Shown here in pieces: positions 1-64,000 of a DNA stretch of 64,000 bases (position 1 is its first letter; every line of letters starts with the position of its first letter). A program made the translations under genes and the position numbers. The notes under the pieces are model-generated. The model was not told the DNA's origin and did no database searches. It saw only the letters and a program-made list of their open reading frames with translations. This stretch comes from Scheffersomyces stipitis CBS 6054 (lineage: Eukaryota > Ascomycota > Pichiomycetes > Serinales > Debaryomycetaceae). The stretch lies in assembly GCF_000209165.1 (NCBI RefSeq), contig NC_009043.1, positions 1,550,001-1,614,000 on the forward strand, in the 5' to 3' direction.

Positions 1-323
1 TTCTGGAGTTTCTTCCAGAATTCAGACTTGAACAAGTCATTTTCAGATGCGAACCTTCTAGTGCTAACAGTGGAACCATCGTCAAATTTGTGAACACGGT
101 AAGATGAATCTTTGGTAGTTGTTTCATTAATTCCGAAGTGAGGGAGTGGACCGTCCAGATCTCCGTCTTCGGAAGCATCATTTGAGTAGGTTATTAGTTC
201 TGAGCTTACCACACATTCAGTTTCGAAAGAGACAAGAGAGCTCAGGCTGTTGTTGGCACCACATTGAAGTGGAAGTGCAGAGACAGTTTCTGAGAGGAAC
301 AACCAGAGAGTTAAGAAAAGCAT
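1..323 (-). CDS. Secreted or membrane protein, N-terminal part (cut by left edge)
   Basis: The minus strand is open from an ATG at 323 to the window edge, about 107 codons with no stop. It begins MLFLTLWLFLSETVSALP, a convincing signal peptide (hydrophobic core, A-x-A-like end near residue 16), so the product enters the secretory pathway. The mature part has two cysteines near residues 21 and 37, many Ser/Thr, an acidic stretch (DASEDGDLDG) and an N-x-T site. I do not recognise the family. The 3' part lies outside the window, so length, membrane anchor and function cannot be judged. No homologue is assigned. Confidence 0.6.
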   Translation of the reverse strand, partial: MLFLTLWLFLSETVSALPLQCGANNSLSSLVSFETECVVSSELITYSNDASEDGDLDGPLPHFGINETTTKDSSYRVHKFDDGSTVSTRRFASENDLFKSEFWKKLQ

Positions 324-1647
324 CTTTCAAGTATGGCTGAGTCTGAAGAAAAGATAAATGGAGAAAAATCTCAGGGCATGTTTGCAAATTTTGTATACGA
401 TCAGGATTGTACCATTAAATAGAGATGATTTTGCAATGCTGGAGACGTTACTTATTCTCGCAGTTGCAAAAATGTATTAAGCTTGGCTGCAATATTTTTA
501 AGCGTAAGCAAAAAATGCTGCATGCCGAACTTCAAAAGTGCTGCATGCATAATAAGTTGCAACACTTTAAGAGAATTTCCTCTGTAAGCTGCTAGAAGAA
601 GTTATCATATGACAATTTAAGCATCGTAAACCCGCCACTGCTAGGAGCCCCATCGGCGTTTCGTGCTCTTCCCCAAATGGTCAATCTAACAAAGAACAGG
701 AAAAAGCGTGTCCAAATTTACAACCGTGTCTCCGTGTTAGCCACAGGCTCAAACCAACAAATTGCAATATGAAGGTTTAATGTCAAAATCACAATACTAA
801 ACGTCAGGCAGAATCTAAAATACCCCACAGCTATCTCTTATTCCAGAAGGCTCAAAACAGCCGAAGTAAACAAATCGGCACAATCCTTGAAGCACTGAGC
901 CGGACTCACCTCTCCTTCCTTGCCCTACAATTTGAACGTTGACATCGTATTGGGTGGTATCGGCTGGAAAATACCTGACCTGGCACAAGCCTACCAGCCT
1001 TCAGGAATTAACTAGTAGGGGCCAAATGTGGAAGGAAATTCCTCCTTATTCGTCCGGATGTCGGCTGTGGAGTCAGAGGCTTCGGCAATCTTCGGGTTGC
1101 ATATGCTGAAAAGTTTTCATTTGTAGAACTGCTGTGGCACTTCAGGAAGATGGCCAGCTAGTCTACTCTGCAAAGATAGTGTCATAATTCTAGAAATTAG
1201 CAGAGCATAAACCGTAGTGGTTATTGTATTCTTGTAGCTAGCAGAAGTAGAATTCGCATCTCGGTAGCTGGTCGCATTTTTCCGTGATAGAGCCGATTTT
1301 ATCGGTTGCAATTTTTTTGCCAGACCACTAATAGCGCACTTAATTTAATTTGAACAGGAACTGTTATTGCCGTTGCTGGGGAAGCAAGAAACAAATGACG
1401 TCTCGGGATCAAAGTAGATTATGCTGCTAATTAGTAGAGCCGATTAGTCCATCGGTAGTATTAAAACTAGACGCGAAGTGTGATTTATAATACAATAGTA
1501 AATGTAAAATGTGAATGTGAATGTATTAAATGCTGAATATGCCAATTAAACTATGTACAAGCAATGTAACCCAACCAAGTTATCCGAACTAAAGACTCAT
1601 GAACATCATTAAATATTAGTAAAGTAATCAACTGACTACTTGAACGA
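324..1647. other. Intergenic, no gene seen
   Basis: Contains the promoter of the left-edge secreted gene and the 3' flank of the WW-domain gene. The only pattern I noted is a direct repeat of TGCTGCATGC at 516-525 and 539-548, each holding the palindrome GCATGC. Short ORFs here lack conserved features. Confidence 0.5.
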
Positions 1648-2439
1648 TTAGTAGAAATCCTTTAGTATTTCCAATCTCAATTCTCTTCTTTCCAATTCTT
1701 TGTCTACGTTATATTGTTGAATGTGGTCCTGTTCGTCTTCCTCTTCGTCGTCGTTGTAGTAGTAGTAGTTGCTGCTGCCGTCTCTAATGTAGGTGTAGTC
1801 AAAAAAGGAATGCACTTCCTCTTCGTCGTCCAGTTGCATGGAATCGATGCTGGCGTCTTCATCGCTGTTGTAGGCTGTAGTCACCATAGACGTTCCGGCA
1901 AAGTTCTTAAAGTTGGTGAGGTTGTTCAACAAGAATTCGTCATCTAATCCAGACAACATGCTCGAAGTCTCGGGTGTAGCTGTGGCAGTCGTATCCATGG
2001 CAAGTGTAGCGGAGCCAAAGTCGGCGACGTCGGAATTTATTTCCGAAGCGCTATATTCAGCGTAGAGCGAGCCGTTAGAAACTCTTTTGCCATGAGAGCC
2101 GTTAGAAGATATGGACGACTCGCGTGACTTGGACGACTTCAACGACAAAGCGGTGCCGATTTTCGACAATACCGAGCCGGAGCTGGAGGTTCTTTTCTTG
2201 GGTTCAGCCTGCAAAGGGCAGGCGGTGGACGAAGCTGTGCGCTTCAACTTGTGGAAGAAGCCGTGTTTGGGGCCGACGGAATTAGACGACATAGTCGACA
2301 CGGTAGAAGGAGAGTGGCTCACCTCACAGGGCGAGTCGAACGTGATGGTGCCGTCTACGGTGTTGATGTAGTAGTACTGGCTGAGGGTCTGGTCGTACTG
2401 CAACTTCCATGGAGTTGTGTAGGAATTGTGTCTCGTCAT
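1648..2439 (-). CDS. WW-domain protein
   Basis: 263 aa with one WW domain at the extreme N-terminus: W11, the aromatic block Y22-Y24, N26, then F34 and P37. The second signature Trp is replaced by Phe, which is tolerated in some WW domains. WW domains bind proline-rich (PPxY-type) peptides, so this is probably an adaptor. The rest is low complexity: Ser-rich basic segments (about 45-120), then an acidic region with runs of Tyr, Asp and Glu (about 195-250). The C-terminus ERRELRLEILKDFY looks helical. It resembles small yeast WW proteins such as Wwm1 only in the domain. The Tyr/Asp/Glu tracts make the opposite strand open too; that reading is not taken as a gene. Confidence 0.75.
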   Translation of the reverse strand: MTRHNSYTTPWKLQYDQTLSQYYYINTVDGTITFDSPCEVSHSPSTVSTMSSNSVGPKHGFFHKLKRTASSTACPLQAEPKKRTSSSGSVLSKIGTALSLKSSKSRESSISSNGSHGKRVSNGSLYAEYSASEINSDVADFGSATLAMDTTATATPETSSMLSGLDDEFLLNNLTNFKNFAGTSMVTTAYNSDEDASIDSMQLDDEEEVHSFFDYTYIRDGSSNYYYYNDDEEEDEQDHIQQYNVDKELERRELRLEILKDFY

Positions 2440-3693
2440 GGCGGAGCAAGCGAAAATGTATACAGATGGGCCGATATCGAATCGCGGTCTGTCTATCAGA
2501 TTATATCAAGATGAAACCAGGATGAAAATCACGAAGAAGCTCAAAACGAAATGTCTAGTCGAGATAAGACGAAGATGAAATTAAAGATGAATCTCGAAAA
2601 CTGAGATAACTTTGCCGCCATATATATATAAATAGCCATTTGCCATAAAGACCGAATTTGTTGAGGTTTGAGCCACTGGCTTACGGAACACTTTCGTTAT
2701 AGCCGGCATACTTAGAGCTTCCGAGCCTGCGCCAGTATTTCCGCCGCTGGTGTCTGAGTTAAATCCGCTGATTATTAATTTCCTGCCTGCATTAGGTAAC
2801 GGCCGAATTCTGGTGACGAAAAACTTCTCGCGCTTACTTAAGCGCTGTGCAGGTCCCGGCCGAACCACCAGCCCTGACGGCGGTGACAAATGTCCTGCAC
2901 ACACCACTAGTCAGATTTTGGTAATTTGTGCACAGAATTTTTCTGTCAGCTCATCGGTTTCTTTTTGCTCATCTCTGGAGTCCGCTTACAATAGGAATGG
3001 GTTTCTTCTACGTGTTTCTAAAACCGATTAGTGGTGGTTATTGGGAATTATTTTCTGGGGGTGCACAGAGATACAAACCGTAACCTTAACTTTAGTTGCA
3101 ATTTTGGCATGGCTGACGAGTTTAGTGTCCCGCAGCTTGCGAATAATATTTCACCTAGACTTCTTTACTAACCGGTTAGTTTCTCTAGACCTTCACAGCC
3201 GTTGGCATTTTGACTAATGTCTCGATTTTAAACGATTATATAATCGGGCTTTGCTGAAAAGGGAATAAACGTTGCACTCCAGCTTTTTCTTTTGCTCAGC
3301 CCTACGCTCCGCCCATCTCTCGTATCAACGAAGCCGTGCCAGAGAGCCGTTTCTCTCCCGTAGACCATCGTAGCCTGATTGTCTTATCCTGGTTCTCGCA
3401 TTGCTCCAGATTCTGTGCAATCAGCTCAGCCGAATTGGATCACTATCATCTATTGTCCTGTACCCTTGTTTCGGTGATTGTCCAGAATCTGGCTGATTAA
3501 ATCTAATCTCACTACTAGGGACGAAGCCTACTGACTATCTGTTCCCCACATGACTTGAATTGGCAATTCTGAATACAATGTATTACTCACCGTTTCTTCT
3601 CTTTTCCGAATCTAGATCATATAACCAACGGCTCTCGCCTTACGTCGCCGCAGCTGATATGAGATTTAAATGTTTTCATATCCAGCGAACTTA
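2440..3693. other. Intergenic, no supported gene
   Basis: Upstream region of the WW-domain gene (minus) and 3' flank of REX2. Overlapping ORFs near 2581-3031 lack an ATG or any recognisable domain. An isolated TACTAAC at 3166-3172 has no matching 5' splice site or downstream exon. I see no RNA gene. Confidence 0.45.
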
Positions 3694-4578
3694 CTAGGTC
3701 TTCCTGGACACCTGTGCCTTCTCTTCACTCTTTTGTTTGGCTAGAGCTTGGATCTCGTTCATCTTCTCCTCTTGAAAGGCCTGGACAACGTCCTTTGTTT
3801 CCTGCTTGTTTTTGAAGTAGTAGTCACGGTACCATTTCAACTGGGCAAGACTCTCAAGAATATCCGATTTTGCCGTATGGAGCCCGGTCTTTTTCGGACA
3901 GCACTTCATGAGCTCAGGATTGTGTCTACGGCCGAACTCCATGATCGTAGAAACATCCACCAACCGGTAATGCAAATGGTCTGTTACGCGAGGCATGTCT
4001 TTCATCAAGAATATCTTGTCCATGTGGATCGAATTGCCGGCAAGAATGCCAACACGCGATTGTGGAATGTACTTTACAATGTAGCTAAGCAATTCCTGTT
4101 GTACTCTTTCTAGCGTTTGTTCCGGATGATCCAAGATCTTGGCTACTAACCCCGACAGATTGTGTTGACTAACACACCACTCGCCCATGGAATCCAATCG
4201 CTCTTTGCTGTAGTACACTGTAGACTCGTAGCCTTCTTCATCTACGACATTGAGGTCTCCGTCGGTGATAATGCAACACACCTCTATAATGTGATCGTCA
4301 CCAAAAACATCTAACCCCGTCATCTCACAGTCGATCCACACGAGCGGATTGTCCACTTTCTTCGTCTTTCTAAGCAACGCCTGCATTTGGCCAACTTGTT
4401 CGTTGACTTTTTGTCTTTTGTTGGCTCTTCCATCTAAATCTGGCTCCTGGGAAGGAGGAATAGACGATTGGGAGATGTTTTCGGATTGCATTCTGAAGAC
4501 AATTGAAGGGCAGAAAGAATGTGATACTCTGGTGTGTCTAGCAATGGATAAAGGCGACTTTCTCAAGTGTCTGAACAT
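3694..4578 (-). CDS. REX2: Oligoribonuclease / mitochondrial RNA exonuclease
   Basis: 294 aa DEDDh exonuclease of the Orn/REXO2 family, which degrades 2-5 nt RNA to mononucleotides and in yeast acts mainly in mitochondria and in snRNA/rRNA 3' processing. Catalytic residues are visible: D83 and E85 in WIDCEMTGLD, D187 in GNSIHMDK, and H234 with D239 in TGLHTAKSDI. The first 30 residues are rich in Arg/His/Ser with no acidic residue, as in a mitochondrial presequence; a second Met at residue 30 could give a non-mitochondrial form. Length is slightly above yeast Rex2 (about 269 aa) because of that leader and a polar linker (31-70). It is divergent from the EXPERA gene with 193 bp between the starts. 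Confidence 0.92.
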   Translation of the reverse strand: MFRHLRKSPLSIARHTRVSHSFCPSIVFRMQSENISQSSIPPSQEPDLDGRANKRQKVNEQVGQMQALLRKTKKVDNPLVWIDCEMTGLDVFGDDHIIEVCCIITDGDLNVVDEEGYESTVYYSKERLDSMGEWCVSQHNLSGLVAKILDHPEQTLERVQQELLSYIVKYIPQSRVGILAGNSIHMDKIFLMKDMPRVTDHLHYRLVDVSTIMEFGRRHNPELMKCCPKKTGLHTAKSDILESLAQLKWYRDYYFKNKQETKDVVQAFQEEKMNEIQALAKQKSEEKAQVSRKT

Positions 4579-4618
4579 TGTCTGGAGAAAGAGACGTCTT
4601 GTTGCTCTACTGAAATGT

Positions 4619-4627
4619 TGAAAAATT
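4619..4627 (+). promoter_or_regulatory. RRPE-like element (TGAAAAATT)
   Basis: TGAAAAATT lies 41 bp upstream of the REX2 start within the short REX2/EXPERA divergent promoter. RRPE elements mark ribosome/RNA-processing genes in yeasts. There is no PAC partner here, so this is weaker than the SYO1 and TSR1 examples. Confidence 0.3.
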
Positions 4628-4771
4628 CTATATACTGGTGCACTAATTTTTTTTCATTTGCATCGTGAGACTACCAGATTGGGAGTCCAATATGGAAATC
4701 GTGAAAAAGCTGGAGAATACCGTTTTCTATACGAGACGCTTTTCAGAACTTTCCGTACAATTAAATATAAA

Positions 4772-5266
4772 ATGATCTCGTTAGACTCCTTCTATTTGGC
4801 ATACTACCTTCTTCATATACCCATCACCGTCTTTATCGACTCTACAATTGTGGTACCTCCAGACAGTCAGCTTTCGATCTCAAAACTGATTCTTGAATTT
4901 CATATAGCCCAGAACAGCGATTTTCTTCTCGTTGAAAAGCCATTGTGGTTTACCCTCTTTGGATGGGTCGAGTTGGTATTCCAGTTGCCGTTGTTTGTAT
5001 ACTTTTCTTATAAGATCGCCAGAAATCACACTCACGATGGTCTCTACTTGGTTTTATCCGTGGTGTATGGCTTCAATGCCGCTTTCACCACGTTTGTGTG
5101 TATTGGCTACGCTCTTATTCAAGGTGAGTCTTACGGCTTGACCTCTAGCCAAACTTTGCAATTGGCTGCTATCTACGTTCCGTACTTGCTCATTCCAGGC
5201 TTGATCTTGATTGACTCTGGTTCACGCTTAGTGGGCTTGGTATCCCAAAAGGAAAAGCTGGAATAG
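4772..5266 (+). CDS. EXPERA-domain (TMEM97/sigma-2 receptor type) membrane protein
   Basis: 164 aa with four predicted membrane helices (about 7-22, 57-80, 90-113, 127-147). The start DSFYLAYYLLHIPITVFID and the central segment PLWFTLFGWVELVFQLP fit the EXPERA fold, found in emopamil-binding proteins and TMEM97. The S. cerevisiae counterpart would be YLR050C, an ER membrane protein; mammalian TMEM97 acts in sterol trafficking. The ATG at 4772 is chosen because it places the first helix at the N-terminus and follows an A-rich leader; the open frame reaches further upstream but without an ATG. Family assignment rests on helix pattern and these motifs, not on an alignment. Confidence 0.75.
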   Translation: MISLDSFYLAYYLLHIPITVFIDSTIVVPPDSQLSISKLILEFHIAQNSDFLLVEKPLWFTLFGWVELVFQLPLFVYFSYKIARNHTHDGLYLVLSVVYGFNAAFTTFVCIGYALIQGESYGLTSSQTLQLAAIYVPYLLIPGLILIDSGSRLVGLVSQKEKLE

Positions 5267-5578
5267 ATATTCATATATGTGTTTGTTCGTAAAAGCAAAA
5301 AGAGAAATAGTAACCTCATAGAGATAGATAAATAGCACTAGCAGTTATAATTTTGCTGTGGATAAGCAGATGGTTATAAAATAGTATAGATTAGCTATAG
5401 CTTGTAGCAAACTATGATGGCTATAGTAGTTACAGTTACTGGAAATTCAAAATAAGCGAATTGCGTAATTACATCACTTATAGCAAAGGACTATAGGCAT
5501 TATTACTATAGATCAATCAAACATTCAATGCCGAATAACTTCATAATCAATATTCGCCATTCAACACGAACAACACAT
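5267..5578. other. Convergent intergenic, 3' ends only
   Basis: AT-rich spacer between the converging 3' ends of the EXPERA gene and ACB1. Nothing beyond probable 3'UTRs is seen. Confidence 0.6.
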
Positions 5579-6228
5579 CTAACTGTCGTACTTTTCAATC
5601 AAAGAAGTAGCCAATTCAATGTAGCTCTGCTCGGCTTCTTCTTGAGAGGTACCTTCCAAGTCCTTCCAAGCTTGCCACTTGTACTTGCCCTTGAGGTCAA
5701 AGATACCTGGCTTGTCAGTGGTGTTGTCGCCAACGGTGGCTTGCTTGTACAAACCGTACAACTTCAATAATTCGTCGTCATTAGGACGCTTAGATAAGTT
5801 TTGGACGGCGTTGGCCTATATGCTGCCTGAACACGACTGCTCGTCTGATTTCAAATTGAGATCCATTGAATCAATGCTAGAAATAAGATCAATAATTTCA
5901 AGTTCATCAATGTTATACGTTTGTGAATCAATTCTTGGAAATTAGATTGTCAACAAGTTCAACAACTTCAGTATGACCAATGTCAACTATCCAATGTCCA
6001 CATTATCAAGATTCATTACACCAAAACGTCACAAAATGTTGAAATCAGAAGAAACACTTACGTGTTAAATAGGCACTTAGTTAGTATGCGAAATGAGATC
6101 CGAATTGCTGGAGAAAACCAGCCCGAGCTGAGCCATTGGCAGACAAAACTTTCAAAATTGTATCCGCCAACGAACAGCGCTTTGAATCAGAGCAGACGTA
6201 CTTTGTCAGTGAATTCCTGAGATGGCAT
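5579..6228 (-). CDS. ACB1: Acyl-CoA-binding protein, two exons
   Basis: Spliced gene, join of 6228-6202 (exon 1, 9 codons) and 5815-5579 (exon 2). Exon 1 reads MPSQEFTDK and ends at the donor GTACGT; exon 2 starts after ATATAG with ANAVQNLSKRPNDDELL and continues KLYGLYKQATVGD. The joined product is 87 aa, the usual length of this family. Typical motifs are LYGLYKQATVGD, KPGIFDLKGKYKWQAW and a C-terminal helix ending LIEKYDS; the Tyr and Lys residues of these segments contact the CoA group. The protein carries long-chain acyl-CoA esters in the cytosol for lipid synthesis. The junction is in phase and gives K-A-N-A-V, like K-A-K-A-V in yeast Acb1. An annotation without the intron would lose the N-terminus. 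Confidence 0.88.
5816..6201 (-). other. ACB1 intron (386 nt)
   Basis: Donor GTACGT at 6201-6196 and acceptor TAG at 5818-5816. The only consensus branch site TACTAAC is at 6086-6080, about 265 nt from the acceptor, which is far for a budding yeast. A GTAAGT sits at 6061-6056. The 3' half carries two related A/T-rich segments (near 5865-5965), each with a TTGAA...TTGA...TTGATTCA pattern. Confidence 0.7.
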
Positions 6229-6906
6229 TTTCAATTTGTGGTTACGATATAGTACAAATCTGAGAATAAAAGTGGCACATTTCTGTGCTCCAATTCGCAA
6301 TTTGGCCAGAGAAATGTTGGGTGAGAAAGACAGTTTGTGACGTAATCAGATAGTCGCAACAGTTACTGGAAGCTTACATAAGTAAATGTCACTCTCCAGA
6401 AAAAAATGACATCAACCTGCTGAAGGCAATTTATGTGCATATTCCCATCACGTGAAAATCTCTAATTCTCATAGGGTGATTATCTGATGGACAGTTCTGC
6501 TCCATGTCGTTTTATTTAATAATTCTTAATAATATAGTTTCTATTGTTCTAAATTACGTTTTCTATTTCTAAAAGTTTACACATCGGCTGATGCCTTCGA
6601 TGACCTTATTATCAGTAACTGAGTTTCGCCTGTTCCTAATGAAGTATAGCCGTACTTACAAGTTAACTTGCAAAAAAGAAACTTCCTTCGTTGATCATCT
6701 CTACTATCTCATTAGCATGTATTAACTCTATCTTTATCTGTAAATCTAGAAACAAGCGTCTTCAGCAATCCCGTTACCCTAAGAATCTCGAATTTAGGGA
6801 ATTTGACTAAGGCGTCTTCCGTCATCTCTCTAAATTCTATCAAATTCTCATTTCGGACTTCTGATCTCCAATCTCTCAACTATTCTGTTTGTCTATCTAT
6901 TTTTCT
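6229..6906. other. ACB1 promoter and RIM15 3' flank
   Basis: Holds the ACB1 upstream region with a CACGTG at 6449-6454, about 220 bp before the ACB1 start. RIM15 ends at 6907. No other gene is seen. Confidence 0.55.
6449..6454. promoter_or_regulatory. CACGTG E-box (Cbf1-type) upstream of ACB1
   Basis: TCACGTGA core at 6448-6455. The same palindrome precedes several other genes in this window. Binding by Cbf1 is inferred. Confidence 0.4.
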
Positions 6907-9900
6907 CTATTTTTCACTATCGCTTTCAATAGCTTCGTCGTTTGAGAATTTCTGGATGCATTTCTGGATGTGTACAAGCTCAACTGGTTTCTCGATAACG
7001 TATGAAAACACTTTAGAATCGTTGGCTTCATCAGGAAAACCAGTCACCGCAATCACAGGAGTAGAGGAGTTAATTCCAGTTGTGTACTTGATCAACTTAA
7101 TAGCATCTATTGCTTCAACCTTAGGTAATCTCAAAGCCGTAAAAATGAGATCAAACTTAACTTGACTTGTGGCTCTCCTGATCAATTCGTCTCCATCTGT
7201 GATTGAAACAACGATACAACCCGCTTTCTCCAACAATTTCGTCACACTATGACGAACAACAGAAATAGGTTCACAATATAATACATCCACATCTTTCTTC
7301 GCAATGAGTGAGTCTCCGTTATCGACCGAGTTGCTTGGTAACCTGGAACTTTCACGTCTCTTTCGTATTCTCAAAAGAGCAGACGACTTGTTGTCTTCTG
7401 TATCAGAGCTCGATGAAGAAAATTCTCTAAGAACTTGTTTGGGGAAGACCGAGGCTCTAGTGGTATCTATTTCGTCCCCACTGGAGTAGTTACTGATTCC
7501 CGATCCTAATCGTTCATGCTTCATCGAATGTGGAGATGCCGAAGTCGGTTCGGTGTATTTACTTGGTGAAGAAGAGCGTCCTCCAGCAGCAGCTATAGGA
7601 GAAACTGGCCTTTTGAAAGGACTACCACCAGAACCAGTAAACGAGAATCCTCGTGATCTACCTGTAGGTATAGAATCAGAAGATGACGACGAGAAACTGT
7701 TTCTGTGTTCCAAATGCTCCTTCTTGAACCTGTTGATAACATCCTTATTCTGCTTTTCCAACACATTCAAATTACGATACTGGAAAGAACCAAACTCAGT
7801 GAGATCTGCCAATTTGCTTCCCCTTCTTTCTCTGGTGCCGCTTCCTGGCATGCTTGGAATAGACAATTGGCCCGTGACAGATGAAGCTTTGTCATCGTCT
7901 GATTCGTCTTCATGAGGGAATTGACTTAAATGGGCACCTCTAGCATCAAAGTACTCAGTAGACTCTGGATCATCCAATACTGGCACAAAGGCTGGCTTCT
8001 CTTCGAAGAGGGTATCCCAGTTGATTACAGAAAAGAATGGATGCTGCTTGATTTCATCGGCTCCGTTTACTCCCAATCTCACTGTAGGATCCAAAGTCAA
8101 GAGCCTCTTAATCAAATCCTTCGCATCAGGAGGACAGAATTTGTAGTCTTCTTCTTCAGACAAAGTTGGCCAATCTATGGCTCCTTCCAAGATATTCTTG
8201 AACACCTTGTCCGGACTTTCAGCATGGAACGGAGTATAGCCGTAAAGAAACTCAAACAATATACATCCCAACGACCACCAATCAGAAGATTCACCTTGTC
8301 CTAAACCCTCAATAGTTTCTGGAGCCAAGTAGTCTGGGGTTCCTACAAACTTCTTAAGCTCTGTATCCTTTTCGTTCTTGGGATCGAACAAAGCATAAGA
8401 TGTTATAGAAGTACCATTGTTCAGAGAGGGGCTGACCTGAAAATCATCGTCTACTATTGCAAATGACGATTCAGACGAAGTCCGTGGGAGTATCGGGTTC
8501 AAAATGGGAGATTCAATTCCGCTCGAGTTGGAACCAGATCGACCAGTAGGCTTGAATATAGAGCTTCCCCTATGAGGAGCAGCAGTGGGAGTTTGATTCA
8601 GAGCAAAGTTTTCTAAGAATGTTAAAGTTGGCGAATTCAAGGATCCTACAGAACTCTTTCCATGCTCAACAGTTGGCGAAAGTGAGAATGGCGTAACAGA
8701 ACTGGTTCTCTTGTGATGAAACTCCAATAAAGGCGAATCTCCACCGAGTCCCAATCCTGATACGTTAGCTAGCGGGCTCTGGTTGTGAGGCTGATCTTTG
8801 TGCAGTTGCTGTGTGATGCTTCTTCTGAAGAACTCAATACCGGTTTCAGAAGAACTGCTCTTACGATGCGATCTATGTTGTCTTCCTACAACACCTATTC
8901 TGGATAAGCCAAAATCGGTCAACTTGAGATGACCCTCACTATCTATCAAGATGTTATCTGGCTTCAAGTCACGGTGGATAATTCCGCGCTGGTGAAGATC
9001 GTTAACACCCACAATGATTTCAGCAATGTAGCGCCGTGACCATTCGACATCAACTGTACCCAAAGTCTTGATCAAAGTTCCACAATCACCACCTACTAAG
9101 TATTCCATCACCAAGTACAAGTAGTCCTTGGATTGAAAAGTACTATACAATTGAGCAACGTAGGCTGAATCAGACTGTTTCATCATTACTGCCCGTTCAG
9201 ATCTGACATTCAAGACTTGATTTTTGGCTATCATGTCTCTTTTCTTCAAGCACTTGATAGCTACGTAGTCGCCCGTAAGTCTTCGTTTAGCCAAAAATAC
9301 GGAACCAAATGCTCCCTTACTAATGGGTTTGATAATCTCGTAGTCTCGGATCCCTCCACCGGTAGACTTGGATTGCGGAGTTGTTGAAACCAAGAGTGGA
9401 GAAAGAGGAGGTTTGGTACCGGAGCTTATAGATCCTTTAGTGCTAGTAGAAATTTGAAGAGAAAAGCTGTTACCGCCAGAGTTTGATCTCTTTTCAGTAA
9501 TGCTATCATTGGTATTTTCAGCATTCACAGATGGAGAAGACGATGGCGTAGTACTATCAAACCTAGGATTTGGATTTCTTTGATAAGATGACAAATTCTG
9601 TTTTTCCACATATGGAGCAGGCGAGAGATGTCTTCTAGGAGAGGAAAACGACGAGTTATTTTCTGATGATTTCTTCGACAAGTCTAGATTATTAATCGAT
9701 TCAAGAAGCTCTCGTGAAGTATTAGCTCCATTGGTTGGATTTGGAATGGAAAGGGAGGAGGTTGAAGAGTTTATGGAACTTGTCGTCATCGTACTACTTC
9801 TATGCTCCAATACTGGAGGAGGTCTGTCGCGCAAGAGAATGTCTTTGGGTGTGATAGACTTGAATTGACCCTCCACAAAAGCATCTTGAAACAACCTAGC

Positions 9901-11823
9901 AGACGGACTTGTTGTTCTAGCCGGTTGTGGCAGATGTAACACTCCTGATTCCGGACTGAGAAGAATAGGCTCCGATAATGTCTGGTCAGCAACATCTATG
10001 TCTTTGTCGCTAGATATGGAGTTATTAAATTCCTGTGGGACAGTCTGTTCTTTGATTTTGAAAACAGCCTGGCTCACAGTTTTGAGAACCGCTTCGTCTA
10101 CCTCCTTTTTGATCTTTTCAGAATACTGTAGGATGGATATGAGACGTGATAGAGTCTCCACCTTTTCACTTATTAATCGCTGTGTGTCTTCTATTATGGA
10201 GCGTATAGCCGGATCTGAAGTCTCAAGATAGTTAGCAGACATTACAGAATTCAATGCTTTCTCACTTGTAGGTGAGAACTGCAACTCCTCGCTCTCGTTA
10301 CTAGTAGGAGGGTTGATTAGCAATGCTTCATCACATAACTCCACCAATCTCTGTAGAATGCCAAAGGGAAACTTCTTGGTGTGTATCATGGGATTTCTAG
10401 CATGGAAATTTTTATTCAAAACTTGGTTGGCAAGTCTGGGAGAAGACTCTCCAGTAGAAACGCTCGGCAAGAGCATTCCCTTGTATTCTAATATCAAACT
10501 ATGCGAACTTTCTTCTGAAGATGAAGAAGCGCTGGACGAAGTCGAATGGTTGGATATGAGCGAAGTAGATGAAGAAAGAGCAGAAGATGTAGGTGACACT
10601 AATGGTTGCAACTGCTGTTGGGCCAAACTCTCAGAAATTCGTATTATCAATTCACGCTGATCGCTAATGGCATCATGACACTGCTGAAGATCTTCATCTG
10701 CCCGATGTTCAACTACGCATAAATCAGAATGCTTTTCTATGAACCAGGCGGGGATTTGTCTTTCACAGATTCTACAGAGAATGGTCTTGGGTTGGGGAAC
10801 ATTGTCCTCGTCTATAATGCCTAACTCTTTGAGATTTACAAGATACCCTTCAAAGATCTCTGAACCAAAACCTAGCAAGTTGATGAGATTTTCGGGTATC
10901 GTCAACTCTACGTCTAAATGTGCAAATGGCTTTATAGTCCACATAGAATGAGTGGGCATTCTGGTCTTGGCGTCGTGGATGAGAATCCCCTGAGCCTCTA
11001 GTTCTATTACGTCTCCGTTATTCGAGAGCTTCGAGCTTATAGTACTCGAAGTATCATCATCTACAATGCTGGCATCATCTGCATCTCCATGTTCTTCTTT
11101 GGGAACGTAATCTGTTGTAGGTATGAGGACATCCTTAACATCTTCCATCGAGTTGTGAGGTGTGAGATTTGATCCTCCGTCGTCGGCATGTTGGCTTACA
11201 GTGGTGTTGGTTGCAGTGAGGAACTTTACTTTGTAGCTACAGTCATCTACAATCATCTTGTCGATGGCGTTGTTGAACACCAGGAGGTCTTCCGGACTGT
11301 TTCCGATGATAATCTTGGAGATTGGGTTATCAACGATTTTCTTGATTGTAGTTCCTATTATGAACTCCCAGTTTTTACTCAAGTATCGCACTTTGCCGTC
11401 GAGATCGAGCTCCATAACTATGGTGGGGTTGTTTGAAGAAGCGAGCCGTAAGTCGATCTGTTCTTCGATGGTATTTACAAGGCTAGGGTAGTCACCAATG
11501 GGACTGGGAATCGTAAGGGCATCATCTTTTGGCACCTCTAGTAATTGAGATTGTGATAGCGTTCTGTGAGTAGTCGATAGCGACTCTGGCGATTTCAGAA
11601 GTGGCGATGGCTGTCGTTCATTTGAACGAAGTATGGAAGAGTTGTTGCTTCTGGTGATTTCGCACGGAGATACCGAACGTTCGATATCGCGGAGATTGTG
11701 CATCAGTAGCTGGAAGAGCGGCTGGTGAAAAAGCCCGTTCTCTTCGGAGGCGTCGCTATCCATATCTTCCAGCGACTGCGACGGCTGTACCGGGGTCGAT
11801 GTTCTGTTTATATGTTCAGCCAT
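6907..11823 (-). CDS. RIM15: Rim15-type PAS/AGC kinase with receiver domain
   Basis: 1638 aa. Order of parts: PAS domain (about 133-205), a small zinc-binding motif C350-x2-C353...H365-x3-C369, Ser-rich linkers, an AGC-type kinase (about 825-1270) and a C-terminal receiver-like domain (about 1510-1625). The kinase has the Gly loop SKGAFGSV, VAIKCLKK, HRDLKPDN and DFG, then a roughly 170-residue insertion before GTPDYLAPE; that split is typical of the Greatwall/Rim15 group. Known role: nutrient kinase acting below PKA, TORC1 and Pho85, phosphorylating endosulfines (Igo1/2) to inhibit PP2A-Cdc55 and trigger quiescence, stress and meiotic programmes. The receiver has the FDLIFTALRLPKVEA pattern with Ala at the usual phospho-Asp position, so it is probably not phosphorylated. 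Kinase-core conservation makes the call secure. Confidence 0.96.
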   Translation of the reverse strand: MAEHINRTSTPVQPSQSLEDMDSDASEENGLFHQPLFQLLMHNLRDIERSVSPCEITRSNNSSILRSNERQPSPLLKSPESLSTTHRTLSQSQLLEVPKDDALTIPSPIGDYPSLVNTIEEQIDLRLASSNNPTIVMELDLDGKVRYLSKNWEFIIGTTIKKIVDNPISKIIIGNSPEDLLVFNNAIDKMIVDDCSYKVKFLTATNTTVSQHADDGGSNLTPHNSMEDVKDVLIPTTDYVPKEEHGDADDASIVDDDTSSTISSKLSNNGDVIELEAQGILIHDAKTRMPTHSMWTIKPFAHLDVELTIPENLINLLGFGSEIFEGYLVNLKELGIIDEDNVPQPKTILCRICERQIPAWFIEKHSDLCVVEHRADEDLQQCHDAISDQRELIIRISESLAQQQLQPLVSPTSSALSSSTSLISNHSTSSSASSSSEESSHSLILEYKGMLLPSVSTGESSPRLANQVLNKNFHARNPMIHTKKFPFGILQRLVELCDEALLINPPTSNESEELQFSPTSEKALNSVMSANYLETSDPAIRSIIEDTQRLISEKVETLSRLISILQYSEKIKKEVDEAVLKTVSQAVFKIKEQTVPQEFNNSISSDKDIDVADQTLSEPILLSPESGVLHLPQPARTTSPSARLFQDAFVEGQFKSITPKDILLRDRPPPVLEHRSSTMTTSSINSSTSSLSIPNPTNGANTSRELLESINNLDLSKKSSENNSSFSSPRRHLSPAPYVEKQNLSSYQRNPNPRFDSTTPSSSPSVNAENTNDSITEKRSNSGGNSFSLQISTSTKGSISSGTKPPLSPLLVSTTPQSKSTGGGIRDYEIIKPISKGAFGSVFLAKRRLTGDYVAIKCLKKRDMIAKNQVLNVRSERAVMMKQSDSAYVAQLYSTFQSKDYLYLVMEYLVGGDCGTLIKTLGTVDVEWSRRYIAEIIVGVNDLHQRGIIHRDLKPDNILIDSEGHLKLTDFGLSRIGVVGRQHRSHRKSSSSETGIEFFRRSITQQLHKDQPHNQSPLANVSGLGLGGDSPLLEFHHKRTSSVTPFSLSPTVEHGKSSVGSLNSPTLTFLENFALNQTPTAAPHRGSSIFKPTGRSGSNSSGIESPILNPILPRTSSESSFAIVDDDFQVSPSLNNGTSITSYALFDPKNEKDTELKKFVGTPDYLAPETIEGLGQGESSDWWSLGCILFEFLYGYTPFHAESPDKVFKNILEGAIDWPTLSEEEDYKFCPPDAKDLIKRLLTLDPTVRLGVNGADEIKQHPFFSVINWDTLFEEKPAFVPVLDDPESTEYFDARGAHLSQFPHEDESDDDKASSVTGQLSIPSMPGSGTRERRGSKLADLTEFGSFQYRNLNVLEKQNKDVINRFKKEHLEHRNSFSSSSSDSIPTGRSRGFSFTGSGGSPFKRPVSPIAAAGGRSSSPSKYTEPTSASPHSMKHERLGSGISNYSSGDEIDTTRASVFPKQVLREFSSSSSDTEDNKSSALLRIRKRRESSRLPSNSVDNGDSLIAKKDVDVLYCEPISVVRHSVTKLLEKAGCIVVSITDGDELIRRATSQVKFDLIFTALRLPKVEAIDAIKLIKYTTGINSSTPVIAVTGFPDEANDSKVFSYVIEKPVELVHIQKCIQKFSNDEAIESDSEK

Positions 11824-13924
11824 TGGCGCTTACGACGGTGATGATTAATGTCAATGATTTCAATTAGATACAATAAGATGGTAATTGAAGTGGTGATATG
11901 GATGTAGATCGCGATAACTATAAAGATATCAACGAAGATGTTGTTGTTGCAGCGATTGACAAAGTAGTACAGATATTTGTATGCTTATTTGAGTTGTATG
12001 AGATCTTGGATCGAAATTTGAATATTCAATGAGCCGATTCGTGAGACTAAGGACACGATGGCTAGATTGTTTAACGCTTTAAGCACGCTGACCTGTAATA
12101 CAGGTGTAAGGAGTATGAGTGATAAGAATAAAAGTCAAACGAAACAATTCTGCAATCTGAGGAAAACTTCAATCTCGATATTGAAGAAAATCTGCTCTAT
12201 TTGAATAAATATTTATTATGACTAGATATTATTAGTGACACTCGAACGGGGTAGCGATAAGAGCGCATGGCCCAATAGTGAGATCTAGCACTGGACTGTA
12301 GTGGGGTAGCGAGAGCTGGTGGAATGGGCTGGCGGCTTCTGGCGGAAATTAGGGGAGACAATAGACAGGGCTGGCGCGGCCCTAGCGAGAAATAGAGAAG
12401 ATTGTTTGGGAAATCCTTCCACAGCTTTAAAGGGCTGGAAGCTCAAGTCCAACTTCTTGTCCAGTGGATTGTATCTAAGGGTATTTTCTTCTACCTTACA
12501 TTGCTGTGCTTGCCATTGCCTATTATTGCGACGACTGTGGCACCATCTTCTTGGAAATGTCCACTTTTCAGCATTTTGTACTGAAATCTTGGACGTCATC
12601 GTGGATTTGAGTTTTACCGGTAGAATATTTATCTCCCAGTGCGGTCTCTAATTCGTCGGTACAGCAGTAATTTATGCTCCTAGGCTTAGGTAACTATTTT
12701 CTACTCTTTTAACGGGCCACTGACTCATTGTACGATGCTCCAGAGAGTCTGACACTTCGCCTCCATCGTTGGCCCACTTGGGCACCTGACTCAGATGAGC
12801 CTTGACTACTTGCGTTGCATTGGAGACGTAACCTCCTGTGCATGAATCAATCCCTTGATTTCTCAACTGAAGTCTGGCTGTGATTCTCGTAAGATGTCAC
12901 AGTTTGAGGTTGGAAGTTTCCCCAGTTTACCGTGGTTCGTCGTTATGAGCCATATTGGTACGACGGTTCTTCACTATCCACGCAGCGGACTCTTATACTG
13001 TCCAATCTCTGCCATTTTCTTCTCCTGAGACTATCAGTGCAGCACATGCTTCTCTCACTGAATCTCTCGTAAATATACTTCAAATCACACTATTTCTGTA
13101 TAAAAACTGTTGAGATGACGATGACAAGATGGCAAGGTGATACTTGAAGTAGTTAACACTTCCTTGGAGGATTATCGTCTTATTCGTCAGTTATCTTATT
13201 GACTGGTCTTCCTTCTCTGATACTTTTTCTCCGACCCTGAACTAAACTCTGAACTGAACTTCATATTCTAAGATCACTATGCTTATTCTTCCATGCTCAA
13301 CATTGGTGTACTTACAATCGTTTCTACATCTCTCTTGGTTCCTAACTAGTTGAATTTTTATTCCTTATATATATACAATATTGGTGTAAAAAAAACAGGA
13401 TTATTATGGTGCTGGACTGGTTAATGTTAGTGAAACTTCAATGGTCCTAGTCTGTTGGAAAAAGGACTACCGAAGATTCATTCATACGCTTCAGTTGTCT
13501 TTCTCGAGCTGCTTGAAGAAGTATGCTTAATGGTATATGGTTCTGATTCCTGTTGAAAGAATTGAAAAAGAAAACTGGTTGAGTCGCTAGACACTCTCTT
13601 TTATGATTTTTATGTAGATGAGTCCAGGTTGGTGATTAACAGTAATAGTTTTTTGTGCTGCAGCAAATGCTACTGGCAAGAATAAAAAGAGTATAAGGTT
13701 GCCGCCCACAAGTCAATGTAGAGCGACTTTATCAAAAAATTCAAAGAGTTGGATCTTGAATTCGTTACATGATCATTAAATCGTTAAGGTCGTTAAAAGT
13801 TGGATTTTAATCGAATCCTGTAAGATCGGTAAGCTCCCAAGAAAGCAAATCCATACACAATGAAGTGCTGGCTCTGCTTAGGAACTATCGACTCACTCTA
13901 AAATGGTTGTCTTTTCAGAGTGTA
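11824..13924. other. Long RIM15 upstream region, no gene seen
   Basis: 2.1 kb between RIM15 and the 3' end of the bZIP gene. The sequence is AT-rich with T-rich and A-rich tracts and a TATATATATAC run near 13367. ORFs at 12285-12866 are short, overlap on both strands and match nothing. A large control region for RIM15 is plausible but no specific site can be named. Confidence 0.5.
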
Positions 13925-14527
13925 TCAGCTAGTGAACTGGAACACAGGCTTGGAGTCTAATATGCTTCTCTTCTTGATAGACTCCAATAAGTCTGTGTTC
14001 TTCTTTTCGTTTTGTTCTAATATCAAGTTCTTAAGACACTTGTTTTCCATCTCCAAGGTCTTCAACTTCTTCTCCAAGGCCAACAATCTGTCTTGCAATT
14101 CCTTGGACTTTTGTTCCATCTCCTGTTCCTTCAACTTCTTCTTGATTCTAAATCTGGCAGAAGCGGCGGTGTTTCTCTTTCTCTTGTCTTCCGAAGCAGC
14201 ACCCTGTGCAACAAGCTTTTCCTCTGGGAAAGCACCATTGCCTTCGGATGGCAAATTCAAGAACGACAAAGCGATATCATCCTCCGTCTTGACAACGACT
14301 GATGGTTGCTGTTGCTGTTGCTGTTGCTGTTCTTGAAATTGGACCTTCTGCTTGATTGGAACCACATTGTCGGCCGAAAGGACATCCAAATCAAAAAAGT
14401 CAGATTGGGAAAAAATGTCCAACTCGTTCTGGAGCTGCTGTGAATTGTATTCGCTCAAGTTAGGTGACACCACCGAGTCGAAGTCGAGGTTCAAGTTGTT
14501 TAAGTAGTCGGTAGGGTGTAAGTTCAT
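13925..14527 (-). CDS. bZIP transcription factor, Cys3/MetR/Zip1 type
   Basis: 200 aa, with a C-terminal bZIP: basic region about 114-135 containing NTAASARFR (119-127) and KKKLKEQ, then heptads through about 170. The NTAASARFR form is the signature of the Cys-3/MetR/Zip1 branch (sulfur-amino-acid and stress regulators; Met4/Met28 counterparts in yeasts), not of Gcn4, whose basic region reads differently. The N-terminal half is acidic and hydrophobic (DYLNNLNLDFDSVV, ELDIFSQSDFFDLDVL), as in activation domains, with a Q9 tract at 66-74. I find no ATG in about 230 nt upstream of the start, so there is no sign of Gcn4-style uORF control. A role in sulfur metabolism is inferred from the bZIP branch only. 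Confidence 0.8.
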   Translation of the reverse strand: MNLHPTDYLNNLNLDFDSVVSPNLSEYNSQQLQNELDIFSQSDFFDLDVLSADNVVPIKQKVQFQEQQQQQQQQPSVVVKTEDDIALSFLNLPSEGNGAFPEEKLVAQGAASEDKRKRNTAASARFRIKKKLKEQEMEQKSKELQDRLLALEKKLKTLEMENKCLKNLILEQNEKKNTDLLESIKKRSILDSKPVFQFTS

Positions 14528-16747
14528 TTTGTCTGCGATGTGAAGAGTGAAAAATTTCGCACTTTCAGCGAGTTTTATGGAATAGAATCTGAATATCAGC
14601 TAAGATATCAATGAACCGAATGTGATGGAAAACGATTCGTGGTTGGAGATCCAAGCGTTTCTAACAATTCTTCGTAGATATAGACTAGTATAGAATGACA
14701 AATAAACCAGGAAAAAGGAGTGGTAAGATTTTATTTAATATATACAACAGAAACTGAACTCTGTATATGGCTAGAAAAATTTTCTCCGATTAAGGAGTGA
14801 GTCAAAACTGAACTTGACTACATTGTCTGATCAGCGCTGACAAATATGGCTAATTCTGGCAGAAGCATGCCGGACGCCAGCCCAATTAGGTATCATCTTC
14901 CTGGTAACCGCGCGAAATGTTTCACAGTAATCCAGTGTGTTCCGACACTGGAATGAAAATACACCCGTGCCGCAGCGCTACAGGAGTATGTTGCTGTAGA
15001 AGTCAGCGAATAACCGCACAAGCGGGTGTAGTGAAAGTTGTTTGTGTGCAATGGAGCGTTTGATAGGACAGCTACCACCACAAAGTTCGTAGCTGCTTGG
15101 TCCACCATTTCGGGGCCAAGACGGCCACCTGTTTTCTGGTGTAGAAGTTTTGGAGATTGTGAAAAATGTTGAATTGCAGATTGGCATGAAAACTGCAATG
15201 TTACGCCACGGAAATTGCCTGTTTCGGCTGCAGACAATGAATCTGTCCGCCGACAGAAATGGGCCAGTAGTTAAGTCTTTGTCATCACTGATTTTGTGTT
15301 GACAAGGTTTGCGATTGAGCCACTGGCTGTGCACTTTCAGTTACCAGCTTATAGCATCCGACACGAGCGGATTTCTCCTTCTGTGCTTTCCGCTTCCGCA
15401 CCGCCATGAAATTGTTTTGGCCGATCCAGACACGACATCTCTTAAAGAAACTGCCTGCATGGCCATTGCTTTTTGACTCGGCCCATGTTGCAGAATTTTT
15501 ACACGGCTGCAAAATGACTTCACACTTGGCTGTGAAAATAATTGCTGGGAAAGCTCAGAGTATACAAACAAGGACGTGAGCAGACACTAACACAGTTGTG
15601 TCTGGTTCTCACCTTCGGCTCTGTTACTCAAACTACTCGAAGAATAAGGGTCATTATCAGCTTTCAAGAAACGTTTTCTCTACATACAGTCACTTTGGCC
15701 GGAATCAAAACGTGTATGCTTCTGGAATCCTAATCACCTCGAAATAAAAGGTTAGGGGTCTCTACACCCCTGAATTATATGGAACAAGCATCTAACAATG
15801 TGGTGATAAGAAAAAGGAGAACTGCAACCTAGGTTTATAAAGTTAAAAGAACAGTCCGTCATAGTTACCACAGAAGAGAAGGCGAACTACATTGTTAAAT
15901 ACACAACCGTTTGCATTCTTGTATTTAGATCAAGCTTCTATGAAGTGACGAGACATTTGCTGATTTCATTCACAAATAGTAGCTCAACAGTGGTTTCCCT
16001 GTGGAATTGTTAGGTAGAGTAGGAGTAGACACGAGGATAATACAACTTAAGTACTACAAAAGACATGTGAATTAGACGAAAGTAGAGAATCCAGGGGGCA
16101 AGACCGGGAAGAATGGGGATCATAATTTCGAACAGAGGTCTTTTGAGTGCAAAACTTAATCGTGCTGACTCACTGAAACAAGAAGAACGAGGATACCGAT
16201 AAAGTGTCTACACAACCAAATGAGACAAACACTATGGATTTCAAAAAGGTAGGTTTCGACCGAGATGGTATATAATTCGAAGTTACGTTTTAATGTGTAT
16301 GGTATTGTAGGTTACTAGTGATTGCATTGTTGCATACTACTTTATCTTCAATGTTTGTTATACGTGCAATGTGGTCTACGATCAGAGACTAGCCAATGCA
16401 CTTAATTGACATGAAAATGGCCACAGACTACTGCTTGACAATCTTGACAACTGGAAAGTGAAAGTCTTCCTGTGAGTATCAATAATTTTATTCCCTTGCT
16501 CTTTCCTATTGGTGAAGTTCATTTGAATGTAATTTAAATGACTCTACACATGGAGGATGCTCCCGTGTCAAAGGATTTGGGCTCTGCCAAATCTGTTGGA
16601 AACAAATATTGTTGCAGAAAAAGCGGATACATAAATCGGCAGCATGACGAGGCAGATGTTGATTGCAAGCTTCTCGAGTCCTCTACGATAAGAAATGAAA
16701 ATTTGCATTCATTTTGTAATGAAAAACATTTATATAGATTGAAAAAT
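14528..16747. other. Long upstream region of the bZIP gene, no supported gene
   Basis: 2.2 kb between the bZIP start and the 3' end of the Zn2Cys6 regulator. A/T-rich TATA-like sequence lies near 14740. ORFs at 14893-15571 overlap in several frames and on both strands and show no domain. An ATGGATTTCAAAAAG before GTAGGT at about 16233-16252 was tested as an intron start but has no plausible second exon. Confidence 0.45.
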
Positions 16748-19159
16748 TCAAAACATAACCAAACCAGGAAATTGATAGTATCTGACAGCAGCCCAATTAA
16801 CAAAATTTCCTTCCTTATTATCTCTACTCCAAATGTACAACAACATTCGTTCAAACTCTTCAATATAGTGGAACTTCAATCTTTTCTTTATAGATCTGAC
16901 CCTTGAAATGATAAAATCTCGATCAGTTTTTGTTATCGCTACAGAACCAGCTAGTATCAACGGAAACATTAAACTACTTTCCAAGTTTGACTTCTCTGGG
17001 ATCAATTTGACAGCTCTTAGGATAGTAGAAAGACACACTTTAACTCTTATGTCTTGACGGTTGTAACCATCTTTGATTTGATGCAATCTTAAAAAAGCAG
17101 CCCATTGTAAAGCCATGGCATATTGAGACATCTGGACATCTGAAACATCATTGAAGTTCATTGTGGTTGGTAATTCCCAGTCTTGTAGTTTCATCTCGAT
17201 ATCATCCGCCATTATTTGAAATTGTCTCTCTTGATCTTCGCCGTCATGCCTCGATTTACGTAACGAGGCCAAAGTTGAAATATTGCCCAAAATTTTGAAT
17301 ATTTCACCAGCAATACCAAATCTGAAGCCAAACTTGCTGTTCAAAATCTCTGTGACCTCTTCTTGATCATAAACATGAGATTCTATTTCTATCTTTTCAC
17401 TTATAGTCAGTTCGCTTGTTTGACAATTGTCATTTTGGGCTGATTGTTCAATATAAGGTGGATGACAAGTACTGAGGCTTGAAATAAGATCTATATAGCA
17501 AAAAAGTTGAACCAACATTGGTGCATAACCACTTCGAGCTGAAGCCATCTTTTTAATACCTCCTCTAAATTTTGTGATCTCAGATGCTTTTTCTAATAAA
17601 ACAGACCAACCTAAAGACGATCCATTCAATATTTCCATGATTCCACTCAACAAGATTGATAGTAAGATTTCATCAGAAAAGTAGTACTCTACTTGAGAAG
17701 TGCTCCCAAGCAATGTAGCATGAGAACTTGAACGATACAAGACAGCGTCTCTAAAGAATTTTATATCATTACCTGCCCTGTGAGCCGAAGCAATGGCCAA
17801 AATTGGATCTCTGACCCTCTTATCTTTCAATGAGATAGGGATAATAGTGCTCATGAATGCATTAGAGGTCTCGTCAGCAAATATGGTGAATGATACGTCA
17901 GTAACAAAATACTTTAACAAAAATCTCTCCTTTACAGAAATGTTGTTTTCCATTACAATGTTATTCAAAAGACTCAAGCATATACTATTACTGATTTGAT
18001 TCATGTTCTCAAACAATTGGTGATATTTGATGGATGTTGATTTGTGTAATTGAATTGGACCAGGGGTATCAGATCTAGAAATGGCCATACGTTTTCTAGT
18101 AATATTATCACTACTATTGTTGATACTCTCGTTATTAATATTGGCCTCGCTACTCTCAGGATTATTCAGATTGTTCGCGAGAATTAGACCAAAATTTCTT
18201 AAATCCTGATCTATAATGGAACTGGTAATATTATCGTCGCCATCGTCGTTATCTCTTCTAAACAAATCAGAAAATAGTGCATCATTACTGCTGCAAGTAC
18301 TGTTCATAGGTGAAGATTCCGCCCCTGTATTTGTTTTTTTATCCATGTTTAATAATGTAATGTCGTTGTTAAGAAAGGTATCAGTCGACATAAAAGCAGC
18401 TGGTGAAACTGGAATGTTATGAGTCTCCTTTACACATCTATCCCTAATAGGTTCTGAAGATTTCTGTTCCGTGGAACTTGTTTGCAGCAGAACTGTAGTC
18501 TCGGAACAATTTCCATCGTTGGGATTGTCAAAATGGGGCGAAGCTGAACTATCATCAACTGAGAGACTGCTTATTAGTGATGTCGAACTAGAAGCAGATT
18601 GTATTGACAAGCTGATCTCAGCCTTCCTTTGCAACAATGGGTCTAATCTTGAAGATTTAGCCTTTGGCTTCCTCTTACGCACAGTAGGCCCCGAACATTC
18701 CAAATTCAGTTTGGTACAATAGCCACAATTGGGCCAACTTTCATCACATTTTCTCTTTCTCTTTCTACATGCTTCACAGGCCGATTTCGAGTGGCGTATT
18801 CCAGTTCTCTTCTCAAGTTTGCCATTTCTGCGATCACTCAGAGGTATCAAAGAGTTGCTTCTAGGAGAATAAGACAGATCTCTATCTCCTCTTTGAGGTC
18901 TACCAATTTTTTTCAATGGCCTATCCAACACGCACTTAATGCTCATTCTGGCACACCTTTCACATGGCACACTTCCCGTACAAACTTGCTTTATTTCATG
19001 ACATCTATCGCAGGCTCTTTTCTTCGGCTTTGGAAGTTCCTGGAGTAGTTGTAGCTGTGAAAGATGTTCCAAATGTTGATCTTGATCTTGTTCGACTGAT
19101 ATTATGCTTGAGATACTTTGTAGATTTTCAGTCTCATTCTGTCTTGTTCCTTCAGACAT
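16748..19159 (-). CDS. Transcription factor with two Zn2Cys6 clusters
   Basis: 803 aa counted from the ATG at 19159; the frame extends further upstream but without an ATG. Two complete zinc binuclear clusters are present: C50-x2-C53-x6-C60-x5-C66-x2-C69-x6-C76 and C128-x2-C131-x6-C138-x6-C145-x2-C148-x6-C155. Both are followed by basic segments (KKIGRPQRGDR and RKRKPKAK). Nearly all fungal members carry one cluster, so this is unusual. A Ser/Asn-rich linker (about 180-360) leads to a helical C-terminal half resembling the Fungal_trans_2 regulatory domain (LKYFVTDVSFTIFADE, DPILAIASAHRAG, LGWSVLLEKASEITKFRGG). It sits at one end of the metabolic cluster, in the same direction as the adjacent FAD hydroxylase, and has a CCGaCGG palindrome in its own upstream region. 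It is probably the cluster regulator and possibly autoregulated (inference). Confidence 0.9.
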   Translation of the reverse strand: MSEGTRQNETENLQSISSIISVEQDQDQHLEHLSQLQLLQELPKPKKRACDRCHEIKQVCTGSVPCERCARMSIKCVLDRPLKKIGRPQRGDRDLSYSPRSNSLIPLSDRRNGKLEKRTGIRHSKSACEACRKRKRKCDESWPNCGYCTKLNLECSGPTVRKRKPKAKSSRLDPLLQRKAEISLSIQSASSSTSLISSLSVDDSSASPHFDNPNDGNCSETTVLLQTSSTEQKSSEPIRDRCVKETHNIPVSPAAFMSTDTFLNNDITLLNMDKKTNTGAESSPMNSTCSSNDALFSDLFRRDNDDGDDNITSSIIDQDLRNFGLILANNLNNPESSEANINNESINNSSDNITRKRMAISRSDTPGPIQLHKSTSIKYHQLFENMNQISNSICLSLLNNIVMENNISVKERFLLKYFVTDVSFTIFADETSNAFMSTIIPISLKDKRVRDPILAIASAHRAGNDIKFFRDAVLYRSSSHATLLGSTSQVEYYFSDEILLSILLSGIMEILNGSSLGWSVLLEKASEITKFRGGIKKMASARSGYAPMLVQLFCYIDLISSLSTCHPPYIEQSAQNDNCQTSELTISEKIEIESHVYDQEEVTEILNSKFGFRFGIAGEIFKILGNISTLASLRKSRHDGEDQERQFQIMADDIEMKLQDWELPTTMNFNDVSDVQMSQYAMALQWAAFLRLHQIKDGYNRQDIRVKVCLSTILRAVKLIPEKSNLESSLMFPLILAGSVAITKTDRDFIISRVRSIKKRLKFHYIEEFERMLLYIWSRDNKEGNFVNWAAVRYYQFPGLVMF

Positions 19160-19198
19160 GGGCACAAGTATTATAGTCTCGTGAAAACGAGATAGCAC

Positions 19199-19923
19199 AT
19201 TAACCTGTGCAGCTTGAATTCAATTATGAATCAAAAAAACCTCTATTAACAGTGAAGTATGGCGGGCTTCAAATATGGCAATTATTTACCGTGCTCTACT
19301 TGTTAATTTACTTCGTAACATCAAGTACTTCTTTTTAGATCGAATCTAATATCACATTGAATTGAAAGGGAACCTTTGTGTTCCTTATCTAAAATTGAAC
19401 CAAGCAAATAATTTTGCGTTTCTTATCAGCTCGTGATTACATAATGAACTATAAATGTTAACTTCCGACGGAAGTTTTCTGTGGTACAGGGCTTTGAATT
19501 TTATGTTTGAACAAAGTATATCCCAAAAACACATATCCGACCAGCCATCCACTGAATGAATCGCAACTCATTACTTGTTTTAAATTGGGGTCCTTTTATC
19601 TTGTTGCAAAAATACAATATATTAATATCACCCGGAAGTTTTTATCTAAGGATTTCCTCCACCCTCGGTATGGATTAGAGGAAGATTTATATACTCTCTA
19701 GTAGGTAGGTTGGAGTTTAGTCGTAATACATGCTATTTCGTAAGAAGTATCAATTTCAAATACTTAAGGATTGGTAGTGAGAAATTGTAGGCGACTAATA
19801 GTTCTAAATAATTAGTGGAATAGGAGAAGAGTTTGAAAGGATGTGCATTTTCAAGCAATTGCCCCGACTGGAGTTAAATTAATCTAGAATAAGTTAAGAA
19901 AGCTATAACAGTCTGCATTGAAG
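19199..19923. other. Upstream region of the double-Zn2Cys6 regulator
   Basis: Promoter of the regulator (minus) and 3' flank of the first FAD hydroxylase. It contains the palindrome at 19460-19476 described separately. No gene is seen. Confidence 0.6.
19460..19476. promoter_or_regulatory. 17-bp palindrome AACTTCCGACGGAAGTT (candidate Zn2Cys6 site)
   Basis: Perfect inverted repeat with an everted CCG-N-CGG core, about 300 bp upstream of the regulator's ATG. Zn2Cys6 factors typically bind paired CGG triplets, so it is a candidate autoregulatory site. Related sequences lie at 23737-23744 (TTCCGGAA) and 26559-26571 (CCGTCGGAAATTT) in other cluster promoters. Confidence 0.5.
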
Positions 19924-21162
19924 TCAAAGACCCATGTTCTTGACAATTTGATCAATATCAGCCTTGATATTATACGAACAAACTTCTTCGATTGTAAGCC
20001 TGTTTTCATCTTTCAAATCAGCAGCTCCCGAAGACCAACCGATTCTTTCATTCAAGTTTTCTCTAGCTCTCAATGAAGCGGCTTGAATTTTGTTGGCTCT
20101 TGGTTGTCTAACAGATTGATACACTTTTAATCCATCTTGTGGGGAAAAATTAAACATTTTGCTGAAAATGTAACCAAAGGCAGCTGCATCTTCAAATGCC
20201 ATCACTGCACCTTGAGATTGATCTGGCATTTGAGGGTGGGCAGCGTCACCTAATAAGCCGACTTTTCCCTTGACCCAATATGGATACTGTTTGTGAACAT
20301 ATAGTCTCCATTGTTTGATATCAAACGCAATCTTGAATAGTTCCTTCAAGGCACCATCTAACTCTGGAAATGTGGCTAATAATTGCTCAGGAGTAGCTTC
20401 ATTGTTCCAACCATCTTCACGCAAGTCATTGATCTCAGCCGGATAGAAGCAGTAACATGAAACAATTTCACCATCTGAACATGGAGACAAAACAATCTTA
20501 TTTTTGTCGTTACCACCCCAAAATTCAATGGCTTCATTCTTTGAAAAATCCTTTAATCCCAACTTATGAACGTCTTCTGTCCTAAATAAGCATCTGTAAC
20601 AGCATGAGGTTGAAATCCCAAATTCTGGTATGACACCAATTTTCTCTCTTGTTGTAGATCTGATGCCATCTGCTGCAATAATCAAGTCAGCATATGCTTC
20701 TTTGCCGTTTTCAAAGACCATGTGCCCACTTTCATGGTTGACATCAATGACTTTATAATCAACTAACAACTTACATGGTGTACCCTCCCCCTTTTCTTGT
20801 GTTGCAGTATCCATCAAAACATTATGAATGTCTATTCTGTGAAAGTTATAGTATGGAGTTCCAAAAGCCTTCTCATAGTCTCCCAAGCTGTAAACACCCT
20901 CGATTTCGCCCGTCTTCCAATCGTGCCTGATTAAATCCTTCAAGATGATTGGTTTGGCGGCATCAAAGTCAATTCCCCATTCCTTCAAATGTTTACCACC
21001 ATTTGATGCGCACGATAATGAGGCACCAACTTCACCAGCAAAGTGATATCTTTCATAAACTGTAACAGTATGACCATTTCTTCTCATGGCAATGGCTGCA
21101 GCAAGACCACCTAATCCAGCACCTAATACTGCGACGTTTAATGGTTTCCATTCCTTTGTCAT
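19924..21162 (-). CDS. FAD-dependent monooxygenase, salicylate-hydroxylase-like
   Basis: 412 aa from the ATG at 21162; the frame extends upstream without another ATG. Group A flavoprotein hydroxylase signatures are all present: Rossmann GAGLGG at 14-19 with the FAD-ribose Glu (VYERYHF) at 37, the DG motif LIIAADGIRSTTR near 166, and the GD motif GLLGDAAHPQMPDQSQG near 302. This family uses NAD(P)H and O2 to hydroxylate, or hydroxylate with decarboxylation, aromatic rings; the P-D-Q-S-Q-G stretch after GD resembles salicylate and 6-hydroxynicotinate hydroxylases. No membrane or targeting segment is visible, so a cytosolic enzyme is likely. It lies 5' of the regulator and 3' of the MFS permease, all on the minus strand. 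The substrate is unknown. Confidence 0.88.
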   Translation of the reverse strand: MTKEWKPLNVAVLGAGLGGLAAAIAMRRNGHTVTVYERYHFAGEVGASLSCASNGGKHLKEWGIDFDAAKPIILKDLIRHDWKTGEIEGVYSLGDYEKAFGTPYYNFHRIDIHNVLMDTATQEKGEGTPCKLLVDYKVIDVNHESGHMVFENGKEAYADLIIAADGIRSTTREKIGVIPEFGISTSCCYRCLFRTEDVHKLGLKDFSKNEAIEFWGGNDKNKIVLSPCSDGEIVSCYCFYPAEINDLREDGWNNEATPEQLLATFPELDGALKELFKIAFDIKQWRLYVHKQYPYWVKGKVGLLGDAAHPQMPDQSQGAVMAFEDAAAFGYIFSKMFNFSPQDGLKVYQSVRQPRANKIQAASLRARENLNERIGWSSGAADLKDENRLTIEEVCSYNIKADIDQIVKNMGL

Positions 21163-21204
21163 TATTTCCAGTTGGTTTACAAATGGGTAAATATTATGGT
21201 GCAA

Positions 21205-21881
21205 TTAAAGTCTTAGGTTCAACCTTCAAAAAAGTTGATTAGAGACTGAATCCCCAAATATGCGATTACTTGTGGTTCCATTTTATATATTCCTGACTTG
21301 CAGCAATTTCACCAATTCGAGAAAAACACCAGATAATCGATTTGCCAGTAGTGCATTGATGAAATCAACTGGCTTGTAGAGTCGGATAACTCAAGGATTG
21401 ATAAGAAAGTGGATTAGATTCCCGCAAGCACAAAATCAACTGTCGCAAATTTAAAATGGCCGCCGCAAAACTTTTGATTAGCCTCCAGACGAAAAGGGAT
21501 TAAACGGAAATTTAAGACACTATCGCAAATGCCGAACTAAGATATCTAAAGCGACCTAAGGTGTGTATACTTTCCGATTCAACTTGACTGCATGTTGAAA
21601 TTTTTTGGAACCTCAATTTTCATCTTCGATAAGCTTTTTTGCATCTTCAAATTTATATTTCGCCAGATCTGAAACCAAAGAGAATTAATATTATGTACAT
21701 AAAAGTATTTAGAAAGGGTAAGTAAAAATCGAGATGGAAAATGAGGGCATAGCGGTCAGAAAAGTAAGCTAAGAAACAAATAAAACGATGTGATCTGAGA
21801 AAGCACTAACATTCTTATATAGCATATACAGAACTAATATTGTGTATGTAACGTCTATAAACCCAAAACTCTTTCAAGAAT
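21205..21881. other. Promoter of first FAD hydroxylase and 3' flank of permease
   Basis: TATATAAAA on the minus strand near 21280-21289 lies about 120 bp upstream of the hydroxylase ATG. Also present are CGGAAATTT (21505-21513), two copies of TCGCAAAT (21443-21450 and 21523-21530), and GGCCGCCGC near 21459. No gene is seen. Confidence 0.5.
21505..21513 (+). promoter_or_regulatory. CGGAAATTT, shared cluster-promoter element
   Basis: This 9-mer occurs exactly at 26563-26571 in the hydrolase/second-hydroxylase promoter. The right half of the regulator palindrome is CGGAAGTTT, one base different. Confidence 0.35.
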
Positions 21882-23414
21882 CTAATACTTGTATCTGAAG
21901 TGTCTGTTTTCAAAATCCGTCAAATTGGACCATGCGAGTTTCAATTCTTCATCTTCAGTCAAAGGTAATTCATCCTTCTGCTCTTCGTCTCTACTCTTGT
22001 TTCTGCGATAGTAGATGAAAGCTATAACCCATGTTATAATTATACTCAAGGCTTGAGTAACCAACAAGCAGATTTTGGCAGGGTAATAGTCTGGGGCATC
22101 CTTGTGTTGATAACTCTGAGGACCAACAATATTACCAATGGCAAAACCAAACATGATAAAAAGGTTCGCACCAATCTTCTTTGTATAACCAGAAAAGTTG
22201 GCTCCGACCCAACTATATATGATAGCCAAAGGGGCAACAATGAAATTAATAAGGTAGATACCAACCAACAAGCCAGCTTGATTGGACTTTGGCAAAAATG
22301 ACATCAAAGCACCACCAATGATAGCAGGAATAAGTAAAAGAGTATTGGCAATCCAGCGTGGAAATCCCTTCATAACGAAATATGTAGACACCAATGTTGA
22401 GAAAATGGATACAATACCAGATGGCATATTCAATAGAGCAGCTTCCCTTGATGTGAAACCAAACGAAATAATGTCTGTCGATGAAAAAGTTGAGATTGTA
22501 CTTGACGAAAATGAAACCGTGATAGCCAAAAGACATAATAACCAAGGTTGAATATCACACAACAATTCCCAAAATTGAGACTTGACTAAGCGTTTATTTT
22601 GAATACCAACTTTACTTTCCGTCAACTTCGTCAACAACACATACTTTTCCTTTGGCGTTAAAAATTTGCAGGATAATGGATTGTCTGGCAAAGTAAAATA
22701 TGCTGCTAAACCGGCGGCGATATTGAGCATACCAATGACAATAAACATTATTCTCCATCCACGAATGGAAGTATTAGAAACCAATTGGAATAGGTATGAG
22801 ATCAATCCACCAAATATTTGACCCAAACCCAAACCACAATACCAGATACCACTTCTAAACGAACCTTCATATGAAGTGTACCACATTGTTGTAATAAGTA
22901 ACAAACAGGGACTGATGGCAGCTTCTGCACAGCCGAGTAAAATACGTACAGTCAACATACCACCAAAGTTTGTTGGAGCAGCACAACATGCAGAAAAGAC
23001 ACCCCAAAGCAAGACATTTAAACCCAAAACCTTCGAAGGAGAAAATTTTTGCAAAAAGAAGCCTTGAACAGGTTCAAAGAAAAAGAATGCAACGAAGAAG
23101 AAAGTAGCCAAATATGAGAATTGGTTGTTGACCAAACCAATATCTTGTGACATACCCATAACGTTACTATAATTCAAAGCAACTTTGTCTAGAAACTGCA
23201 AGAAGTAGCATGTCAACATAATTCCCATAATACGATAATCAACCTTTCTGGTAACTGCCTCCGCTGAGACAGCTTCTTCTGGATTTTCGTCATCAAAATT
23301 CTTCAAAAATTCGTATACCAGTCGATCGTGTGTATCACAATTGCCGAAGTCTGTTGTCGATCCCACTTGGGTAACGCTAATAGCAGCCAACGAGCTTTTT
23401 TCAACTGAGCTCAT
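21882..23414 (-). CDS. MFS permease, anion:cation symporter (Dal5/Tna1/Thi73-like)
   Basis: 510 aa with about 60 polar N-terminal residues and twelve predicted membrane helices. Features of the fungal ACS group: DYRIMGIMLTCYFLQFLDKVALNYSNVMGM leading into TM1, the TM2-TM3 loop FLQKFSPSKVLGLN, and LLGCAEAAISPCLLLITTMWY around TM4. Characterised members carry organic anions such as allantoate, nicotinate, cysteine and related carboxylates with protons. Placed between two flavin hydroxylase genes and divergent from the SDR reductase (556 bp between starts), it probably imports the cluster substrate, most simply a carboxylate (inference). The C-terminal tail is charged and cytosolic. The substrate cannot be read from the sequence. 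Confidence 0.9.
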   Translation of the reverse strand: MSSVEKSSLAAISVTQVGSTTDFGNCDTHDRLVYEFLKNFDDENPEEAVSAEAVTRKVDYRIMGIMLTCYFLQFLDKVALNYSNVMGMSQDIGLVNNQFSYLATFFFVAFFFFEPVQGFFLQKFSPSKVLGLNVLLWGVFSACCAAPTNFGGMLTVRILLGCAEAAISPCLLLITTMWYTSYEGSFRSGIWYCGLGLGQIFGGLISYLFQLVSNTSIRGWRIMFIVIGMLNIAAGLAAYFTLPDNPLSCKFLTPKEKYVLLTKLTESKVGIQNKRLVKSQFWELLCDIQPWLLCLLAITVSFSSSTISTFSSTDIISFGFTSREAALLNMPSGIVSIFSTLVSTYFVMKGFPRWIANTLLLIPAIIGGALMSFLPKSNQAGLLVGIYLINFIVAPLAIIYSWVGANFSGYTKKIGANLFIMFGFAIGNIVGPQSYQHKDAPDYYPAKICLLVTQALSIIITWVIAFIYYRRNKSRDEEQKDELPLTEDEELKLAWSNLTDFENRHFRYKY

Positions 23415-23593
23415 GATTCTTTTTAGTTACGTTTCTTACTTATTATTAGCGGGACGTAGAGACGGTGATTGAAAATATATAATTTGCTCGATATCTGTTA
23501 GATGTAAAACGAATCGAGGCAGTAGAGAACGTAGATGAACATCGAAAAAGAAGGAATTTATATCTATATCTATATATATGATTTGGTAACAGA

Positions 23594-23668
23594 TGCCGAT
23601 ATCAGCAATATGGTTAAGGAAACCAACTTTAGATGATAGTCGTAATCTGCAGAAGATCGTTATCGGCA
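23594..23668. promoter_or_regulatory. Inverted CCGATA pair (TGCCGATA...TATCGGCA)
   Basis: Perfect 8-bp inverted repeat with 59 bp between the arms. A further CCGATA is at 26610-26615 in the other bidirectional promoter. Candidate zinc-cluster half-sites; no binding is shown. Confidence 0.35.
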
Positions 23669-23736
23669 CTTCAAATTTGCGCCCCACGGAGACTTTTCAG
23701 GAAGATGCGAAAATTCAGATTGCGGCATATTTTCGT

Positions 23737-23744
23737 TTCCGGAA
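23737..23744. promoter_or_regulatory. TTCCGGAA palindrome, related to cluster motif
   Basis: An 8-bp palindrome with CCG/CGG triplets back to back, the spacer-less version of TTCCGaCGGAA upstream of the regulator. Confidence 0.35.
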
Positions 23745-23970
23745 CTACAGTTGCTAGAACTTCATATTTCCCATTTGGCAATTGTTGGCTTCCAATTATT
23801 TGCTGAAACGACCTTAATTCCTTGAACGTATGGCTGTACATAAAGATGAAATTCAAATATATTGGGCATTTGTCTCATTTTTGAGAGCTTAATATCCCTT
23901 TTTGTTTTCTCTTAAAAGAGTTTGTATTGCGATTTTTCCAAAACTTCATTATTCATCTAGATTCATTAAA

Positions 23971-25020
23971 ATGACTGCTGAGCCAATTATTTACCCTGGG
24001 TCATTGATACTCGTTACTGGTTCAACTGGTTTCATTGGAGCACACTGTGTTAAACAATTATTGCAGGAAGGATATAAAGTTAGAGCCGCTTTAAGATCCA
24101 AGTCAAAAGCTGATAGATTGATGCGAAGCGTTGAAAGAAAGTATCAATTATCCTTATCGTTTGCTTTTATCAGTGATATCACAGACTTGAAATCAATGCA
24201 AAAAGCTGTTGTTGGTTGTGATGGTATTCTTCATTTGGCTTCACCATATACATATGCAGTTACCAACTTTGTTGATGAGTTGTTAACACCAGCAGTTAAG
24301 GGAACAACGACAGTTATGGAAGCTGCTATCAACGAACCAAAAGTCAAAAGAGTTGTCATTACTTCGTCTTTTGCTGCAGTTTTCGATGCTTCAAAAGGTA
24401 TGCAACCAGGGGTGGTATTGACAGAAAGAGATTTCTCTCCCTTATTATGGGATGATGGAGCTAATACCAGTGACGTTGCAGTTGCCTATCGAGCATCCAA
24501 AATTGTCGCTGAAAGAGCAGCTTGGGATTTCATCGAAGAAAAACATCCAAACTTTGATATTGCTGTTTTATGTCCACCTATGGTCTATGGCCCGTTGATG
24601 AATACTTTATTGCTAGATTCAATTGCATCTTTGAATTTTAGCAATCAAGGCATTTGGAAGATGTGTACTTCAAGTTCCTTGGATGAAGTTCCACCTACAA
24701 AGGGTCCTGTTTGGGTTGATGTTAGAGATTTAGCAAACGCCCATATTAAAGCCCTAATTACTCCTGGCGCTTCAAATCAAAGATTTATGGTTAGTGCTGG
24801 TGATTTCTGCAATCAAGAAATTGCAGATATACTTAGAGAGAAGTTACCAAAGAAGTTGGCTGATAATATTCCTATTGGTGAACCAGGTAGGAGAATTACC
24901 GGTTCTCACTTTACTACCGATTCAACGAAGGCCATCAAAGTTCTAGGTGTTCATTTTGGAAGATTTGAGGACGCTGTTTTAGATTTGGCTTTGCAACTTT
25001 TTGAGTATACTCAAACCTAA
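23971..25020 (+). CDS. NAD(P)H-dependent reductase, extended SDR (Gre2-like)
   Basis: 349 aa from the ATG at 23971; upstream in-frame codons lack an ATG. The Rossmann motif TGSTGFIG is at 16-23, a basic residue (R42 in ALRSKSK) suggests NADPH preference, SS at 132-133 and Y173-x3-K177 (YRASK) form the catalytic set. CPPMVYGP follows the active site as in the Gre2/dihydroflavonol-reductase/cinnamoyl-CoA-reductase group. Members reduce aldehydes and ketones such as methylglyoxal, isovaleraldehyde and aromatic aldehydes. It is divergent from the permease and faces the hydrolase tail-to-tail (274 bp between ends). In the cluster it probably handles a carbonyl intermediate. A-/T-ending codons dominate compared with, for example, SSY5. 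Confidence 0.9.
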   Translation: MTAEPIIYPGSLILVTGSTGFIGAHCVKQLLQEGYKVRAALRSKSKADRLMRSVERKYQLSLSFAFISDITDLKSMQKAVVGCDGILHLASPYTYAVTNFVDELLTPAVKGTTTVMEAAINEPKVKRVVITSSFAAVFDASKGMQPGVVLTERDFSPLLWDDGANTSDVAVAYRASKIVAERAAWDFIEEKHPNFDIAVLCPPMVYGPLMNTLLLDSIASLNFSNQGIWKMCTSSSLDEVPPTKGPVWVDVRDLANAHIKALITPGASNQRFMVSAGDFCNQEIADILREKLPKKLADNIPIGEPGRRITGSHFTTDSTKAIKVLGVHFGRFEDAVLDLALQLFEYTQT

Positions 25021-25294
25021 TATAAACATATTTTATGCACTTGAAGTATTTTTAACTAACTGTTGTTTCTTGTCGGCGACTATTATCTGTAATGCTTGAA
25101 CTTTACTTTTTAAACTTTTCAATATCAACTGTAAACTCTAAAAATATACACCGTCCATTTTTATGAAAATAATGTGAAGTAATTCTATTTCACGAAGTGT
25201 TTCGTTTGCATAACACATCTGGATTACACTTTCGGGTTATACAAGAGGAAATGTGTATGAATACATATGTCTATGTCTGAAGTAACTGTTGAAT

Positions 25295-26356
25295 TTACCA
25301 TCCTATAGTACCATGAGCCAATGCTAATTCTTTAGCAGTCAAGTCAATAAAAGAGCTAGCTTGCCACAAAGCAGCATCCATATGCATAAAGGGATGAGGT
25401 ACACCCTCAAATCTCTTGAACACAACCTCATTACCATTAGTAATTAACTTTTGAGCGTAGGCTTCACCTTCATCTCTCATTGGGTCACACCCTGCTGTAT
25501 AAATGACAGTTTTAGACAAACCTTTCCAGTTCGGCGCGGTCATGATACTCTTGAACCAGCCCATCTTTGCAACTTGAAGGTCGTACTCACCCTGATCTTT
25601 AGATAATGAGGACCATTTCAACGAATCGAACCATTTCAATCTTGCCCAATTCAATGTTGGAGCAAATTCACATTCTTGGGTTGAGAAGTATGGAGAGTCT
25701 GCAGCAGTTGCGTATGATTGGATATCATCAACTTGTGGTGTACCGGCACAAACCAATTTCAACTTGAGGCCAATGTCTCTGCATAAGTGATCAACTGCTA
25801 AACAGATATTACCTCCAGCACTAACGCCACCGATAGAAATACTATCTTTGTTGAATCCTAACTTTTCGGCATTTTGATGGACATATTTAGTAGCTTCGAA
25901 ACAGTCAGTCAAACCAGTGGGAAAAGCGTATTCTGGGATCAATCTATAATCAACATCAACAATGGCAATTCTTGCCTTAGCACAGTAATGTTTCAAAACA
26001 TGCGATTCAGTATCCAAATCCCCTAAACCCCAACCACCACCGTGGAAATCAATATGGACTGGTAATAATTCATCTTTCTTGCTATCATTCGGTCTATATA
26101 TCCTCAAGATTATTTCAGAACCATCTTCAGCTTTGAATGCAACATCTTTTATGTCCTTGATATCTGGTGCAGGAGCGGTACCATAAGAATAGATCTTTGA
26201 GTAGTTCTTCCTCAAGAGTGGAAGATCGATCTTACCATTTGGAGTATGAGCAACATGTTCATTGTATAAATCAACAAATACTGGATCCATCTTACCGAGC
26301 ATTGTCGGATGGATTGGATTGACAGCTTCATGGCCCGTTTCGAGTACTTTCGACAT
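25295..26356 (-). CDS. Alpha/beta hydrolase, hormone-sensitive-lipase-type esterase
   Basis: 353 aa. The oxyanion-hole motif HGGGW (105-109) and nucleophile elbow GVSAG (S179) identify the HSL/bacterial family IV group; D291 (GCDPMRDEG) and H321 (VPHPF) complete the triad. There is no signal peptide, so the enzyme is likely cytosolic. These enzymes cleave short-chain or aryl esters and lactones. A cap region (about 1-60) and an aromatic-rich insertion (about 220-275, many Trp/Phe) probably shape the acyl pocket. The gene is divergent from the second FAD hydroxylase with 469 bp of shared promoter and a minus-strand TATATAAG about 77 bp from its ATG. In context it may open an ester or lactone made by the hydroxylases (inference). 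Confidence 0.9.
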   Translation of the reverse strand: MSKVLETGHEAVNPIHPTMLGKMDPVFVDLYNEHVAHTPNGKIDLPLLRKNYSKIYSYGTAPAPDIKDIKDVAFKAEDGSEIILRIYRPNDSKKDELLPVHIDFHGGGWGLGDLDTESHVLKHYCAKARIAIVDVDYRLIPEYAFPTGLTDCFEATKYVHQNAEKLGFNKDSISIGGVSAGGNICLAVDHLCRDIGLKLKLVCAGTPQVDDIQSYATAADSPYFSTQECEFAPTLNWARLKWFDSLKWSSLSKDQGEYDLQVAKMGWFKSIMTAPNWKGLSKTVIYTAGCDPMRDEGEAYAQKLITNGNEVVFKRFEGVPHPFMHMDAALWQASSFIDLTAKELALAHGTIGW

Positions 26357-26825
26357 TTGTAGTTATGAGAATTGATAACTCCTTTTAAGATATAAAGTAA
26401 AATGGATAAACAAGTATTGCTTTCAATTGTCCTTATATACAAAAGTTGTGATTTCCAATCTTCATTACATGTTTGGCTTTCATGAATAGTAGTATGTAGT
26501 ATCGATTAAACGTCGCTCATTTTTCTAACCGTTGCGTATCTCTTATCTCAAAAAGTGGCCGTCGGAAATTTGTTTTTTCGCGATCTAAGATTTTCACTTT
26601 GACAGAAGCCCGATAAGGAAGCAGTTTGACGGTCTACATTTTGAAAAATGACAATCTATCACTATTATTTGAAAAAATGACAAATTCTGAGGAGATAAGA
26701 ATGGAAGGCTTCAACATCGTCCTCTTCTAAAGTACCAAAATAACTTATAAATACCTTTTTATTCTTCGTTTTGTCCATTCAGTCTTATCAGATCAGCAGA
26801 GAGAAATATATATCTATATACTAAA
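26357..26825. promoter_or_regulatory. Bidirectional hydrolase/hydroxylase promoter
   Basis: Contains TATAAATA at 26746-26753 (73 bp before the second hydroxylase ATG), a minus-strand TATATAAG near 26432-26439 for the hydrolase, CCGTCGGAAATTT at 26559-26571 and CCGATA at 26610-26615. Confidence 0.5.
26559..26571 (+). promoter_or_regulatory. CCGTCGGAAATTT, CCG-N-CGG site
   Basis: Same everted CCG-N-CGG core as the palindrome upstream of the regulator, and the same CGGAAATTT as at 21505-21513. It lies between the two divergent starts (about 200 bp from the hydrolase, 255 bp from the hydroxylase). Confidence 0.45.
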
Positions 26826-28043
26826 ATGACAGCATGGGACCAAGGTAAGATATTAATTTCAGGAGCAGGAGTTGTTGGTTTGTTGCTAGCACAATCATTA
26901 AAGAAACTAAACATTCCATACGAAATATTCGATAGAGATGAGTCAATAAGCGCTAGAGGTCAAGGTTGGGGTATCACAATTCATTGGGCATTGAACGATA
27001 TGTTGAGCATGCTACCAGAAGATTTAATCAAATCTGTGTACGATGCTCAAGTTTACGAAAATTTCCATGAGAATGACAATGGTAATTTCATTTATATCAA
27101 TGGCTCAAACGGTATCCCAGTTGTTAATATCCCACCTGCTCCAAGATTAAGGGTCAGAAGAGAAGAGTTAAGAGTAATCTTGTCAACTGGTATTGATGTC
27201 AATTGGGGTTGTCAGACCATTAACATTGAGACTGATGACGATGCAACTGATATCAACAAGAGAGTTACAGTCACATGTAAGAATGGCAAAGTATTTCAAG
27301 GTGGAATATTGATGGGTATCGAAGGTTCCAAATCGGTCACAAGATCAATTACAAATCCTACCAATCATGAATTGCAATACTTACCGATTAGATTTATTGG
27401 TGGTACCATTGAGTTATCGGAAGATGAATATAGGAAGATGGCAACAACTTTCAGTCCATTGTTGTTTCAGGGCACAATTCCACAAACTGAATCGTTCTTT
27501 TGGTATTCCCTCTTAGCAACACCAAAATACACTAAAAACGGAACTTACAAATCACAGATCATGATGTCATGGAAAAATAATCCGGATGAACCATTTGATA
27601 CACCAGAAGAAAAATATGCCCTGATTAAAATCCATTCAAAAGGATTAGACCCTCGATTACAATACATGATTGATTACTTGGACAAGAGCACCGGGTCTTT
27701 CATGGAGTTGCAATTGGCCGATTGGCCAATATGCGATTGGAACGATTTCAATAATAAGATCTTATTGATGGGTGATGCATGCCATGCGATGACGATGTAT
27801 AGGGGTGAAGCTTGCAATCATGGCATTGCTGATGTTAAACTATTCACAAACTTGTGTGAAAGCTTGTTGAATGGTAAAATAGATTGGAATGCGGTTGTTG
27901 GGAAGTATAAAACTTCGATAAAAGATAGATGTTCAGAAGCTGTTCTTCTATCGAGACAGGCTTGTATCGATGCTCATGATTGGAGCAAGATTTTTGTTGG
28001 TAGTCAGTCTCCGTTGCTAGCAATTAGAAAGAAGAATTTATGA
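26826..28043 (+). CDS. Second FAD-dependent monooxygenase
   Basis: 405 aa, group A flavin hydroxylase. Rossmann GAGVVG is at 13-18 with an acidic residue after beta-2 (IFDRDES), and the GD motif LLMGDACHAMT is at about 313-323. The middle DG motif reads MGIEGSKSVTR (163-173), with Glu for the usual Asp. The sequence differs strongly from the first FAD hydroxylase (for instance no P-D-Q-S-Q-G after GD), so they are distant paralogues likely acting on different steps. Its relatives are the fungal FAD-binding monooxygenases often found in secondary-metabolite and aromatic-degradation clusters. It starts 73 bp after a TATAAATA box, is divergent from the hydrolase, and forms the far end of the cluster; RTF1, a housekeeping gene, follows. 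Confidence 0.88.
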   Translation: MTAWDQGKILISGAGVVGLLLAQSLKKLNIPYEIFDRDESISARGQGWGITIHWALNDMLSMLPEDLIKSVYDAQVYENFHENDNGNFIYINGSNGIPVVNIPPAPRLRVRREELRVILSTGIDVNWGCQTINIETDDDATDINKRVTVTCKNGKVFQGGILMGIEGSKSVTRSITNPTNHELQYLPIRFIGGTIELSEDEYRKMATTFSPLLFQGTIPQTESFFWYSLLATPKYTKNGTYKSQIMMSWKNNPDEPFDTPEEKYALIKIHSKGLDPRLQYMIDYLDKSTGSFMELQLADWPICDWNDFNNKILLMGDACHAMTMYRGEACNHGIADVKLFTNLCESLLNGKIDWNAVVGKYKTSIKDRCSEAVLLSRQACIDAHDWSKIFVGSQSPLLAIRKKNL

Positions 28044-28339
28044 CTAGTGTTTATTAGATTTTTCCATTTTTTTTTTCAGTTCTGATATACATTAGTGAAA
28101 CTTAAATGTTTGTTTCAATTACTACAATATTCAAATGATATAGTGGCTTCTGAATAGACAGAACATCTTGATCTTCTGAAATTGAGTACAGTTCTTTCTA
28201 GCCAAGATTTGCACTCCTCTTAACAGAGCTCATTTCAATGTAAATTTTATGGGCACTTTGCAGGTACAGAAGATTAATGAAGATGAACTTCTTTATAACA
28301 CGGTAATATACATATACATCCAATTGCACACAATCGAAA

Positions 28340-30004
28340 CTAGATAACTATTTCCAAGTCAATGTCAATGCTCTTGATAAGTTTGTCCATCTCTCCAAAC
28401 TCTCTGTAAGTGGACTTGGCAATCTTTTCTTCTTGCTTGCTCTTTTCATCCAACAACTCTTGGTACTTAGCTTTGGCATCATTTATAGCCTTTTCATTCT
28501 CCTGGTTGATCAAATCTTGATAGAAGATTCTAGTAGTGGTCTTCAATCTTGAGAAAGGGTCACCACCATCCGTCACCGTTGCTGTGTTTCTAGATTTTAT
28601 TTCAGCCTTCCTGATGTTTGTCAGATTCAATTTACGGTTTCTTTCATTGACTTTGGACATGACGTTGGCAGACAGAGAAGGGTTGTGGGTGGTCTGATTT
28701 AACAACATTGAGTCCAATTTCTTCAACTTGTCGATGATTTCTCTCGCTTTCTGGGGGTTGGCCTGCTGCTTTGCGATCTTTAGTTCGTCCATCAATCTAG
28801 CCTTTCTCGTAACTGCATCATAACCCGACAATTCGTCTCTACCTTGTAATTTCTGCTTCCTAGAAATCATCTCATTGACATCCTTGTCACTGAGACCTCT
28901 ATTGAAGAAAGCTTGCAATTGGTCATATTTATCGTTAACATCATCCACGTAGTCAATTGTTTCTCCAGTCTTTTCCAATTCATGTAAATATCTGTCAAAC
29001 TCCTCATGAGATATAGACGAATCGGAGAAGATGCTGAGTGGAAAATCTTTGGTTTGCTTCTTGTTCTGGCTCACTACCAAAAACAAGTCACACATAAAGG
29101 TGTTCAATTTGTAAGCCTTTTCTGGCCTGGATTCAACATCAATTATCTTTACCATTCTGTACAGAGGCTTTCTTGACCTCTTATCTATACCAAGGTTGAC
29201 TTTGGCATAACAATCGACAATAACTTCGCTGAAGTCGGAGTAAAAACAATACTTGCTCAATTTGGATCTACCAACACTGATCTTGTTAATGTTTTCCACT
29301 TTTGCCAACTCTGTTGATCTTCTGGGCTTGGATCTACTTGCTCCTCCCCAAGAAACGATATCTTCATCATAATCCTCTTCGTCATCTCTGAGCAACTCTT
29401 CATCTTCATCGTCTTCGTCTTCATCTTCCTCATAGTCATCGTACTTTCTAGTTTGTCTCTGAGATTTTTGTTCTCTCTGTTTTCTCAATTCACTCAACTT
29501 GTCTCTCTTCGAGCTCTTGTTTGTGCTATCCTTGGTACGGTTGGAACTTCTTGAACCCTTAGCTGGAGCAGCCGTTTTTAACTTCTTCTGCTGCTTCATT
29601 CTCTGTTGTAAATATTTCTTTTCATTGTATCTTTCCATCTCCTGAGTTCTCTCGAATAAAATCTGTTCTCTCTGGATTTCGTCCATCGACTCCAAGTCTT
29701 CTCGATCTTGCTCATTCTTGTACTTCCCTTCAAGAGGATATGGGTTTACTAAATCATCTTGTTCGTCATCATCTTCTTCCTCTTCTTCCTCCTCCTCTTC
29801 CTCTTCGTCCTCTTCATATGCTGCTTCTACATCAGAAGTATCGACTCGTCTTTTCTTGGACAAAACCTCATCTTCATCGTCTTCCTCGTTAACATCTACA
29901 GACTTGGATCTTTTCGATGGGGCCACAGTTTCGCTGTCAGATTCCGATTGAAAATCATCATCTCCTCCGGCCAAAGCCAACAAATCGTCTTCCAAATCTG
30001 ACAT
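28340..30004 (-). CDS. RTF1: RNA polymerase II Paf1-complex subunit Rtf1
   Basis: 554 aa from the ATG at 30004. The N-terminal third is highly acidic (E/D runs about 60-85 and 190-220) with a histone-modification-type basic segment between. The Plus3 domain spans about 240-370 ([54 protein letters not shown]), which binds phosphorylated Spt5. A basic helical C-terminus (about 400-540) follows. Rtf1 associates with elongating Pol II and is needed for H2B ubiquitination and H3K4/K79 methylation. The Glu codon run gives a long antisense poly-Ser frame that is not a gene. CACGTG lies 91 bp upstream. Genomically it marks the boundary of the metabolic cluster. Confidence 0.94.
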
Positions 30005-30007
30005 CAC

Positions 30008-31062
30008 TGCCTGTTGCTGTTTATATGATATAGTCGACAGTTAATGGACATTATCAAATTCTCGTCGAATCTCAGTTTTAAGCAGTAATTTGATCACGTG
30101 ATCCTTTGTACACCTGCAGGATATATTTTTGTCATATGTATTGAATTAGATTCCGGTCCTTTTTTTGAATAAATTACAATTGTTTTTATTGCAAAAAAGA
30201 ATTTGTTGTATCCAGGGGATTGATTCAATAGTAGATTTTATTCAAGTTTAAATAAAAAAGAAAAACTTTAGCTGGGCCGACAAGAATGTACAAAAGCAAA
30301 GGATTTCAGAAAGAATTTGCACCCAATACTGGCTTCATCAAATTTGCTTGAGTGAATTTCGTTAGAATTGAAAATTGCATCATAGGGTTCAATTGGCTGT
30401 AATAAATTTTGTAGAAGTATGTGACAGACTACAACATTTTAAAGCTAGATAGGTAAGCGAAAATGTGTCCTATAGTGAAACAATTCTACAATGAAACATG
30501 CATTTGATTATAAATTTAACAGAACAAATTAACAGTATATCACAAAGATGGCATGATACTGATTTAGAAGTCCATTTCAAAATTCATATTACGTTTTATA
30601 TTCTATGATATCTTCTCCGGGGAGGCATATCGTGGAGCTCTGGATCTTTCGGATAACAACTGGTGTGAGTTAGGACGTAAAAAATAGTAAGTTAATAGAC
30701 TTTGGAAGTTAGAATTGAATTGGATCTAGTGATATTTACCAGTAATTGTATCAAATGCAAGCCAATTCTAATTATTTCGTGGATGAATGATAGTTTGTGA
30801 CTATAATGTGCAGGTACTTTTTTAAACAACTTATTCATTTATTATCCTGATATTGTTCGGATGCTAAGAGGTATAAAAGCAGGAGTTCTGTTTGAGAATG
30901 ACAAGAATTCGTTTTAAAATACCACACTCAGGTTTTCGAATTTTTGTTCTCATTACATATTTTTTTCGAAAAATCACAACGTATTTATCAAATACATAAC
31001 TACTTGGAGTAGAGTAATTTAGAATTATTATAAAGAAAAAGAGACAAATACAACATGTTTGC
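30008..31062. other. RTF1 upstream region and OPT 3' flank
   Basis: AT-rich; contains TCACGTGA at 30094-30101 near RTF1. A short ORF at 30864-31121 overlaps the OPT 3' end and has no ATG-led conserved content. No RNA gene is seen. Confidence 0.5.
30095..30100. promoter_or_regulatory. CACGTG E-box upstream of RTF1
   Basis: GATCACGTGATC, a longer 12-bp palindrome (30092-30103) about 90 bp upstream of RTF1. Candidate Cbf1 site. Confidence 0.4.
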
Positions 31063-33810
31063 TTATGGGAAGTTTCCTCTTCTTGGACCGAAATAACCAT
31101 CTGGAGCTTCTGCGGTAGCATTCAATCTTGACTGTTGACCCAAACCACCTTCGATACCACCATATATAACGTTGTTACCCCACCATGAAATACTCTTGTC
31201 GTGGTACTCAACGGCAAAGAAAATGATGATAGAAGAAAAAGCCACACCAGCAGTCAATCCTGCAGTTGTGAGATAGTTGTATTTATACCACCATGCCTGG
31301 TACTTGTTCTTAATGTAATACATAAAGGCAAAGGAAGCATAAAATGAACCTGTCAAGTAGGAAAGATTGTAAGGAGCATAATTCAACATACCACCGATTA
31401 CTACTGTAGGTTCAAAGTACTTGGTGTACTTAATTGGAGCGTACTTTTTGAACGCGATTGCAGGAATAGCCAACAAAAATCCAATTAAGAAACAGTATTG
31501 CAAAATTGGGTATAATCCGTTGAAGACCTTCTTGGGTCCGATAACACCCCAAAGAATAGAAGCACTGTAAAAGACTCTAGAGTTTGGACAAGTGAATCTC
31601 TGTGTGTTGTATGGCTCACAATAGTCTTTAATATTGTCAATAACGAAATTAATTATACCAAGTTGAACGAACGAGGCAATAAAGACACCAATAATTTGAA
31701 CTCTGAACAAAGCTCTTGGAGGAACCTTGGAGTAGTGAGCCATCTTTTGGTCAGTGATATAGTTTTGTGCCTGACCGTCAATGTTGTAACCAAACGCCTT
31801 GATAAAGTTCAAAGCAAGACCGTTACCGGGAAGAGCATAACCAACAATCAATTCAACCAAGACATTGAGTCCAAAACTAAAACCAGTTCTGGAGTAAACT
31901 GCAGTTATTGGAATTAAAAAAACAAAGTTGATACCCAAGGCAAAGAAAATACCCCAAACAGGAGTTTCAGCAGGGTAGATTTCGACACAAATAATAGCCA
32001 ACACAAGAGAAATCACTAAAACTACCAAGAATACCCAATCTGGGACTTCCTTATAAGCTCTCATCATAGTGGAGTGTGGGTCAGTGTAACCTTCATATGT
32101 AGATCTCTTAAAGTTTCTGAAACTTTGGTAAAGACTTTTGAGTGCTCTCCAAGTTTGTTTATATCTGGTACCGATTTCATAAACAATAGAAAAAGGGTAG
32201 ATAGCAAAGAAGGCACCATAAAGAACTAAGTTTCCTGCGGAGTAGAATGGTGGTCCGTACTCCTGATACTTTTTTTCATCAAGCAAACTTTTCTCATTGA
32301 GGATCTCCGTAACAGCATAGTAGTCACCAGTATTTGTGAATATGGACGAAGAGTTGATTGGGAGGAAGCCTGTCCATTTGTAATTGGTCCAGTATACACC
32401 AACGATTGCAAAAAACCCTATTAAAGCACCGATATAAGTGTTAAGTTGGGTGTAGAATGGAAAAATCAATGGTGCGTTAAAACTAATCATATTCCAGTCG
32501 AAGGTAGGAATTGGGTTTAATCCCAAACCAAAGTTACTTCCAGTGATGGCAGCTAAATTGAAATTGTAAGGCTTAATCCATGTCATCCAGTTGAAGACAG
32601 ACAAGGCATAGAAAAGGTAATCAGGAACCCAAAAATAGACAAAGGATGCCGCAAAGAGAATGAAAAAGTATGTGTATCTTGGAATCTTCCAACCGTTAAT
32701 AATCTCTTTCTTTTCTGGCACCATCAAAGCTCTGTTCAAGGCGAGAGTAGGTAACACTGTTGGCCAGATAGCTTCAGTTGGATATACAGCAAATCTTCTA
32801 AAAACACCAGCGAACCCAAATCCCAAGAAGTTATTAGACAAAATTAATAAGGTTTCATAACCAAAATTAACCCATTTGTTATCGTAGAACACCTTCATCT
32901 TTTGAACATGAATGTTGTATGAAACGTAACTGGCACCACCTCCTGCAACAGAATAGAAGAGTGTTGCTAACATCTGCTCCTTGTAATTCCAAGGACCTGG
33001 GTTGAGGTCAATACTGTATTTCCAAATCTTGAACTTGAACTTTGGCAAGATATATTCCAACAACATACCACTAGGATAAAGCAACACTTGAACAACAGTT
33101 GGGTCCAAATAAATACCAGGTTGCCTTTCAGCAAAGAACTGATTAATTACTGCACCAATGGCAGTCCAAATAATTCCAAGAAGATAGACCCTGAAAGTTT
33201 CGACTGGAATAGTATGATCGTCATAAGGATCGGTAACCGCTCTTACTTGAGGGTAAGGTGAGTGGTAAGCAACCAAAACGGCCTCCAATCTAACTTGCAA
33301 GTCCCAATCGACCACATTGTGGGTGAAATCTTCGTATTTACCACCTTCAGACACTTCCTGAGAAGAGGACTCACCATCTCTGTCATTCTTCTCATCAAAA
33401 GTAGAAGCCAACTTTTCCTTTGTACCAGAAGTCTTAGAATTTCCAATTTCAACAAGGTTAGTCCACAATTCTATGTCTTCGACTGGGATATTGGCGTCGT
33501 CATGATGCTCAACAAGAGCTTCTTTCACGATTGTCAATGCTTCATCTTCTCCCATTTTCTCAATCTTGTCGATATAAAAGGCAGCCTGAGGAGGTAATTG
33601 TTCAAAGGACTCTAGACCGTTGAGATGAAGTCTCTTCAAGATGAAATGCTTCTGCTCATCTGTAAGCGAAACACCAATCTCACCAATAGAGACTGGGTTA
33701 GAAGTAATTGCTCTCAAGTCGACTTCATGATCCTCTAACTGCAAGTGAGAAGTAACACTTCGAATGCTAACGATATTATTAAGTTCTTCCTTCTTTTCGA
33801 CCTGCGACAT
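31063..33810 (-). CDS. Oligopeptide transporter, OPT family (PT clade)
   Basis: 915 aa with a 175-residue hydrophilic N-terminus and about 14-16 membrane helices. Family motifs: SPYPQVRAVTDPYDD at 184-198 and NPGPWNYKEQ at 270-279, both diagnostic of the PT clade, whose members import tetra-/pentapeptides and glutathione with protons. CTG-clade yeasts have many OPT paralogues, so a specific number cannot be given. GATAAG-type sites at 33972-33977 and 34178-34183 upstream fit nitrogen control. It is divergent from SSY5, the protease of the amino-acid-sensing SPS pathway, across 2.7 kb, so both neighbours serve use of external amino nitrogen. Confidence 0.93.
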   Translation of the reverse strand: MSQVEKKEELNNIVSIRSVTSHLQLEDHEVDLRAITSNPVSIGEIGVSLTDEQKHFILKRLHLNGLESFEQLPPQAAFYIDKIEKMGEDEALTIVKEALVEHHDDANIPVEDIELWTNLVEIGNSKTSGTKEKLASTFDEKNDRDGESSSQEVSEGGKYEDFTHNVVDWDLQVRLEAVLVAYHSPYPQVRAVTDPYDDHTIPVETFRVYLLGIIWTAIGAVINQFFAERQPGIYLDPTVVQVLLYPSGMLLEYILPKFKFKIWKYSIDLNPGPWNYKEQMLATLFYSVAGGGASYVSYNIHVQKMKVFYDNKWVNFGYETLLILSNNFLGFGFAGVFRRFAVYPTEAIWPTVLPTLALNRALMVPEKKEIINGWKIPRYTYFFILFAASFVYFWVPDYLFYALSVFNWMTWIKPYNFNLAAITGSNFGLGLNPIPTFDWNMISFNAPLIFPFYTQLNTYIGALIGFFAIVGVYWTNYKWTGFLPINSSSIFTNTGDYYAVTEILNEKSLLDEKKYQEYGPPFYSAGNLVLYGAFFAIYPFSIVYEIGTRYKQTWRALKSLYQSFRNFKRSTYEGYTDPHSTMMRAYKEVPDWVFLVVLVISLVLAIICVEIYPAETPVWGIFFALGINFVFLIPITAVYSRTGFSFGLNVLVELIVGYALPGNGLALNFIKAFGYNIDGQAQNYITDQKMAHYSKVPPRALFRVQIIGVFIASFVQLGIINFVIDNIKDYCEPYNTQRFTCPNSRVFYSASILWGVIGPKKVFNGLYPILQYCFLIGFLLAIPAIAFKKYAPIKYTKYFEPTVVIGGMLNYAPYNLSYLTGSFYASFAFMYYIKNKYQAWWYKYNYLTTAGLTAGVAFSSIIIFFAVEYHDKSISWWGNNVIYGGIEGGLGQQSRLNATAEAPDGYFGPRRGNFP

Positions 33811-33971
33811 ATTGAGAAGTAGATGATCTCGTTCCCAACAACTATTACTTTGCTTTGAAGAAAGTTCAACTAGTTATATAGATAGATCATCAAAAGGACT
33901 AGCAATAGACTTCCAACTTGAAATAGAGCCGTACCATCAATGCAAATTAGCACATAATTTCTGGGACCGCC

Positions 33972-34183
33972 GATAAGAGCCACAAGATTATTCACATTCC
34001 TCTTAGTTATCATCTTTCACCTATTCAGGAGGTGCTTGTGACCGTGTGGCTCGGGAAAATAATTGACGTACTTAGCTGCAGCCGGCGCCAATAAATCCGG
34101 CAAACAGTCAACTTAGGTATCCGTTACCGTAGCAGTCTGTTGTGTAGCCTTTACGATATCTTGCTTGGTAAAGCTGGCTTATC
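33972..34183. promoter_or_regulatory. GATAAG sites upstream of OPT gene
   Basis: GATAAG at 33972-33977 and CTTATC at 34178-34183, about 160-370 bp before the start. GATA factors (Gln3/Gat1) use such sites for nitrogen catabolite control. Six-base sites are common, so support is modest. Confidence 0.3.
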
Positions 34184-34894
34184 TCCAAATTGTAACCAAT
34201 TTGATATAAGCCTATTCAGATAAAGTGTCTGCTCAACGATAATTTTAACCAACCACAATCAGCTCGATTTCATGTCTGAGGATATCGCTAGTAGGTTCCA
34301 TACATTTAGTAATATTTTTTAGCCTTTTGATAGCAATTATTCTGCCGAAACCATGGTATCCTACGGCACGAATTCCAGGATGCGACGTCTATTTATTTTA
34401 CCCTGACAACAATTCAAATGTTCAGAATAACGGTGTCTATTACTCCAGACCGAGAGCCACAATCGAAGATTGATCTACCCTGCCTAGACTTGTGCTGTCA
34501 AACCAAAATTGTCTTTTCTTGTCGCTCAAGAGTTACCGCTCTCATGGTTTTGTGGTAGAAACCCTCGGGTAGTGATATCCTAAGCCTAGCAAAAATAACG
34601 TCAACCTTATCGGGAAATTAAAAAATAACACATGATACATTCATGGTACGGCTCCACCATTATGGCTGTCCCAAGAAGTCAGGCAACAATGCAAGTATCG
34701 CGTAAATGATCCACAGTGACTTCTAAGCCAGTAATGAATCCCTTCCTGGTATTTGGTTGTCGTTCCAGCCGCCATATACGTGGCGGCTGTTGTATATGGC
34801 CTCTGTTTCACAGTGGTGATATTTCATTTTGATTTTGAACCACGACAACGATAAAACGATTCCAGGTTTCTTGGTTTTGGGTAAGGTGGTGTCG

Positions 34895-34966
34895 AGGATC
34901 TGGATGCAAGATTTCCGGGTGGATTTAGTAGTATGAAGGATCTTTGATTCTTGCATCCAAGATCCT
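34895..34966. repeat. Inverted repeat, 17/18-bp arms
   Basis: Left arm AGGATCTGGATGCAAGA (34895-34911) and right arm TCTTGCATCCAAGATCCT (34949-34966) are reverse complements apart from one inserted base, with a 37-nt loop. The right arm is followed by a second CCAAGAT at 34970-34976. Confidence 0.6.
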
Positions 34967-36497
34967 TATCCAAGATTCTGACACTAAGGTGAAATTAATG
35001 TATGCGAGAAACATTCTTGGCAATTTGTTTTGCCGAATCCTACAACTGGGTAAAGGTAGTAGCTACGCTTCGTCGAGTCGGAGGCTGAACTCACTTTGGC
35101 TCGCTCCAGTTTGTTTGTCTGAATTGGAATTTGCATGTGTCTGAAAGTGGTAACCTCGCTAATTGATCCCTGTTTTGTCCTAATTCTTATTCTTGGGTTT
35201 CAGCGATAACATCACGAATAAGGGAGCATAGTATATTCAAGTACCTCGTAGGGAATACTTGCACAGGAAAAGCCTTGCTAGATTCAGCACCACGTAGAAC
35301 ACTTAATAATTGGTGGAAGTTGTGACTATTGGGAACTCCCTGAAGTCTCTCTGCCAATCCTTCAGCAAAAGGTGCCACAGTGGAGGGCGTCCCTGAACCA
35401 TTAATGTACACTAAAATCAAATAGAGGAGCGCTTTCTAACAGAACTAGTGAATTTCGTATTTTGTACTTTTCAGATTGAGCTTCCCCGGTGAAAAAAAGA
35501 AACAGGGAGCTTGATCAATTGCAGTATGATCGTCGCTTAGACTTGCGATTAGTCACATAATACTCCTTCTCCTTACAATACAAGTTGTCTTCTCTTTGCA
35601 ATACTCTAGTTACACAGAACAAGTTGGAATGTATCAACTTTGGCACTCCTACAAAGTTTACTCACACGAACGGCATCCTCACCTTCCAGTAGTTTGTACG
35701 TTCTTATTCAAATTTCAAAAAATTACGTAATTTCGAAAATGCAACTTCTTCTAAAAAGCTTCTTATCACGTTTTTCTGCTGATACTTTCCTTCTTGCATA
35801 CTCTCCATCTACTTGACTTCGCTGCCTGTTGCAGTTATACTACACGCTATTGTTAGTAGACCAGCTACCTGAAATTCAGTTTTGACCAGGATAGGGACGG
35901 GCTTTATGCAGGAGCATCCAGTAGTATATAGATAAAGGACATTGAAGAAGAAAATCTTTTACTTAGTAGGCTGAATAGGTAGAAAATAGAACTCAAAGAA
36001 GGCTGGCCATCGCAGGTATATCATATGTATCTTCTCTTTGAATCACGAGTGAGAATAGATTTATGCCAAAGAAAGAAATTGCTATATACTCTAGAAAGAT
36101 GTGACTGTATATAATCTTTTCACTGTCATGTGGCTCATCATGTGATCCATAAAAAGATATCTACGAACGCTTAGATGGTCCAGAAGTTAGATTCATAATA
36201 AGCGGCATAATTGCAGTTGCATGACTGTATTTATAAAGCCTTTCAACTTGCCTACCAGACAAGAGCAACACAGGTGTTCAAAATTTGCAGTGATTTCTTT
36301 TCTTGTTTCTCCTTTTCTGAGGAGACCGACATCAGTGCCTTACGCGACATTTTCTCCTCCGCGACATTCTCATTTCCACTATTATCATCATGGATTATTC
36401 ATTTCTGGATCTAAACTCCACATCTGTTTCCTTCTAAAAACACACTTTTTCTCCCTTATCTCGAAGTATATAGACATCGTAACTTTAGTGCTGTGAG

Positions 36498-39023
36498 ATG
36501 TCGTCTATGAAGCGGTTCTTGAACCGGAACAGAAAGTCGGAAACTTCTGACAGAGAGTCGCTAACTTCTCGGAACTTGGCTCCTACAACAAGCAACAGCA
36601 CCACGGAGTCTCACGATGAGAGCGTCAACGCTTTGCAGCCGATGTTTGACTCGCTGCATAACGATGTAGGCGAAGCAGTTCCTCTGTCTTTTCACTTCAA
36701 TAACGACATGAGTCTCAACTTGAATCCCTCCATCCTGAACACTAATTCGAAACAGGCCACATCAGTTTTCACCAAAGACTCTGAGTATATGGACAAATCA
36801 CTCTTTTCGCGTGGTCAGAGTCGAAAGACATATTCTACTAAGCAGTCGTCGTACAAAAGTGGAACAAGCAACAGCAGCGGCAAGAAGGAAGCCTTCCATT
36901 ATAGTCAGCCCTTGCAAATTTTGAACATCCCTGAAGAAGCAAACGAAGTCAATAGAACACCCTATGAAACCATCGCTGACAAGCTTTGCACTCTTTACGA
37001 TGACTTGGCCTATATAATGAACCAGTACAATAACTCGTTGATCAACTTGACAACGGCGGTGATCAACTCGATAGACTGTTTTAAACGGTTTGTTTCCTTT
37101 ATCGATACTATCAATAACCCATCCAGTTTGGACTGGAACTTCACCACGTTCAACAACCTGAACGTCAGACGTATCATGAAGATATACCTCAACTTCTACG
37201 ACAACTTGTTGCGCGACGAAGTGTACATCAAATTGAAGTTGTTATTGGTCAAAAACTTCAACGATTTCACGCAGACGTTGAACTCTCGTAGCCTGTCCGT
37301 GGCTCCGGCCACCATCACGAAGCCTCAGAACTTCGCTGTGGGAAACAATAAGGGTTTGTCGTTGCCTAACGAAGATGTCTTAGAACGGATCATCGAGAAG
37401 ATCTCGTCAACAGCTATTTCCATGAAGGAACAAAATGGATCATTCATAGCTCCAATCACTCGTGGTTTGAGCAAAGACTTGAACATCCTCTGTTTGTACT
37501 TTGGCTATCCAGATCCCACCGATTACCACTACAAGTTGACGCAGACTTTGCACGAGTTGTACGACGATATCCACGTAGTAGTAATAAAGAACCAGATCGA
37601 ATTAGCCAGTAGTGGTGCCAAAGCGGAAGCATCACCCATCACCAAGTTGACTAGTTTCGAATCGTACCACAACCCCAATAATGTTGGCTCTTCAGCTGGT
37701 ACTCGTGCTCCGATTATGGAACCTACAGCACCGATTTCTGCCAACCAAAAGTTCAAGCTTCCCTTCCGTATTCCCACCGATGCTCAGAGACCACCCATGT
37801 CTCTCTCGTTGTCTGTAGAAAACTCTAGCCGTACTTCTGGAACCGTAGGAGGTTATATTTACCCTATCATTGATATAAAGAAACAGCCTCATTTGGAGTC
37901 GTATGCCAGCTCCAAGTTCGCTATCACCTGTGGCCATGTCTGTCTTGACACCACCAACACCGCAACAACTGAGTATCCTCATGTTTCGGCTCCGCTGTCG
38001 GTATTGATATCATTGTACAAACAGGCAGTTGCCCAGCAATATCAGAAAGTAGCCTGTCATGCTGATGAAGCCATGTTTGCTGATTCAAAGATTGCTTACG
38101 GTGCTGTCTTGAAACAGTTAGAAGAAATCTTCCCTCTCAAGCGTGTCAAGGTGACAGATCCAAAGACCAAGCAGGAGAAGTACGAAGTTAGAAACTTGCC
38201 CAAGAATAGATTTGGCCAAATCATCTGGGGTGAAAGAACGTTGATCAATGCTAAGAAGGACACTGAGGATAAGGAGGAAAGTGCGAATGCAAATGCGAAT
38301 GCTGAAAAGAGACTCTCTGATTTGGCCATCATAAAAGTGAATAAGAATCTTGTTTGCGACCAGAACTTCTTAGGTGATGATATCCAATTCAACGAGTTCG
38401 ACCCAGCCTTGATGTTCGACAACTTGTATGTCAGAAAGGTGATTAACTTGACAAGATATTCTCCCAAGCAGCTTGACTTGAACATCGACGAAGTTGACCT
38501 GAGTCTTTCGTCGAACACTGCTGAGGTCGCAAAGAACTACTCTGGCTTGCTGGTATTCAAGTATGGGTCTACTACTAAATTCACCAAAGGTACTTTGAAT
38601 GGTATCAAGCTAGTCTACTGGTTAGACGGAGCTATTCATTCCTCCGAGTTTATAGTCAATTCTCTTGAAAATAATTCGGCATTCGCTGCTGGCGGTGATA
38701 GTGGGTCGTGGATCTTGACCAAGTTGGAAGACATCGAAGACGATAGCTACTCCAAGGGGTTGGGTGTTCTTGGGATGTTGCACTCGTATGATGGTGAGTT
38801 CAAGCAGTTTGGCTTGTTCACGCCCATCTGCGAAATCTTGCAACGTTTGGAAGAAGTCACCAGCATCAGGTGGGGCGTCGTAGGTTGTTCTCCAGCAGCC
38901 AAGGATGTTGTTGATGAAGACGAAGATGACGAAGGCAGCTCTACCAACGATGAGGGAGACTTCGACAGCGACAATGAAAGTCACGAAGATCTTGAAGGAG
39001 CGGATCCTCCAGACATCGACTAG
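36498..39023 (+). CDS. SSY5: SPS-sensor endoprotease Ssy5
   Basis: 841 aa. Trypsin-like catalytic set in the C-terminal half: H480 (ITCGHVCLD), Asp near 607 (SDLAIIKVNKN), Ser near 735 (AGGDSGSWIL). The N-terminal 450 residues are the inhibitory prodomain, Ser/Asn-rich at first and then helical (about 150-270, 335-375). Known role: Ssy5 cleaves itself and, when Ssy1 senses outside amino acids and Ptr3 relays the signal, cuts the N-terminal anchor of Stp1/Stp2 so that they activate permease genes. The protein is longer than yeast Ssy5 (about 700 aa), mostly in linkers and an acidic C-terminal tail (DEDEDDEGSS...). It is divergent from an OPT peptide transporter, a plausible functional neighbour. 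Confidence 0.94.
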   Translation: MSSMKRFLNRNRKSETSDRESLTSRNLAPTTSNSTTESHDESVNALQPMFDSLHNDVGEAVPLSFHFNNDMSLNLNPSILNTNSKQATSVFTKDSEYMDKSLFSRGQSRKTYSTKQSSYKSGTSNSSGKKEAFHYSQPLQILNIPEEANEVNRTPYETIADKLCTLYDDLAYIMNQYNNSLINLTTAVINSIDCFKRFVSFIDTINNPSSLDWNFTTFNNLNVRRIMKIYLNFYDNLLRDEVYIKLKLLLVKNFNDFTQTLNSRSLSVAPATITKPQNFAVGNNKGLSLPNEDVLERIIEKISSTAISMKEQNGSFIAPITRGLSKDLNILCLYFGYPDPTDYHYKLTQTLHELYDDIHVVVIKNQIELASSGAKAEASPITKLTSFESYHNPNNVGSSAGTRAPIMEPTAPISANQKFKLPFRIPTDAQRPPMSLSLSVENSSRTSGTVGGYIYPIIDIKKQPHLESYASSKFAITCGHVCLDTTNTATTEYPHVSAPLSVLISLYKQAVAQQYQKVACHADEAMFADSKIAYGAVLKQLEEIFPLKRVKVTDPKTKQEKYEVRNLPKNRFGQIIWGERTLINAKKDTEDKEESANANANAEKRLSDLAIIKVNKNLVCDQNFLGDDIQFNEFDPALMFDNLYVRKVINLTRYSPKQLDLNIDEVDLSLSSNTAEVAKNYSGLLVFKYGSTTKFTKGTLNGIKLVYWLDGAIHSSEFIVNSLENNSAFAAGGDSGSWILTKLEDIEDDSYSKGLGVLGMLHSYDGEFKQFGLFTPICEILQRLEEVTSIRWGVVGCSPAAKDVVDEDEDDEGSSTNDEGDFDSDNESHEDLEGADPPDID

Positions 39024-39457
39024 TTCATTTTCGATATTTCAATTTTCAAATGTTGTTTTTGCCCAAAATTTATTTTACATTAAACCAAAGTGAGAGATAG
39101 ATACAACCAGGAAAGAGTATGGTATGATACAAAGTTTTCTTAAAAATTTTTGTGGTATGATAAAGACGTTTCTTTCTAACTTCATATGATACCTTTTTTT
39201 CATTTCAAAACAGTTTTTTACGTGAGAGTTTTCAACTATAATCGATGGGATATAGTTTAGGTGTATACTACTATGATTAAATATAGTTCATAAAATATTA
39301 AGATCATTCAAATACGTTTAAGAGTCTTCTCTATAAGATTGGGATACTTTGTTCTTATATTCATTTTTGTATTCTCATACAAGTACATGATAGAGTCACT
39401 GGTTCAAGTATTCATTTATAAGTCCTGCACATTTTCGTCGAGTATATCCAGTGAAGA
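39024..39457. other. Intergenic between SSY5 and two-exon gene
   Basis: AT-rich spacer between same-strand genes, holding the SSY5 3'UTR and the promoter of the next gene. Nothing else is seen. Confidence 0.55.
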
Positions 39458-39875
39458 ATGCCTGGGGTTACTTTGCTACCGTTGCTAGCTCTACTCTTTG
39501 GTTTTAGTTTGGTAGATACAATGTCTGGCAAAGGAGGAAAGATTCTTACTATTGTTTTTGTTTCCGTCTTGAGCTGGTACTCGGGGTTGAAGTTCTGGAA
39601 GCCTATAGTGATGTAAGTGAATGACAAAAAAGAGCATCACGATGAAACAGAATACTAACGTTCACAGAGAAAAATTACAAGAAGAAGGAAAGTTGCGTAC
39701 AGATATAGATATCAACTACGATGGAGATGATACGCCAGCGTCGTGGGACGATTTGAAAACCAAAATCAAGATTGCCATGCATCCTGAACTTAAGGACAAA
39801 TTTGAAGCTGAAGCTTCAGGGAATTCCAAGTTACAGCAGGAGCTCAAGGAGTTGTCTTCAGAGCAGAAGAAATGA
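39458..39875 (+). CDS. Small two-exon membrane protein
   Basis: Spliced gene: 39458-39612 joined to 39668-39875, 120 aa. The intron has GTAAGT, branch TACTAAC (39653-39659) and CAG acceptor at 39665-39667. The N-terminus MPGVTLLPLLALLFGFSLVD is a membrane segment or signal anchor, and a second hydrophobic segment (about 30-43, ILTIVFVSVLSWYSGLKFW) follows. The hydrophilic exon-2 part ends in a Glu/Lys-rich helix (LQQELKELSSEQKK). S. cerevisiae YPR063C, an uncharacterised intron-containing ER protein, has a similar layout and could be the counterpart; I could not align them. The function is unknown. An ORF-only annotation would miss exon 1. Confidence 0.8.
39613..39667 (+). other. Spliceosomal intron (55 nt)
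   Basis: GTAAGT donor, TACTAAC at 39653-39659 and TTCACAG acceptor 8 nt later. Splicing joins AT|A GAA in frame. Confidence 0.85.
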
Positions 39876-40340
39876 CGAAAAGGGATAAAGCATAGTATCG
39901 TTGGTCGATTATTACAGAATGGCAGAGACGTAGAAAGTGTAGAGAAACTGACCCTATTAGATTTGGGTCCGATCTTGAAGAGTACTATTAGATCGATAAC
40001 GAGAGACTGAAAAGTTATGAATGAAAAAAAATTTGAGTCACTGAAAACACACAGCCATATCCAATAGAAATGATCCTTTTTGTTTATACTTATGACTGGA
40101 CCCAGTTAAAGAAATATCCACACCTACATTTGGATATCTGTTCATATGATCTACATAGTTCATGTACATAGTTTAGGAATTACCGTTCCCCATAGTTAAG
40201 CTCCAGGCGCACTGGATGTAGAATATAAATTTTTTTGGTGATGAGGTCTGAAAAATTCACAAATCTACAGTCTCGAATCTAATTCCATCTAATAGCAATA
40301 CCGATTACTCTATAGTATTGTCATCATTAACAGTCGCGGC
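39876..40340. other. Intergenic upstream of SYO1
   Basis: Holds the 3' flank of the two-exon gene and the SYO1 promoter with the PAC/RRPE pair described separately. Confidence 0.55.
40240..40257 (+). promoter_or_regulatory. PAC + RRPE pair before SYO1
   Basis: GATGAG at 40240-40245 followed by TGAAAAATT at 40249-40257, about 85-100 bp upstream of SYO1. This close PAC/RRPE pair marks ribosome-biogenesis genes in yeasts and matches the role of Syo1. Confidence 0.65.
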
Positions 40341-42263
40341 ATGGGAAAACTCAAGAAAGGAAGAAGAAACCAGAAAGCCAGACTCAATCCCATTGGAACC
40401 AACCCCAAGGCATCCAGCAAGGATGAGAAAAGAGACGAGAATACGAGACAGTCCAAGATCTTGCCCTTGATCAACAAGTTGAAGTCTACAGTAGCAAATG
40501 ATAGATCTATGGCTTTGGGTGCTATTACTGTTTTGGCTGAAGACGATAGGATGAGATCGTTGTTATTGAAAGAAAAGCTAGTTAGTATTGTCATGGAACA
40601 GTGTTTGAACGATGCCAACGACGAGATCATAGTAGAATCATTCGGCTTGTTGAGAAATTTGGGAATTGAGGAGGGCTATGACGTGTTGAAATACTACTGG
40701 AGATCCAATATTTGGACTGCTATTGAAGCTGCCATAGCTAAAATTCAAACTTCATACAAGTATTTGGTAGAAAATGGTGCCAATCCAGCAGGTAATAAAA
40801 ACGACAAGTCCAAAGTTCAATTGTTGTACGATTTCACGGAGAATATTTTGTCGCTTATCATCGTATTGGCCAGTGGTTCAGATGATTTGTACGAATCCAT
40901 TTTCGACAAGATCGATCCAATCTTGAAATTTGTCTCTGACTTGCTAACTTCAGAAATTAGCACGACTTCTGGATTCAAGATTTCCACTAAACTTTTCAAC
41001 TCCTTATTAGAATTCATCTATGAATTCTCCACTGAGTCAGAAGATTTTATCAGGAAGTTCAGTTTGGACATCAACTTCGATTTTGCCAAATTGTTTGCAT
41101 ACGTAGAAGCCAAAGAGTCCCATTACAACAACCTCACTAGAGTATATATCGAAGGTATCAAGTTCAACAATTTCGAAGTATTGAGCCAAGGAGAAAACAA
41201 GTACGAGGTCGGCACCCAATTCTTGTCCAACATCTTCGAAATCATCGTAACAACTGATTTAGAACTTCTCAAGAAAAACATACATGCCATTAAAAACCCA
41301 GACAATTCTAGCAAGCCTATTCAGAAGGATGCCAACACTTTGGAAACGGACTTGTCGAAGGGTTACGACTTAGCATTACAAACAAAATTAGAATTGACCA
41401 CATTAGAAGTGGCCCTAGACTTGATTACTTCTTTGTTGGAGTACTTGTCTACCAACGATAACGATGAACCTCTCAATTTGCCTACACCAACAGTTGAGGT
41501 CTTATTAAACAAGATCTATCCAAGTTTAGTCGAATTGAACAACTTTGAAAACGCCAATAAAGGTATGTTATCATTGCGTGAAAAGATCTTGGTAGCATTG
41601 AACAATTTGACGTGGCTCATGTTGTCTAACGAATCGCTTCCAGTTGCTTGGTTCGAAAAGTCACTTGCATTATGGGATTTGATCATAAGTTCAGCAAATA
41701 CTTCTGACGTTGTTTTACAGAAAAACTGCCTCAACGTATTATGGGGTATCACTAAGTCGCTCGGGCCAGAAGTTAGAAGCAAATTGCAGCCTTCTATCGT
41801 TGACGAATTGATTGCAAAATGCCAAACTATTATGGAAAAGCAAAATGAAGCCGACGAAACTGATATAGAGTTGTACCTTTCTATTGTTGGTTTCCTTGGT
41901 AACTTGGCTCCAGTCGTAGGCAACACTCAAATCACGTCTAAAATTTCCCAGTTCTTGATTACTACCATCGAATTATTATGCAACTCTACAGTTACTACTG
42001 TCACCAGCCCGGCCAAGATAGAAGTTGTATTGGAGGCCATAAACGTCATTTACGAGATTTTCGGTGATATCGAATTTGACTACGACTACGAGATCTTTGT
42101 GCAACAAGGCTACTTGCAAAAATTGTCCCTTTTGGAACCAAAGGTCAAGGAATTGTACAAGAAGATCGATAAAAATAAGTATCCACATCTCAAAGCTAAA
42201 GGTGAAGAGACGTGGATTAATTTGGGCAGATTTATCCAGTATAAACAGAGTGAAAGAGCGTAG
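40341..42263 (+). CDS. SYO1: Symportin, Rpl5/Rpl11 nuclear import adaptor
   Basis: 640 aa. The N-terminus MGKLKKGRRNQKARLNPIG is a basic nuclear-localisation-type segment, followed by ARM/HEAT-like helical repeats across the rest (ALGAITVLAEDDRMRSLL, EIIVESFGLLRNLGIEEGYDVL, NCLNVLWGITKSLGPEV, ELYLSIVGFLGNLAPVVG). Length matches yeast Syo1 (about 620 aa). Syo1 binds ribosomal proteins L5 and L11 as they are made, enters the nucleus with Kap104 and delivers them with 5S rRNA to pre-60S particles. The PAC/RRPE promoter supports ribosome-biogenesis control. An acidic loop is weak here (about 135-155), so the domain borders are approximate. Confidence 0.88.
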   Translation: MGKLKKGRRNQKARLNPIGTNPKASSKDEKRDENTRQSKILPLINKLKSTVANDRSMALGAITVLAEDDRMRSLLLKEKLVSIVMEQCLNDANDEIIVESFGLLRNLGIEEGYDVLKYYWRSNIWTAIEAAIAKIQTSYKYLVENGANPAGNKNDKSKVQLLYDFTENILSLIIVLASGSDDLYESIFDKIDPILKFVSDLLTSEISTTSGFKISTKLFNSLLEFIYEFSTESEDFIRKFSLDINFDFAKLFAYVEAKESHYNNLTRVYIEGIKFNNFEVLSQGENKYEVGTQFLSNIFEIIVTTDLELLKKNIHAIKNPDNSSKPIQKDANTLETDLSKGYDLALQTKLELTTLEVALDLITSLLEYLSTNDNDEPLNLPTPTVEVLLNKIYPSLVELNNFENANKGMLSLREKILVALNNLTWLMLSNESLPVAWFEKSLALWDLIISSANTSDVVLQKNCLNVLWGITKSLGPEVRSKLQPSIVDELIAKCQTIMEKQNEADETDIELYLSIVGFLGNLAPVVGNTQITSKISQFLITTIELLCNSTVTTVTSPAKIEVVLEAINVIYEIFGDIEFDYDYEIFVQQGYLQKLSLLEPKVKELYKKIDKNKYPHLKAKGEETWINLGRFIQYKQSERA

Positions 42264-43525
42264 AACAATTAGAAAGATAAATAGTTTTGATGAATAGAAG
42301 AGGCTTCTAATTGAGCCGCTGAAATGCCTTTTGCAGATGTGCAACAAAAACTGTCTCGTGAAAGACTCCTTTTGTGCAAAAACTTACTTTTAATTCCGAT
42401 GTCGTATAGAGTCGGCTCTGAATGAACCCTGAAATTGTAAATGCTATTAATAGAAGTTACTCCAGTTTCAAGTATTTGTTTTAGTACGTAGTTTGGGAAG
42501 CCACAGGGTTTGTGATATCTCACTGCATCCTCTTGTCCACAATTGGCTATTTATTTACTTCGTTTAGTGCGCAAGGTGACTGGAAAATATATGCATTACA
42601 ATTACCTAAATTACTGGATAAGCTTCCGAATTCAACATGCCACACATTTCAGGGAGGTGTAATCGAAAAAAAATGTGGAACGAGGTTTCATTACCCTGGG
42701 GGTCACTTGAGGGGAGATGGAGTAGAAAGTTGGTTGTTCCCGTCGTATTTCATTTCTTCTGCTACTGAGCATTTGTCTTTGGGCCTGGTTCAACTTTCTG
42801 CCGCTACTGTTGGGCTGGCCAATTGGTTACTCTACCCATATTGACAAATAACTGGAAAGAGGCAAGAAAAGGGGACAAAATTTTAGTCAGTTTTGACGTT
42901 GCTGTTCAATGACATCATTGAGATGGATTGCCACACGTTTGCTGAATTCCGTTCGAGGTACCGAGCGTTTGGTGCAGGTTAGACAGATTACTAGTAAATA
43001 AGTAAGCAAACAATAATTCCCAATTCAGTAAGAATGTTACTCTGTTTTTCATCGAATTTTAGACGTCACAAAATTCTTCCTTGTTTACAACAAGAATCTC
43101 CCTGTGATAGCAATTATTGTGATGGAGTACAGACGGTCGTGGTTGAAGCTACACCAGCAAAGAGGACCTGTGCGTCCGTTTCTCTCCAATTCGTTCAAGA
43201 ATTCCACCCAACCTTTGGCACGATTTTTCACCTGACGCTGAAGCACATTTTAGCACGAAAATTATTATTTAGCAATACGATTATTTTTGGCTATTTGCTA
43301 GTATTTTCAGGTGGAGGTGACGCACGTCTGATTATCATGACTGCGAAATAAACGCCTTCTAATTATAGGGAAACATCGAGATGAAATTTTGTCAACCACT
43401 GCTTCCTTCCTCGAGGTATAAAATCAGACGACCTTGCCAAGTTCTTCGATTTCAAATTGGTTTTTCTCAACAACACTTTTTGATCTTTCCACTTAGTAGT
43501 CTTTCGCTCACCAATCTAATACAAA
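42264..43525. other. Intergenic between SYO1 and GPI gene cluster
   Basis: 1.26 kb with the GPI-1 promoter at its right end (TATAAAA at 43417-43423). An open stretch at 42512-42844 has no ATG. Nothing else is supported. Confidence 0.5.
43417..43423 (+). promoter_or_regulatory. TATA box of GPI-1
   Basis: GAGGTATAAAATC, about 105 bp before the ATG. All three GPI paralogues have TATAAAA at a similar distance. Confidence 0.55.
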
Positions 43526-44254
43526 ATGAAGTTTACCGCCGGTGCCGCCCTCGCTTTGTTATCCTCCCAAGCTTACGCTGCCCTCACCAACGTCACCTTG
43601 TGGGCCCAATCCGATGATCAATCTATCAACGGTAACGGCTTGTCCTCCATCCACGAAGGCGCTGCCATTAACTACTTCTTCTTGGGTTCTGCTGCTCAGA
43701 CCTTGGTTTACGATGACGAGAACAACTGGATTTACTTTCAACCAATTCCAGACTTGAAGCAATACTTCTCTGTTTACCAGACCATTGTCCAAATGACCGT
43801 TGCTACTGAAGCTGGTACCACTGTCACCATTGATGATGCCGGTGTCTTGAGTTTCGAAGGCAGCTCTGACTTCTATGCTCAAAAGAACATTAATGATCCA
43901 TACAGTTACTCCAAGACTTCCTTCGCTGTTTTGCAATTCAATGATACTGCACCAGCCGATGCCATCCCATTCAAGATCATTCTCAAGAAGGAAGATGATT
44001 CCGCTCCATCCTCAGCCGTATCTTCTGAACCTGTTCCATCTTCTGAACCTGCTACAACTGTTTCAACTGCGGAACCAGTTACATCTTCAGAACCAGTCAC
44101 TTCCGAAGAACCAACCCCATCTCCAGAGACAGTAGCTTCCCTCTCTACTACTAGTGAAATTCCAGTTGTCACTGTACCACCTACTGGTGGTGCTTCCAAC
44201 TTGGCTGTTGGATTAGCTGGTGCCGCTGTCGCTGTTGTCGGTATGATCATCTAG
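43526..44254 (+). CDS. GPI-anchored cell-wall protein 1 of tandem trio
   Basis: 242 aa. Signal peptide (1-18, cut after QAYA), an approximately 130-residue folded N-terminal domain (LWAQSDDQSINGNGLSSIHEGAAINYFFLG ... FYAQKNINDPYSYSKTSFAVLQF), a Ser/Thr/Pro/Glu stalk (about 155-215, SSEPVPSSEP-type repeats), and a hydrophobic GPI-signal tail (GGASNLAVGLAGAAVAVVGMII). The protein therefore goes through the ER, receives a GPI anchor and ends up on the plasma membrane or linked to wall glucan. Its domain resembles small Candida GPI proteins of the Pga/Rbr type, but I cannot name one. A-/T-poor codons such as GCC, GTC and AAG suggest high expression. Confidence 0.85.
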   Translation: MKFTAGAALALLSSQAYAALTNVTLWAQSDDQSINGNGLSSIHEGAAINYFFLGSAAQTLVYDDENNWIYFQPIPDLKQYFSVYQTIVQMTVATEAGTTVTIDDAGVLSFEGSSDFYAQKNINDPYSYSKTSFAVLQFNDTAPADAIPFKIILKKEDDSAPSSAVSSEPVPSSEPATTVSTAEPVTSSEPVTSEEPTPSPETVASLSTTSEIPVVTVPPTGGASNLAVGLAGAAVAVVGMII

Positions 44255-45582
44255 ATATACTAATTTGATTTCCAATATCGCTCATAGTTTTCATTTCGCT
44301 TAAAAAAGTTCGTAGAACTGAAGGTGTGCTTGTTTGTTTTAAGTATTATTAATGGCTGCCTTAATTTAATTAAATATATACCAAATGTCGATTTAACCTT
44401 GTAGATTATATAGGATCATACTATTAGGGGTTCTGTAACTCTACTTTGTTTATATTTTCTTTTAATAGCCGAACCATTAACCGCTATTCCTTGATGATTT
44501 CCGTATAAGAAATTCGTGATGTGCAGAATTATATCGGGTACCTTTCATCTGCTTTGAGCAACAAAGACTCAAATGGGAGACAATTCTGAAAATGTGTTAG
44601 AGCGGAACAATTTACTCCTTTACCCGACTAAGGGTAGTATCGTACTTATTACGATAACTTCTGTTTGTGTATAAGAGTACGTTACAGAAATAGGGTGTTC
44701 ACTGTCATGGGCGCCGAGAACAGTATTTTTGTAGGGTCTGTTTTCCTTCCCTATTAATAGAGAGATGTCTAAGAGATTCTAGAGAGCCCAAGACTTTATC
44801 ATGATTCACTGTGGAAGTCGGAAAGTCTGACAGGGTTGACATTAGTGCAGTAATGTAAAACAAAGTCATATGGCATACACATTGTGCTAAAAGCTTCCAT
44901 TTCGATTTGAATATCTCCCGCTGGTCGGCTCGAGTGGCAGTTACTTGAACAAAACTGGCCATTCTAGTTTAATTAAGGGAGTTAAAGGGATATGAGTTCC
45001 AATTGTGGGGCTACCGTTTTGAGCCCAACTAATATTCTCATGTAGACACTTTAAAATATTATCCCGTGATGCGGTAAGCCATCATGAGAGTACGCAATTA
45101 TGGGGCTCGTGGGGCTTTATTTTCTGCGCAGATCCTTGTAATTGTTTGCAGATTTCCTTTTTATAGAATTCTTTTTTTCTTCTATGGCTGCGAAAAGAAA
45201 ATAATCTATTAATAGCACTCATTTTTTGCTTTACTGTTTTACCCCAGATCTCGGTAGGGCACAATGAAGCCAAATTATGATATTCAGAATTACTATCATT
45301 TTAATTTCTGTTCTGAGTGCAGTTGATAACAGGAAAACTTCTTTCAAAAAATTTTGCAATCGAGATTGCAAAGATCTTGATAATAATCACCGCCCCTGTT
45401 GATCAAAACATATCCTACAATAGCAACAGCACTAATCAGATGGCGAAGTAGTAGATTGTAGATGAACACCCTAACCAATATCCTATCAAGTAAATTGTTA
45501 TAAAAAGAATGTAGAATCTTTGGATATGATTTCGTTTGGTTGTTTCAAATCATCAGCATTCAATTCGACATCTATCGCTATC
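44255..45582. other. Intergenic between GPI-1 and GPI-2
   Basis: 1.3 kb. TATAAAA at 45499-45505 serves GPI-2. Minus-strand ORFs near 44705-45273 have no homology I recognise and are not called. Confidence 0.5.
45499..45505 (+). promoter_or_regulatory. TATA box of GPI-2
   Basis: GTTATAAAAAG, about 80 bp before the chosen ATG at 45583. This supports that start over the upstream in-frame Met codons. Confidence 0.5.
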
Positions 45583-46815
45583 ATGAAGTTCTTTGCACTT
45601 TTCCCATTCGCTTTATTATCTCAATATGCTTTTGCAAAAGTCTTCGAAGTTACCCTCTATGCATCTTCTGAAGATTCTAGTATCAATAACCAAGGTTTAG
45701 AATTCAATCATGCCAGTCAAGGAATCTTGTATGTTTATGGAGAGTCTCAGAAGTTCATCTTCGATGATGAGAAGGGGCTTCTCTACTTTGATTTTATACC
45801 TGGATTGACCTACTGGCTTACAGTTGACTACAATATTGTTAAATTCAGTACTGATAAGACCAAAGCCCTCAATGTCGGTGTAGACGACGTCACCAACCAT
45901 CTTTTGTTGGGCTATTACGAAAACTTCTGGGCCAAAAAGAATATCGATATAGATCCATATGAAGTTTCCCAGACTTACCCAGCGGTGCTCCGTTACAAAT
46001 CGAAGCTGGAAGCTGACTACGGTTCTATTCCAATGAAGATTGTCGTGGTCTATGGTAATGAAATTACTCCAGAAGTACCTTCTTCTAGTGACTCCTCTTC
46101 GTCATCTGAATGGTCGTCGTCTTCTGAATGGTCTTCTACAACTGAATCATGGTCTGAATCCTGGTCTTCTTCTACTGAATCCCTTCCTTCGTCTACTGAA
46201 TCGTGGTCTTCTACTGAATCCCTTTCTTCGTCTACTGAATCCCTTTCTTCGTCTACTGAATCGTGGTCTTCAAGTGAGTCTTCTTCCTCCTCTTGGTCTT
46301 ATTGGTTCGAAAATACTACCACTACTACCACTACTACATACACTGAGTGGGTCATCACCTGTACGGAACCAACCACTATCACAGTCACCACTTGTACAAA
46401 ACACATTTGTCATCCAGCAACTTATACCTACACTACTCCTACAACTGTGACATTCACCGGTCCAAAACCTACACCTGCTACATACACTGAATATGTCACC
46501 TATTGCCCAACACCCACCACCATCACGCTCACTACTTGCTATAGGGACACATGCCATCCAGCTACCTACACAGTTACTGCACCTACCTATATCAGCTACA
46601 CCGCTTCTGTAAAGCCAAACCATCAAATTACGATCACAGAGCCAAATACACCTCCTCCAGCCCGGACTTCTCCTGTTACTAGAACAACTGTGGCACCAAT
46701 TTCAACATTCAAGCCCACTACCCCTGCATCTGTAGTTTTACTCGGAGAAGCTTCCAGCAGGGGCTACGGCTCGTTTATAGCAGTTGCAGTGGCTTTCGTA
46801 TTGGCATTGTTTTAG
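45583..46815 (+). CDS. GPI-anchored cell-wall protein 2, Ser/Trp repeat stalk
   Basis: 410 aa from the ATG at 45583, which puts the signal peptide (MKFFALFPFALLSQYAFA) first. The N-terminal domain is related to GPI-1 and GPI-3 (VTLYASSEDSSINNQGLEF ... FWAKKNIDIDPYEVSQTYPAVLRY) but diverged, lacking the IHEGA-INYFFLG core. Then come Ser-rich STESWSS/STESLSS repeats (about 172-245), a Thr run, and two copies of a cysteine module (TEWVITCTEPTTITVTTCTK-ICHPATYT, then TEYVTYCPTPTTITLTTCYR-TCHPATYT) similar to flocculin/agglutinin-type repeats. The tail GYGSFIAVAVAFVLALF is a GPI signal. It is expected in the cell wall; repeat copy number probably varies between strains. Confidence 0.85.
   Translation: MKFFALFPFALLSQYAFAKVFEVTLYASSEDSSINNQGLEFNHASQGILYVYGESQKFIFDDEKGLLYFDFIPGLTYWLTVDYNIVKFSTDKTKALNVGVDDVTNHLLLGYYENFWAKKNIDIDPYEVSQTYPAVLRYKSKLEADYGSIPMKIVVVYGNEITPEVPSSSDSSSSSEWSSSSEWSSTTESWSESWSSSTESLPSSTESWSSTESLSSSTESLSSSTESWSSSESSSSSWSYWFENTTTTTTTTYTEWVITCTEPTTITVTTCTKHICHPATYTYTTPTTVTFTGPKPTPATYTEYVTYCPTPTTITLTTCYRDTCHPATYTVTAPTYISYTASVKPNHQITITEPNTPPPARTSPVTRTTVAPISTFKPTTPASVVLLGEASSRGYGSFIAVAVAFVLALF
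46171..46266 (+). repeat. 21-bp minisatellite inside GPI-2
   Basis: Units of TCTACTGAATCCCTTTCTTCG at 46210-46230 and 46231-46251, a one-base variant at 46171-46191, and shorter TCTACTGAATCGTGG variants between and after. It codes the STES-L/W repeats of the stalk. Confidence 0.8.
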
Positions 46816-47646
46816 AGCGCATCATGTTCGGTTGGTAACGGTTATCGTTGTTTCTATATTTATAAACGGGTATTTATTCTTCGCGTCAGAACACTTTTTT
46901 TAACATTTATTTTATATTGCTTGCATATTGTACATTATATCTCACCATTACGTCATTGCGTACTCCTGCGCATTTTGCCGCAGAAGTCCTCGAAATACAG
47001 ACATCCATTAGATCATAAATTTCGATTATCATTTCATTCTTTCCTTCGTATATCAGTCCCATACACTTGGTGGCGTCATACATGGCATCACCAACTTGTG
47101 TAATGTAGTTCAGCCGTTTCCGTGGCTATTCAAAAGCCGTTTTAGCCTTGTATTTCATCACCTTCTCTTGTAAAATCTATTATTATCTTTCCATCAACAT
47201 CATGCATTGGTATGTACGGCTGTTTCACAGTGATGTGGGGGACATTCCATGTATCGGTGGTGTTCCGGGTGTCTTGGAGTGATTGGGTCACCCAGCGAAA
47301 GGCGCCAAGCTCTTCTTTGGCATATTACTCTCTTTTGGGCATATTTACTGTCTCGTGACGCAGAAAAATGGTTGCGAATGAGATCACACTTTCTAATTAT
47401 AGCCCATATACCCGCGAATTAGTGTTTGCATATCTTGGCCACTAACCAATTTGTAATATGATATTTTCTGGTTGCTCGTGGACTCGGGTTGAAGGTTTCA
47501 GTTATTCCATGCGTTAATACCGGGCTTCCGCGTGGCTCCGTTCAAGAAAGTGGTATAAAAGGAAAGGCTTGCTCCTGATATTGCTGGGTTTTTTTTGCAC
47601 CCACTATCAACTAACACTAGTCTCTCGCTACAAGCTTTATCATACA
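46816..47646. other. Intergenic between GPI-2 and GPI-3
   Basis: GPI-3 TATA box at 47554-47560. No other gene or RNA is seen. Confidence 0.5.
47554..47560 (+). promoter_or_regulatory. TATA box of GPI-3
   Basis: GGTATAAAAGG, 87 bp before the ATG at 47647. Confidence 0.55.
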
Positions 47647-48624
47647 ATGAAGTATATTTCATCAGTGTTGTTTTTACTTTCTGTTTACGCAACCAGTGTT
47701 TCTGCTGTCATATACACGGTCTACCTCGGGGTTTCGTCTGATGACGAAACACTTCCCACAGGCTTGTCTTCTATCCATGAAGGCGCTGGTATCAACTACT
47801 TCTTCTTGGGTGAGGGTTCTCAGAACTTGACCTATGACGATGATCAGAAACTTCTTTACTTTGACTCGACTCCTGAAGTTCGTCAATTCTTTTCGGTTGT
47901 TGGAAACATTGTTCAGTTGACAGTTGCACCCGATGCTACCGAAGTAAATGTTGATGGTCCATTGTTGGCTTTCCAGGGCTCCACTGGTGGCTTCTATGCT
48001 CAGAAGAATATCAATGATCCTTACAGATACTCTCAAAACAGTTATGCTTTGGTTCACTACGATTCAGATGCTCCAGAAGATGCCATTCCAGTAAATGTCA
48101 CTTTTACATTCTGGGCTGATGTTTTGGAACCACCTACCGGTCTGTATACTTTTGAACTGTCTACCGAAGTACCAGAATCAACCAAACCTGCTCCTTACAC
48201 TAACAATACTGTGACCACTCATGTCACCTATACTGAATGGGTTACTACCTGCACTGAAGCCACTACCATCACCATTACCACCTGTTCTAAGGACATCTGT
48301 AAGCCAACTACTTGTACTTTCACTGGTCCAACTACTGTGACCATCACTGGTCCTAAGCCCACGGCAACAACTACAGTACATCCTCCTCCTCCACCTCCTC
48401 CAACTACCACTGTGGCTCCTCCTCCCCCAACTACGACTGTAGCTCCTCCTCCTCCACCACCAACTACCACTGTAACTCCTCTTCCTCCAACAACGATTGC
48501 CACTTCCAAGACCGTTGCTGGCCAGAGCACAGCTATTATCTCTACTTTCGATAATGCAGCTGCAGTAGGTGTTGTTCACACCTTGCTTGGTTCAATTGCA
48601 TTCGTCTTCTACTTGTTGATGTGA
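47647..48624 (+). CDS. GPI-anchored cell-wall protein 3, proline-repeat stalk
   Basis: 325 aa from the ATG at 47647. Signal peptide (MKYISSVLFLLSVYATSVSA), then an N-terminal domain very close to GPI-1 (GLSSIHEGAGINYFFLG, FYAQKNINDPYRYSQNSYALVHYDSDAPEDAIP). It is followed by one cysteine module (TEWVTTCTEATTITITTCSK-ICKPTTCT), as found twice in GPI-2, and a stalk of PPPP-TTTVAP repeats (about 245-290). The C-terminus AAAVGVVHTLLGSIAFVFYLLM is a GPI signal. GPI-3 thus combines the domain of GPI-1 with the module of GPI-2, as expected after tandem duplication and exchange. It is probably a wall glycoprotein; an adhesion role is possible but not shown. Confidence 0.85.
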   Translation: MKYISSVLFLLSVYATSVSAVIYTVYLGVSSDDETLPTGLSSIHEGAGINYFFLGEGSQNLTYDDDQKLLYFDSTPEVRQFFSVVGNIVQLTVAPDATEVNVDGPLLAFQGSTGGFYAQKNINDPYRYSQNSYALVHYDSDAPEDAIPVNVTFTFWADVLEPPTGLYTFELSTEVPESTKPAPYTNNTVTTHVTYTEWVTTCTEATTITITTCSKDICKPTTCTFTGPTTVTITGPKPTATTTVHPPPPPPPTTTVAPPPPTTTVAPPPPPPTTTVTPLPPTTIATSKTVAGQSTAIISTFDNAAAVGVVHTLLGSIAFVFYLLM

Positions 48625-48962
48625 ACATAAATCTTCCTTTTGCAATGTATGGTATGATAAAAGAGTCATAAAATTAAAATTCAAGATCCAAGGGTCAAAA
48701 CCAAAGTTTATAATTTGCTATTTCACATCAGGATTGTTTAGTCATATCTTCAGTATTCTTGTCGCTTTATTTCATTTTTCGGAATATTATTTTTAATGTA
48801 TACTTTCATTACCATAATTGTAGGATTTCAATCATATTTTCATAAACTCACATTCAATTCTCCTGGATTAGGTCAGATTTAGAGTATTTTCTATACAGAC
48901 TTGGTTTCGTAATACTAATGTACAATCATTAAGGTCTATCCTAATATATATGCAAAGGTGAA
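48625..48962. other. Convergent spacer GPI-3/TSR1
   Basis: AT-rich 3' flanks of converging genes; nothing else seen. Confidence 0.6.
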
Positions 48963-51260
48963 CTAAATAGTCCAAGCTGTAGACACTTCCGGCCAGACCC
49001 TCTTGTACATGCTCATGGCCACAGTGTCTTGAGAAGTCAACTTACCATCGAAGTTTGCCTTGAAATAACCGTGAGTACCAAGACTTTCCTTGATAAAACC
49101 AGTTCTTCCTGACTTGGTGAACAAAGGAATAGCCTTGAACCAATTGATGTCTTCGGCGTTGAAGAACATATAACGAACTGTAACAACTCTCTTGTGAATT
49201 TTAACTGGGTGGCCAGTCAAGACTGCTCTTTGAGCAACGATTCTGGTGTGGTCACAATTCAAGAAGGTACCGACACCAACAAACTCAATGGCTCCGTCGG
49301 TGGCTGGTTTGAAGTAGATGACTGGAGCATTGTTAAAAAGTACAGGGGCAATAGCAGTGGCAATGACCGTGTCACCGTTGTGGCAGAAGTTCTCAGATTT
49401 GTGAACGTTGTTGGAATTGTTAGATGCTTGGTTAAAGAGTGGCTGGATGACTTGTCTTCTAGGACCGTACTGTACAATGATGGACTCCTTGGTAGGAACT
49501 GGTTTCTCGTAGTCTTCCCAACTTTCAAACGAGAAGTTACACACAGCCAACTTGTGTTCGTGTTCTGACAATTCGAAGATCGAGAACGGCGTAGAACTGC
49601 AGTTGATAGTTTCTAAAATCAAAGAAGGGGCCCTGATGAATATTCTGATCTTGTTTCCTGTGTTTACTTGAGTCAGTTTGATGTATTCCTTGTTGATCTT
49701 ATTCTTGGTAGCTTTGAAGTTGGATATTCTCAATAATCTGTTCCAGATGCTTGGGGCTTCTACATCGTGTTCGTCATAATCCCAGTCACAGTTGGCCAAC
49801 GACTTGATACCTCTAAATGCACTCAATCTTTCCTTTCCTGATTCGGAAGGATGCAACTCGATTTCGTCAGGAAATTCTAAGTCTTCTTTTTCTATGTCTC
49901 TGAATTCCTTCAACTGTCTTTCTTCTTCTTCTGGCGAAAGATCAACATGCATGTCGTCTCCGATTTCCGTAGGAGCATATTCGGTTGGTGCACCTTCCAC
50001 AGCCATATCCTCTTCGATAATTTCCTCTTGGGCAATTTCTACATCTTCATCATCTTCTTCGACGTCTGACGCGTCTTCCAAAACATCGTCAACAAACCAT
50101 CTTCCCTGGTATTCTGATGTTCCCTTGGGCAACTTGAACTTTCTCTTAGGTAAGTTGTCGCCATCTTCAAAGTACGTTCTTCCATCCATTCTAACCCCAA
50201 GATCGTTACCGTCGTCCCATTCATCGCCGAAATCGTCTTCCATATCTATTTCCTCTGGGTTCAACTCTTCAAGTGTTTCCTGTTGTTCAGTGGGAACAAA
50301 ACCAGTGTCTGAGTCCAGTTTGTGACCCCTACTCAACTTTTCTATACGATCTATTTGAAAATCACCATAGCCTGGAATATGAACCAATCTGTCTGCATTG
50401 AAACCAACTCCTCTGGTGGTTCCCTCGACGACAAGGTGACCGTTTGTGGCATCTTCGGTTGACCAATAAGCAGAATCAGCCAATAACCAGCCTCTGGAGT
50501 CTCTCCATGTGACCGATTTGGGGAATTTCTGGCAGATAGTTCTCAAACAGTTCAAGTTCTCTGGTTCGTTTTCCAAAGCATACAATTTGTCTTCGTTGGG
50601 GAAAAAATGAGTGAAGTACGACTGCAAAGATTGTCTGATGTCCATTTGCAAGTTTCTCTTGGGGTAGGCACTGACGACATTAGGCAATACTCCGATAACC
50701 GATGCTATACCCTGGGCTACCAAACTTCTCAATATCTGTTCTCCGTACTCCTTTTCGACTTCTTGAGTAGCTGAAATGCCAAATACAACAAAATCAGACA
50801 CTCGAGCTGCATCCAACATGGCAAGGAAATCGTTTTGGTCGGGAACTATAACTTTTAAGTTGGACTTGAAACGAGCCACTCTCACATCCAGCACCGATGG
50901 ATATGCAAACTCACGCATTTGATCATCCTCATCTACATTGAACAAACTGGCTGCGATGTCCGAAGGTGAGACATCATTAGTTAATGAAATCACAGTAACA
51001 ATCTTTTCTGCCCCACTCGAGCCTTCGAACAATTTTCTCGTCAACTTGGTCTCCAAGATCTTGTTGTCCTTCAATTGTTTGGCTAAATTCTTTCTTTCTG
51101 TTTTTGTCAACGTTTTGAGGGCTTTGTTGGTGCCAGTGGTGGATTTTTCAACTTTACCTTTGAATTGGTTTTTCAACTGACCTTTGGTCGAATGCTTAGA
51201 TTTGAACGGCTTGTGGTCATTCTTAAGAGTTGACCTATGCGAGTGACCTCCTTTAGCCAT
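48963..51260 (-). CDS. TSR1: Pre-40S ribosome assembly factor Tsr1
   Basis: 765 aa. Very basic N-terminus (about 1-65, MAKGGHSHRSTLKNDHKPFKS), a GTPase-like fold without nucleotide-binding P-loop (about 80-230), the AARP2CN domain (about 235-305, VTWRDSRGWLLADSAYW ... RGVGFNADRLVHIPGYGDFQID), an acidic stretch (about 340-440), and the conserved C-terminal Bms1/Tsr1 domain (about 460-750). Length is close to yeast Tsr1 (about 790 aa). Tsr1 sits on cytoplasmic pre-40S particles, blocking early translation-factor binding until final maturation. It is divergent from RPS29, a 40S protein, and its upstream region has PAC (51371-51376) and RRPE-like (51352-51360) sites. Confidence 0.96.
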   Translation of the reverse strand: MAKGGHSHRSTLKNDHKPFKSKHSTKGQLKNQFKGKVEKSTTGTNKALKTLTKTERKNLAKQLKDNKILETKLTRKLFEGSSGAEKIVTVISLTNDVSPSDIAASLFNVDEDDQMREFAYPSVLDVRVARFKSNLKVIVPDQNDFLAMLDAARVSDFVVFGISATQEVEKEYGEQILRSLVAQGIASVIGVLPNVVSAYPKRNLQMDIRQSLQSYFTHFFPNEDKLYALENEPENLNCLRTICQKFPKSVTWRDSRGWLLADSAYWSTEDATNGHLVVEGTTRGVGFNADRLVHIPGYGDFQIDRIEKLSRGHKLDSDTGFVPTEQQETLEELNPEEIDMEDDFGDEWDDGNDLGVRMDGRTYFEDGDNLPKRKFKLPKGTSEYQGRWFVDDVLEDASDVEEDDEDVEIAQEEIIEEDMAVEGAPTEYAPTEIGDDMHVDLSPEEEERQLKEFRDIEKEDLEFPDEIELHPSESGKERLSAFRGIKSLANCDWDYDEHDVEAPSIWNRLLRISNFKATKNKINKEYIKLTQVNTGNKIRIFIRAPSLILETINCSSTPFSIFELSEHEHKLAVCNFSFESWEDYEKPVPTKESIIVQYGPRRQVIQPLFNQASNNSNNVHKSENFCHNGDTVIATAIAPVLFNNAPVIYFKPATDGAIEFVGVGTFLNCDHTRIVAQRAVLTGHPVKIHKRVVTVRYMFFNAEDINWFKAIPLFTKSGRTGFIKESLGTHGYFKANFDGKLTSQDTVAMSMYKRVWPEVSTAWTI

Positions 51261-51351
51261 ATTTGAGTGGTTTTGAGCTTGATAGAACTAGCGGCCCTCT
51301 TTGGTTATGGAGAAATCTGAGATTTTGATGTAATTCATGATTATTGCAGAC

Positions 51352-51376
51352 TGAAAAATCTCATAGTTAAGATGAG
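51352..51376 (+). promoter_or_regulatory. RRPE + PAC elements before TSR1
   Basis: TGAAAAATC at 51352-51360 and GATGAG at 51371-51376, about 90-115 bp upstream of TSR1. The pairing is typical of ribosome-biogenesis genes and fits the gene product. Confidence 0.6.
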
Positions 51377-51395
51377 ATGCCTAATTTTTCGCGAT

Positions 51396-51521
51396 CACGT
51401 GAACGATCAGATGATCAGAGACGAGAAACGATCTCTGTTCTGTTTTTGGAAACAATCATGTGCCTCCAGTCATCTGATGGACATTTAGGGCTCAACCCTG
51501 GACACTATTCCTTGACACGTG
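51396..51521. promoter_or_regulatory. Cbf1/Tbf1-type sites of the RPS29 promoter
   Basis: CACGTG at 51396-51401 and 51516-51521 and TTAGGGCT at 51485-51492. In Candida, Tbf1 (TTAGGGCT-type) and Cbf1 (CACGTG) drive ribosomal-protein genes, so the set fits RPS29. Confidence 0.6.
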
Positions 51522-51712
51522 CTCAACTCAACTCTTCTCATTGCGCGACTCAAGAAAATTTTGTCCGTACACCGTCGGTCTTTGTGCAGTCCCATACATT
51601 TCCCACTCTGTTCTCACTCTCACTGGGAAATCCTATATCAAAATTTATTCATATCTGTTAAACCATAGCATAGGAACGATATCATTATACATTCAACAAG
51701 TTATAGATAATT

Positions 51713-52193
51713 GTATGTAACCAAGTCGGAACAAGAGCGTCAGCCTCAGCAAGATCACTCCAGCAAGAAACACGAGATGCACATCCATATTCATTGAAAC
51801 AAGTAATTGAATTGATTGTCAAATTTTTCACTTGAGGAAATAATGGATAAATCTACGGAATTGAACCAAAAGTTGAAAGAACTCTTAAATGAACTGAGAG
51901 ACAGGGAATAATTTCAGAAAAACAGCCATGTAGTTTTGAAGCAGATTAGGAAGAGAAACTTAAAGTCCCCATGAGACAGACTTCATGCTCTATTTCATGT
52001 GAAGTGAAAAATTAAGAATATGAGCAAGCATAGTGAAGGGCACAATGAAGCAACTGACAGATATATATTATGTGGAATCTACTATCATTCTGTGGGCCGT
52101 TTTACGTATCGAATAGCGTATACCATTGAATTTCCGTGTCTTATCTTAGCTGTGATCTTATAAACCATGTAACATCTTACTAACATCCTTTAG
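51713..52193 (+). other. Probable 5'UTR intron of RPS29 (481 nt)
   Basis: Acceptor region TACTAAC (52179-52185) then TTTAG ending at 52193, only 4 nt before the RPS29 ATG; the best donor upstream is GTATGT at 51713-51718. The acceptor is strong, the donor choice less certain. Confidence 0.6.
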
Positions 52194-52197
52194 CAAT

Positions 52198-52368
52198 ATG
52201 GCTCACGAAAGTGTTTGGTTCTCCCACCCAAGAAACTTCGGTAAGGGTTCAAGACAATGTCGTCTTTGTTCTTCCCACTCCGGTTTGATCAGAAAGTACG
52301 GTATCAACATGTGCCGTCAATGTTTCAGAGAAAAGGCCGCTGACATCGGTTTCAACAAGTACCGTTAA
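52198..52368 (+). CDS. RPS29: Ribosomal protein uS14 (S29), 40S
   Basis: 56 aa, full length for the family: [19 protein letters not shown], then the zinc ribbon C21-x2-C24 ... C39-x2-C42 and the end DIGFNKYR. It is a structural protein in the head of the small subunit close to 18S rRNA and the mRNA path. Codons are strongly biased (GGT, AAG, TTC, TGT), typical of highly expressed genes. A canonical branch site and acceptor end 4 nt before the ATG, so the leader is probably spliced. It is divergent from TSR1, and the CACGTG and TTAGGGCT promoter sites match ribosomal-protein control in Candida. It is too short for common ORF cut-offs and easily missed. Confidence 0.95.
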
Positions 52369-53307
52369 GTTAGTTTCAGTATGGCAGGCATTGCCACGAT
52401 GAAAGTCTGAAGTTGATGCCTAATATGTGTACATTTAATTTAAAGGAAATTCTCATCCAAGCAAAAATCTCTTTAGAGTCACTAGCTTTGATTATAGGTT
52501 TTATAATTTGATCGAATGGCTTAATATATATAACAGTATAATTTGGCTGTAATAGCATGAACTGTAGCAATCCTCCAATACTAGGTTGTATGAATCAGAA
52601 AGATGGTTGATATTGTACAAGAATACTATACCGTGGTGGAAATTCACTAGGGCACCTAATTCATCAAAGTACCACTTGAAATGCTGTCTACATTTCAGGA
52701 TCTTCTACTTAACGCGAGAATGTTGACTTCAAATCTCGACCTTTTATCCAAGTCGCTCACTATTTTCAATTTTAAAACTACAGCTAACTACAAGTTCTAC
52801 AGTTGTGTCCCTTTATATCGACATTCAAAATCCATCGCCTCACTCAAGAGACTCTTACGGAAATCAAACTTCCTATAGGGAAAAAAACACCTTTCTCGGG
52901 AATCAAAAAACTATTTCGTTAGAAATGGCAACGAGCATAACTTGACAATGTACATTATCTCGTCGTGGCAAATATTCCCTGGTTACTTTTTGATTGGGGA
53001 AAAAGGAATAAAACATACAAAAATTTGCGAAGAATCTTGAACTTATATAGAGAAGTCATGTGGTTACCCGGACAAACTCTGCAGCCCCAAAATAGTTGCA
53101 AAATTTCGAACATTATCTGAATATTCCAGACAAAATTTTGCAACTAAATTCTACTTTCTGCTTTAAGCTAAATATATGAGATTTGTAATGATACAAGTAT
53201 AGATTTATATATAGGTGGACGACATAGTCGAACTTGAGTCGTAAACGGCAATCCCAATCCGGTTGAGATGTCGCAATATTAGTACTATTGTTATTAAGAA
53301 TTCATCA
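52369..53307. other. Convergent region RPS29/EOS1, no gene seen
   Basis: 0.9 kb between converging 3' ends. An ATG-led 65-codon frame at 52681-52878 shows no domain and is not called. Confidence 0.5.
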
Positions 53308-54618
53308 TTATGCTTCGCCGAAGGTCTGGTCTATATCGATCCGGAGAATTAAGAGCGATCGCAAGAGACCTATCATGGTTATAAAGCTGGCCAAACCTAC
53401 AGGTACCACAGCAAACACGACGATGTTGTAGAAATCGAAGAATCGCGCCCTTTTCTGCGCCCCTTTCTTTAAATCCAAGTTGGAAGTCACGAAGTTCTGG
53501 ACTATGTATCCAAACGTCAAGCAGCAACTGATAAGAAGCCAGATATGTAAGCCGTACTTGTATCCGTAGGCTGAAAAAGTTGCTACAAGGTACTGTTCGA
53601 CGGCTATGATGATTGTAGACATTGACAAGACACGCACGATTGCAGCAGAAGTCAGATAGGTTACGATCCAGCGAACAGTCAAGCCGTCTAATACAGAATA
53701 CGACAAATATGCAGCCACAAGACACCACAAGCCAGTAAGAAAGTGTTCTGACTGCCGGGCACTTGTTATGGACTTTAGGTGTTGGCTTGTTTCGCTGAGG
53801 TTTGCACTGTTGATGGAGTCTACCATGTAGTGGCTATCAACAAAGGCCCGTTTCCACAGCTGGATGAGGCCGATGAGAGGCGGTATTAACGACACGTCTC
53901 GTGAGATAGCAAGCGCAAAGTGCTGACGTGCATTGAGAAACTTGAGCCCCAACTGTTTGAGCGAATTTCGTTTCAACTCAGACTTTCGGGAAGTGGCAGA
54001 AGCAGGATTTGCCGCCGAAGTGGATGACGCCATTGCCGTTACATTAGTGGGACGGTCTAGATACGCTATTGAGTCCATATCTGCTACGAAGGAGGAGTTT
54101 CTCAGAATAGAAACTGACGGCACATTGCTTTCCATAGAAACACCATTGATGTAACTATTCGACGACTGTTGTATTTGGCTGTGGATTCCGTTCTGGTATA
54201 CCGACTGGCTTTGGTTGTGATTGTAGTTGAAGTTGTAATTTTGGTTATGGCTATGGCTATGAATGTAATTCTGATTATGAGTATACTGAGAGTTCTGATT
54301 ATTCACATTGTGACTATTCTGATTGATCTGGGTATTCTGATTATATGTGCTGCCTCCATTTGGATTTGCATTTACACTAGCATTATTCAGACGGTCATGG
54401 AGCATCTGTGATGTCTCGTATGACGGAACAGCTTCGTCGGGGTCGAAGCGTGGATCTAGTCCTATGGCCATGTAATCCACTCCGGATGCAACACACAGGG
54501 CAGAGGCGATAGGAGTTTCTGTTTCTGTCTCGTTCTCGGCCACGGTGTAGTCTTCGTCGATCTGGTGAGATTCGAGAGTGCTGGAGAATCGTTTACGGAG
54601 TGAATCCAAAAACACCAT
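53308..54618 (-). CDS. EOS1: ER membrane protein Eos1 (N-glycosylation related)
   Basis: 436 aa. Polar N-terminus with a repetitive Asn/Gln/His segment (about 83-160) not expected in short Eos1 proteins, then a hydrophobic C-terminal half with four to five membrane helices. The conserved block LTGLWCLVAAYLSYSVLDGL, TVRWIVTYLTSAAIVRVLSMS and the end RSLLILRIDIDQTFGE are characteristic of the Eos1 family as I know it. Yeast Eos1 is an ER protein needed for normal N-glycosylation and oxidative-stress tolerance; its biochemical role is unsettled. CACGTG lies about 255 bp upstream. Family length is around 370 aa, so the extra length is the Asn/Gln-rich part. Confidence 0.85.
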   Translation of the reverse strand: MVFLDSLRKRFSSTLESHQIDEDYTVAENETETETPIASALCVASGVDYMAIGLDPRFDPDEAVPSYETSQMLHDRLNNASVNANPNGGSTYNQNTQINQNSHNVNNQNSQYTHNQNYIHSHSHNQNYNFNYNHNQSQSVYQNGIHSQIQQSSNSYINGVSMESNVPSVSILRNSSFVADMDSIAYLDRPTNVTAMASSTSAANPASATSRKSELKRNSLKQLGLKFLNARQHFALAISRDVSLIPPLIGLIQLWKRAFVDSHYMVDSINSANLSETSQHLKSITSARQSEHFLTGLWCLVAAYLSYSVLDGLTVRWIVTYLTSAAIVRVLSMSTIIIAVEQYLVATFSAYGYKYGLHIWLLISCCLTFGYIVQNFVTSNLDLKKGAQKRARFFDFYNIVVFAVVPVGLASFITMIGLLRSLLILRIDIDQTFGEA

Positions 54619-55915
54619 ATCGATTACACTCTCTGTAAGGGTAATGCGGGAAAACTGATTCAGTAGTTTCGTGATGACAATGTTGTACCTGATTGTTTGC
54701 TTTTGAACGTCACAAAACGGTGGGGTATATGCTGTGGATGTTTTGTAGCAATTGAAGCTTGCTACGGCCTTCTCTCTGGGTGTTGCTGTGTCTTTCCGTT
54801 ACTTCCAGCTGTTAAAAATGTGTACAAGATTATATTGAATCGATTTATTCGCTTAAATTTTTTCTGTGAGACACGTGATGCGTTGTTTCATGTTTGCTGG
54901 GGATGTTGGGACGGGTCTTGGGCAACGGGTAGAGGAACAGGTAGAAATAGACGGTAAGAGGTGGTATCCTAGTCTCTCTAGTAGAACTACTTGTTGACAA
55001 GTATTTGTACAAAAATTCCTAATTATGAAACGAGGTTAATTGCTGGGAAATTTTTATTTAGTGAGTTCCAAAAATAGCTGCGAAATCTGCGAAATACGAG
55101 CCATAGATCTTGAACCTGATAAGATATCTGAATTCTGAATGAGATATTAATCAATAGGGCAATACAATTGCATTATATTATGGCAGGTAGCTTTTCCGTA
55201 GTTGTAATTGTCATAATAATGGAGAAAGTTGGTTTTTTTTCAGTAATTCGCTGACAGTCTCCGTGAACGAAAGCTGTTCAATACAAAAGCATGTACTTAT
55301 ACAAGATCTAGACCAGTTCTGAAGCTCTGCTCTATTTTAGATTCAGTTGGTTACGTTAGTTTGACGTCAAATTCTTCTGAAAGGCATTCCAGCACAAAAC
55401 TTTCTCGAGCTGGCTCCATTTGCTCTGTCATTAGAAGTCTTGTAATTTCTAGCAATGAGATCGCAGAAGGGACCGCTAGAGAGAACACAACTAAAACAGC
55501 TTCTATTGGTAATGAAAGTTCTACGATATATGTATATATATTTACCACAGAGAGGGAGGAAGTCCCGTGATCTCATCATCTTACTACCATCTTTGACTTC
55601 CACGCCATGTCTCTTGACCATGCCGCACTATCCGATTGATCTGGCAATATCGATTCTGGGCCTGAAATGGATTTGATGGCGGAGCACGAATATACAATCT
55701 CAGATGATTCACATCACTATCTATACCCTACAATTTCTACCTTTGCACAATCTGTTCTATTCTTGCGATGTACCTGACATGGTTTGTATTTCTCATAAAA
55801 ATTGCAAAAACATCTTGTAACGATTAGAAAGTCTGTCAATCTATTGGTGTATGCTTTAAAATTCTGTATTAACTATACACTGGTATCGGCAACATTATAT
55901 ACGTAGCAGCACAGC
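54619..55915. other. EOS1 upstream region and tropomyosin 3' flank
   Basis: 1.3 kb, TCACGTGT at 54871-54878 (CACGTG 54872-54877). Short two-strand ORFs at 55351-55676 overlap each other and show no domain. Nothing else seen. Confidence 0.5.
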
Positions 55916-56648
55916 CTAGATAGCTTCCAACTGTTGCGAGATCTCGTCCAACTCTGACTTGGCAGCCAAGTGTTGTTCGGTCAATTCCTCGTACTTTCTT
56001 TCCCACTCTTCCTTTTCTTGTTCCAACGAGGCGACCTTTCTTTCCAATTGTTCGGCCTTGATGTCGGTCTCTCTCAACTTCTCAGTGGTTTCCTTCAAGT
56101 TCTTGTCGGCCTCTTCCAACTCTTCTTCCAATACCTGGTTCTTCTTGGTGTAGTTGTCATTGGACGTCTTCAACGAGTGCGATTCATCAGCAGTATGCTT
56201 GATTTCTTCCAAGTCGGTTTCCAACTTTTCAACCTGCTCTTCCAAGACTTGGTTCTTTCTGGTCAACGACTGGATCTGGTGGTCCTTCTCGAGGTTTTCC
56301 TGTTCCAATTCCTTGATACGGTCGGCCAATTCGTCCGACTTCTCTTGCCACTTTTCAGCGTCCGCCTTCAAGTTGTTGATTTTCTGAAACGTTAGTATTA
56401 ATTACACAAATGACGGATCTTCACTGATTGCTGTAGACTGAGTTCCTGATCTATTGCTATTTCATTCGTGGTTATTGATCATTTTTCGTCCGAAATGTGA
56501 AACATCACATTGTCGTGTCATAGATCACTTCCTCATTCTACGCCATAGCCTATTAATATCTATATCCAGATCCAGACGCCACAGCGACTCCGGGGAAATG
56601 AGTCTGGCATCTTATCCACCCCATACATACTTCCTTAAGCTTGTCCAT
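55916..56648 (-). CDS. TPM2: Tropomyosin, two exons
   Basis: Spliced gene: 56648-56631 (exon 1, MDKLKE) joined to 56383-55916. The intron has GTATGT, a branch site TACTAAC (56397-56391) and TTTCAG. The product is 161 aa, a continuous coiled coil with a-d heptads (EKLETDLEEIKHTADESHS, LEEELEEADKNLKETTEKLRE), beginning MDKLKEKINNLKADAEKWQE, close to yeast tropomyosin N-termini. The length equals S. cerevisiae Tpm2 (161 aa) rather than Tpm1 (199 aa); since CTG yeasts usually have one gene, the symbol is by length. Tropomyosin binds formin-made actin cables and supports polarised secretion. The short first exon makes the start easy to miss. Confidence 0.92.
56384..56630 (-). other. Tropomyosin intron (247 nt)
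   Basis: Donor GTATGT at 56630-56625, branch TACTAAC 56397-56391, acceptor CAG at 56386-56384. Phase 0, joining E|K. Confidence 0.85.
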
Positions 56649-58166
56649 GGTGATTGATTACGTGTGAATGCGCTGGGTATATCCAATTGGAAAAAAAGCG
56701 AGATCCAATGTGTTGTTTAAAATGATTCGGCCTGTTTTTATTTCTGGTATTTTTGTGGGAAGGCTCGTGTTCTGTGTGCAGGCCGTTGGCGTTTGAGCTC
56801 CAGCGTGATAAATTCGGCAAGGGCGTATATTTGGTTTAGTGTTGGGAGTGTTGCGGCATGGGGTTTTCCGTTCTGGCGGGGTACAGGATCGGCTTCCTAT
56901 TGGTTGGTTGGAGTATTGTCGCCACAGTACTGGTCAGGATTCTCTGACTCTGCTAGATCGGCTATGTTCTCTTTTCGTGTACCAGTTATCGGTTGCTAAT
57001 TCAATTGGCTTCTCTGTCTGCAGGACTCACCAAAATAAGTCAATACGAGTTGACGAGTTCTGATAGACAATAATCACACGGAGGCCTCCTATATGCCAAT
57101 AGGAGGAAGTCATGTGATTAGACTAATGGGAGCGGTCTGACTGGAATTGAGTGAAAGCAGAGAATTGGGTGAAAAACAGAGAATTGGAAGCAAATCTATT
57201 TGTCTGTCTAAGCAGCAAGATTGTTGAGAGTATTGGATCTGTAATTGTCGATTTTTTAGAAATGTGCTGCGTTTTCCAACATTTCTGGTTCTCTGACATA
57301 TCCGTATTCTCTTATCTGTCTAGCACTTTCCTACGGCTGCAACATTTCAGTCCCATTTTACACGAAAGGTTTTAGTATGTAGGTGCAATTTGGTGAAATT
57401 TCACAGTCTGTGTGTAGACCGTTTCTTCTTGGTTCAAATGCCATACAAAGAAGTTATACAAAGAAGGCTTCGTTGACTATCGATGCTCTACTCCATACAT
57501 TTCTCAATCCTATTTGTTGAACTAGAATGAGGATGTAGAAGTGACTTTTGTTCAATTCGGTGCTCTTCGTGGAGTTTCACGCAAAAAAGCAGCCTATTGC
57601 CTAAATTTCTTGCCCTTGTCGCCATCCTGCAACTCGCTCCCCATTTGAAGGATATGATCATTTCGTCTGCATCTCCAGAAACACCTCCTTACTCTTCAGT
57701 TCCAACGCCGCCGTTATCATCAGATCAGAACTTTTGCCAGAGAATGTCCACCCGCCTAATTGGGTCAATTTTACGAGGCAATGCGGCTCATATGCAGGCA
57801 GCAGCAACCAAATGGTTTTCACAGCCAGCCATCTTCTGGCTTGATTCACATCTACCACCACTCGTCTGGAAATCGTAAGGGGCAGAGTAAAAAATAGATT
57901 TGCCAGGCACGCTACATTCTCTGTTGATGGGATCAAAAAAGAAGAGCAAGAAAGTTTAAAAACTTGTCTTTTCCCGAGAGCTCTTCTTCAGTCCACATTT
58001 TCCTCCTAATGTCATCCCAATAAAGCGAGTCCAATAGCTAGAAGTTCACCATTTAGACTTGAATACACTAGAATTACACAGTTTAAGCTGATCCCTATAC
58101 TAACATCTAATCATTAAATCATTTTCAGTCATCGCCAATTATATCATATCTAAACATTAGTTCGTC
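56649..58166. other. Divergent region tropomyosin / serine-rich protein
   Basis: 1.5 kb with a 50-bp imperfect hairpin at 57071-57120. ORF at about 57597-57878 lacks an upstream ATG and is overlapped on the other strand; not called. Confidence 0.5.
57071..57120. repeat. Imperfect 22-bp inverted repeat (hairpin)
   Basis: Arms TAATCACA...CCTCCTAT and ATAGGAGG...TGTGATTA pair over 22 positions with 17 matches and a 6-nt loop; the outer and inner 8 bp are perfect, the middle is not. Confidence 0.7.
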
Positions 58167-60578
58167 ATGGCTATGGTTCTTCTATCGGGTACCAACTCGT
58201 ATGTCTCGTCAGAGAACTTCTCGAACCATTCCCAGACCAACTACTACCATTCCCACCCCATGCCTTCGTCTGGATCATTGTCCCGAAGATCTGGAACTTC
58301 CAGAGACTCTCTCCTTACACCTTTTGACAGACCCCCTGTTTCTCCTGAAGTAGAACACAATCCCTTTGGTATTGTATTCAACACTCCAATTGCTCCTAAA
58401 CCGTTCATACAAAATCGAACCGAAGAATCCATTTTTGCATCTCGTCCAACGTTGGAAAGAGCCTCCTACAACCAAATTGAAGAAGCAATAATGCAAGGAA
58501 AGCATCCAGCCATAGGTTTCCATCCTACCAGACCTGTGAACCAAACGGTGACCGTCATTGACCAACTGTCTCTCAATCGTAATGGTTCCATAGTATCCAG
58601 ATCAGCACTCAAACACAGAAGCAGTATCAGAAGCAGGAATAAGATGGTGAGAAAGAATGAATTGCCTCTAGGGTATGATTCAGACGATAACGGCAGAATT
58701 AAGATCAACCGTTCAAAATCAGTAAAGTTCAAAAAGAAAAACAAGTTCATGAACTATCTCTTCCCTGTAAAGAGAAGGACCTCGCTCAAGTATTCGCCTT
58801 TGAAGTACACTTCAAAACCACTATTCTCTGAAAGAGAACAACTTCAACAATTCTTGGGTAACTTTACCTCTTCCGATTTGACCAAGGATGTGATACCTTT
58901 ACAAATGATGATGTTTAGTTACAAGAAACTATTAAAAGTATCACCAGAACTCAAAAGAGCTAGACAACTCTTTGAATTGGACGAACACGACAACTTCCAA
59001 CATTTTAATGCATATACCAAGAAGATCTCAGACCCAGCCACAGAACGCTCTAAAGTAACCCACAGACATACATATAGCAATATCGACTTCAACGAGATTG
59101 TGTACCAAAAGTACAAGAACCATGTGTTTTCGAAAAAGTTGGCCACTGTACCTAAACTTGAGGAGGAGTTCCCTAATGACATACATCTATTAAATAAGTT
59201 TGAAATCGATCAGATCAATAAGAAGCTTCTTCTTGAAGTATTACTCAGAAGAACCTTAGCTGCCAAAATTGGCTACAGGTTGCAGAAGAGTGAATATGTA
59301 TTCGCAACTACATCTTCTTCTTCTACGAGTACCTCAAATACAGACACTACTTCAAGATTTCCATCGTCTCAAGGAGAAAATGAAGGTAAACCAAAGGGAT
59401 CTCATGGTAAACACAAAAAGGAAAAAGACAATAAAAAAGACAAGCTGAAGGACCAAGGCTCAGATGAAAGTAGTAGTAGCAGAGAATCGGTTGACACCGA
59501 CGTCTTGATGAGACGGAATGCTTCATTGTATTCTGAGTTCCTTCCATCTCCTCAAATAAGCTATTCTTCTAATATATTTGGAGACTTCCAATTCCCTTCA
59601 CAAGCAGAAGGATATGAGCCTGTTCAAGATAGCGAATATATTCCATCGAGTAGGTTGATGCCACTTCCATTGAAAGGCTCTCTGCCAATCGGATCTCCAG
59701 AGCTGTTGTATGTTAACGACTTCAACAAGGCCTACCGCAACAAGTACAAGACCCGGAACAAGGTTGATCCCGTAGAAAATTTGTTCAGCTCCAACTTTCA
59801 GTTGATGCCAATTAACAGATCCATTGTAACATTGTCATCTTCCGGAAGTGACAAATTAGTGACACCAAACCCGACTTTCAGAGACAAGAACAACAGTTCT
59901 AGTAGTAAAGAGACATCGTCTTTGGCCAAAACCGATAATTCTCAACACGGAAAAAGGAAATACACGGACTCCACGGGCCATACGTCTTTCTTTCATAATA
60001 AGGAGACCTCTAGTGAAGACTCTTTGGACAAAAGTAGACAGAGCAAGCCTTCAACCAATTCGTCATTAATGGTACCTTCTCTGGTGCCCATAGTTGGATC
60101 TTCTACCCTTGCAACCAGTGTCGCACCAGCATCAATATTGCATTCTCCTCTTGGGCAACTATCATCACCACCATCCCTAGGCTACACTCAAATATCCCAG
60201 GCATATGGAGCATCGTATCCTCAGACTCCTGTCTCTATAAGCATCATAGAATCGTTAAACAAGAATGGACAAGTTACCAAACAGCTGACTACTTCGCAGA
60301 TCGTCCTCCAGACTCTGCCCGAGCACGAAGTCAATTCATTGAAGGGTTCCATTTCCATTGCTGGATCGAATGCTGCACTTTCTACTGTTTCCAATCCTAG
60401 CAGATACGCTACGCTGACTAAGAGTGACAGAAGGTCCCCATCCAAGTCAACAAACAGCAACGACAGTTTCCATTACCGTGAGAAATCATCGTTGCTGGTT
60501 CTTTCTATCGGTGCAGACAGAGGATTTGAAGAAAAGAGTCAAAGTAAAAAAGTAAAAGAAGTAAAGAAAGAAAAGTAA
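58167..60578 (+). CDS. Serine-rich basic fungal protein, unknown
   Basis: 803 aa, not recognised. Visible parts: Ser/Asn-rich N-terminus, a basic patch (about 140-215, RSALKHRSSIRSRNK, RSKSVKFKKKNKF, VKRRTSLKYSPLK), a helical, more ordered central section (about 215-395, containing LQMMMFSYKKLLKVSPELKRARQLFELDEHDNF and LLLEVLLRRTLAAKIGY), a Ser/Thr-rich linker with Lys/Asp clusters (about 400-450), then disordered Ser/Pro-rich sequence to a basic C-terminus (KKVKEVKKEK). No signal peptide, membrane helix or catalytic motif was found. Many RxxS and SP sites suggest phosphorylation control. The ordered middle may be a conserved yeast domain; a profile search there would be most informative. Confidence 0.8.
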   Translation: MAMVLLSGTNSYVSSENFSNHSQTNYYHSHPMPSSGSLSRRSGTSRDSLLTPFDRPPVSPEVEHNPFGIVFNTPIAPKPFIQNRTEESIFASRPTLERASYNQIEEAIMQGKHPAIGFHPTRPVNQTVTVIDQLSLNRNGSIVSRSALKHRSSIRSRNKMVRKNELPLGYDSDDNGRIKINRSKSVKFKKKNKFMNYLFPVKRRTSLKYSPLKYTSKPLFSEREQLQQFLGNFTSSDLTKDVIPLQMMMFSYKKLLKVSPELKRARQLFELDEHDNFQHFNAYTKKISDPATERSKVTHRHTYSNIDFNEIVYQKYKNHVFSKKLATVPKLEEEFPNDIHLLNKFEIDQINKKLLLEVLLRRTLAAKIGYRLQKSEYVFATTSSSSTSTSNTDTTSRFPSSQGENEGKPKGSHGKHKKEKDNKKDKLKDQGSDESSSSRESVDTDVLMRRNASLYSEFLPSPQISYSSNIFGDFQFPSQAEGYEPVQDSEYIPSSRLMPLPLKGSLPIGSPELLYVNDFNKAYRNKYKTRNKVDPVENLFSSNFQLMPINRSIVTLSSSGSDKLVTPNPTFRDKNNSSSSKETSSLAKTDNSQHGKRKYTDSTGHTSFFHNKETSSEDSLDKSRQSKPSTNSSLMVPSLVPIVGSSTLATSVAPASILHSPLGQLSSPPSLGYTQISQAYGASYPQTPVSISIIESLNKNGQVTKQLTTSQIVLQTLPEHEVNSLKGSISIAGSNAALSTVSNPSRYATLTKSDRRSPSKSTNSNDSFHYREKSSLLVLSIGADRGFEEKSQSKKVKEVKKEK

Positions 60579-60750
60579 AGGAATTATCATAAAAGGTTAG
60601 GACGTATTATTAGTAATTATGCACGGGAACATAGGTAGTTTTGTAGGTATGGTACACCTTTCTAGTATAATAAAGCACATTATAGTACAGAATAAATTAA
60701 AGCAGAGATTCTTCACGACATATACGCCATTGGTAACATGAACTCTTGAT

Positions 60751-62499
60751 TCACGAATTATATACCATTGGTAGCATGAACTCTCTGATTCTTTTAGCAG
60801 TCTCATCATCAGGCAACTCTTCAGACAAACCGGTATTGTTTCGAGTAGGGTAGTACGATTGGTCTAGAACATTGAGCATGAACAAGGGGATCTTGCCGTC
60901 TCTGACACCTTCACAGACGGTAAGCACTTCCTGTACACCTATGAGACCCGACTCGTGGAGATTGAGCAATCTGTTGAACCACTTCCGGTCCTTGATGTAG
61001 AAAGGAAGTGAGTCTCTTCCATTAGTTACAGGTGGAGAGTTGATGGCTGCGATGGCTGCAGTTGCCAAAGCATTCTCGAAATCCATTGTGTTGGACGTTG
61101 TGTCTTGGAGTGAGTTTCTAGACCTTTTGAGAGCTGGATCTACTGAGTCTTCGTCTGGGACCAGTTGTTGCTGTCCACTGACGTCTGGATCGGTATCATC
61201 CGTCAATGAGCCGAGAGACTTGGAAAATGGAAGCGAAATATCAGAAGGTATATCCGAATGGGTTCTCTTCTTGACAACAGACTGTTGCACCTGTTGAACC
61301 TGAACAGCCAGATTTACGGGTGCCATCTTGTGAGCTCTGGCTGGAACCAAAGGCTTGAAGTACTCAAGACTGGCTTCCTGGTAGTCGAACTTGGGGATGT
61401 CCGCGTAAAGATCTCCCAACCCTTCAGCGTACTTGGGATCTAGCCTGATGAGCAACGGCAAAACCTCATTATGGTAAACTGACATGTAGCGCAAGTTGTC
61501 GCTCAAGAAGAAGTCGTTAACAATCAAGTTGCCTTTGTTAAACGACTGGAGATGTGGAAGCAGAAGCGAATCGCTATACAACAACGACTTGACTTGTCTT
61601 TCATCAAGAATCAACGTACTGTTAGCATTGTCGATAACTTGGAACCGGCCCAATTCTGGATTCCACCGGTATGCGTAACTGGTAGCAGGTGCGTTTTTCT
61701 GGTGAAGCATCAAGTAGTACCAAATCTTATATCGGTGATGATTCACATTGAGCAAATGCTGCTGGCACGAGTATTTGGTATAAGTGGAATAGACTGTTTC
61801 TGGGTTGGCTGCACGCAACTGGCCCGTGACATAGGCCCATGCCTTTTTCGTCATCTCTGCCTCAGCTCCCTTGGGATAGCTGTGCACCACATCTGAAAGC
61901 AACTTGATGAGAAACTGGTCCATCTTAGGCGTCCATCTACGGTACTTCGAGTCGCGCGACTTGAGATCATACTCCGTGAGCTCAAACTCGGACTTTCCGA
62001 GTGGTATCTGCAGATACTGCTGTTGTTGCTGGTTCTGATGGTTTTGGTGAATTTGGTGATTCTGGTGATTTTGTTGGTTCAAATGGTTTTGATTAATTTG
62101 CTGCTGTGTATGTGTTTGCTGCTGCGCGTGCGTCTGTTGGTTCTGATGCGTTTGCTGATTCTGGTGAGCCTGTTGGTGGTTTTGCTGGTTGACATGGTGC
62201 TGCATCCGCAGGCCCAGGTTGGGGTGCTGCTGATTCGAATGAGTCTGATGCTGACTCTGGTGATGCTGGAGAATTGGTAGAGGCTGTTGCCTCAGAAGAA
62301 GCAGCATGTGGTGGGGGTCGTCGTGGTGAAGCTGGTTCTGGTTCGTGTGGTTTTGCTGGTTCAGGTTTTGATGGTTATGGGCCAGTTGTTGGTTCTGATG
62401 ACCCAGTTGCTGGCGCTGATGAGCTGAACTTTGTGCCGCAATCCGAAGAGCCTCAGCGTGCTCCACTATAGACTTCCTGAGACTATCCGGCGTCGACAT
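60751..62499 (-). CDS. Myb/SANT-like DNA-binding protein with Gln/His/Asn-rich N-terminus
   Basis: 582 aa from the ATG at 62499 (MSTPDSLRKSI); upstream in-frame codons are less likely. Residues about 25-170 are almost only Gln, His and Asn with Leu islands, typical of prion-like activation regions. A Myb/SANT-like domain follows at about 185-280 (RRWTPKMDQFLIKLLSDVV ... KKAWAYVTGQLRAANPETVYSTYTKYSCQQHLLNVNHHRYKIWYYLM), of the Myb_DNA-bind_3 type seen in fungal regulators. The C-terminal half is folded but unassigned, ending DDETAKRIREFMLPMVYNS. Candida has several such cell-type and filamentation regulators, none of which I can identify here. CAN-repeat codons make the antisense strand open; that frame is not a gene. 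Confidence 0.82.
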   Translation of the reverse strand: MSTPDSLRKSIVEHAEALRIAAQSSAHQRQQLGHQNQQLAHNHQNLNQQNHTNQNQLHHDDPHHMLLLLRQQPLPILQHHQSQHQTHSNQQHPNLGLRMQHHVNQQNHQQAHQNQQTHQNQQTHAQQQTHTQQQINQNHLNQQNHQNHQIHQNHQNQQQQQYLQIPLGKSEFELTEYDLKSRDSKYRRWTPKMDQFLIKLLSDVVHSYPKGAEAEMTKKAWAYVTGQLRAANPETVYSTYTKYSCQQHLLNVNHHRYKIWYYLMLHQKNAPATSYAYRWNPELGRFQVIDNANSTLILDERQVKSLLYSDSLLLPHLQSFNKGNLIVNDFFLSDNLRYMSVYHNEVLPLLIRLDPKYAEGLGDLYADIPKFDYQEASLEYFKPLVPARAHKMAPVNLAVQVQQVQQSVVKKRTHSDIPSDISLPFSKSLGSLTDDTDPDVSGQQQLVPDEDSVDPALKRSRNSLQDTTSNTMDFENALATAAIAAINSPPVTNGRDSLPFYIKDRKWFNRLLNLHESGLIGVQEVLTVCEGVRDGKIPLFMLNVLDQSYYPTRNNTGLSEELPDDETAKRIREFMLPMVYNS

Positions 62500-63538
62500 G
62501 GTGCCGTGGTGAAATAAGCCGGAAAACTGGAAGATGTATAAAAACAAATATTACCAAATGCTGTTTCACGGAGTTCACGACATCTTTTGAAGTTTACAGT
62601 GCAATTCTGCTGGTTGGTGTCACGCGTGACTCTGCACGTGATTTCGGATGATAGCAGGTGCTGAGCCCTGACGAGTGCTATTTGGGGCAACAAGTCACAG
62701 CAGCAGCAACTAGCTGGAACTGTACTTTAGTTGTTCAGAATGTGGAGGGAATATGAAAAATTCTTCAAGTTTCTTTGGCCAAATTTGGTGGCGGACTTCT
62801 TCAGCCAGTCGCTGCTTCGACTAAGTGAGCGTGCGTCTCTGTAAGGCCTTTTGCGCCAACTTTCCGTCGTACTCTGGGCTACTGCGAATTCAAAAAGGAG
62901 CTTCTCGTATCGACTGTCAATTCCACTGTCAAGTCTGATCCTCAGTCATGTTCGCCTTGCCACATGCTGACATCCATACTGGCCTCCACGCCGTATCCTC
63001 TTCGTATTCTGGTTCAGCAATCTCTGAACCCTGCACGTCTCATAATCTAATCTACAAAAATAATGAGTAGTCGAAGCACGTGATCTTGAGGCTTATACCA
63101 GCCAATGTCGTACATTTGTCCTAGAAAGTAGAGGTTTTAGCCACTAATAAGATGTAAACTATCATTCTGCGCACCTCTCTCTTTTGATTGTTCGAAATCT
63201 GGTTCCCAACATCTGTGATGTCTCCTCTGTCTTGCATTCTCTTCTCGCAAGAATTAGTCTTTATCTTTTTGCAAGTTGGCCTTGCTGCGAAAAAAACAAC
63301 GCTCCTGCATCATGCACAGTCTTTTTTGATCTGTCAGGGCTCTTTGCATCAAAGGAAACCAAAGTCAAGTAGAACCAAAATGACAATACCTGAAAGTACC
63401 ACAAAAATCTAAAATAATAAGAACTGATATCCATGTGGCGAATACCTGTTGAAAAAAAATGTTTAAGTTGTTCTATAGTGTGCTCAGTTTTCAGCTCTGT
63501 TTACCATTATGTCCATTTATTACTATACAATCTCAATA
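62500..63538. other. Upstream region of Myb/SANT gene, no gene seen
   Basis: 1 kb with CACGTG at 62635-62640 and 63077-63082. ORFs at 63184-63412 overlap in two frames and are not supported. Confidence 0.5.
62635..63082. promoter_or_regulatory. Two CACGTG sites
   Basis: CACGTG at 62635-62640 (about 135 bp before the Myb/SANT start) and 63077-63082. Candidate Cbf1-type sites. Confidence 0.35.
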
Positions 63539-64000
63539 TCACATCCGATTCAAGCCAAGTCTGCTGCTGCTAGCGCGTTTGGCAATACTCTTGCCGTCTT
63601 CATGGATATGGCCGAAGTAATCCTTCTTATTCTCCGTTGTACTGGAACTATGGCTGATTAACCGTTCTCCACCTTTTACTGACGCACCAGGATTGATGTT
63701 GAAGGTGCTATTATTGTTGCTGACTTCGTATTCGCTGTAATCTTTTAGTTTACGTTCAAGATTGTATTCTTCGTGTTTATCCTGAACCTTGGTGAACTTG
63801 TCCAACATTTCATAAATGCGCTTCCTCTTGATAGAGAGCTGGTTGCTGACTGCTGTGGCAGTAGTGCCAGGGCCTGGCGTGGGCACAGGGGTACTCAAGG
63901 GGATTCCAGTAGAAGCGGCTATACTGGCGGTGTTTATGTGTGAGATAGAGCCTAATCTGTTCTTAAGCGTAGTGAACGTAGATGATTGAGGTAATATCAT
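63539..64000 (-). CDS. Unknown protein reaching the right edge
   Basis: 153 codons from a Met (MILPQSSTFTTLK) that falls exactly on the window's last base; whether it is the true start or an internal Met of a longer gene cannot be told. A central basic-helical stretch (about 57-90, SIKRKRIYEMLDKFTKVQD) is the only ordered-looking part. The rest is Ser/Thr/Pro- and Asn-rich, ending in a basic segment (KSIAKRASSSRLGLNRM). The family is not recognised. Confidence 0.55.
   Translation of the reverse strand: MILPQSSTFTTLKNRLGSISHINTASIAASTGIPLSTPVPTPGPGTTATAVSNQLSIKRKRIYEMLDKFTKVQDKHEEYNLERKLKDYSEYEVSNNNSTFNINPGASVKGGERLISHSSSTTENKKDYFGHIHEDGKSIAKRASSSRLGLNRM

Follow-up and report, generated by a model that had tools for sequence, protein, structure and literature searches.

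The 64,000-nucleotide stretch of the Scheffersomyces stipitis genome analyzed here (hereafter, the window) contains six adjacent genes, which an earlier note had proposed to form one coherent catabolic cluster. All six ORFs are intact from ATG to stop codon, and their Pfam and PDB matches agree with the families and positions that had been proposed (Table 1), the anion:cation symporter (ACS) type of the permease being indicated by a match below cut-off. Two divergent pairs with common promoters had been described as well, and the MFS/SDR and HYD/FAD2 pairs are indeed separated by 556 and 469 bp, respectively. The closest neighbors with Pfam matches outside the cluster encode a Plus-3 protein, an OPT transporter and a bZIP protein. 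Among the six genes, Pfam analysis identified no dioxygenase of any kind, gentisate dioxygenase included, and no fumarylpyruvate hydrolase. A cupin and an FAA hydrolase are instead encoded near the end of contig C3. Translations assumed the standard genetic code; CTG codons are rare, with 0 to 11 in each ORF, and, at FAD2 residue 266, inspected as a check of the nuclear code, relatives are too variable to tell the code. No published description of this six-gene set was found in the openly licensed PMC literature, covered mostly at title and abstract level.

Table 1. Genes and promoter regions of the six-gene locus, in window coordinates.
Feature	Coordinates	Strand	Domain evidence or sequence elements
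Regulator, 803 aa	16748..19159	-	Two Zn_clus and Fungal_trans_2 (Pfam)
Regulator promoter region	19160..19923		Near-palindrome ACTTCCGACGGAAGT at 19461-19475; second CGGAAGTTT at 19633
FAD1, group A FAD monooxygenase, 412 aa	19924..21162	-	FAD_binding_3 (Pfam), PDB sequence matches, predicted structure
FAD1 promoter	21163..21881		CGGAAATTT at 21505
MFS permease, 510 aa	21882..23414	-	MFS_1 (Pfam); TIGR00893 below cut-off
MFS/SDR common promoter	23415..23970		Palindromic TTTCCGGAAC at 23736 (sole listed element)
SDR reductase, extended, Gre2/methylglyoxal reductase type, 349 aa	23971..25020	+	Pfam and PDB match
HYD, HSL-type alpha/beta hydrolase, 353 aa	25295..26356	-	Abhydrolase_3 (Pfam), motifs
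HYD/FAD2 common promoter	26357..26825		CCGTCGGAAATTT at 26559-26571, one of three genomic CCGNCGGAARTTT sites
FAD2, second, distant group A FAD monooxygenase, 405 aa	26826..28043	+	FAD_binding_3, weak (E 1.5e-5)

Features of the encoded enzymes and permease

Both FAD1 and FAD2 present the Rossmann GxGxxG and GD FAD motifs and a PHBH-type fold, which places them among the group A FAD monooxygenases and bears out their earlier description as aromatic-type hydroxylases. The PDB sequence matches of FAD1 are hydroxybenzoate and hydroxynicotinate hydroxylases, several of them decarboxylating, and its predicted structure is nearest to TrlE, VhyA and GsMNX1, followed by NicC, 3HB6H and HpxO. Because TrlE, 3HB6H and HpxO, which we take to be non-decarboxylating, score no more than about 2 Z units away from the matches that decarboxylate, decarboxylation by FAD1 is a guess by analogy. 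A scan of viral contigs for FAD1 confirmed none of 23 matches. The predicted structure of FAD2 (pLDDT 92.3) is nearest to 4hb9, Tet(X), HpxO and TropB, a modelled fold that would be as compatible with hydroxylation as with oxygen insertion and does not discriminate between them. No further match to FAD2 was detected in the genome at an E-value of 0.001. Penicillium paxilli has a FAD2 relative (P0168); among the genes covered from the paxilline table of PMC3760044, none could be matched to FAD2.

The hydrolase combines the HGGG oxyanion hole (residues 105-108) and the GVSAG nucleophile motif with an Asp and a His, as befits the HSL type; HGGG, Ser179, Asp291 and His321, whose catalytic roles we presume from the motifs, are invariant in 12 aligned sequences (that of the window and 11 relatives). 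HYD scores 184 bits against the LipP1 profile, under its cut-off of 350. The best NCBIfam match of the permease is TIGR00893, at 198.8 bits against a cut-off of 395; assuming that this model represents the ACS family, the permease is probably an anion:cation symporter, as judged from its sequence. The PDB match of the reductase assigns it to the extended Gre2 type.

The regulator and its candidate promoter elements

The regulator harbors a pair of Zn2Cys6 clusters, each complete, with cysteines spanning residues 50-76 and 128-155. Among the 100 matches to Zn_clus that were recovered from the genome, it is the only ORF with two full zinc clusters, so that the cluster does possess the double-zinc-cluster regulator of its own that had been claimed for it. 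The same claim held that CGG-type elements recur in all four promoter regions. CGG triplets do occur in all four, but their number (30, versus a shuffle mean of 25.5) is reached in 16.7% of shuffles and does not constitute enrichment. A longer element, picked after inspection, is more distinctive: CGGAAGTTT and its one-mismatch variants provide five sites in three of the four promoters, a count matched by 2 of 1,000 shuffle sets and reached in 1% of 1,000 random window draws. All four CGGAARTTT sites of the window fall inside cluster promoters, with the MFS/SDR promoter as the only one of the four lacking this sequence. The CCGNCGGAARTTT pattern occurs three times in the 15.4 Mb genome, twice at the cluster, and TTCCGNCGGAARTT, from the regulator promoter, is absent elsewhere in the genome. 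These long patterns are no more common genome-wide than their reversed controls (three versus two for CCGNCGGAARTTT; two hits at one site versus three for TTCCGNCGGAARTT) and, hence, only their placement counts.

Conservation and origin of the cluster

The earlier note had named co-localization in relatives as a check on the cluster. This comparison covered FAD1, HYD and FAD2, and for these three of the six genes the neighborhood is preserved, with some exceptions, as would be expected of part of a fungal metabolic gene cluster. Across the 120 top-ranking relatives listed for each gene, FAD1, FAD2 and HYD occur together on 16 contigs and two of the three on 30, and the HYD and FAD2 locus tags are consecutive in seven of eight readable records. 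The exceptions are Hirsutella minnesotensis, with FAD2 and HYD on separate contigs (HIM_03619, HIM_02235); Priceomyces carsonii, with FAD1 on a contig other than that of HYD and FAD2; Trichomonascus ciferrii, in which FAD1 and HYD are 60 tags apart, on separate short contigs; Penicillium cinerascens, in which the two FAD genes are 12 tags apart; and Aspergillus sydowii, with FAD1 and FAD2 on separate contigs.

The six genes had also been described as AT-rich, in keeping with recent acquisition, on by-eye counts of 23 G/C of 60 at 24061-24120 and 35 of 60 at 37261-37320 that were both reproduced exactly. Their GC3 (0.28-0.38) lies below that of 16 other ORFs (of the 17 listed) in the window (Mann-Whitney p 5e-5), and also below that of 44 ORFs from other genome loci (p 7e-4), which were drawn not at random but from loci retrieved for their kinship to the cluster genes and from both ends of contig C3, yet 12 of these 44 are equally low. 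The low GC3 is confirmed. In quick, unrooted trees of chosen subsets with SH-aLRT as the sole support measure (53 rows for FAD1, 57 and 55 for the other two), named yeasts and named filamentous fungi, counted leaving out metagenome rows, fall on two sides of one branch for each of FAD1, FAD2 and HYD, and recent acquisition is thus unsupported. Since the trees are unrooted, they are compatible with an earlier transfer, before the sampled yeasts diverged. The window sequence groups with Ogataea and Ambrosiozyma in two of the three trees; in the FAD1 tree no starred branch fixes its place within the yeasts. A bacterial origin, or bacterial copies of the genes, was considered and rejected after a scan of genome contigs based on the HYD alignment, a weak one using two peptide patterns only, confirmed none of 12 pattern matches. 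Of the relatives listed, a single one is labelled as bacterial, a protein from a Nevskiales MAG (P0327); it nests among filamentous Sordariomycetes in the tree and is hence probably contamination.

A putative pathway and its alternatives

Gene content, catalytic motifs, the preserved FAD1/HYD/FAD2 neighborhood, inherited-looking gene trees and a common promoter element were observed here; in line with the coherent cluster proposed earlier, they point to an old ascomycete metabolic cluster for the breakdown of an aromatic or heteroaromatic carboxylic acid, a reading to which we assign a probability of roughly 0.55. From the enzyme types we infer the substrate, the order of reactions and that uptake, hydroxylation, ester or lactone opening and reduction act on one compound. 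The tandem zinc-cluster regulator would bind CCGNCGGAARTTT sites, with CCGACGGAAGTTT as its candidate target sequence, and turn the genes on in the presence of an inducer. The permease would import the acid and FAD1 would hydroxylate it, perhaps swapping the carboxyl group for a hydroxyl, a step modelled on the 4-hydroxybenzoate 1-, vanillate 1- and 6-hydroxynicotinate 3-hydroxylases. FAD2 might then introduce a second oxygen, giving a dearomatized or ring-expanded product, HYD would cleave the resulting ester or lactone, and the SDR would reduce a ketone or aldehyde. Among yeast metabolic clusters for aromatics, few are understood in detail. That of S. stipitis is widespread and old-looking, tractable species such as Ogataea polymorpha have relatives of it, and its regulator has an architecture unique in its genome and a predicted binding site; given also the lack of a ring-cleaving dioxygenase, its substrate, pathway and regulator are directly testable, and the cluster may add a new way of aromatic ring opening.

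The same enzymes could instead alter a toxic compound, a phenolic or lactone of plant or fungal origin, for tolerance or export, without feeding central metabolism, an unlikely but credible alternative. The presence of Tet(X) and HpxO among the nearest folds to FAD2, the six genes encoding neither a ring-cleaving dioxygenase nor a CoA-forming enzyme, and the life of relatives with plants and insects would fit such detoxification, but the permease finds its best NCBIfam match in what we understand to be an uptake symporter family, and conservation across yeasts and moulds suits a nutrient pathway equally well.

Catabolism of a nitrogen heteroaromatic along the lines of the hxn nicotinate cluster of Aspergillus nidulans is quite improbable. 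That cluster, which the S. stipitis set resembles, combines in passages of PMC9304392 and PMC8478523 two FAD hydroxylases, one of them NicC-like and decarboxylating, with a dehydrogenase, a hydrolase, MFS transport and a regulator of the pathway, and occurs in scattered Saccharomycotina and in Pezizomycotina. Four of the components differ in type: HxnR is Cys2/His2, HxnV a 620-aa protein of the phenol-2-monooxygenase type, HxnW a 254-aa SDR of another type and HxnM a cyclic imidase in those passages, whereas the S. stipitis cluster encodes a Zn2Cys6 pair with Fungal_trans_2, a 405-aa FAD2 with FAD_binding_3 only, an SDR of the extended type and an esterase of the HSL type. Neither an HxnR-type regulator nor a 620-aa HxnV being present, membership in hxn was rejected; HYD, moreover, is esterase-like rather than an imidase or amidase.

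A role in building or tailoring a secondary metabolite is very improbable. A FAD1 relative in Colletotrichum spaethianum is named OpS4, and VibMO1, TropB and SorC, presumably natural-product pathway enzymes, are related in structure to FAD1 or FAD2, but no PKS, NRPS, terpene synthase or prenyltransferase is found among the six ORFs, and the Plus-3, OPT and bZIP neighbors likewise argue against it. A chance neighborhood or recently transferred patch, to which low GC3 might point, is extremely improbable in view of the preserved neighborhood, the single yeast/filamentous split in each tree and the equally low GC3 of other genome ORFs.

Returning to breakdown of an aromatic acid, its boldest form is distinctly unlikely: dioxygenase-free ring opening in yeasts and moulds, in which FAD1 would convert an aromatic acid to a hydroquinone-type compound, FAD2 would insert oxygen into its ring to form an oxepinone, a lactone with seven ring members, and HYD would open this lactone. 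Such a route would parallel vibralactone chemistry on the catabolic side. The vibralactone cyclase 6kd0 matches HYD (87.6 bits), and VibMO1 (8gsm), known here from PDB titles alone, is kin of FAD1. VibO and VibC, as described in part of PMC10257657, combine flavin-dependent oxygen insertion in a phenol ring, giving an oxepinone, with an alpha/beta hydrolase that acts on this product, in a natural-product pathway with prenyltransferases; unlike FAD2, VibO is three-domain and phenol-hydroxylase-like, on which ground this family was rejected for FAD2.

Two further systems are partly alike. The gentisate/3-oxoadipate clusters of Candida parapsilosis, whose pathways presumably use ring-cleaving dioxygenases, to judge from gene names, differ from the S. 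stipitis six in that respect and in permease family; with gentisate dioxygenase and fumarylpyruvate hydrolase absent among the six, a gentisate-pathway cluster was rejected. For these clusters, passages of PMC8929692 describe FAD hydroxybenzoate hydroxylases, an MFS permease, an activator of the Zn2Cys6 class and promoters with inverted elements of GGA/GGR type, and their permeases are AAHS in part of PMC5566891. Around the 3-hydroxyanthranilate cluster of Aspergillus terreus, passages of PMC7842363 place an SDR close to two FAD genes, one of which (ATEG_10014) is salicylate-1-monooxygenase-like, but they mention an aryl-CoA ligase and do not mention an esterase. The A. terreus relatives of FAD1 and HYD (P0069, P0308), whose matches carry no ATEG numbers, lie on one contig.

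Conservation of part of the gene set in relatives

The six open reading frames proposed in the earlier note are all present at the positions given there, and their family assignments hold in Pfam, PDB and NCBIfam matches: a regulator, two distant group A FAD monooxygenases (FAD1 and FAD2), an MFS permease, an extended SDR and an HSL-type alpha/beta hydrolase (HYD). The window lies on contig C3 (G000:C3:1550001-1614000) of a 15.44 Mb genome of 8 contigs, and since 263.8 kb remain between the cluster and the contig end, the cluster is internal on the contig. The closest flanking genes with Pfam matches encode a bZIP and a Plus-3 protein and an OPT transporter. Within the genome, FAD1 has three clear paralogues (30-31%) and one weak one (26%), HYD has one at 32% and one weak one, and a search for FAD2 paralogues found none.

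Protein searches yielded 743, 398 and 342 relatives, of which the best 120 of each were used (360 rows), with rows of equal contig size counted as one contig. Co-localisation in relatives, proposed earlier as a check, was found for FAD1, HYD and FAD2, which occur together on at least 16 contigs among the best 120 relatives per gene (9 of 16 being shorter than 80 kb); in the same set, at least 15 contigs carry FAD1 and FAD2, at least 9 FAD2 and HYD, and at least 6 FAD1 and HYD, and the third gene may be present on such contigs beyond the best 120 rows. Gene order was read from locus tags, assumed to be sequential along the contig, in the four records with all three tags legible. Aspergillus nanangensis and Dothideomycetes sp. 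NU459 present FAD1, two genes (seen as tag numbers only), HYD and FAD2, the same spacing as in the window, while Ogataea philodendri and Penicillium bovifimosum have a single gene between FAD1 and the HYD-FAD2 pair. The tags of HYD and FAD2 are adjacent in 7 of the 8 records with both ordered tags legible, JGI-style unordered tags being excluded; in the eighth, Hirsutella minnesotensis, they lie on separate contigs. Further exceptions are Priceomyces carsonii (FAD1 on another contig), Trichomonascus ciferrii (FAD1 and HYD on different short contigs, their tags differing by 60), Penicillium cinerascens (FAD genes 12 tags apart) and Aspergillus sydowii (FAD1 and FAD2 on separate contigs).

Gene histories and codon composition

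In the unrooted trees of FAD1, FAD2 and HYD (53, 57 and 55 rows), a single branch parts the named yeasts from the named filamentous fungi, with SH-aLRT support of 100, 100 and 99. The window sequence groups with Ambrosiozyma and Ogataea in the FAD2 tree (84), and with Ambrosiozyma (84) and then Ogataea (88) in the HYD tree; the FAD1 tree gives no resolved placement among the yeasts. These topologies are what inheritance would give, and an early transfer is possible, being compatible with unrooted trees. The recent acquisition suggested previously is not supported, as all three trees split as under inheritance. The AT-richness that had prompted it was confirmed as low GC3, which is equally low in 12 of 44 ORFs taken from elsewhere in the genome, a non-random set of loci related to cluster genes and C3 end stretches (9 of the 12 lie near the C3 ends); hence, it can be accounted for by low expression or by relaxed selection on codons. 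A hydrolase labelled as from a Nevskiales bacterium MAG (protein-list row P0327) falls within the Sordariomycetes in the HYD tree, and is probably fungal contamination of that MAG.

Regulator and promoter element

The double zinc cluster is real: the regulator contains two complete six-cysteine clusters (residues 50-76 and 128-155), together with a Fungal_trans_2 domain (Pfam). A six-frame genome search with Zn_clus returned at least 100 matches, which include just one further pair on the same strand no more than 1.5 kb apart, on contig C7. Because the second member of that pair is a partial match (15 profile positions), the regulator holds the sole full pair detected. When the whole regulator was searched, each of the 19 other matches fell inside its residues 47-237, spanning the zinc-cluster region and linker.

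Plain CGG triplets, whose recurrence was noted earlier, are not enriched (30 versus a shuffle mean of 25.5). With both strands counted, the longer CGGAARTTT has 4 sites in the window, each of them in a cluster promoter (regulator 2, FAD1 1, the shared HYD/FAD2 region 1), and the MFS/SDR promoter carries TTTCCGGAAC in its place. At least 4 sites anywhere were obtained in 4 of 100 window shuffles, and a test corrected for word choice (CGG-led 9-mers, one mismatch) was matched in 2 of 1000 shuffle sets. Genome-wide, CCGNCGGAARTTT occurs 3 times, twice inside the cluster, and TTCCGNCGGAARTT in the regulator promoter only. Reversed-pattern controls are similarly frequent (2 and 3 occurrences, respectively), so the long patterns are unremarkable by number and the evidence lies in their location. 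We infer that the regulator binds the predicted sites and controls its own gene. The third CCGNCGGAARTTT copy, on contig C4 away from the cluster, may be an extra target or a chance occurrence.

Candidate pathway and known systems

The permease would take up an aromatic acid, which FAD1 would hydroxylate, probably removing its carboxyl group; FAD2 would then perform a second oxygenation, HYD would cleave an ester or lactone, and the SDR would reduce a carbonyl. None of the six genes encodes a dioxygenase. In vibralactone biosynthesis, a flavin enzyme is described as converting a phenol ring to an oxepinone, then handled by an alpha/beta hydrolase (PMC10257657); ring opening without a dioxygenase is therefore chemically possible, and is a candidate role for this cluster. 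The FAD1/FAD2 product could equally be taken by a dioxygenase encoded elsewhere in the genome.

The cluster shares the logic of the hxn pathway and lacks its defining parts. Nor is it identical with the gentisate cluster, which the genome seems to carry separately, judging by Pfam families, close to the right end of C3. That gene group (L035-L036) encodes a Zn2Cys6 regulator, an FAA hydrolase, a cupin, an FAD monooxygenase, an MFS protein, an extended SDR, an aldehyde dehydrogenase and an Oxidored_FMN (old-yellow-enzyme type) protein, and resembles the gentisate-pathway cluster known from yeasts, described as subtelomeric in C. parapsilosis (PMC8929692). FAD genes responding to salicylate are reported in Aspergillus terreus (PMC7842363), and may or may not correspond to FAD1. 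No description of the six-gene set was found in searches of CC-licensed literature, and one may exist beyond that scope.

Coordinates of features outside the cluster (G000, the S. stipitis genome)
Feature	Location
Stretch near left C3 end (L034)	G000:C3:18001-28000
Stretch near right C3 end (L035-L036)	G000:C3:1822001-1841851
FAD monooxygenase of the L035-L036 group	C3:1831123-1832190
Third CCGNCGGAARTTT copy	G000:C4:222786-222798

Near the left C3 end, L034 contains three adjacent genes, for an MFS permease, a 776-aa regulator with C2H2 and Fungal_trans matches, and a hydrolase of the HSL type.
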